From the IMG/VR virus record IMGVR_UViG_3300032323_000830, positions 1 to 26,082 of that record: a DNA stretch of 26,082 bases; one strand, written 5' to 3'. The notes below the pieces were generated by a model, which worked only from the letters and a program-made list of their open reading frames with translations, was not told the DNA's origin and made no database searches. Below are positions 1-26,082 of this stretch, in pieces. The position numbers were made by a program, and so were the translations under genes. Origin of the DNA: a virus. Each line of letters starts with the position of its first letter. Within the stretch, counting starts at the first letter, position 1.

Positions 1-231
1 GCCAAGACCATGCTGTGTGGCAACTGTGCGGCTTTTGATGTTTCAGACAAGATGTGGTCTTGTATCGAAGATGGTATCAAAGGCGACAGCAAAGAAGTTG
101 ATGCTATGGCAACAATACACAAATCAGATCTAGGTTACTGTAACTTTTTACATTTTAAATGCGCTGGTACACGTAGTTGTACAGCATGGGTCACTGGAGG
201 AGCGATAGATGACAAAGACAGAACAATATGA
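1..231 (+). CDS. Cysteine-rich HiPIP-like small protein, 5' end outside window
   Basis: The reading frame is open from base 1 (residues A-K-T before the first Met at position 10), and no ribosome binding site is visible, so the true start is probably upstream. It contains a CGNC motif, a single Cys about 12 residues later, and a C-terminal block GYCNFLHFKCAGTRSC with three more Cys. This Cys spacing with aromatic residues and a final W-V-T-G-G is what I recall from small marine phage proteins annotated as high-potential iron-sulfur-like; this is recollection, not a search. A metal or Fe-S cluster site is likely. The next gene starts inside its 3' end, so the two are probably cotranslated. Its function in phage infection is unknown. 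Confidence 0.65.
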   Translation, partial: AKTMLCGNCAAFDVSDKMWSCIEDGIKGDSKEVDAMATIHKSDLGYCNFLHFKCAGTRSCTAWVTGGAIDDKDRTI

Positions 232-355
232 ATTTAAATGTAACCACTGCGGACATCCCGCACATTGTGGACACGGTTGCGTAGACGAAACCTGCGATCA
301 CTGCCCAGAGTGTGCCTGTGTACACTGTCAAGCAGCCGTTGATCACGAAGAATAA
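209..355 (+). CDS. 48-residue Cys/His-rich protein, probable zinc ribbon
   Basis: A short gene that overlaps the end of the preceding one. A strong Shine-Dalgarno sequence, GGAGG at 196-200, lies 8 bases before the ATG. The 48 residues contain nine cysteines and several histidines, arranged as CNHC, then H-C-G-H-G-C, then C-D-H-C-P-E-C-A-C-V-H-C. This is ample for one or two Zn-binding knuckles. The stop TAA shares a base with the next ATG (TAATG), which indicates translational coupling to the following gene. I do not recognise a specific family. An adaptor or nucleic-acid-binding role would be typical of such proteins but is not shown. Confidence 0.75.
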   Translation: MTKTEQYEFKCNHCGHPAHCGHGCVDETCDHCPECACVHCQAAVDHEE

Positions 356-978
356 TGTTTCGAAGACATCAAGTAACACTGATGTCAAACCCCAGCTGTA
401 GTAAATCTGTAGACGATCTAGACAGCAGCGATTTTCGATACTACGACAAAGACGGGTTTGAACTTAATCGAGCAGAACAGAAGTTCTATGCCGCTATGGG
501 CCTACCCATTAACTATCCTTGTCTTAATCATACCTGTTGGCAAGAACCTTGGTTTGAACTCGAGTCTGCCGATCTAAATCTAATACTGGATCATTCAATA
601 TTTCTATGCCGTTGTAGCTACGAAGGCGCAGCCGAACAGCAACTTAAAGAACTTAAACAGTCAGTGCCCACAGCAGACTACCTATTAAGAACTCGTCGCA
701 AATGGGGATTTGATTTTGCCCTAGATGCTGTCACTGCTGATGGTACTGCATTTGAAGTACTGCATGTAGAATACGACAACTACGACTACGATCTGTTTAA
801 GAATCGCATGATTTGGTTTGAGTATATGGTTAGACATACCGATTGGTGTGATGCTGCTCTTAGAGTTTGGTCGCAGCGAGATCGATGGCAAACCCTACAG
901 GGCTTTGATCAGAACCACTGGAAAGCTGATTATCTATTAGGTTGGAAAAAGGCTGAGTATACTGAAAAGACCGTATAA
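355..978 (+). CDS. Unknown protein, 207 residues, aromatic-rich
   Basis: The start is coupled to the preceding stop through TAATG. An internal Met at residue 10 is an alternative start. The protein is soluble-looking and rich in Trp, Tyr and Asp. It includes the runs YDNYDYDLF and RRKWGFDFALD, a DGTAFEVLHVEYD strand-like stretch, and a Trp-rich C-terminus. There is no signal peptide and no membrane segment. I do not recognise the family. The stretch R-K-W-G-F-D-F-A-L-D followed by H-V-E-Y-D could conceivably be a degenerate nuclease-like core, but nothing decisive is visible. A late-promoter octamer overlaps its stop codon, so transcription of the next gene restarts here. Confidence 0.75.
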   Translation: MFRRHQVTLMSNPSCSKSVDDLDSSDFRYYDKDGFELNRAEQKFYAAMGLPINYPCLNHTCWQEPWFELESADLNLILDHSIFLCRCSYEGAAEQQLKELKQSVPTADYLLRTRRKWGFDFALDAVTADGTAFEVLHVEYDNYDYDLFKNRMIWFEYMVRHTDWCDAALRVWSQRDRWQTLQGFDQNHWKADYLLGWKKAEYTEKTV

Positions 979-981
979 ATA
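974..981 (+). promoter_or_regulatory. T4-type late promoter TATAAATA
   Basis: Exact T4 late -10 octamer 24 bases before the thermonuclease ATG, overlapping the stop of the preceding gene. It continues as TAAATATAGTATC, a 13-base string found again at 12922-12934. Confidence 0.75.
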
Positions 982-1005
982 TAGTATCTTATTTGGATTC
1001 TTGAT

Positions 1006-1440
1006 ATGAAAAAACTGCTACTATTACTGCTTGTTGTGCCTGTGTTAGCATTTGCACAAAAAGCCCCCAAAGGTGCGACCTATGATGCACAAATACTAAG
1101 AGTGAGTGATGGCGACACGATTGTGATCGCCGCCCCCTTTCTCCCACAACCGCTCAAACCAGAACTCGCTGTACGCATTTACGGAGTTGACACACCAGAA
1201 AAGGGCCACAGAGCCCAATGTCCGAGTGAAGATCAACGAGGACAAGCTGCTTCTGCCTTTACTAAGAACGCAGTCGCCACTACTCAAAAACATCAGGTCA
1301 CCCTATACGGATGGGATAAGTTCGGTGGTCGTGTATTGGGCGATATCATTTTAAATGGTGTTAGTCTAAGATCGGAACTAATCCGCAATGGCTTTGCTCG
1401 TGAATACTACGGTGAAGCAAAACAAAGTTGGTGTAACTAA
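1006..1440 (+). CDS. Secreted thermonuclease (staphylococcal nuclease family)
   Basis: A Ca-dependent sugar-nonspecific nuclease of the SNase fold. Residues 1-17 form a clear signal peptide (MKK, a Leu-rich core, then A-F-A before Q18), so the product should be exported to the periplasm or processed. The SNase core is complete: S-D-G-D-T-I-V at 34-40, R-I-Y-G-V-D-T-P-E at 57-65 (catalytic Arg57, metal-binding Asp62, Glu65) and G-G-R-V-L at 107-111 (second catalytic Arg109). Two Cys, 72 and 143, could pair after export. The length of 144 fits the family. It follows a late promoter. Possible roles are degrading host or competitor DNA in the periplasm, or salvaging nucleotides; neither is demonstrated. 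Confidence 0.9.
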   Translation: MKKLLLLLLVVPVLAFAQKAPKGATYDAQILRVSDGDTIVIAAPFLPQPLKPELAVRIYGVDTPEKGHRAQCPSEDQRGQAASAFTKNAVATTQKHQVTLYGWDKFGGRVLGDIILNGVSLRSELIRNGFAREYYGEAKQSWCN

Positions 1441-1441
1441 A

Positions 1442-2308
1442 ATGCGCATTGAAACTTGCCAAGTATTTTCTCAGCTGCTGGAAAACTACGTAGACGAAGC
1501 TTCTACTTCGATGAGCTTGATTACTGGTCAGCCCGGAGGCAAAGAAGTTGTTATGGCTCTACATAAAGACATGCAGTTGGCTCATGATCAAGATTATAGA
1601 CAGGTAGATAAGATTTCTTGGAGCGATCTCAAAGAGCCCTACAAAGGTGCATGGGTTATCATCCAAGGTGCCAAAGGCATAGGTGCCATCAAAGCAAGAA
1701 GCGGAACCTATGATGCTGTGGCCAGCAGTGGTGGTCCGATACAAACTACCACAGACGGACGTGGCGGAAATATATTAGATTTTCTTAAAAATGAGATTGG
1801 TAAGCTACAAAAGTTCTACGTTGGTCGAAACACTTCAGCAGTATCAGATAAAAGAAAAAAGCGTGATGATCAGAAAAAAGGCCTAGAAGCCGAAGTCAAT
1901 CAGGAAACACTGATGAAAAAGTTTAAGCCGTTGTGGGCTCGTGCTATCACAGCAGCTATAGCTGATATCAAGGGTTATATTGCTAATCAAATCAAGAACG
2001 ATGCATTTGAAAAGGCCAAACGCAAACTGAATCAAGTTGAAAATCTACAGAACGCATTAGAAGCATTAGAATCTGGAAACACAGATGTTCCCGGTTCAGT
2101 TAAGAGTGCGATCAATATCGCAGTGCTGATGGCAGCTAGTCATCACTATCCAGAGCAAACAGGATCTATATCTAGAGGCTACGCTAGCAGTTACTCTGCA
2201 CAGAGATCCGAAGGGCCTAGCCAACTGCTCAAAGACATTGCCAATGGCGATCAGAAAAAACTAGGCACAGTCTTAGGTTTCTTTAAAAGGGCGTTGATCA
2301 CAGGATGA
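1442..2308 (+). CDS. Unknown conserved phage-type protein, 288 residues
   Basis: I chose the ATG at 1442, just after the thermonuclease stop. A longer frame opens at 1388 but would overlap the nuclease and adds residues with no signal value. The N-terminal third (V-I-I-Q-G-A-K-G-I-G-A-I-K) looks like a small beta-rich domain, and G-G-P-I-Q-T-T-T-D-G-R-G-G-N-I follows. The middle is lysine-rich and helical (K-R-K-K-R-D-D-Q-K-K), and the C-terminus is also helical. No catalytic motif is recognised. The stop overlaps the next start (ATGA), so the two products are probably made together. No Shine-Dalgarno sequence is obvious. Confidence 0.7.
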   Translation: MRIETCQVFSQLLENYVDEASTSMSLITGQPGGKEVVMALHKDMQLAHDQDYRQVDKISWSDLKEPYKGAWVIIQGAKGIGAIKARSGTYDAVASSGGPIQTTTDGRGGNILDFLKNEIGKLQKFYVGRNTSAVSDKRKKRDDQKKGLEAEVNQETLMKKFKPLWARAITAAIADIKGYIANQIKNDAFEKAKRKLNQVENLQNALEALESGNTDVPGSVKSAINIAVLMAASHHYPEQTGSISRGYASSYSAQRSEGPSQLLKDIANGDQKKLGTVLGFFKRALITG

Positions 2309-3447
2309 AACTAAATCAAATACTCATTGAAGCCAACATCGCGGCTAAACTAAAAGATCCTAAGTTGATTAAGATGCTGGGCATTGCCATGCGTCACGAC
2401 AGCACACTGCCTAAAACTAAAGTGGCTGCGCTAGGACCTGCCACATTTAGCAGTAATGTAGATTCTGCCAAACAAGAAGAGAATAATCAAAAAATTCTAA
2501 ACCTATGGAGTGAGATTCTAGACGACAGTCTAAGAAGCACAGACTACGGTGACATTTCTGCAGACGGTAAGTTTGATGATTGGTTAACACGCATGTATGT
2601 CAACGGCGTTGTTGACTACGAAGACATCAACGGAGAAGGTGGTGATGCACTAGGTGCATGGAAGGCTCTTAGCATCCGTGGTAAACTACAGGAACCTCAT
2701 CAAGATTTTAACAAGTTTAAGAATCTTCGTCAGATACAGAGCATTATTCAAAACCGTGACTATCGTAATGAACTGCAAAAGATCAAAGACGCTGAAGTTA
2801 TTGAAAAACATAAACGTGAAAAGAAAGAAATCACTATTGTTGACGACGAACGTTATCTAGTGGTAGTTCCTTTCAACTACGGTAGCTGCTACACGTTCAA
2901 CAACTCTGCAGGTTTCCAAGCCAGTTTCTGTACAGGATCTAGCTCAGGCCAGCGTTGGTTTGAACGCTATGCTCCAGACGGCCCGATTATTTCTGTTATA
3001 GACAAAGACAACGTTGATGATGTCAATGGCAAGTGGCAGATACATGCTCCAACTGATCAGATCAATAACGGCAATCAAACCGTGCGTAGAGACGATAAGT
3101 TTGCAGAACTGTTTCCAGGGCTAATGAAAAAGATCGTGGCAGGAATACAATCTAAAGCTGAAGAAATCAAAACTGCCAGTCAAGATATAGCACGTGGTGG
3201 CTATGATATCAGCAAAGCAGTATCTGACTTAAAATCAAAGTTTCCGTTGAGCTATGCATCTGATGATAAAAAAGAAGAACCTGAAGAAGATCCCAATGAT
3301 GGTCCGGGAACTTATATGGTAACACAGCTAGCATCAGGAAAAACTGCACGTATTGAAGGCGAAAGCCGTCAAGATATTATCGCTAAGTTAACTACACGCT
3401 ATCCCAATAGTACTGAAGAAGACTATACTATCGAGAAGCAAAACTAA
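2305..3447 (+). CDS. Unknown 380-residue protein with capsid-targeting-like N-terminus
   Basis: The gene starts in an ATGA overlap with its upstream neighbour. The first residues, MKLNQILIE-A, match the pattern of a T4 capsid-targeting leader with a prohead-protease site (L/I-x-E before A or G). The middle contains Y-G-S-C-Y-T-F-N-N and A-S-F-C-T-G-S-S-S-G-Q-R-W-F-E-R-Y, followed by a strand-rich block ending at K-W-Q-I-H-A-P-T-D-Q-I. This resembles the F-C-T...Y...G...I-D-K pattern seen in some uncharacterised phage proteins. An acidic linker (E-E-P-E-E-D-P-N-D-G) near residue 325 leads to a small C-terminal domain of about 45 residues. No enzyme family is recognised. Confidence 0.75.
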   Translation: MKLNQILIEANIAAKLKDPKLIKMLGIAMRHDSTLPKTKVAALGPATFSSNVDSAKQEENNQKILNLWSEILDDSLRSTDYGDISADGKFDDWLTRMYVNGVVDYEDINGEGGDALGAWKALSIRGKLQEPHQDFNKFKNLRQIQSIIQNRDYRNELQKIKDAEVIEKHKREKKEITIVDDERYLVVVPFNYGSCYTFNNSAGFQASFCTGSSSGQRWFERYAPDGPIISVIDKDNVDDVNGKWQIHAPTDQINNGNQTVRRDDKFAELFPGLMKKIVAGIQSKAEEIKTASQDIARGGYDISKAVSDLKSKFPLSYASDDKKEEPEEDPNDGPGTYMVTQLASGKTARIEGESRQDIIAKLTTRYPNSTEEDYTIEKQN

Positions 3448-3558
3448 CACCTACCTTAGGACGTTATCGTTACTTTAGGTGTGCCCGGCTGCTGGGCTAG
3501 ATGTTATGGGAGTCGTGCCCCGGAATGGCATCTTGAAGTGAGCATTTTTATTTCCGTT
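3448..3558 (+). other. Possible structured leader upstream of the amidotransferase-like gene
   Basis: This gap can fold into three successive hairpins. ACACCTA (around 3446) pairs with TAGGTGT near 3476-3482. GCCCGG pairs with CTGGGC around a CTG loop at 3483-3497. AGATG near 3499 pairs with CATCT near 3528. No T-run follows, so it is not a classical terminator. It matches no riboswitch class I know. It may be a cis-regulatory leader or simply an intergenic spacer. Confidence 0.35.
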
Positions 3559-4179
3559 ATGAATATTGCGATTTTCATACATCAGCCGGTATGTGCAGTA
3601 GATTCCGCAAACGGAATAATCAAATCCCTTTCACCTCAACACTCTTTTAAACTGTTCTCTCAAGATGAAGTTGAATCTACATTTTTTGATGATGTAGACT
3701 GTGTATGCTTTCCGGGAGGGTTCGGTGATGCAGATAGATTTGATAGACTACTAAAATGGAACTATGACAGCATCGTAGATTTTGTAAAAGGTGGTGGCAA
3801 ATATCTAGGCGTCTGTATGGGAGCTTATTGGGCAGGCCCGCACTATTTTGATATACTAGACAATATAGAAGTTGAACAGTATATTCGAAGACCTAATACC
3901 TGCACACGTAGACCTCACCCAAAAGCCATGCCTGTTCAATGGTTAGACAATAGCGAAAGGATGTATTTCTATGACGGTTGTTGTTTTGTTGGCAATGATA
4001 TGGACGTTGTGGCTCGTTACAGCAACAGTGATCCTATGGCGATTATACAAAGGAATGTTGGACTAATAGGCTGTCATCTAGAAAGTGAAGCTTGGTGGTA
4101 CAATAAAAAATACCTCCAGCCGCATTGGCATGGAGGTATTCATTATCCGCTACTGCTTGATTTTGTTAATTCGATTTAA
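3559..4179 (+). CDS. Class I glutamine-amidotransferase-like protein (biotin-protein-ligase N-terminal type)
   Basis: A flavodoxin-like amidotransferase fold. The N-terminus MNIAIFIHQPVCAVDS is followed by C-F-P-G-G-F-G-D-A-D and the nucleophile elbow G-V-C-M-G-A-Y-W-A-G, with the presumed catalytic Cys at residue 86. This arrangement is typical of the BPL_N family, proteins related to the N-terminal domain of eukaryotic biotin ligases and of unknown substrate. An in-frame GTG at 3481 would add 26 residues of low quality, so I chose the ATG at 3559; neither start has a good Shine-Dalgarno sequence. The 3' end overlaps the convergent TerC-like gene by 14 bases and encodes that gene's terminator on the opposite strand. 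Confidence 0.75.
   Translation: MNIAIFIHQPVCAVDSANGIIKSLSPQHSFKLFSQDEVESTFFDDVDCVCFPGGFGDADRFDRLLKWNYDSIVDFVKGGGKYLGVCMGAYWAGPHYFDILDNIEVEQYIRRPNTCTRRPHPKAMPVQWLDNSERMYFYDGCCFVGNDMDVVARYSNSDPMAIIQRNVGLIGCHLESEAWWYNKKYLQPHWHGGIHYPLLLDFVNSI
4103..4140 (-). terminator. Rho-independent terminator of the HAD/TerC unit, inside the convergent gene
   Basis: On the minus strand AATACCTCCA pairs with TGGAGGTATT (10 bp, 12-base loop) and is followed directly by a T-run (A4105-4110 on the plus strand). It lies 26 bases beyond the TerC stop but within the coding end of the plus-strand amidotransferase-like gene. Confidence 0.75.
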
Positions 4180-4858
4180 ACAAAAACTTTTTGTGTAAGT
4201 GCAATCTTGCTTTATTATATTGAACAGCAGTAATAACTAGAGCAACTGCCCAAGGTACAATGGCTGCTGCCCACGGAACAAGTCCTGCCCACCATGCGGC
4301 CATCAATGGTTCTTTCATTAACATCAGCATGGCAACGGCAAACAATACAAATGATCCTATGAATACTGCGTCAGGCCAACGTTGCAGGATCTTACTGACC
4401 ATAGTAGCACCAAACAAGATGATTGGCACTGAGATTAACAAGCCGGCAATGATAAGAACAAAGTTTCCATTAGCGGCTGCGGCAATACCTAGTGCGTTGT
4501 CTATGCCCATTACAGCATCAGCAACTACAATAGTTGATATGGCACCCCAAAAGGTATCTTTGGCTTCGATATTGTGTTCTCCGTGATCGAATACTAGTTT
4601 CCATCCAATCCATATTAGGGCCGCGGCTCCAATAGCACGTAGGCCTGGAATCATTAGTAGGTATGTTAGTGCGGCTACTGATACAAAACGTATAGCAATA
4701 GCACCAAAAGTACCCCAAAAGATTGCTTTCTTACGTAGTTCGGGCGGAAGTTTGTTTGCAGCCATTCCAATAACAAGAGCGTTATCACCGGCTAATACGA
4801 TGTCTATCAGGATGATAGCGAGAAATGCCCAAAGGGCTTGAAGCGTGAAGAGTTCCAT
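4166..4858 (-). CDS. TerC-family integral membrane metal transporter
   Basis: A multi-pass inner-membrane protein of 230 residues, the usual size of short TerC proteins, with about seven hydrophobic segments. The two family signature repeats are intact: D-I-V-L-A-G-D-N-A-L-V-I-G (Asp19, Asp25, Asn26) and V-A-D-A-V-M-G-I-D-N-A-L (Asp114, Asp120, Asn121). The acidic residues are the presumed metal ligands. Family members include Mn(II) exporters such as MeeF/MeeY-type proteins and E. coli Alx. A Shine-Dalgarno sequence (AAGGA) sits 6-7 bases before the ATG. A yybP-ykoY-like manganese riboswitch and a late-promoter octamer lie directly upstream, so manganese export is the best functional inference. 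The transporter is probably host-derived. Confidence 0.92.
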   Translation of the reverse strand: MELFTLQALWAFLAIILIDIVLAGDNALVIGMAANKLPPELRKKAIFWGTFGAIAIRFVSVAALTYLLMIPGLRAIGAAALIWIGWKLVFDHGEHNIEAKDTFWGAISTIVVADAVMGIDNALGIAAAANGNFVLIIAGLLISVPIILFGATMVSKILQRWPDAVFIGSFVLFAVAMLMLMKEPLMAAWWAGLVPWAAAIVPWAVALVITAVQYNKARLHLHKKFLFKSN

Positions 4859-4870
4859 AATTTTCCTTGA

Positions 4871-4963
4871 TTACAGTCTCACCTCTTCGTCTATATACCG
4901 GGCGTGTTTAGCCGTGTTGACGATATATAGAACCAGCACCTGCTGGTTAGTTACTCCCCTTGA
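4871..4963 (-). promoter_or_regulatory. yybP-ykoY manganese riboswitch upstream of the TerC gene
   Basis: Read on the minus strand, the leader has the conserved blocks of this class in order. AGGGGAGTA is at 4960-4952. A hairpin AACCAGCA/TGCTGGTT follows. CAACACGGCTAAAC then GCCCGG occur near 4919-4897, flanked by pairing CTATAT/ATATAG arms. GGTGAGAC is at 4883-4876. The TerC ribosome binding site follows within about 15 bases. Riboswitches of this class bind Mn(II) and commonly precede TerC-type exporters. I could not draw a clean closing P1 helix, so the off/on mechanism is left open. Confidence 0.88.
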
Positions 4964-4965
4964 GT

Positions 4966-4973
4966 TATTTATT
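4966..4973 (-). promoter_or_regulatory. Late-promoter octamer AATAAATA before the riboswitch
   Basis: On the minus strand AATAAATA overlaps the stop of the HAD gene and lies just before the riboswitch. A transcript started here would begin at the aptamer's 5' edge. Confidence 0.55.
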
Positions 4974-5553
4974 CACCTACAATACGCTCGTAGATTTCTT
5001 TCCAGTTCTTTACTCTAGGAATCTCTGAGTGTTCAAAGTCCATATTATGTCCGTGTTCTACCAATAGACTCTTTAGACCTCGTTCCTGACCAGCCACAGC
5101 ATTGGTGATCTTGTCCTCAATCCACCAATAGCCCTTGTCTCGATATGCATCTAGTACATCGTCTTTGTCTGCACCAGTTTCTAGGATAATGAACTTGGTA
5201 AATGCAGTTTTACCAAATAGTTTACACAGGTTCATTTTACGCAGAGCCTGTGCATTTTCATCCGAGCTCATTGATGTAATACAATGGAACACATAACCAT
5301 GTTCTTCGTGCAGTCTTTTCACATAGAACATAGCATCACGCAAGGGCGGAAGGAATCCCATGTGCGCTGACTCATTGAACATTTTGATTAGCTTTTTGGC
5401 TTGATCCTTTTCGATACCGTAGCGTTTACCAATATCGTATTTGAACTGCCATTCTTCTGTTTTTTGGAAGCCATGTTGTTCCATCCAAACGGAAAATGCA
5501 TACTCCCAATCTAGCAAGACGCCGTCTGCGTCAGTTAAAATGATTTTTTTCAT
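4969..5553 (-). CDS. HAD-superfamily phosphatase
   Basis: A cytosolic phosphohydrolase of 194 residues. Motif I is T-D-A-D-G-V-L-L-D-W with nucleophile Asp8 and acid/base Asp10. Motif II is the C-I-T-S stretch near residue 91-94. The motif III/IV region includes W-W-I-E-D-K-I-T-N-A, with acidic residues for Mg binding. A helical cap lies between motifs I and II (residues 15-75). The architecture recalls 5'-nucleotidase-like HAD proteins of T4-type phages, but the substrate cannot be read from sequence. A textbook sigma70 promoter lies directly upstream and would start the mRNA at the ATG itself. The gene is followed by the riboswitch and TerC on the same strand. Confidence 0.85.
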   Translation of the reverse strand: MKKIILTDADGVLLDWEYAFSVWMEQHGFQKTEEWQFKYDIGKRYGIEKDQAKKLIKMFNESAHMGFLPPLRDAMFYVKRLHEEHGYVFHCITSMSSDENAQALRKMNLCKLFGKTAFTKFIILETGADKDDVLDAYRDKGYWWIEDKITNAVAGQERGLKSLLVEHGHNMDFEHSEIPRVKNWKEIYERIVGE

Positions 5554-5559
5554 ACTGCT

Positions 5560-5588
5560 ATTATATGCTCAGTTAATGATTTTGTCAA
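5560..5588 (-). promoter_or_regulatory. Consensus sigma70 promoter for the HAD gene
   Basis: On the minus strand TTGACA, a 17-base spacer and TATAAT match the consensus perfectly. Only six bases separate the -10 hexamer from the ATG, so the predicted mRNA start is at or next to the initiation codon (leaderless). Confidence 0.85.
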
Positions 5589-5603
5589 CCCCTGTATAGT
5601 TTC

Positions 5604-5611
5604 CATAAATA
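5604..5611 (+). promoter_or_regulatory. Late-promoter octamer CATAAATA
   Basis: Lies 22 bases before the aldolase-like ATG. The same octamer extended to CCATAAATATT precedes nrdA at 17150. Confidence 0.6.
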
Positions 5612-5633
5612 TTGAACACAAAAGGACACAGAA

Positions 5634-6290
5634 ATGTTAGAAACGATTTGCGATATATTAGTAGAAGCATATAAACGAAATTGGATTACCAGCAGAGATG
5701 GCAATATCTCAATCCGTCATCACGATAGAGATCATTTTTATGTTACACCCAGCGGTGTGCGTAAGCAGACAATGCAGCCAGATCAGTTTAAGAAAGTCAA
5801 AATCAATAAATGGATCAACAGCGGCAATGGCGCTGGAGTATTTGGCTACGGTTGGGAAGAAATGCCCTACAGTGACATTTCAATAGGTCTAAAGCCCACA
5901 GGCGAAATGCCCCTGCATTTTGGACTGCAAAAAGAAATACACAAAGATGAAGTGCGTGTGGTCACACACATACATCCTACCTATATCGTTGCAGCCATGC
6001 ATGCTGGTATTGAGCTTTCGGAGTTAGCCAAAGACTTCCCAGAACTCAGTCGCTATACAAGAGTAGCGCCTAATGTAGGAGATGTACCCCCTATCAGTCA
6101 AGAGCTAGGAGATCAGTGCCATGAAAAGTTGGGTTTAAATCACAGCACAGGTGAGATTAAGTATGATATCGTAGGAATAAAAGGCCACGGGGTTGTGGCT
6201 ATAGACTCTACGCCATGGCGTAGTTTTGAACATATAGAGCGTCTAGAACATATCTGTAAAATAGTTCTAGCCTCAGGGAACTTTAAATGA
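5634..6290 (+). CDS. Class II aldolase/adducin-family protein
   Basis: A zinc-dependent aldolase or dehydratase fold of 218 residues, as in fuculose-phosphate aldolase and the methionine-salvage dehydratase MtnB. Family motifs in order are S-R-D-G-N-I-S-I-R at 20-28, Y-V-T-P-S-G at 36-41, P-T-G-E-M-P-L-H at 88-95 with catalytic Glu91, zinc ligands H112-I-H114, and K-G-H-G-V-V-A with the third zinc ligand His185. The substrate is unknown. The Shine-Dalgarno AAAGGA and a CATAAATA octamer lie upstream. Its stop overlaps the start of the desaturase gene (ATGA), so the two enzymes are probably coexpressed. The pair may form a metabolic module, but no shared pathway is evident. Confidence 0.88.
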   Translation: MLETICDILVEAYKRNWITSRDGNISIRHHDRDHFYVTPSGVRKQTMQPDQFKKVKINKWINSGNGAGVFGYGWEEMPYSDISIGLKPTGEMPLHFGLQKEIHKDEVRVVTHIHPTYIVAAMHAGIELSELAKDFPELSRYTRVAPNVGDVPPISQELGDQCHEKLGLNHSTGEIKYDIVGIKGHGVVAIDSTPWRSFEHIERLEHICKIVLASGNFK

Positions 6291-6997
6291 TAGAACTAAT
6301 TTATACGTTAATAGTAACACACATTACCATAATATGTGTCACTGTTTACCTTCACAGACACCAAGCACACAGAGGAATAGAACTCCATCCCGTGCTAAGC
6401 CATTTTATGAGATTCTGGTTATGGCTTACAACTGGTATGACTACTAAACAATGGGTAGCAGTACATCGTAAACATCATCAAAACACCGATGTCGAAGGTG
6501 ATCCTCACAGTCCGCATGTATTCGGAATCTGGCAGTTGATCTTTGGTGGAGTTAAGTTTTATAATCGTGCCGGCAGTGATGCGCACATGGTTATGAAATA
6601 CGGTATGGGTACTCCTAAAGACTGGATTGAACGTAAACTTTATACACCCCACCACCGCCTGGGCATTCTCCTAATGTTGATCATAGATCTTTTGTTATTT
6701 GGGCCTTGGGGATTTCTAGTGTGGGGTGTCCAAATGCTATGGATACCTTTCTGGGCCGCAGGCTTTATCAACGGCGTTGGACACTGGTGGGGTTATCGCA
6801 ACGGAGAAACCAAAGATCATTCACACAATGTAAGCCCTTGGGGAATATTAATCGGTGGCGAAGAGCTACACAACAATCATCATTTAGATCCTGCTAATCC
6901 TAAACTGAGCCGTCGTTGGTTCGAGTTTGACATCGGTTGGATGTATATCAAGATCTTAGAATTCTTTAGACTAGCTAAGATAAGAAACGCAATATAA
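6287..6997 (+). CDS. Membrane fatty-acid desaturase (delta-9/stearoyl-CoA type)
   Basis: A di-iron integral-membrane desaturase of 236 residues, short but complete. All three histidine boxes are present: H23-R-H-Q-A-H28, H60-R-K-H-H64 and E-E-L-H195-N-N-H-H199. An extra conserved-type N-G-V-G-H-W-W-G has His166. Hydrophobic segments at 1-20, about 38-50, 125-145 and 146-165 fit the four-helix topology. It would introduce a double bond in acyl chains and so increase membrane fluidity. The gene is coupled to the aldolase-like gene and ends in a strong terminator. Desaturases are known from marine T4-like phages; here it adds to other lipid-related genes in the window. Confidence 0.92.
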   Translation: MIELIYTLIVTHITIICVTVYLHRHQAHRGIELHPVLSHFMRFWLWLTTGMTTKQWVAVHRKHHQNTDVEGDPHSPHVFGIWQLIFGGVKFYNRAGSDAHMVMKYGMGTPKDWIERKLYTPHHRLGILLMLIIDLLLFGPWGFLVWGVQMLWIPFWAAGFINGVGHWWGYRNGETKDHSHNVSPWGILIGGEELHNNHHLDPANPKLSRRWFEFDIGWMYIKILEFFRLAKIRNAI

Positions 6998-7000
6998 TAA

Positions 7001-7027
7001 GAAAGGACCCGAAGGTCCTTTCTTTTT
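7001..7027 (+). terminator. Rho-independent terminator after the desaturase
   Basis: GAAAGGACC pairs with GGTCCTTTC around a CGAA tetraloop and is followed by TTTTT. The AAAGGACC/GGTCCTTT stem is reused at 12454. It could work weakly in the opposite direction for the minus-strand genes that end at 7073. Confidence 0.9.
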
Positions 7028-7072
7028 CACTATAATATTAATAATCTGCTATGCAGAGATATAGTTAATAAA

Positions 7073-7348
7073 TTATTTTTTAGTACCGTTATTTACAAAA
7101 GAATACATCTTTTCTGCAGTCTCTAGAACTTTATCAAGTCCTGGAAACTCAGGCATCTTAACTGTGCTAACGATTTGACCAGTCTTCTCATCACGAGTAG
7201 CAGTCAACTCCCATCCTTGGAACTTGACATGGTAATCTTGAGCAACTAGATCTTTAGCCATAGCTAGGATCTCTGTACGGATTTCATATCCATTCTTATT
7301 AAATTTAACTTCAGGTGCTTTCACTTCTGGTTGTCCATTTGTAAACAT
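7073..7348 (-). CDS. Small conserved-type phage protein, 91 residues
   Basis: A strong Shine-Dalgarno sequence (AAGGAG) precedes the ATG. The N-terminus is charged and probably flexible (E-V-K-A-P-E-V-K). It is followed by N-G-Y-E-I-R-T-E-I-L-A-M-A-K-D-L-V, a helix, and a C-terminal P-E-F-P-G-L-D-K-V-L-E-T-A-E-K-M-Y-S-F-V-N. The arrangement of a helical R-x-E-I-L-x-x-A block with a C-terminal P-x-x-x-x-V-L-x-x-A-x-x-x-x-x-F-V is one I associate with small proteins of marine T4-like phages, function unknown. It is cotranscribed with the 85-residue gene upstream. Confidence 0.8.
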   Translation of the reverse strand: MFTNGQPEVKAPEVKFNKNGYEIRTEILAMAKDLVAQDYHVKFQGWELTATRDEKTGQIVSTVKMPEFPGLDKVLETAEKMYSFVNNGTKK

Positions 7349-7372
7349 ATTTTTCTCCTTGTGTGTGTATGT

Positions 7373-7630
7373 TTATTGGGCTGCTTTGTCTACTTTGTAG
7401 GGAGCGGTTGCAGCCTGCTCCTCTTTCTTAGGAAACAGATATTTACTAACTGAATCCACAGAATACTTAGCTACCTCAATGGTGTTATTAACGGCCATCT
7501 TGGCAAACTGTGTTTGTGCATCGATATAAGCGTGAGCTGCTTTGTTTAGAGCAGGATCTTTGAAAATTTGATCAGCAACTATTTTTTTAGTGCTTTGGAA
7601 TGAATCGATGAAAAAAAGTGGTGTAAACAT
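7373..7630 (-). CDS. Small helical protein, weakly phasin-like
   Basis: I place the start at the ATG at 7630, which has a perfect AGGAGG 6-7 bases upstream, rather than the longer frame from 7696 that lacks one. The 85 residues are mostly one or two amphipathic helices (D-S-F-Q-S-T-K-K-I-V-A-D-Q-I and Y-I-D-A-Q-T-Q-F-A-K-M-A-V-N-N-T-I-E). These are reminiscent of phasins, the surface proteins of polyester granules, but too short for a firm call. The C-terminal tail is Lys/Glu/Ala-rich. A sigma70-type promoter with an inverted repeat in its spacer lies upstream, so this pair of genes is probably early or constitutive. Confidence 0.75.
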   Translation of the reverse strand: MFTPLFFIDSFQSTKKIVADQIFKDPALNKAAHAYIDAQTQFAKMAVNNTIEVAKYSVDSVSKYLFPKKEEQAATAPYKVDKAAQ

Positions 7631-7657
7631 AAATCCTCCTGTGTCTGTATATGTAGT

Positions 7658-7686
7658 ATTATATATCCCTAGGGGATATAAATCAA
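7658..7686 (-). promoter_or_regulatory. Sigma70 promoter with embedded inverted repeat
   Basis: On the minus strand TTGATT, a 17-base spacer and TATAAT. The spacer is an inverted repeat of TATATCCC (7662-7669 and 7673-7680, 3-base centre), which could be an operator. Confidence 0.75.
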
Positions 7687-7699
7687 GAGTCAGCATGAC

Positions 7700-7906
7700 T
7701 TAAAATCTCCGATCTTGCTCGATAAGCTCTATCATCTCTTGACAGTCTTCCCAATCTGTGAATCTACTGATGATTTTACTGTTATACGGTGTTAGGCTCT
7801 TAAGCAAGATATCGTCATCATCGAACTGTGCCACAGTGGTCACATAACCCCACTGATTGCGCCAAGGTCCCCATTGATGAAATGGTACTGCTTTGAAACT
7901 GTACAT
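7700..7906 (-). CDS. Small unknown protein, 68 residues
   Basis: Begins one base after the stop of the 40-residue gene upstream, so translation is probably coupled. The N-terminus is aromatic (H-Q-W-G-P-W-R-N-Q-W-G-Y), then an acidic stretch F-D-D-D-D-I, and the end is helical and acidic. The style resembles small phage accessory proteins. No family is recognised. Confidence 0.65.
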   Translation of the reverse strand: MYSFKAVPFHQWGPWRNQWGYVTTVAQFDDDDILLKSLTPYNSKIISRFTDWEDCQEMIELIEQDRRF

Positions 7907-7907
7907 T

Positions 7908-8030
7908 TTAGTTTTTGAGCATTATTTCTCTAGCTAGGTCAGATCTGCCCATGCGAGTAAAATGCGTGGCTGCTCTTGCTCTGGCAAAACTGTCAAAAAC
8001 TGATGCGACTGCTTTTAAAAATGATTTCAT
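7908..8030 (-). CDS. 40-residue basic helical protein, DUF1127-like in style
   Basis: A short gene whose ATG overlaps the preceding stop (ATGA at 8030) and which has AAGGA 8 bases upstream. The sequence runs from M-K-S-F-L-K-A-V through F-A-R-A-R-A-A-T-H-F-T-R-M-G to a final A-R-E-I-M-L-K-N. The Ala/Arg-rich helix followed by a G-R-x-D-L-A turn and helix recalls small DUF1127/YjiS-type proteins, many of which bind RNA; this is only a resemblance. It is the middle gene of a three-gene minus-strand unit. Confidence 0.65.
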   Translation of the reverse strand: MKSFLKAVASVFDSFARARAATHFTRMGRSDLAREIMLKN

Positions 8031-8209
8031 AGTATTTTTCCTTGTGAGATTTTGTATTCGAACTCTTTGGTAAAGTGTTCTACGTCTGCGGCATTCTGTG
8101 GATGCTTGCTTGAAATAAAGCGATCTAACTCGCTTTGATAGTGTTGTGCTGGAAACATTTCAGACAAACGTTCTAAAATATTCAGCATGTGATCGGTGAT
8201 TTTTTTCAT
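8027..8209 (-). CDS. Small unknown helical protein, 60 residues
   Basis: The first gene of a three-gene minus-strand unit. AAAGGA lies 7-8 bases before the ATG and a TATAAATA late octamer 25 bases upstream. It is composed almost entirely of charged amphipathic helix (I-L-E-R-L-S-E-M-F-P and F-T-K-E-F-E-Y-K-I-S). No family is recognised. The coding potential is supported by the late promoter, the Shine-Dalgarno sequence and the ATGA coupling to the next gene. Confidence 0.7.
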   Translation of the reverse strand: MKKITDHMLNILERLSEMFPAQHYQSELDRFISSKHPQNAADVEHFTKEFEYKISQGKIL

Positions 8210-8234
8210 CCTGTGTCCTTTAAGTGTGTATCAG

Positions 8235-8242
8235 TATTTATA
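8235..8242 (-). promoter_or_regulatory. T4-type late promoter TATAAATA (minus strand)
   Basis: Exact octamer followed by CTGATAC, 25 bases before the ATG at 8209. It is part of a 137-base intergenic region that also carries the divergent plus-strand promoter. Confidence 0.7.
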
Positions 8243-8318
8243 CTGAGATATGTGCAACCGCACAAAATCTTTGGTTTTGACTTCATAGGTATTTTCCTGT
8301 AACATATGTTTAAATTGA

Positions 8319-8326
8319 GTTAAATA
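8319..8326 (+). promoter_or_regulatory. Late-promoter variant GTTAAATA
   Basis: Reads on as TAAATATAATATC and then GGAATC, close to the extended promoters at 974 and 12921. It lies 20 bases before the ATG at 8347. TATAAT at 8325-8330 could alternatively be a sigma70 -10 element, but no -35 is evident. Confidence 0.5.
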
Positions 8327-8346
8327 TAATATCATTCGGAATCAAC

Positions 8347-8628
8347 ATGAAACTTAGAACTCGTTCGATCCTACAAGAACTAAATGAAATAGCGGCCACT
8401 AGAAATACCGAAGCTTTAATAGAGAGTCGAGCCACTAATATCATTAATTCTGCTATAAATCTTATAGAAAGCATAGGAAAGACCTACGATCCAGAAACCG
8501 CAGCAGAGCTAGAAAGACGCTTTGTCAATGCTATTCGCGGACAGGATCCTGCTAAGTTTACCCGAGGAATAAAGAAGATTGTAGAATCTAGACGAAGCAA
8601 GGCTACGAAACTAACAGATGATGAATAA
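8347..8628 (+). CDS. Small helical basic protein, 93 residues
   Basis: The first gene of a three-gene unit with the nucleotidyltransferase and ligase-like genes. The N-terminus MKLRTRSILQELNE-I is helical and contains L-x-E, a possible prohead-protease site. The rest is charged and helical, with E-R-R-F-V-N-A-I-R and a basic C-terminal stretch E-S-R-R-S-K-A-T-K, suggestive of nucleic-acid or protein contact. It overlaps the next gene by 11 bases. No family is recognised. No convincing Shine-Dalgarno sequence is visible. Confidence 0.75.
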   Translation: MKLRTRSILQELNEIAATRNTEALIESRATNIINSAINLIESIGKTYDPETAAELERRFVNAIRGQDPAKFTRGIKKIVESRRSKATKLTDDE

Positions 8629-9406
8629 CCTATTTGAGGGCGGAAATGTTTTCAAAGGCCCAGATAAACAACCCTTAACACGTAGAATCACTCGTGATGA
8701 AATACCTACGACTATCGCTTATCTTGAAAAAGAAACAGGTGTAGATTTTACCACAGACAAAGATGAAGAAGGTGTGCCTATTAAGTGGCTAGGTACTACA
8801 GGACGTAAAGCAGACAGCGGAGACCTTGATCTTTCTGTTGATGCCAATGAGCTAGATAAAAAAGAGTTTGCTACTAAACTAATTTCTATTTTTGGAAAAG
8901 ATTCAGTAAAACTCAGCGGCGACAGTGTCCATTTAAAAACTCCTATCAATGGAGATCCTGGCAACGGATTCGCCCAAACTGACTTTATGTTTAGTACAAA
9001 TCCCAAGTTCCAACAGGGCAGTATGTTAGGTGGTGGAGCCGACAGTCCCTACCGAGGCGAGCATAGACACATTTTGTTAAGCAGTATTGCTCGCGCTAGA
9101 GGGATGAAGTACAGTCCTAAGAGCGGATTAGTTGATCCAGAAACCAACGAGCCTGTACCAGGCGGTGATGATTGGAACACCATTGCCAAACAACTGCTAG
9201 GACAAACTGCCACAGTTAAAGATATTCGTTCTGTGGAAGCTATCACAAACTACATCAAGAAACTGCCTAACTACGAAGAACTGATTGCCGCAGCTCAAGA
9301 AACCCTTGGCAGGTCAGGAATCAATCTTCCTAAAAAAGAAGCTGTGGAAAGCTACCGTCCAGGCACTATTGGCTGGATGAGACAAATGATTGATATCGTA
9401 AAATGA
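8618..9406 (+). CDS. Pol-beta-superfamily nucleotidyltransferase-like protein
   Basis: 262 residues. The nucleotidyltransferase signature L-G-T-T-G-R-K-A-D-S-G-D-L-D-L is at 58-72. It supplies the G-[ST] turn followed by metal-binding Asp69 and Asp71. A plausible third carboxylate is Asp122 in Q-T-D-F-M-F, on a strand as expected. The activity would be transfer of a nucleotide to an RNA, DNA or protein acceptor, with the acceptor unknown. The N-terminus MMNNLFE-G fits the L-x-E-[AG] prohead-cleavage pattern. The stop overlaps the start of the ligase-like gene (ATGA), so an end-processing and joining pair is an attractive inference. It overlaps the small upstream gene by 11 bases. Confidence 0.8.
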   Translation: MMNNLFEGGNVFKGPDKQPLTRRITRDEIPTTIAYLEKETGVDFTTDKDEEGVPIKWLGTTGRKADSGDLDLSVDANELDKKEFATKLISIFGKDSVKLSGDSVHLKTPINGDPGNGFAQTDFMFSTNPKFQQGSMLGGGADSPYRGEHRHILLSSIARARGMKYSPKSGLVDPETNEPVPGGDDWNTIAKQLLGQTATVKDIRSVEAITNYIKKLPNYEELIAAAQETLGRSGINLPKKEAVESYRPGTIGWMRQMIDIVK

Positions 9407-10518
9407 GATTCTGGGAAATACTAACCGAAGCCGAAACTCCTGCCCCAAAGAAAGTAGGTCGCGAGTTTAATCACTTAGAGGATCTAGTATTCACGGAACC
9501 CAAAGGAGCTCTACGTGCTGTAGAAATTCTAAAAGGTCTTGCACAAGATTCATCAGACGTTGCCATCAAGTGGGACGGCAATCCTACGGTTTATTGGGGC
9601 AGAGACGAAGACGGCACATTCCGTATGGTGGGCAAGAACAACTGGGGTCGTGAAGAGGGTAAAAGCTCTAGCCCAGAAGAGTTATCCCAGTTCATACAGA
9701 GTCGTGGCAAGGGCGAGGAATGGCGTGCCAAGTTTGCAGGCGATATGGCAGCGATGTGGCCTGTATTTGAAAAAGCTACACCCAAAGACTTCCGTGGCTA
9801 TGTCTACGGAGATATCCTTTTCCATCCAGGCAAGCCCTACGATGGTGCCGATGGTCGCATGAGCTTCACTCCTAATCAAACAACTTATTCAGTCAAAGGC
9901 AACAGTGAAGTAGGTCGCAAGATATCCAAGGCTAAGATCGCTGTGGCTGCACATCAACAGTATGGTTACTTTGGTGACAAGAGCGGAGAGCCTTTTGAGA
10001 ATCCAGACATCTTTGGTAGTAATCCAGAACTAGTAGTGTTCGGACAAACCTACGTCAGTCATCGCCCTGCGGTAAATGCCGACAACATCACAGCCATCGC
10101 CAAAGAAGCAAACAAGAGCTCAGCCAAGATAGATGCACTGTTAGCACCACAGCCCGGGCTCAGCGATCTACAGAATATCATCTATACCTATGTCAATCAG
10201 CGCAGCCGTGAAAAAGCTCTAGACAACGTCAATGGCGGCGACTTCTTTGATTGGCTAGGCAGCAGCAAAGTCAGTGCCCCTAAACAACAAAAAATCGCAC
10301 AGTTGAGCAATCAACACGGTGGGGTCTTAGACAGCATGTTTTTCCTAGTCAGAGAGTTGATGAAAGCCAAGGATGAAGTAATCCGTGAGCTTGATCAAGC
10401 AGAAGGTGACATCACTGCTAACACAGGCGGCAAGCCAGGTGGCGAAGGATACGTCAAGGGCAAAGACTCAGTAAAACTAGTGCCTAGAGACCGTTGGACT
10501 CCATTTAGACCCGATTAA
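9403..10518 (+). CDS. Ligase-like nucleotidyltransferase with capsid-targeting-like leader
   Basis: 371 residues, starting in an ATGA overlap. Residues 1-9 (MRFWEILTE, then A) match the T4 capsid-targeting leader plus prohead-protease site. A K-x-D-G motif, the lysine-adenylation signature of ATP-dependent ligases and capping enzymes, is at Lys56-W-D-G59 in a V-A-I-K-W-D-G-N-P context. R-G-Y-V-Y-G-D-I-L-F at 131-140 sits where motif III would be. The C-terminus carries E-G-Y-V then D-S-V-K-L-V (about 348-360), resembling motifs IV and V. The spacing is unusual, with a long helical insert between them, so activity is unproven. It may correspond to the phage family I recall as DUF6267. Confidence 0.75.
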   Translation: MRFWEILTEAETPAPKKVGREFNHLEDLVFTEPKGALRAVEILKGLAQDSSDVAIKWDGNPTVYWGRDEDGTFRMVGKNNWGREEGKSSSPEELSQFIQSRGKGEEWRAKFAGDMAAMWPVFEKATPKDFRGYVYGDILFHPGKPYDGADGRMSFTPNQTTYSVKGNSEVGRKISKAKIAVAAHQQYGYFGDKSGEPFENPDIFGSNPELVVFGQTYVSHRPAVNADNITAIAKEANKSSAKIDALLAPQPGLSDLQNIIYTYVNQRSREKALDNVNGGDFFDWLGSSKVSAPKQQKIAQLSNQHGGVLDSMFFLVRELMKAKDEVIRELDQAEGDITANTGGKPGGEGYVKGKDSVKLVPRDRWTPFRPD

Positions 10519-10549
10519 TAGGTCTATATACCTGATTTTTCTTCCAAAA

Positions 10550-10557
10550 TATAAATA
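10550..10557 (+). promoter_or_regulatory. T4-type late promoter TATAAATA
   Basis: Followed by CTAATG, and 52 bases before the ATG at 10609. It drives the probable virion protein through a leader with a GC-rich hairpin. Confidence 0.8.
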
Positions 10558-10565
10558 CTAATGCC

Positions 10566-10582
10566 GATCCCGGAGCGGGATC
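10566..10582 (+). other. 5'-UTR hairpin GATCCCG-GAG-CGGGATC
   Basis: A perfect 7-bp stem with a GAG loop begins about 10 bases downstream of the late promoter. A similar hairpin with the same GAG loop (GCTCG-GAG-CGAGC, 12073-12085) lies in another late leader. Such 5' stems often stabilise mRNAs of abundant proteins. Confidence 0.6.
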
Positions 10583-10608
10583 ACGATTTAGAGATAAGGA
10601 GAAAAATC

Positions 10609-11007
10609 ATGGCAGACGTAACAAGTAGAGTAGAAACAGTCAGCAATGCTGGCGCAACAGTAGCAACACTAGGTGCTAACTTTGGCAAGCACAGCATTAA
10701 CCAAGCTGACGTTGGTAATGAGTTTATCATTTCCGTAACAAAGAGCGGTTCAGGTAACGTTACTGATACAGTTCTAGCAGCAGTTCGCGCACAGTTATCA
10801 TTAGCCGGTGGCGACAAGTCTGGTACAGACGTAGGCGGTCCAGATGCTTTCACAATCGCAGCTATCGGTACACAAGATGGTTCAGCTTTTGTAAGCGGAA
10901 CAACTACAGTTGTATTCCTAAGAGTACAAGGTACAGGTACACCTAACCTAACTACAGTTTCTGGTGCTACACTAGCACAAGTTGCTGAGTTTACACCAGC
11001 ACTATAA
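10609..11007 (+). CDS. Probable virion protein, beta-rich, 132 residues
   Basis: The start at 10609 is set by AAGGAG 8 bases upstream; an in-frame ATG at 10561 lies in the leader hairpin and is not used here. The mature-looking sequence is rich in Thr, Val, Ala, Gly and Ser, low in Lys, and strand-like. It has repeats of the type G-A-T-V-A-T-L-G-A and T-T-V-V-F-L-R-V-Q-G-T-G-T-P. The composition, the strong late promoter, the leader hairpin and the dedicated terminator suggest a highly expressed structural protein, for example a head decoration or tail component. No specific family is recognised. Confidence 0.75.
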   Translation: MADVTSRVETVSNAGATVATLGANFGKHSINQADVGNEFIISVTKSGSGNVTDTVLAAVRAQLSLAGGDKSGTDVGGPDAFTIAAIGTQDGSAFVSGTTTVVFLRVQGTGTPNLTTVSGATLAQVAEFTPAL

Positions 11008-11027
11008 TTTCCTAGGGATGGGAAGCG

Positions 11028-11056
11028 GGCCTACAGGTTATGCTGGGGCCTTTTTT
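11028..11056 (+). terminator. Rho-independent terminator
   Basis: GGCCTACAG pairs with CTGGGGCC (8 bp with one bulged A and a G-U pair), followed by TTTTTT. It may be leaky, since the next gene has no octamer of its own. Confidence 0.75.
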
Positions 11057-11080
11057 AAATAGCATTTCAAGGAGAATAAT

Positions 11081-11548
11081 ATGGCAGATGCATACAATCA
11101 AACAATCAGCGGCGGAGTATCGACCACATTGGGTGGAAACACCAAGAGAATTTTCCCAAGTAGTGAGTTGGGAACACCAAAGATTACGCCAGTAATTATT
11201 AACGTGAACGGACAGATTCTTCCTTCGGGTATGGACACATGGGCTGATGGCGATACTGATGAAGACAATTATCTTATCACCAGCGACTATCAAACACAAG
11301 GTGACGTGTTTTTAGCAGTACAGGCTGTACAACAGTTCTGTACTGTCTACGAAATAGGATGTAGCAGTGACAGCAGTTATCTCACAGTCTTGTGCAGAGA
11401 TAGCAGTATTCCATACGATGCGGGCGATACATTTCAAAACACAGGAAACACTATTACTAAACTACAAACAGTAGTTCGTGCCGCATTGGGCGGTGCCACT
11501 GTGTTAGTAACCATAGGCCGTATCAAAGACGACGATACAAGAAATTAA
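11081..11548 (+). CDS. Probable virion protein, 155 residues
   Basis: AAGGAG lies 7 bases before the ATG. The protein is beta-rich and Thr/Ser/Asp-rich, starts MADAYNQTISGGVSTTLGG and contains I-I-N-V-N-G-Q-I-L-P-S-G and V-R-A-A-L-G-G-A-T-V-L-V-T-I-G-R. Its N-terminus (MAD...) and composition echo the preceding gene, so the two may be related or partner structural proteins, though the sequences are not clearly homologous. It lies between two terminators. Its function is not known. Confidence 0.75.
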   Translation: MADAYNQTISGGVSTTLGGNTKRIFPSSELGTPKITPVIINVNGQILPSGMDTWADGDTDEDNYLITSDYQTQGDVFLAVQAVQQFCTVYEIGCSSDSSYLTVLCRDSSIPYDAGDTFQNTGNTITKLQTVVRAALGGATVLVTIGRIKDDDTRN

Positions 11549-11568
11549 TAATTTTTGTTAATCAAAAT

Positions 11569-11597
11569 CAAGAGCGGATTTATTCCGCTCTTTTTTT
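11569..11597 (+). terminator. Rho-independent terminator
   Basis: AAGAGCGGA pairs with TCCGCTCTT across a TTTAT loop, followed by a run of T. Confidence 0.9.
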
Positions 11598-11602
11598 ATC
11601 TG

Positions 11603-11610
11603 CGTAAATA
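11603..11610 (+). promoter_or_regulatory. Late-promoter variant CGTAAATA, five bases from the ATG
   Basis: GTAAATA followed by five bases and ATG, the same spacing as upstream of the plcP-like gene at 23845. The predicted transcript would be leaderless or nearly so. Confidence 0.45.
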
Positions 11611-11615
11611 ATGTC

Positions 11616-12011
11616 ATGGCAAGATATAAAGTTATTACTCTCGTGGATATAACAAGGTCTAATCCCGGAAGAGACGAAACTGATCGACTGAGATTAGGGC
11701 AGCAGGCTAACTTTAACTCATTGGTACAGGCCATAGGACTGCGTTCTAACGTATATTGGGAAGTTGATCCCCGACGACACACGGGATCATTGCCACTGCC
11801 TTTAGTGGGCAAAGCTGTTCATTGGGTCTGGGAGTTTGAAGTTGAACGAGAAGACATATTTCTTAAAGACGATGATCCAGTACTACTATTAGTAGAAGAT
11901 CTGCACGGAGTTCCTGTTATTGATCAGCTAAATAATTCAGCAGACATAACACCGTCGGCGTTTCAATCTAAAGGTAAACAGGCAAATATCTGGATTTATA
12001 AAATAAACTAA
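11616..12011 (+). CDS. Conserved-type T4-like phage protein of unknown function, 131 residues
   Basis: The sequence opens MARYKVITLVDITRSNPGRDE and continues L-G-Q-Q-A-N-F-N-S-L-V-Q-A-I-G-L-R-S-N-V-Y-W. I remember this pattern from a family of marine T4-like phage proteins without assigned function. The second half has W-V-W-E-F-E-V-E-R-E-D-I-F and an A-D-I-T-P-S motif near the end. It looks like a compact alpha/beta domain. No Shine-Dalgarno sequence is seen, which fits the closely spaced late octamer upstream. Cotranscription with structural genes suggests a virion or assembly role. Confidence 0.8.
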   Translation: MARYKVITLVDITRSNPGRDETDRLRLGQQANFNSLVQAIGLRSNVYWEVDPRRHTGSLPLPLVGKAVHWVWEFEVEREDIFLKDDDPVLLLVEDLHGVPVIDQLNNSADITPSAFQSKGKQANIWIYKIN

Positions 12012-12015
12012 ACCG

Positions 12016-12023
12016 GATAAATA
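12016..12023 (+). promoter_or_regulatory. Late-promoter octamer GATAAATA
   Basis: Opens a 100-base leader for the coiled-coil membrane protein. The leader contains a GCTCG-GAG-CGAGC hairpin at 12073-12085. Confidence 0.65.
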
Positions 12024-12115
12024 AAACATATAGGCTCACGTTAGGCGTATTCAATCATACATTAGGCACATGGCTCGGAGCGAGCACTTGACTTATAACA
12101 TTGGAGATAGCCGAA

Positions 12116-12436
12116 ATGGCCACAGTAGTAGAGCGAGTAGGTGTACTTGAAACTAAAGTACAACACATAGATGAAAAAATTGACGATCTTAAAATAGGCG
12201 TCAAAGAAATGCACGACTGTTTAGATAGAACAGGCGATGATCTCAAAGCACAGTTAAAGATCATACACGACGATTCATGCAAACAGCACAATGAGTTGGC
12301 AGGCAAGATCAAAGATTTAGAAAAACAGAAACAAAAATTAATGACCTATGGCCTAGTAGGCATGGCATTCGTAGCAGGTTTAGGCTGGACAGGCCAAGTT
12401 AACATCCAAACACTTTTCAAGTTCTTTGGAATCTAA
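12116..12436 (+). CDS. Coiled-coil protein with one C-terminal membrane segment
   Basis: The ATG at 12116 has GGAGAT 7 bases upstream. A TTG five codons earlier in frame lies on top of that Shine-Dalgarno sequence and is rejected. Residues 1-77 form a heptad-rich coiled coil (V-G-V-L-E-T-K-V-Q-H-I-D-E-K-I and similar). It is followed by a hydrophobic segment L-M-T-Y-G-L-V-G-M-A-F-V-A-G-L-G-W near 80-97 and a short tail. This plan resembles XhlA-like hemolysin/holin-accessory proteins and other phage membrane proteins. A lysis-related role is possible but not established. A strong terminator follows. Confidence 0.75.
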   Translation: MATVVERVGVLETKVQHIDEKIDDLKIGVKEMHDCLDRTGDDLKAQLKIIHDDSCKQHNELAGKIKDLEKQKQKLMTYGLVGMAFVAGLGWTGQVNIQTLFKFFGI

Positions 12437-12453
12437 AATATACACAGTTAAAT

Positions 12454-12478
12454 AAAGGACCAATAAGGTCCTTTTTTT
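12454..12478 (+). terminator. Rho-independent terminator
   Basis: AAAGGACC pairs with GGTCCTTT across an AATAA loop, with seven T. The stem matches the terminator at 7001. The next ATG comes immediately after the T-run. Confidence 0.9.
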
Positions 12479-12919
12479 ATGACCAATGTCAGCAAGAAGT
12501 TCGCTTCTGTAGTAGAAACAGCACAGAAAAAGTTACTTGATGATGGGTTTATCATGCCTGTCAAAACTGACACGGGCATAGAAATAGGCACAGCCAAAAT
12601 AGTTTCTAGATCAAATATCAAAGCTGTATATAATAAAGGCGAGTTAGTGTTTGATAACATCAGCTTAAATGACGTAGCTATTAAGTTAGCAAATATGTTA
12701 GCACAGCGCAAAGACTGGTGGAAAATGACACCTCTTTATAATGCTGATCAGGATTACGGAAAGTGGTTTACGGACTGTCAAGTTTTAATGGCTTCGCACA
12801 GAACTGCACTGAAAAACCAAGATTTTGACAAGGCGGATATGTTTTTTGCTAGATATCAAGAAAGCAAAGCCAAGGCAGTTTATGCTAGAAAAATGGTAGA
12901 AACTTTATTGAAAGGTTGA
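12479..12919 (+). CDS. Unknown conserved-type phage protein, 146 residues
   Basis: The ATG abuts the T-run of the preceding terminator, and no Shine-Dalgarno sequence is visible, so either read-through transcription or a start I cannot see must serve it. The protein begins with an amphipathic helix (K-K-F-A-S-V-V-E-T-A-Q-K-K-L). A short beta region follows (G-I-E-I-G-T-A-K-I-V-S). It ends with a helical, aromatic block including D-W-W-K-M-T-P-L-Y-N and a Lys-rich C-terminal helix. No catalytic motif is seen. The family is not recognised beyond an impression of similarity to marine T4-like phage proteins. Confidence 0.75.
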   Translation: MTNVSKKFASVVETAQKKLLDDGFIMPVKTDTGIEIGTAKIVSRSNIKAVYNKGELVFDNISLNDVAIKLANMLAQRKDWWKMTPLYNADQDYGKWFTDCQVLMASHRTALKNQDFDKADMFFARYQESKAKAVYARKMVETLLKG

Positions 12920-12920
12920 G

Positions 12921-12928
12921 AATAAATA
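12921..12928 (+). promoter_or_regulatory. Late-promoter octamer AATAAATA, extended class
   Basis: Continues as TAAATATAGTATC and then GGATCC, nearly the same as the promoter at 974. It lies 26 bases before the ATG at 12954. Confidence 0.7.
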
Positions 12929-12953
12929 TAGTATCATACTGGATCCAAGGATT

Positions 12954-13760
12954 ATGAAAACAACAGACATTTTTACCAGACCAAATTCAAAGGCTTTGAA
13001 CGAAAGCATCCACAAAGTTTTTGGAAAAAAACTTAACCTCGAGCAGTTCGATCTAGCTCAGTTACAGGATGCTCGAAACAAACTAAGAACTCAAATCAGT
13101 CAGGTTCGATCAGAATCTAGCTTCAACGAGAATCTAGAAAATGACGCATATCACAGAGCTCAGTGGATGCTAGATGCTATCAATGCTGAGATTTCAGAAC
13201 GCGATGAGTTCGCCATTGAAGCAGAAGAAATAAACGCTGACGAAACAGTAGAAGAATCCCAAGGAGAAGAAATGACAAAAGTAACAGAAGGTGAGATCCA
13301 ACAAGCTAGTGCGATCGTTACCGCAAAAACAATGGTAGACAGAGTAGGTCGCTGGATTGAAGAACTTTCTGGTATGGAGAACGATACACTCCTACAGTTA
13401 GGTGATTCTATCCGTGACGAAATGGGACAAGAGCAGGCTAAGAACTTTATTTCTACAGTAGCTCCCGCAATCCAGCAAGCTCTCGAAAATCTAAAGAGTG
13501 CTCGTGAAACCTTATCAACAGGAGTTCGCGCACTGACCGGTGAAGAGCAACCAGCAGAAATGTTAGGCTCTGAACCAGAGGCAGGTGGTGATATGGAAGC
13601 ACCCAGCGAGTTAGACACAATGAACGCTGAGCCAGACATGGGCAGTGAAGATGAGTTTGCCGCAGCAGAACCTGCTGCCGGTGGTATGGAAACTGCTGGT
13701 CGTGAACAGCGTGAAAGCATCGAACGTCAGAACAGTCTTTTAAAAGTTCTAGCAGGATGA
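12954..13760 (+). CDS. Acidic helical protein, probable head-associated or scaffold-like
   Basis: 268 residues with AAGGA 5-6 bases before the ATG. The first half is helical. It includes K-L-N-L-E-Q-F-D-L-A-Q-L-Q-D-A-R-N-K-L-R, a pattern I associate with a conserved marine T4-like phage protein of unknown function. The C-terminal third is low-complexity, Glu/Ala/Gly/Met-rich and strongly acidic. The N-terminal A-L-N-E-S fits an L-x-E protease site at residue 17. Two short coupled genes follow through ATGA overlaps. Composition and context suggest a scaffold, internal head or assembly protein, but this is inference. Confidence 0.75.
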   Translation: MKTTDIFTRPNSKALNESIHKVFGKKLNLEQFDLAQLQDARNKLRTQISQVRSESSFNENLENDAYHRAQWMLDAINAEISERDEFAIEAEEINADETVEESQGEEMTKVTEGEIQQASAIVTAKTMVDRVGRWIEELSGMENDTLLQLGDSIRDEMGQEQAKNFISTVAPAIQQALENLKSARETLSTGVRALTGEEQPAEMLGSEPEAGGDMEAPSELDTMNAEPDMGSEDEFAAAEPAAGGMETAGREQRESIERQNSLLKVLAG

Positions 13761-14011
13761 GATTTTCTGAAATAAACATGGAGGCTCCACAGCCTCCATT
13801 TGCACAGCCTGGTGCCGCTCCTGGTGCTACTCCGGGAACTACTACGTTGACTCCCGGGCAGTCGGTGTCTCAGGACCCCCAGGCTCAGCAAAAGATGATG
13901 GCTCAACAGGCGCTTGATCGTGCCAATCAGAAGAAAGAACTTCAAGACGCTATCAAACAGAAACAACAAGAACTAGCCGATCTACAAAAACAGCTCGCAC
14001 AGATAAAATGA
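13757..14011 (+). CDS. Small Pro-rich and coiled-coil protein with MRFxE leader
   Basis: 84 residues, starting in an ATGA overlap. The leader MRFSEINME-A shares MRF-x-E-[IF] with the genes at 9403 and 14008. It is followed by a Pro/Gly/Ala-rich linker (P-G-A-A-P-G-A-T-P-G-T) and a C-terminal Gln/Lys-rich coiled coil (K-Q-K-Q-Q-E-L-A-D-L-Q-K-Q-L). This layout, a leader, flexible linker and helix, fits a small internal head protein. The next gene again overlaps by ATGA. Confidence 0.75.
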   Translation: MRFSEINMEAPQPPFAQPGAAPGATPGTTTLTPGQSVSQDPQAQQKMMAQQALDRANQKKELQDAIKQKQQELADLQKQLAQIK

Positions 14012-14394
14012 GATTTTTTGAATTTTCTGAAACACAGCCTATTGACAAGTTTGTCAACACATTGAGAAATCTCATAGGCCGTGCTGCGTCTAAAAAAGCT
14101 CCAGCCAACATGAACTGGGCAGCATTGGACAAGATAGTTCAATCTAATGGTTTTGAGTTGGCCATGGACTATGAGACTTTTAAGTCTATGTATGACTCAA
14201 ATCCAATCATACAGCAGTTTGTAAAAAACTTTAACAGCGATGGTATTGAACTTAATGTTCCCGGAGCTCCTGATTCAGATCAAACCCAATCTCCGCAGGA
14301 AAAAGGACAGACTAGCCAAGATGCTGTGGACCAAACAGCAGCTTCTGCAGCCGCAGGACAGTTGTCTCAAAGTCAAACAACTCCCCAGGTTTGA
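14008..14394 (+). CDS. Small protein with MRFxE leader and disordered C-terminus
   Basis: 128 residues, starting in an ATGA overlap. The leader MRFFEFSE-T resembles those of two other genes in the window, and the first 18 coding bases are almost the same. A compact helical region (F-V-N-T-L-R-N-L-I-G-R-A and F-E-L-A-M-D-Y-E-T-F-K-S-M-Y) spans about residues 12-85. The last 40 residues are Gln/Ser/Thr/Ala-rich and probably disordered. It may be a virion-internal or assembly protein. The sigma70 promoter of the next gene overlaps its stop codon. Confidence 0.75.
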   Translation: MRFFEFSETQPIDKFVNTLRNLIGRAASKKAPANMNWAALDKIVQSNGFELAMDYETFKSMYDSNPIIQQFVKNFNSDGIELNVPGAPDSDQTQSPQEKGQTSQDAVDQTAASAAAGQLSQSQTTPQV

Positions 14395-14419
14395 CAAAAC
14401 AAAAATAATCCTGTAATAT
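14391..14419 (+). promoter_or_regulatory. Sigma70 promoter with -10 inside an inverted repeat
   Basis: TTGACA, a 17-base spacer and TAATAT. The -10 lies within the inverted repeat TCCTGTA-atata-TACAGGA (14409-14427), a possible operator. The ATG at 14427 is seven bases after the -10, so the mRNA would be leaderless. Confidence 0.75.
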
Positions 14420-14426
14420 ATACAGG

Positions 14427-15128
14427 ATGCAAATACAATATAATCCTCCTCCGTTCGTTGAACGATTCCAATACAAGAACTGTCAACAGGTCAACGACCC
14501 TGTTACTCGAAAAAGAGTCTATCTAACTCCAGACGGAGAAAGTCTGCCATCTGTGACTACTATTCTAAGTGCTACCAAAGACATGACAGCACTGAACGAA
14601 TGGAAGAAGCGTGTAGGAGAAGAAAAGGCTCGACAGATCACTACAGAGGCTGCAGGCGTAGGTACAGCCATGCACAGTAACTTAGAACGATTCATCGCCG
14701 GTCTTCCTAGACAGCCCGGAAATAATCCAGTGCATGTGCAGGCCAATAAAATGGCCGATCAAATCATTGTCAATGGTTTGTCGCAGGTCAAAGAAGTATG
14801 GGCTATGGAACAAAGTTTGTACTTTCCAGGACTGTACTCGGGCACCACTGACCTAGTAGCTGTCTATAAAGACAATCCTTCAGTTTGCGATTATAAGCAA
14901 ACAAACAAACCTAAAAAAGAAGAATGGGTCGAAGACTATAAAATGCAGCTGATTGCCTATATATTAGCACATAATGAAGTCTACGGCACAGACATTCGCG
15001 AAGGGCATGTGTTTATGTGCAGTCGTAACTGTGAATATCAACAGTTTGATCTATGGTCCACGGACTTTAACAAGTATCAGGATCTTTGGCTTGATAAGGT
15101 AGAAGAGTACTATAACAGTCTAAGATAA
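14427..15128 (+). CDS. PD-(D/E)XK nuclease (RecB/Cas4-like exonuclease)
   Basis: 233 residues. The motifs of the RecB-type PD-(D/E)XK fold are present in order: G-T-A-M-H83-S-N-L-E87, E128 in A-M-E-Q-S-L-Y, G-T-T-D142-L, C-D155-Y-K157-Q-T-N-K, and the Q-motif Y-K-M-Q174-L-I-A-Y. Asp142, Asp155 and Lys157 form the metal-dependent catalytic core. No Cas4-type C-terminal Fe-S cysteine cluster is complete, although a C-S-R-N-C is present. The role is likely DNA end processing during replication or recombination, or host DNA breakdown. It has its own sigma70-type promoter, unlike the surrounding structural genes, consistent with early expression. Confidence 0.88.
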   Translation: MQIQYNPPPFVERFQYKNCQQVNDPVTRKRVYLTPDGESLPSVTTILSATKDMTALNEWKKRVGEEKARQITTEAAGVGTAMHSNLERFIAGLPRQPGNNPVHVQANKMADQIIVNGLSQVKEVWAMEQSLYFPGLYSGTTDLVAVYKDNPSVCDYKQTNKPKKEEWVEDYKMQLIAYILAHNEVYGTDIREGHVFMCSRNCEYQQFDLWSTDFNKYQDLWLDKVEEYYNSLR

Positions 15129-15131
15129 ATA
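15124..15131 (+). promoter_or_regulatory. Late-promoter octamer GATAAATA
   Basis: Overlaps the nuclease stop codon and lies 21 bases before the tail-spike ATG. Confidence 0.7.
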
Positions 15132-15152
15132 CCCTATAACGGGAATTTACAT

Positions 15153-16736
15153 ATGGCTGTCGTACAGATATCTAAAATACAGGTCCGCAGAGGCCTAAAA
15201 AACTCTGGAATCGGTGTTCCACAACTAAGCTCAGCTGAGTTTGCCTGGGCAGTTGATTCGCAAGAACTTTACATAGGTAACGGCAGTGTTGCTGAAGGTG
15301 CTCCCTATGTTGGTAATACTAAGATCTTAACTGAGCACGATAATATATTAGAACTTGCAGGCAGTTATCAGTTCGCTGCCCAAGATCCAGCGATCGCTTA
15401 TTCAGTTCCTCGATCGCTGCAAACAAAGATAGATGAAATCGAAGTCAGCGTTATCGACTTTGGTGCAGTAGGAGATGGATCAACATCTAATAACACAGCA
15501 TTTGAAAATGCATTGGACGACCTGTTCATTAGAAATGCTGGTGTATACAGAAAGATTTTAAAAGTTCCTAACGGACACTATCTATTCACATCAGATCTTA
15601 AAATACCTAGCGGAACTATTATACGTGGCGAGACTCAAAAAGGTGCAGTGTTAGAGTTTGGTGCTAACAACATCACATTCGTTACTGCCACAGGCCTTGA
15701 GCTGTCTTCTTTCGATTCTACTAATAGACCACGCGATGTAGAAATCAGTAATATATCTATTAATCGTTCAACGGGTCAGTTTGTATTAACTGGAGTTAAA
15801 GATACTATCATTGATAATGTTATATTCCAGGGAGAACATATTCCGGGATCGTCAGTGCTGTCCTTGACATCTCGACCTGCTGCAATATTTTGGCAGAACT
15901 TAGTTGACAAACCTAAGACCACAGGAATCGTATTTAGAAACTGTAAGTTTAACGATCAACCATTGGCTGTTAAATGTCTACAAGATGATCAAGCTGATAC
16001 TTCTGTCAGCTTCCAAGGTTGCCATTTCTTTATCAATGATGTTGGTGTTTATGTAGAAGGCACACTAGGTCAGATATCTAACTGGAGCTTTGATGCTTGT
16101 AAGTTTGAAGAAATATATCGACAGGCATTTTATGCTACAGCTGGACGAGGATTTTTATTCACAGAATGCGATTTTATCGACTGCGGTAACGCATCTGGCA
16201 ACTCAGCAAGTCCTGATTCAACAGCCACTGAAATAGTTTATTTTGAAGATTTCAAAGACAATAGATTGATCGAATGTACCAGTGATAGACATCAGTCATA
16301 CTCTATCACTTCCAGTGAAACACGCAAGGCCTATCCAGAGGTAATCAATGCTGGTGTGGTCAAGTTTGTAGATAGACAGTATGCAGACATTAGACTAAGT
16401 GTATCTCAAACACCATTGGCAGTATTCTCGGCCTTGACAAAGTTTATCAACATCGAGTATACTTTAAAACTAAACACACACACTAGAAATGGTAGACTGA
16501 CCATCACAGTAGATGATGATCGTACCAACGTTGCAATCACCGACGAGTTTCAATATTCGTCTTCACTTATCACATCGCTAGGAGGAACTCTTATGACAAA
16601 TTTCCAATTCGGAGTATCTTTAAAAGACAACGATTCTAACGGATCAGTTGATACTGTATTATTAAGTTATGAGAATCCTTCTACAAATATAGCCGATACC
16701 GGAACGATCTCATATCAAATCAGCTACGGTGTTTGA
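15153..16736 (+). CDS. Tail spike/fibre with Mtd-like N-terminus and pectate-lyase-type beta-helix
   Basis: 527 residues, the largest virion protein in the window. Residues 1-60 (I-S-K-I-Q-V-R-R-G-L-K, then E-F-A-W-A-V-D-S-Q-E-L-Y-I-G-N-G) match the short N-terminal module of phage receptor-binding proteins such as the major tropism determinant. Near residue 97, V-I-D-F-G-A-V-G-D-G-S-T-S-N-N-T-A-F begins a pectate-lyase-3-like right-handed beta-helix that runs to about 380, with repeated I-x-N-x-x-F turns. A beta-rich C-terminal domain follows. It should attach to the baseplate or tail and bind or degrade surface polysaccharide. A catalytic residue cannot be assigned by eye. Late octamer upstream. 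Confidence 0.88.
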   Translation: MAVVQISKIQVRRGLKNSGIGVPQLSSAEFAWAVDSQELYIGNGSVAEGAPYVGNTKILTEHDNILELAGSYQFAAQDPAIAYSVPRSLQTKIDEIEVSVIDFGAVGDGSTSNNTAFENALDDLFIRNAGVYRKILKVPNGHYLFTSDLKIPSGTIIRGETQKGAVLEFGANNITFVTATGLELSSFDSTNRPRDVEISNISINRSTGQFVLTGVKDTIIDNVIFQGEHIPGSSVLSLTSRPAAIFWQNLVDKPKTTGIVFRNCKFNDQPLAVKCLQDDQADTSVSFQGCHFFINDVGVYVEGTLGQISNWSFDACKFEEIYRQAFYATAGRGFLFTECDFIDCGNASGNSASPDSTATEIVYFEDFKDNRLIECTSDRHQSYSITSSETRKAYPEVINAGVVKFVDRQYADIRLSVSQTPLAVFSALTKFINIEYTLKLNTHTRNGRLTITVDDDRTNVAITDEFQYSSSLITSLGGTLMTNFQFGVSLKDNDSNGSVDTVLLSYENPSTNIADTGTISYQISYGV

Positions 16737-17154
16737 TCTATACGGCAACGATAGACTAACCGAATGGCGCAACTTTAGAACTAGGCTTGAAACCAGCGAA
16801 ACTGCTTTAGAAGATAATCTTATCTTTTGGAAAAAAGCACCATTCGTTAGTCCTTATCTTGATCCTTTTAATGCAGGATCCTGGCCCGATCCTTGGCATT
16901 TGGTACTAGATGATAGGCTAGATCATCTAGCAATTTGTCTTGGTTTGCTGTATACTCTTAAGTTAACTCAGCGGTTTATGAGCTGTGATTTTGAGATACA
17001 TATGGCTATGTCCGAAACGAAAAAACCCACTGACTTTTATCTTGCGATTGACAAAACATTCGTATTAAACTATGACAGCAACGCGGTTTTGAGTGCCAAC
17101 GACGTCGCCCACCTAAAAACCAACATCATATGGCAGACTAATATTCTGCCATAA
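16729..17154 (+). CDS. Conserved-type phage protein of unknown function, GTG start
   Basis: The only suitable start is GTG at 16729, overlapping the tail-spike stop by eight bases. The next Met is beyond residue 80. The sequence has Y-G-N-D-R-L-T-E-W-R-N-F-R, W-K-K-A-P-F-V-S-P-Y-L-D-P, S-W-P-D-P-W-H-L-V-L-D-D, and a final N-I-I-W-Q-T-N. I recall this Trp/Pro motif order from a family in marine T4-like phages with no known function. Its position next to the spike may point to a fibre assembly or attachment role. A late octamer for nrdA overlaps the stop codon region. Confidence 0.75.
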   Translation: MFDLYGNDRLTEWRNFRTRLETSETALEDNLIFWKKAPFVSPYLDPFNAGSWPDPWHLVLDDRLDHLAICLGLLYTLKLTQRFMSCDFEIHMAMSETKKPTDFYLAIDKTFVLNYDSNAVLSANDVAHLKTNIIWQTNILP

Positions 17155-17157
17155 ATA
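17150..17157 (+). promoter_or_regulatory. Late-promoter octamer CATAAATA upstream of nrdA
   Basis: Overlaps the upstream stop codon and lies 35 bases before the nrdA ATG. Confidence 0.6.
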
Positions 17158-17192
17158 TTTTTCCATTAGAACAAAAAAGAGAGCAACAGTTT

Positions 17193-19526
17193 ATGACTAT
17201 TTCGGTACAAAAAAGAAACGGGCAGAAAGAGCCTTTGCACATTGAAAAATGGCAAGCGCAGATTGCAAAAGTATGCCAGGGGATTGCCGATGTCAGTCAG
17301 TCGATGATAGAAATCAAAAGTCAACCGCACTTCTATGATGGCATCACTACTAGAGAGATTGATGAAATCACTCTTAGAGCTATCGTTGACCTCATCGACG
17401 TAGAAGCAAATCCTGACATCGGACATGTTAACTATCAGTATGTAGCTGGTAAACAAAGATTAAGTATGTTACGCAAAGACGTCTACGGTCAATACGAACC
17501 GTTACGCCTTTATGAAATCGTAAAAAGAAATATCAAGGTTGGCCTGTACACTCCAGAATTACTTGAATGGTATTCTGAAGAAGAGTGGGATCGCATGGAC
17601 GACTTTGTAGATCATGAAAAGGATGAGTCCTATTCATATGCTGCCATAGAACAGCTAATCGAAAAATATTTGGTTAGAAATAGAAGCAGCAAAGAAATCT
17701 ATGAAACTCCACAAGTTCGATATGTCATTGCCGCAGCCACGGTAATGCACAAAGAAGATCAACCCTCTAGATTAAAATATGTTAAAGAATATTACAACGC
17801 TGCCAGTGATGGTCTTTTTACTCTTGCTACTCCTGTACTCGCTGGCCTTGGTACTCCTACCAAACAGTTTAGTAGCTGTGTTCTTATTCGTAGCGATGAT
17901 GATCTCGATTCTATTTTTGCCAGTGGAGAAATGATGGCCAAGTATGCCAGCAAACGTGCTGGTATTGGGTTGGAGATCGGACGTCTACGTCCACTAGGCA
18001 GTCCCATCAGAGGTGGTGAGATCATGCACACAGGTATGCTGCCTTTTCTTAAAAAGTGGTTTGCTGATCTAAGGAGTTGCAGTCAAGGTGGAATCCGTAA
18101 CGCTAGTGCTACAGTGTTTTATCCTATTTGGCATCATCAGTTTGATGATCTCATCGTGCTTAAGAATAATCAAGGAACTGAGGAAACTCGTGTCCGACAC
18201 ATGGACTACGGAGTTGTACTATCAGCGTTCTTTTGGCGTCGTTTTAAAAACAAAGAAAATATTACTTTCTTTGATCCTAACGAAGTGCCTGATCTATACG
18301 AAGCCTTTTACAAAGACACACCTTTGTTTGAAGAGCTCTATGTAAAGTACGAAAAGAAATCTGGTCTAAGAAAAAAGACCATGAGTGCAGAAGATGTATT
18401 CAAAGGTGGTATTCTCAAGGAAAGGACTGATACTGGTCGCATCTATCTAGTGTTCATTGACAATGTTATGAACCAAGGACCATTTGACCCAGAATACCAT
18501 ACTATCTATCAGTCCAACCTATGCTGTGAGATCCTATTACCTACGAAATCATTTAAGAGGCTCGACGATCCGGAAGGCCGAATTGCTCTTTGCACCCTTG
18601 GGTCCATTAACTGGGGTGCCTTCCGCAATCCTGAGGATATGCGCCGTGCTTGCCGTGTATTGCAGCGCAGTCTTTGCAATATTCTTGATTATCAAGATTT
18701 TCTAAGTATACAAAGTAAACTTAGTAATGATGAAATACAACCATTGGGCATCGGTGTTACTAACCTAGCCTATTGGCATGCTAAGAGGAGTTTGAAATAT
18801 GGCGACAAAGACGCATTGGCAGAAGTTAAATCTTGGATGGAACATCAGGCCTACTATCTTACCGAAGCCACAGTCGAACTGGCCAGAGAAAGAGGATCCT
18901 GCTTGGACTCCGGCAAGACTTGGTACGGCAGAGGAGTGTTCCCCTGGGAAAGAAGATCCCCAGGAGTCAACGAGCTTGCTGATTTCACACCCGAGCTTGA
19001 TTGGGAAACGCTTAGGACGGAAATGAAACAACACGGAGTGAGAAATGCCACGCTGATGGCTATCGCTCCTGTAGAATCTAGCTCGGTGGTTATTAACAGT
19101 ACCAACGGTATTGAAATGCCAATGAGCCTAATCACTGTAAAAGAAAGTAAAGCAGGATCATTTACACAAGTGGTCCCTGAGTATCATAAGTTGAAGAACA
19201 AGTATCAACTGATGTGGGATCAGAAAGACTGTAGCGGATATCTAAAAACCGCAGCAGTGTTACAGGCCTATGTGGATCAGAGCATTTCAACCAATACATT
19301 CTATAATCCTGCACACTTTCCGGATCGTAAAGTATCTACAACATTGATTATTAAAAATCTAATGCAGGCGCAGTTATGGGGTATAAAAACTTTCTACTAC
19401 AGCTTGATAAACAAAGCCGGCGCCAAGCACGAAGACCGAACACCGGAAGTACATTACAATGGTTTCCATAATGAACGTGAAATCATCGAAGAAGACACAG
19501 AGGACTGCGAAGCCTGCAAACTATGA
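17193..19526 (+). CDS. nrdA: Ribonucleoside-diphosphate reductase alpha subunit, class Ia
   Basis: 777 residues, full length. It reduces ribonucleotides to deoxyribonucleotides with NrdB, for phage DNA synthesis. The N-terminus has an ATP-cone (K-R-N-G-Q-K-E-P-L-H-I-E-K-W). Catalytic residues are all present: redox Cys229 (S-S-C-V-L-I) and Cys467 (C-T-L-G-S-I-N-W-G), the N442-L-C444-C-E446 active-site motif, and Tyr735-Tyr736 of the radical relay (T-F-Y-Y-S). The C-terminal shuttle pair Cys772/Cys775 is in C-E-A-C-K-L. With the glutaredoxin two genes downstream, the electron donor is probably phage-encoded as well. The stop overlaps nrdB (ATGA). Confidence 0.97.
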   Translation: MTISVQKRNGQKEPLHIEKWQAQIAKVCQGIADVSQSMIEIKSQPHFYDGITTREIDEITLRAIVDLIDVEANPDIGHVNYQYVAGKQRLSMLRKDVYGQYEPLRLYEIVKRNIKVGLYTPELLEWYSEEEWDRMDDFVDHEKDESYSYAAIEQLIEKYLVRNRSSKEIYETPQVRYVIAAATVMHKEDQPSRLKYVKEYYNAASDGLFTLATPVLAGLGTPTKQFSSCVLIRSDDDLDSIFASGEMMAKYASKRAGIGLEIGRLRPLGSPIRGGEIMHTGMLPFLKKWFADLRSCSQGGIRNASATVFYPIWHHQFDDLIVLKNNQGTEETRVRHMDYGVVLSAFFWRRFKNKENITFFDPNEVPDLYEAFYKDTPLFEELYVKYEKKSGLRKKTMSAEDVFKGGILKERTDTGRIYLVFIDNVMNQGPFDPEYHTIYQSNLCCEILLPTKSFKRLDDPEGRIALCTLGSINWGAFRNPEDMRRACRVLQRSLCNILDYQDFLSIQSKLSNDEIQPLGIGVTNLAYWHAKRSLKYGDKDALAEVKSWMEHQAYYLTEATVELARERGSCLDSGKTWYGRGVFPWERRSPGVNELADFTPELDWETLRTEMKQHGVRNATLMAIAPVESSSVVINSTNGIEMPMSLITVKESKAGSFTQVVPEYHKLKNKYQLMWDQKDCSGYLKTAAVLQAYVDQSISTNTFYNPAHFPDRKVSTTLIIKNLMQAQLWGIKTFYYSLINKAGAKHEDRTPEVHYNGFHNEREIIEEDTEDCEACKL

Positions 19527-20632
19527 GCACACAACAATATAACCTAACTACCAAAACCGATTATCTTAATCGTAAAATGTTTCTTGACCCACAAGGGCCA
19601 GTGACCATTCAAAGATTTGAAGAAGTCAAATACAAAAAAATCGCAGACTTTGAAACTACTGCACGTGGTTTCTTTTGGGTTCCGGAAGAAATCAGTCTAG
19701 CCAAAGATGCCAACGACTTTAAGGATGCATCAGATGCAGTTAAACATATCTTCACTAGTAACCTGCTTAGGCAAACTGCTCTTGACAGTCTGCAAGGTCG
19801 CGGCCCAAGTCAAATCTTTACTCCGGTCGTAAGCCTTCCGGAACTAGAAGCATTGGTCTACAACTGGACATTCTTTGAAACTAACATTCACAGTCGCAGC
19901 TATAGCCATATCATCCGTAACATCTACAACGTGCCCAAGGAAGTATTCAATACTATCCACGACACTAAAGAAATCGTAGATATGGCATCGAGTGTTGGCA
20001 AGTATTACGATTATCTACACAGATTGAACTGCCGTAAAGAACTCAATGATAACGGTATCGCAGTCAGTGAAGAGGAACATATTAAATCTATTTGGCTAGC
20101 ATTGAACGCCAGCTATGCCTTAGAAGCATTCCGTTTCATGGTATCATTTGCTACAAGTCTAGCAATGGTAGAGAACAAGATCTTTATCGGTAACGGCAAC
20201 ATCATCAGTCTAATCCTACAGGACGAACTACTACACAAAGGTTGGACTGCTTGGATGATCAATCAAGTGGTCAAAGAAGACAGCCGCTTTGCCAAAGCCA
20301 AACAAGAATGCGAAGCAGAAGTCTATCAACTCTATATTGATGTGATCCGTGAAGAAAAAGAATGGGCTGACTATTTGTTTAAGAAAGGTCCTGTTATTGG
20401 ATTGAATGCCAATATTCTCAAAGACTTTGTTGACTATACAGCAGCCACAGGTCTAAAAGAAATTGGAATCAAGTATCATCAACCTGCACCAAAAACTACT
20501 CCTATTCCTTGGTTTAACAAACACAGCGATACGCATAAAAAACAGACAGCCCTACAAGAAAACGAATCGACAAACTACGTTATTGGTGTAATGAGTGATT
20601 CGATTGCATATGAAGAGCTACCGGAGTTATAA
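19523..20632 (+). CDS. nrdB: Ribonucleoside-diphosphate reductase beta subunit
   Basis: 369 residues, the di-iron tyrosyl-radical subunit. By comparison with E. coli R2, the ligands and radical site are Asp88, Glu119, His123, Glu201, Glu235 and His238, with Tyr127 as the radical tyrosine (I-H-S-R-S-Y-S-H-I-I). The E. coli motif is E-T-I-H-S-R-S-Y; here it reads E-T-N-I-H-S-R-S-Y, with one extra residue between the first-shell Glu and His. The C-terminal tail ends in Y-E-E-L-P-E-L, suited to docking on NrdA. The gene is coupled to nrdA by ATGA and to the next small gene by TAATG. Confidence 0.96.
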   Translation: MSTQQYNLTTKTDYLNRKMFLDPQGPVTIQRFEEVKYKKIADFETTARGFFWVPEEISLAKDANDFKDASDAVKHIFTSNLLRQTALDSLQGRGPSQIFTPVVSLPELEALVYNWTFFETNIHSRSYSHIIRNIYNVPKEVFNTIHDTKEIVDMASSVGKYYDYLHRLNCRKELNDNGIAVSEEEHIKSIWLALNASYALEAFRFMVSFATSLAMVENKIFIGNGNIISLILQDELLHKGWTAWMINQVVKEDSRFAKAKQECEAEVYQLYIDVIREEKEWADYLFKKGPVIGLNANILKDFVDYTAATGLKEIGIKYHQPAPKTTPIPWFNKHSDTHKKQTALQENESTNYVIGVMSDSIAYEELPEL

Positions 20633-20799
20633 TGTATAAAGCACAGTTTAAATCTCGAAACCCTTTTGAATCTTGGACCAGTCTAGGATCTTTCGGAACT
20701 GAGACACAGGCCATTGCCGCTGCCTTAAATAAAAAGAAGAAAGGTGCCATTATGGTCAGAGTCGTAGACAAAACGGGATCAGTGGTTTATTCTGGTTAA
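20632..20799 (+). CDS. Small basic protein between nrdB and glutaredoxin, 55 residues
   Basis: The ATG overlaps the nrdB stop (TAATG). The 55 residues look like a small alpha/beta domain: F-E-S-W-T-S-L-G-S-F, a helix with A-I-A-A-A-L-N-K-K-K-K-G, and a final strand V-R-V-V-D-K-T-G-S-V-V-Y-S-G. This ends nine bases before the glutaredoxin start, so it is embedded in the nucleotide-reduction operon. No family is recognised. Confidence 0.7.
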   Translation: MYKAQFKSRNPFESWTSLGSFGTETQAIAAALNKKKKGAIMVRVVDKTGSVVYSG

Positions 20800-20808
20800 G
20801 AAAGGAAA

Positions 20809-21045
20809 ATGATGAAAGCAGTTGTATGGAGTAAGTATCATTGTCCTTATTGTGATCAAGCTAAAGCATTGCTGACACAAAAAGGCATTGGATTTGAAGA
20901 ACGTAAAATCGGTGATGGTTACAGCAAAGAAGATCTATTAGAAGCAGTACCTACAGCAAGAACAGTACCGCAGATTTTCTTGGACGAACAGTTAATCGGT
21001 GGATTCACAGAACTTAAAAAATATTTTGAAACACAAAACTTATAA
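20809..21045 (+). CDS. Glutaredoxin
   Basis: 78 residues, a minimal thioredoxin-fold dithiol glutaredoxin. The active site C-P-Y-C is at Cys12 and Cys15, the cis-proline T-V-P near residue 57-59, and the G-G-F glutathione-binding turn near 65-67. It should reduce the C-terminal disulfide of NrdA. AGGA lies 6-7 bases before the first of two adjacent ATG codons; the second would shorten it by one residue. It is in the same transcript as nrdA and nrdB. Confidence 0.95.
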   Translation: MMKAVVWSKYHCPYCDQAKALLTQKGIGFEERKIGDGYSKEDLLEAVPTARTVPQIFLDEQLIGGFTELKKYFETQNL

Positions 21046-21053
21046 GGAAAAAC

Positions 21054-21344
21054 ATGTTAATAGATAGAGGCGTAACCCCAGGCGAAGTTGTAACTATCCG
21101 TCTTTCTGCCGGAGAAGAAATAATCGCTAAGTTAGTAGAAGAAACAGACAGTCATTACAAAATTAATAAACCAATGACTTTGAGCATGAGTCAACAAGGT
21201 ATTGGTATGATGCCTTTTCTTTTCACAGTGAATATGGACAAAGATCTAAGTATCGCTAAATCCAATGTCACTGTTATCAGTTCAACTGCTACAAGTTTTG
21301 CTGATCAATACGTTCAAGGTACCACTGGTATCGCAATGAGATAA
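21054..21344 (+). CDS. Sm-like small protein of unknown function, 96 residues
   Basis: AAGGA lies 6 bases before the ATG. The first part, G-E-V-V-T-I-R-L-S-A-G-E-E-I-I-A-K-L-V-E-E, reads like an Sm/SH3-type beta-barrel strand pair, where the repeated V-x-I-x-L-x-x-G-x-E-I pattern is typical. A Met-rich segment (M-T-L-S-M-S-Q-Q-G-I-G-M-M-P-F) and a second strand region follow. T4-like phages of marine bacteria commonly carry a similar protein, as I recall, without a known role. It may be RNA- or nucleic-acid-binding if the Sm resemblance is real. Confidence 0.7.
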   Translation: MLIDRGVTPGEVVTIRLSAGEEIIAKLVEETDSHYKINKPMTLSMSQQGIGMMPFLFTVNMDKDLSIAKSNVTVISSTATSFADQYVQGTTGIAMR

Positions 21345-21347
21345 AAT

Positions 21348-21647
21348 ATGTCACCAGTTGCTAGAATAGGAGATACAATAGCTACAGGACATGGTTGTGA
21401 TGGAACCACAACTTTGACAGGCCCCTCTGGCGATGTATTTGCAAATAACATCGGAATAGAAAGACAGGGTGATCCTACTGTAGTACACAGACTGACTGGA
21501 AGAGGCTGTGGAGTGACTCACACTGCGGTAGTAAATGCAGGATCGAGTACTGTGTTTGTTAATAATAAACCTATTGCAAGAGTAGGTGATTCTGCCGATG
21601 CAGGCTCAGTAACATCTGGTTCACCAAATGTCTTTGCGGGTGGCTAA
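21348..21647 (+). CDS. PAAR-domain spike-tip protein (T4 gp5.4-like)
   Basis: 99 residues. The PAAR repeat pattern is clear: M-S-P-V-A-R-I-G-D at the N-terminus, internal G-S-S-T-V-F-V-N-N-K-P-I-A-R-V-G-D near the C-terminus, and His/Cys residues (G-H-G-C, V-V-H, G-R-G-C-G-V-T-H) suited to the bound metal ion. PAAR proteins sit at the tip of the phage tail spike or type VI secretion spike and help membrane piercing. The length fits a stand-alone tip protein. It starts four bases after the Sm-like gene stop. Confidence 0.93.
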   Translation: MSPVARIGDTIATGHGCDGTTTLTGPSGDVFANNIGIERQGDPTVVHRLTGRGCGVTHTAVVNAGSSTVFVNNKPIARVGDSADAGSVTSGSPNVFAGG

Positions 21648-22058
21648 ATGAAAAAATTATTTTGGAACATTTTAGGATTCTTAAGTTTGGGCATGGCCTA
21701 TATTGGAATCATTACTCCTGGCGTACCCTATAGTATCTTTGTGGTATTCGCTGCTTACTGTTTTAGCAAAGGCTCAGAGCGTATGCATCGTTGGATCTAC
21801 AATCACAAAATCTTTGGACCTTTCTTAACTAACTGGAATGAACGACGTGTGTTCCCACAAAAGATGCGTTATCTAATGTTAGGTATGATGACATTGAGTT
21901 TATGTATTATGTTTTTCACAGGAGTGAAACCTATAGGAATCTTATCTACCGCAGTGTTCATGGCTCTAGTGGCTGTATGGGCCTGGCGCTTTCCAAACTC
22001 TGTAGAAGAACACGATCAAAGAAAACAACAGGGGCGAAAGATTGGATGGTTTAAATGA
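21648..22058 (+). CDS. DUF454/YbaN-family inner-membrane protein
   Basis: 136 residues that start directly at the PAAR stop. Hydrophobic segments are at about 5-30 and in a pair at about 73-93 and 96-112. The YbaN hallmark order is present: G-x-x-T-P-G-V-P-Y near 22-28, A-A-Y-C-F-S-K-G-S-E-R-M-H-R-W near 35-49, then N-H-K-I-F-G-P-F-L-T-N-W. The family's function is unknown. The C-terminus is basic and cytoplasmic. Finding this host-like membrane protein between a spike tip and oxygenases is unusual. The stop overlaps the next start (ATGA). Confidence 0.88.
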   Translation: MKKLFWNILGFLSLGMAYIGIITPGVPYSIFVVFAAYCFSKGSERMHRWIYNHKIFGPFLTNWNERRVFPQKMRYLMLGMMTLSLCIMFFTGVKPIGILSTAVFMALVAVWAWRFPNSVEEHDQRKQQGRKIGWFK

Positions 22059-22687
22059 ACTACACTATTCACAAACTTTTTCCCACCCCTGTCTATCATT
22101 CTACAATACCCGCACTTGATCCTATAACTCTACACAAGTTAATGAACAACGAGTGGGTGGCGCCTGGATATCTTGGTGCCAATCGCACACACAAAGAAAG
22201 CGCAAATAGAAAAATACTGCATAGACCCGAACTGTCTAACCTAAAGAAGATCGTACAAAAACACATAGATTTTTATGTATTTGACGTGTTGGGTGTAGCG
22301 CCAGGGCTGTCATGGGAGATATCAACTAGTTGGGTCAACCAAAATAGCAAAGGTGACTTCCATGATAATCATTATCACACCAACAGCATGATCAGCGGAA
22401 CCCTTTACCTCAAAGTTCCAGATCAAAGCAGTTCTATATTTTTTCATCGCGACAAAGGCCATGAAAATTTATGGAGTACTCTATTAATAGAGTTTGAAAA
22501 GGACAACGAATACAATGTTGCTAGCATAGGACTTGCTCCTAACGATTTTGATATCCTTATCTTTCCTTCTATATTAGCTCACAGCGTTACTACCAACACC
22601 AACGATGAAGATAGATTCAGTTTAGCTTTCAACGTTTGGCCTAGGGGAACTATCGGAGAGGGCGGCAACTGCGAACTCACGCTATGA
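22055..22687 (+). CDS. 2OG-Fe(II) oxygenase family protein, first of a tandem pair
   Basis: 210 residues of the double-stranded beta-helix fold. The start F-P-T-P-V-Y is typical of the family. The iron-site region is H103-D-N-H106-Y-H108-T-N-S-M-I-S-G-T-L-Y, and the distal ligand His176 lies in F-P-S-I-L-A-H-S-V, followed by Arg187 (D-R-F-S-L-A-F-N), the usual 2-oxoglutarate anchor. This pattern (H-x-H-x-N-S-x-I-S-G ... F-P-S-x-L-x-H-S-V ... R-x-S-x-A-F-N) is the one annotated as putative 2OG-Fe(II) oxygenase in many marine phages. The substrate is unknown and may be protein or nucleic acid. ATGA overlap with the next paralogue. Confidence 0.88.
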   Translation: MNYTIHKLFPTPVYHSTIPALDPITLHKLMNNEWVAPGYLGANRTHKESANRKILHRPELSNLKKIVQKHIDFYVFDVLGVAPGLSWEISTSWVNQNSKGDFHDNHYHTNSMISGTLYLKVPDQSSSIFFHRDKGHENLWSTLLIEFEKDNEYNVASIGLAPNDFDILIFPSILAHSVTTNTNDEDRFSLAFNVWPRGTIGEGGNCELTL

Positions 22688-23319
22688 AGGATTTTTCTGT
22701 AACTCCTTTGTTTGCTGTTCCTTTGTATAGAGCTGTGCTAGGTCCAGTAGATAGCAAAACAAAAAACTACATTGAAACTTTAAAGTTTGAAAGAATGCCT
22801 TCGGACAACGGAGACTATACTTCAGATAAAACTGTTCTAGAAGATTCGAATCTTAAAGATTTAAAAAATAAAATACAAGATCACGTTGATTTTTTTCTCT
22901 ACGAAGTTTTAGACTGCAAGCAAACTCAAAAGTTTGAAATACAAAACAGTTGGATCAATAAACACCAGCAACATGATTTTGCCGGATCCCATAATCACAC
23001 TAACAGCCTAGTCAGTGGAGTCTATTATATCTCAGTTGAAGATCAAAGTGGTGCCATACAGTTTGAAAAGAACAAAAGCTACTTTAATCTATGGCCAGAT
23101 TTGATTGACATAGAGTTTAACAACGATCTAGAGAAGACTAATATATTCAATGCCCAGGCTTGGGCGATAACACCTACAAATGGAGACATAGTTTTGTTTC
23201 CTTCTCATCTACATCATTCTGTTTATGAAAACCATTCAGAAAGATTAAGATACAGCCTAGCTTTTAACGTATTCCCTAGAGGAGTACTGGGCGGCAAACT
23301 CAATACCTTGAGGTTATAA
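22684..23319 (+). CDS. 2OG-Fe(II) oxygenase family protein, second of a tandem pair
   Basis: 211 residues, clearly paralogous to the preceding gene. Shared landmarks are T-P-L-F-A-V-P-L-Y at the start, H103-N-H105-T-N-S-L-V-S-G-V-Y-Y, F-P-S-H-L-H-H178-S-V and R189-Y-S-L-A-F-N-V-F-P-R-G. The active-site residues are retained, so both copies look functional and may differ in substrate. The sequence outside the core is only moderately similar, so the duplication is old or the copies were acquired separately. The stop overlaps the next start. Confidence 0.88.
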   Translation: MKDFSVTPLFAVPLYRAVLGPVDSKTKNYIETLKFERMPSDNGDYTSDKTVLEDSNLKDLKNKIQDHVDFFLYEVLDCKQTQKFEIQNSWINKHQQHDFAGSHNHTNSLVSGVYYISVEDQSGAIQFEKNKSYFNLWPDLIDIEFNNDLEKTNIFNAQAWAITPTNGDIVLFPSHLHHSVYENHSERLRYSLAFNVFPRGVLGGKLNTLRL

Positions 23320-23576
23320 TGGAAAAAGTAGATTTAGATTTTTTAGTATCAATCGCACAGGAAGTAGAAGGTGCAGATCCCATAGACTGGGGCCGATTGA
23401 GCATGGGCAAAGAAGAAGCCTATAAAATGATCGGTTCAAGCATTTTGGAAATGTTTGACAAGTCCGAGTACAAATACGATGACAAGGTTATCCTACTAAG
23501 CACGATTACCAAACTCACTGTAGAAAACATGCTTTTGAACCTCAAGATCTTGACACTTCAGCAAAAACAGGTATAA
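23319..23576 (+). CDS. Small acidic helical protein, 85 residues
   Basis: Begins at the stop of the oxygenase gene, with AGGTTATA upstream. The sequence contains [20 protein letters not shown] and a long C-terminal helix [14 protein letters not shown] associate the D-P-I-D-W-G-x-L pattern with small marine T4-like phage proteins of unknown function. It is the last gene of the long nrdA-led unit. Confidence 0.75.
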
Positions 23577-23615
23577 TAAGATTACTGCGTTTGAATCAGG
23601 CGCACTATATGTTTT

Positions 23616-23623
23616 TATAAATA
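23616..23623 (+). promoter_or_regulatory. T4-type late promoter TATAAATA
   Basis: Exact octamer, followed by CTTTTAC and the Shine-Dalgarno AAGGAGG of the 52-residue gene. Confidence 0.8.
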
Positions 23624-23646
23624 CTTTTACAAGGAGGGGCAAGACC

Positions 23647-23805
23647 ATGAGACAAAAAAAACTCGTAATGGAACTGTACAAGGCTTGCTTCGACCACGAC
23701 GCCAAGAAGATGGCTGAACTTAAGAAAAAAGAGTTCGAGAAGATCTTGAAACGCAAGGCCGAAGGTAGACCGTTTACAAACCGTTGGACCGTGGTTCAGA
23801 TTTAA
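23647..23805 (+). CDS. Small highly basic protein, 52 residues
   Basis: It has the best Shine-Dalgarno sequence in the window (AAGGAGG at 23631-23637) and a perfect late octamer. The protein is Lys/Arg-rich and helical ([19 protein letters not shown]) with a C-terminal [12 protein letters not shown]. It is plausible as a nucleic-acid-binding or host-interaction protein made in large amounts late in infection. No family is recognised. The PHO-box-like repeat of the plcP-like gene follows three bases after its stop. Confidence 0.8.
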
Positions 23806-23807
23806 AT

Positions 23808-23825
23808 CTGTAACACAAATGTAAC
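23808..23825 (+). promoter_or_regulatory. PHO box (PhoB-binding direct repeat) upstream of plcP-agt
   Basis: CTGTAAC-ACAA-ATGTAAC: two 7-base half-sites separated by four bases, so TGTAACA recurs with an exact 11-base period (23809 and 23820). This is the architecture of the PhoB box, whose consensus is CTGTCAT-N4-CTGTCAY. A TAAATA at 23847 could be the -10; it lies 21 bases after the second half-site, one turn further than in classical examples. Confidence 0.7.
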
Positions 23826-23839
23826 AGGACACACACAAA

Positions 23840-23885
23840 AGAGCGGTAAATATTGCTATGCAAAAAACTTACCGCTCTATTTTTA
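23840..23885 (+). terminator. Terminator-like hairpin enclosing the plcP start codon
   Basis: AGAGCGGTAA (23840-23849) pairs perfectly with TTACCGCTCT (23869-23878). The 19-base loop contains the ATG at 23858-23860, and the stem is followed by ATTTTTATC. It can act as the terminator of the preceding small gene, as a translation control of the following gene, or both. Confidence 0.6.
23845..23852 (+). promoter_or_regulatory. GTAAATA element five bases before the plcP ATG
   Basis: GGTAAATA-N5-ATG matches the arrangement at 11603. It may be a late-promoter variant or the -10 partner of the PHO box. Either way the mRNA would be nearly leaderless, which fits the lack of a Shine-Dalgarno sequence. 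Confidence 0.4.
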
Positions 23886-24742
23886 TCTCCGATGTTCACT
23901 TAGGAACCCGCGATTGTAAAGCGGAACAGCTGAACAACTTCCTCAAACACAACACCTGCGAAACTCTCTACATGGTAGGCGACATCATTGACGCATGGCG
24001 TATACAACAAAACAAGTGGAGATGGAAACAAAGTCATACTAATGTGGTTCGACGTATCATGGGTCATGCCAAACGTGGCACACGAGTGATCTATGTCGCA
24101 GGCAATCACGATGAATTTTTAAGACCATTGATGCCCTATGGTATTGGATTTGGTAATATTGAAATAGTAAATCAAATAGAACACATAGGCGTAGATACCA
24201 AACATTATCTAGTGGTTCATGGTGATATGTTTGACGGTATTACTAGACTAGCACCTTGGATCAGTTTTTTGGGTGACAAGGCCTATGATTTTGTTTTAAA
24301 TCTAAACAATAAGTTTAACTGGATTAGACATCGTTTAGGATTCGGTTATTGGTCATTGAGCAAGTATCTCAAGGTTCGTGTTAAGAAAGCTGTAGACTTT
24401 ATATTCCAGTTTGAACGAAACCTAGCGGCCTATTGTAAAAAAAGAGGGTTTGATGGGGTTATCTGCGGACATATACATCATGCTGAAATCAAAGAAATAG
24501 ATGGCATCATATACATGAATGATGGCGATTGGGTTGAATCAATGACTGCTCTAGTAGAGCATCACAATGGTCGTTGGGAAATAGTTACATGGACTAGGGA
24601 GCGAGATGATGTGGATAATGATTCTATTGGCGGTACACATAAACAATCCTCAAGACGTACCGGGCAGAATAAATCTAGTGTTTCAAGATCAACAGACTTG
24701 CGAACAGGTATTAGCGACTATGACCTATCGCCTAAAGTTTGA
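23858..24742 (+). CDS. plcP: PlcP-type metallophosphoesterase (phospholipase C of lipid remodelling; LpxH-related)
   Basis: 294 residues of the calcineurin-like phosphoesterase fold. The metal-binding set is complete: D12-V-H14-L-G, G-D42-I-I-D, G-N83-H84-D, H121-G-D and G-H205-I-H207-H. It belongs to the LpxH-like group but is longer than LpxH. The pattern F-I-S-D-V-H-L-G-T-R, D-F-V-L-N-L-N, G-Y-W-S-L-S-K-Y and N-D-G-D-W-V-E-S-M-T matches my recollection of PlcP of Sinorhizobium and marine bacteria. PlcP releases the phospholipid head group to give diacylglycerol under phosphate starvation. The glycosyltransferase 21 bases downstream and the PHO box upstream support PlcP over LpxH. The last 45 residues are Ser/Arg-rich and probably disordered. 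Confidence 0.8.
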   Translation: MQKTYRSIFISDVHLGTRDCKAEQLNNFLKHNTCETLYMVGDIIDAWRIQQNKWRWKQSHTNVVRRIMGHAKRGTRVIYVAGNHDEFLRPLMPYGIGFGNIEIVNQIEHIGVDTKHYLVVHGDMFDGITRLAPWISFLGDKAYDFVLNLNNKFNWIRHRLGFGYWSLSKYLKVRVKKAVDFIFQFERNLAAYCKKRGFDGVICGHIHHAEIKEIDGIIYMNDGDWVESMTALVEHHNGRWEIVTWTRERDDVDNDSIGGTHKQSSRRTGQNKSSVSRSTDLRTGISDYDLSPKV

Positions 24743-24763
24743 TAGTTTTAAAGTAGAAGCAAA

Positions 24764-25762
24764 ATGTCAAAAACAATCTTAATCATAACTGACAACCTAA
24801 AGGATCAAATCAATGGCGTTGTTACCACTTATAAAAACATTGAGGCTTGTGCGATTCTGGATGGTTATCGCGTTGTTTACATTACTCCCGGGGACTTCCG
24901 CTACTTTGATTGTCCTGGCTACAACGAAGTCAAGATTGCCTATCCAAGGGCGATGGGCAAGAAGATTGAGGAGATCAATCCGGATTATATCCATATCGCC
25001 ACAGAGGGTCCTATTGGTCTGTCTGCTAGAAAATATCTTTCAAAACATAATATTCGCTACAATACTGCTTATCATACTAAGTTCCCTGAAGGACTCCGTG
25101 CTTTATTTGGAATACCTGAAGCCATTACTTGGCCTTTAGTACGCTGGTTCCACAAACATGCAGGCAAGGTATTAACCACTACTGACACAATGGTTAAGGA
25201 GTTGCGTGATCATGGATTTGATGGCGATGTTATTCCCTGGACTAGGGGTGTTGATCGTGATATATTTTCTCCTTCCTTGAGAGAAAACTTACCTAGCAAG
25301 TATCTGGTATGCGTTAGCCGTGTTAGTAAAGAAAAGAATCTAGAAGAGTTTTTAGAAATGGATTATCCAGGCTACCAAAAGATCATGGTCGGTGACGGAC
25401 CGATGTTAGAAACATACAAGGCTCAATATCCAGATGTAACATTTACTGGATTTAAAACAGGCATAGATCTAGCTCGATATTATGCCAATGCAGAAGTGTT
25501 TGTATTCCCTAGTCGTTGGGAAACATTTGGACTTGTAATGATTGAAGCTATGGCCTGCGGCACTCCCGTGGCAGCATACCCTTGTCAAGGACCAGAGGAT
25601 GTCATAGATGAGGGTATCACAGGATGTATGAATGAAGATTTAAAACAGGCAGTTAAAGATGCTCTCATGTTGGATAGGAAACGAGTTTGGGCAGGTAGCG
25701 GTCGCTGGACTTGGGAACGTGCTTGGGAAATATTTAGAGACAATCTAGTCAATAAAGTATAA
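24764..25762 (+). CDS. agt: GT4 glycosyltransferase, probable diacylglycerol glycosyltransferase (Agt-like)
   Basis: 332 residues, GT-B fold, retaining GT4 family. The N-terminal acceptor domain has T-D-N-L-K-D-Q-I-N-G-V-V-T-T and A-T-E-G-P-I-G-L-S-A-R-K, then Y-N-T-A-Y-H-T-K-F-P-E. The donor domain has S-R-V-S-K-E-K-N-L, V-G-D-G-P and the E-x7-E motif (Glu253 and Glu261 in W-E-T-F-G-L-V-M-I-E-A-M-A-C-G-T-P). Glycosyltransferases of this type next to plcP (Agt in SAR11 and Rhodobacterales) put a sugar on the diacylglycerol made by PlcP, giving non-phosphorus glycolipids. The gene follows plcP by 21 bases without a promoter between them. It is slightly short for the family. Substrate assignment is inference. 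Confidence 0.75.
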   Translation: MSKTILIITDNLKDQINGVVTTYKNIEACAILDGYRVVYITPGDFRYFDCPGYNEVKIAYPRAMGKKIEEINPDYIHIATEGPIGLSARKYLSKHNIRYNTAYHTKFPEGLRALFGIPEAITWPLVRWFHKHAGKVLTTTDTMVKELRDHGFDGDVIPWTRGVDRDIFSPSLRENLPSKYLVCVSRVSKEKNLEEFLEMDYPGYQKIMVGDGPMLETYKAQYPDVTFTGFKTGIDLARYYANAEVFVFPSRWETFGLVMIEAMACGTPVAAYPCQGPEDVIDEGITGCMNEDLKQAVKDALMLDRKRVWAGSGRWTWERAWEIFRDNLVNKV

Positions 25763-25802
25763 CTCGCCTCGCTGGTGGCGTAGAATAGGAAAAATAACCA
25801 GT

Positions 25803-25831
25803 AATAGGATCTTGACTGATCCTATTTTTTT
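25803..25831 (+). terminator. Rho-independent terminator after agt
   Basis: AATAGGATC pairs with GATCCTATT (9 bp, TTGACT loop), followed by a run of T. The loop doubles as the -35 element of the next promoter. Confidence 0.9.
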
Positions 25832-25840
25832 CTGTATTAT
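25812..25840 (+). promoter_or_regulatory. Sigma70 promoter of the tmRNA gene, nested in the terminator
   Basis: TTGACT, a 17-base spacer and TATTAT. The -35 is the terminator loop and the spacer contains its 3' stem and T-run. The predicted start near 25847 is about 40 bases before the tmRNA acceptor piece. Confidence 0.6.
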
Positions 25841-25889
25841 TTAAGTACATTCCATCTATAAAAGATGAGTGTTAAATAACTATATTGCT

Positions 25890-25947
25890 GTATGAAGCAG
25901 ACCCAAAAGGGTTCTGGACGCGGGTTCGACTCCCGCCTGGTCCACCA
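25890..25947 (+). ncRNA. ssrA: Permuted tmRNA, acceptor (3') piece with encoded CCA
   Basis: The piece ends in a T-arm (GCGGG-TTCGACT-CCCGC, 25920-25936), then CTGGTCC, discriminator A and CCA at 25945-25947. GGAC before the T-stem and GTTC/CGA in the loop are standard for tmRNA 3' ends. A hairpin with an AAAA loop (25898-25916) precedes it. No matching 5' acceptor strand lies upstream, which excludes an ordinary tRNA. The complement GGGCCAG occurs instead at 26035, downstream, giving a perfect seven-pair stem with G3-U70, the alanine identity element. This order, 3' piece before 5' piece, defines the circularly permuted two-piece tmRNA. The 5' end of the piece is approximate. Confidence 0.82.
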
Positions 25948-25961
25948 TAAAGGAGATTAGT

Positions 25962-26033
25962 ATGGATAACGATTATAGTACACTAGTTGGCTTTATTGTT
26001 GTTATCATTGTATTTGCTCTAGTCCTTTTATGA
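25962..26033 (+). CDS. 23-residue membrane peptide ORF inside the tmRNA intervening segment
   Basis: AAGGAG at 25949-25954 lies 7 bases before the ATG. The product MDNDYSTLVGFIVVIIVFAL ends V-L-L and is a short polar head followed by one hydrophobic helix. The stop ends one base before the first base of the tmRNA coding piece. It is short, but the Shine-Dalgarno sequence and the coherent membrane helix favour translation. It resembles small single-helix phage peptides in form only. If the precursor RNA is processed, the excised segment would itself be the mRNA. Confidence 0.5.
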   Translation: MDNDYSTLVGFIVVIIVFALVLL

Positions 26034-26034
26034 T

Positions 26035-26082
26035 GGGCCAGTCATGGTTTCGACAGGGTCAAGAGTAGGCGAGTGGACAGCA
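26035..26082 (+). ncRNA. ssrA: Permuted tmRNA, coding (5') piece, cut by window end
   Basis: GGGCCAG followed by TCATGGTTTCGACAGG is the standard tmRNA 5' end, where the GG-x-TTCGACAGG block forms the reduced D-loop. The tag reading frame should follow beyond the window, so its peptide cannot be read. It pairs with the acceptor piece that lies 87 bases upstream. Confidence 0.85.

Follow-up and report, generated by a model that had tools for sequence, protein, structure and literature searches.

The spacer that separates the two pieces of circularly permuted tmRNA genes in phages probably provides a slot from which small accessory genes are expressed. The window, by which we mean the whole 26,082-nucleotide stretch of viral DNA analysed here, carries one such gene at its end, and the explanation we favor with good confidence is a permuted tmRNA of a T4-like phage, probably of the betaproteobacterial type, with a spacer carrying a small protein gene. 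Sequence comparison supports this explanation through the architecture of the gene, nested open reading frames (ORFs) with protein-like evolution, shared spacer ends, and different inserts in near-identical tmRNA genes.

A permuted tmRNA gene at the contig end

Positions 25886-26082 on the plus strand match Rfam family RF04321 (tmRNA_permuted) with 75.3 bits (E 5e-13) against a gathering score of 47, spanning model positions 1-133 of 213 with the 3′ side cut by the contig end. The region is laid out as follows, with the basis of each assignment in brackets:

25803..25832, +, terminator-like hairpin with a T-run, between the glycosyltransferase gene and the tmRNA (consensus scan)
25886..25947, +, acceptor (3′) piece of the tmRNA, first in gene order, 5′ limit approximate (RF04321 match, sequence, fold)
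25920-25936, +, T-arm GCGGGTTCGACTCCCGC (sequence)
25937-25943, +, acceptor 3′ strand CTGGTCC (sequence)
25944, +, discriminator A (sequence)
25945-25947, +, CCA (sequence)
25948..26034, +, intervening segment, 87 nt (boundaries set by the tmRNA halves)
25948-25953 and 26025-26030, +, stem TAAAGG/CTTTTA at the spacer ends (fold; kept among relatives)
25955-25960 and 26019-26024, +, stem GATTAG/CTAGTC at the spacer ends, one bulged A (fold; kept among relatives)
25950..25955, +, Shine-Dalgarno sequence AAGGAG, 6 nt before the ATG and within the 5′ stem arm (sequence; same place in relatives)
25962..26033, +, nested ORF of 23 amino acids, MDNDYSTLVGFIVVIIVFALVLL, with one predicted membrane span (sequence; also in L038 and six further contigs)
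26035..26082, +, tmRNA 5′ piece, GGGCCAGTCATGGTTTCGAC..., with G1 at 26035, ending with the contig before the tag (RF04321 match)

The acceptor stem joins GGGCCAG at 26035-26041 to CTGGTCC at 25937-25943 with seven of seven pairs, the third pair (G26037-U25941) is the G3-U70 alanine identity pair, and the CCA at 25945-25947 completes the perfect acceptor end that the earlier note had described. A second inter-piece helix appears in the fold between UGCUGU (25886-25891) and ACAGCA (26077-26082). The contig end is a genuine circularly permuted tmRNA gene cut off by the end of the contig, and the earlier note's reading of a two-piece phage tmRNA is borne out by piece order, stems, the RF04321 match, and complete tagged relatives in the same order. 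The start which that note placed at 25812 is too early and falls within the terminator-like hairpin and T-run. ARAGORN, which it had suggested, called no tmRNA on the window, as expected because the gene is incomplete: the window's record is a 26082-base contig, and the tag region falls beyond its end. A promoter scan was uninformative, with 1 found against 1.0 expected.

The same two pieces occur in complete relatives, of which L038, the nearest, is 94.6% identical over 148 nt and L070 and L110 are about 82% identical over 203 nt. Since piece order, stems, model fit, and complete relatives all keep the permuted order, a second 3′ end in standard order downstream of the window, raised earlier as a way in which the upstream piece might prove a remnant, appears unlikely. 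The phage two-piece tmRNA presumably acts in trans-translation as usual. The group I intron form of tmRNA was considered and rejected, with the T-arm at 25920-25936 unbroken and no intron family among the Rfam matches.

A different view would make the locus a host-captured tmRNA remnant or an integration attachment site without function for the phage. tmRNA genes are indeed common integration sites (PMC11915505) and ssrA fragments are known in prophages (PMC9004378), but the acceptor and second helices are intact in the window, many relatives have complete tagged genes, and a general reading of the window's ORF list recognised no integrase. Moreover, the exact phage 5′-piece pattern preceded by TGA occurred in 0 of 84,980 species genomes scanned, and a slightly looser form of the 5′ piece occurs in at least 120 viral stretches. 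A remnant or attachment site is, on this evidence as a whole, very improbable. A looser pattern used on genomes returned mostly standard tmRNAs, and the exact pattern of the window's own 5′ piece gave no match in the viral contigs searched.

Lineage, tags and phage identity

The earlier note had named the alphaproteobacterial and cyanobacterial models; most relatives tested scored best with RF01850 (beta_tmRNA). Among five complete relatives run against Rfam, L129, L155, L130, and L038 passed RF01850 (138, 111, 111, and 102 bits) and the fifth, L145, passed alpha_tmRNA. The truncated window itself has RF04321 as its sole Rfam tmRNA match, and its tmRNA is probably of betaproteobacterial type. 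The tags of L491 and L022 read as ANAANDEVFALAA, and a short tag is likely in the window too because its 5′ piece has one mismatch in 48 nt with these two genes.

Across phage-type genes, ARAGORN read the usual 10-aa tag in 49 of 97 and long tags of 23-33 aa in 35 of 97 (L139, L155, L038, L066, L108, and others), at least one of which looks spurious. Many long tags have a conserved core such as ANADTFDFSAMSFTGNTV followed by the normal ...FALAA end, and the extended phage tag may have a function of its own.

The window phage looks T4-like. The closest matches to its ribonucleotide reductase, at 54-59% identity, come from Xanthomonas phage X1 and Stenotrophomonas phages, and its genes also include an exonuclease, a tail-spike, a PAAR protein, and a glycosyltransferase. 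Judged by eye from translations, two neighbouring genes of ~210 aa at 22055-23319 look related and are possibly a duplicated oxygenase-like pair, and 4166-4858 (-) and 6287-6997 (+), which would be unusual phage cargo, resemble a TerC-like membrane protein and a fatty-acid desaturase. CUA-anticodon (amber-reading) tRNAs are present in relatives L129 (1681-1756), L122 (1087-1161), and L490 (12221-12295); the one in L129 sits near the tmRNA, and stop-codon suppression is possible.

An open reading frame nested between the tmRNA pieces

The segment at 25948-26034 reads TAAAGGAGATTAGT-ATG...TTA-TGA-T and, by analogy, is expected to be missing from the mature tmRNA. Its hydrophobic ORF starts with the ATG at 25962; a TGA at 26031-26033 closes it, with a single base left between this stop and the 5′ piece. 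Shine-Dalgarno sequence and ATG thus lie within about 15 nt of the CCA and the frame is open to the 5′ piece, the arrangement by which we recognise a slot. Taken alone, this ORF is not significant, as half of end-preserving shuffles stay open. The closest pair, the window and L038 ORFs, differ by 2 synonymous and 3 non-synonymous changes, and the whole transmembrane ORF family of the window shows 24/4/36 changes at the three codon positions. A collection-wide scan with the window ORF pattern returned nine stretches, each of which is a tmRNA slot, and tblastn of the 23-aa ORF against isolated phages gave no match, as expected for such a short query. We place moderate confidence in translation of the window's own nested ORF; that its membrane peptide is a small membrane-acting accessory protein is a guess.

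A survey of spacers in related phage loci

Related permuted tmRNAs were gathered from viral contigs by acceptor pattern, glycosyltransferase relatives, 5′-piece pattern, ORF pattern, and a Shine-Dalgarno-type spacer pattern, and 169 distinct genes were kept in which five or more acceptor pairs support the spacer boundaries, some of the loci overlapping on one contig. The pattern combining Shine-Dalgarno sequence and ATG selects for these two elements, and its loci and the ORF-pattern loci were excluded from the frequency estimate. Within the resulting sample, restricted to the phage-type 5′ piece and leaving out isolates and all loci fetched by spacer content, 34 of 104 phage genes (about a third) have a spacer-filling Shine-Dalgarno ORF and about two thirds have none. 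A first ORF list (70 of 169) included false positives (for example L255, L204, L111, L115, L022, and L075), and a stricter Shine-Dalgarno set of 57 was used in its place. Over all loci, these 57 ORF-bearing genes encode 54 proteins in 29 families, 22-133 aa in length. Spacers with a Shine-Dalgarno sequence and an early ATG are open to the end in 57 of 61 cases, where dinucleotide shuffles of the inner spacer part predict 7.4, the counts from related genes not being independent. Both coding and non-coding spacers commonly end in TGAT, and stop-codon position is therefore not independent evidence.

In bacteria, the spacer between permuted tmRNA halves is discarded RNA. Betaproteobacterial permuted tmRNAs (RF01850/RF04321) resemble the phage genes in piece order, acceptor and second helices, and tags of the AN...LAA kind, and in some bacteria (L465 and L466) they share the TAAG...CTTATGAT spacer ends with phages. 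Spacers in seven bacterial permuted genes, those of L465 and L466 among them, from the order to which the Accumulibacter genome L385 belongs measure about 4-45 nt and contain no ORF, whereas phage spacers that contain one can exceed 400 nt. The phage slot looks like an expanded bacterial hairpin.

Among isolated phages, a nucleotide search matched the acceptor region alone. ARAGORN found permuted tmRNAs in five isolates, L411 (XacN1), L412 (DLP_6), L413 (PA_L9), L414 (QDWS595), and L415 (QDWS359), whose records have no tmRNA feature annotated in the region viewed. No spacer-filling ORF was found in four of the five, with spacers of about 30-114 nt. Spacers of L155, L156, L111, L237, L224, and L240 are non-coding and reduced-tRNA-like, with a T-arm-like GGTTCGA loop and a D-arm-like stem between the terminal arms.

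Nested ORFs show protein-like evolution and include known domains

The nested ORF of L231 encodes a thioredoxin (PF00085, 4e-21) and that of L145 a DUF2061 protein (PF09834, 4e-21), both over the cut-off, L145 having a divergent 5′ piece and lying outside the set of 57. Changes at the codon positions of nested ORFs number 50/19/101 in 14 pairs, mostly at third positions, and Ka/Ks ranges from 0.04 to 0.58. A rough filter indicated relatives outside a recognised slot, within the fetched loci, for the nested proteins of L216, L130, L228, and L145. L006, L054, L066, and L072 carry a cysteine-rich nested ORF (MKYTALCPSCF...) that lacks a spacer stop and runs 27 nt into the 5′ piece; run-on ORFs as a group stop 27-52 nt inside this piece, and their full translation would therefore be possible from the unprocessed precursor only. 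An acetyltransferase fold for a 122-aa nested family was retained as a lead only, the structure model having low confidence (pLDDT 63) and the best PDB matches being acetyltransferases, none of them below E 0.001.

These observations weigh against the reading that the segment is a structural spacer only, a hairpin presenting ends for processing, with the window ORF a chance reading of an AU-rich spacer. Such a reading accommodates the non-significance of the window ORF by itself, the absence of an ORF from most sampled phage spacers, the TGAT end common to both classes, and a terminal stem that is also present in non-coding spacers. It leaves unexplained, however, why openness across the set lies far above the shuffles (57 of 61 against 7.4), why third-position bias extends to the window's own family (24/4/36), and why thioredoxin and DUF2061 domains and ORFs of up to 133 codons occupy the same slot, and we consider it unlikely. 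Protein-coding slots as a class in phage permuted tmRNAs are supported with high confidence at the sequence level.

Cassettes differ between near-identical tmRNA genes

Between related phages the segment varies, and the tmRNA pieces that flank it stay intact. In 141 pairs, which are not independent, identity is at least 90% upstream and at least 88% downstream with spacer identity below 60%. L066 and L101, from different samples, have flanks identical at 599 of 600 and 600 of 600 positions, and their spacers hold a cysteine-rich ORF in one and a membrane ORF in the other. L044, with a 53-nt non-coding spacer, and L280, with a member of the window's ORF family, are identical without interruption over 65 upstream and 123 downstream nucleotides. 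The earlier note had offered the locus as a marker of integration or recombination; we saw no support for a role in integration, and the variable part is the segment between intact tmRNA pieces.

ORFs would be swapped between fixed slot ends; homologous recombination within the conserved halves of the tmRNA is the simplest route and suffices as an explanation. Phage morons and integron gene cassettes are likewise small accessory genes that are traded at a single place between shared flanks. The likeness is one of operation only, and the phage slot differs in that we identified no recombination site or integrase. A single site, many inserts, and exchange between near-identical genes might also be expected of selfish passengers that target the slot as homing genes do in group I introns, and endonuclease genes do occur in tmRNA group I introns (PMC11915505). 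Yet Pfam found no endonuclease domain among 17 nested proteins scanned, and the inserts are diverse, mostly short membrane or unknown proteins, making selfish passengers a very unlikely source of the nested ORFs.

A terminal stem joins the spacer ends

The terminal stem is common to coding and non-coding segments, and in the window the arm that includes the Shine-Dalgarno sequence is paired with the four sense codons before the stop. When the first 18 nt of each spacer are matched with its own last 20 nt, pairing is stronger than in all 2000 partner permutations, with -12.9 kcal/mol for own ends versus -5.9 for permuted ends in spacers without an ORF and -8.5 versus -6.4 kcal/mol in ORF-bearing spacers. 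Weaker stems in ORF-bearing spacers would be expected if ribosomes must enter, and a Shine-Dalgarno sequence within the stem could block translation. Nested proteins share C-termini (12 end in VSL and 8 in VLL), which fits with a stem arm that pairs with the last sense codons.

Relation to known tmRNA genes

Phage-borne permuted tmRNA is as such already published, for phage Melnitz and others, and its novelty had been overstated in the earlier note: PMC9004378 already counts 53 two-piece tmRNAs in phages, and 50 of these come from marine or aquatic samples. Methylophilales phage Melnitz and Pelagibacter phage Mosig likewise represent aquatic myovirus-like phages with a permuted two-piece tmRNA; the Melnitz gene differs in that it is reported to be of alphaproteobacterial type with a glutamine riboswitch, and the available text of that paper reports no protein gene between its pieces (PMC9004378). 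A 2025 survey lists 97,179 tmRNAs, of which 11,946 are permuted and 79 come from phages (PMC11915505). Intervening sequences housing a tRNA-Ala or a repetitive element are reported there, and these share with the phage slot an extra element between the pieces, but they are single cases and not proteins, whereas the phage slot is recurrent and protein-coding (PMC11915505). The tmRNA group I intron with a homing endonuclease also has a protein gene within the tmRNA gene, but there a self-splicing intron lies in the T-loop, whereas the phage slot is the natural gap between the pieces, with no intron and no nuclease found (PMC11915505). Protein genes in permuted tmRNA spacers do not appear in the available text of the survey (PMC11915505), a targeted search of open-licence literature returned no report of them, and we accordingly found the spacer as a swap slot for small protein genes undescribed in that literature.

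A proposed mechanism and its implications

The slot ends are shared in this phage group: at the 5′ side a stem arm including the Shine-Dalgarno sequence, and at the 3′ side the other stem arm with the stop TGA and one U. If maturation follows established tRNA processing, RNase P would release the 5′ piece with its start at 26035, and the acceptor piece would be trimmed to its CCA at 25947 by 3′ processing. The 87-nt RNA cut out between them would have a Shine-Dalgarno sequence at its 5′ end, an ORF, and a stop at its 3′ end, in effect a short mRNA. The terminal stem may stack on the acceptor stem and aid processing. Translation of the nested ORF would proceed from the precursor or the excised segment; run-on ORFs would need the precursor, and their translation and tmRNA maturation would compete. 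Nested products would be accessory phage proteins made whenever the tmRNA is transcribed, in the window a one-span membrane peptide.

More tentatively, the precursor may be a dual-product RNA in which the stem is both a processing aid and a Shine-Dalgarno lock, with maturation and nested translation interdependent. If this doubtful switch is real, ribosome supply in infection would decide how far rescue of ribosomes is favored over the nested accessory protein.

Nested genes would give the permuted tmRNA spacer a second use, and competition between processing and translation becomes directly testable. Small phage proteins encoded inside a tmRNA gene may be missed by gene callers, and an RNA stem would shape the C-terminal codons of unrelated proteins. 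Phages would be using a structural RNA gene as a place into which protein genes are inserted like cassettes.
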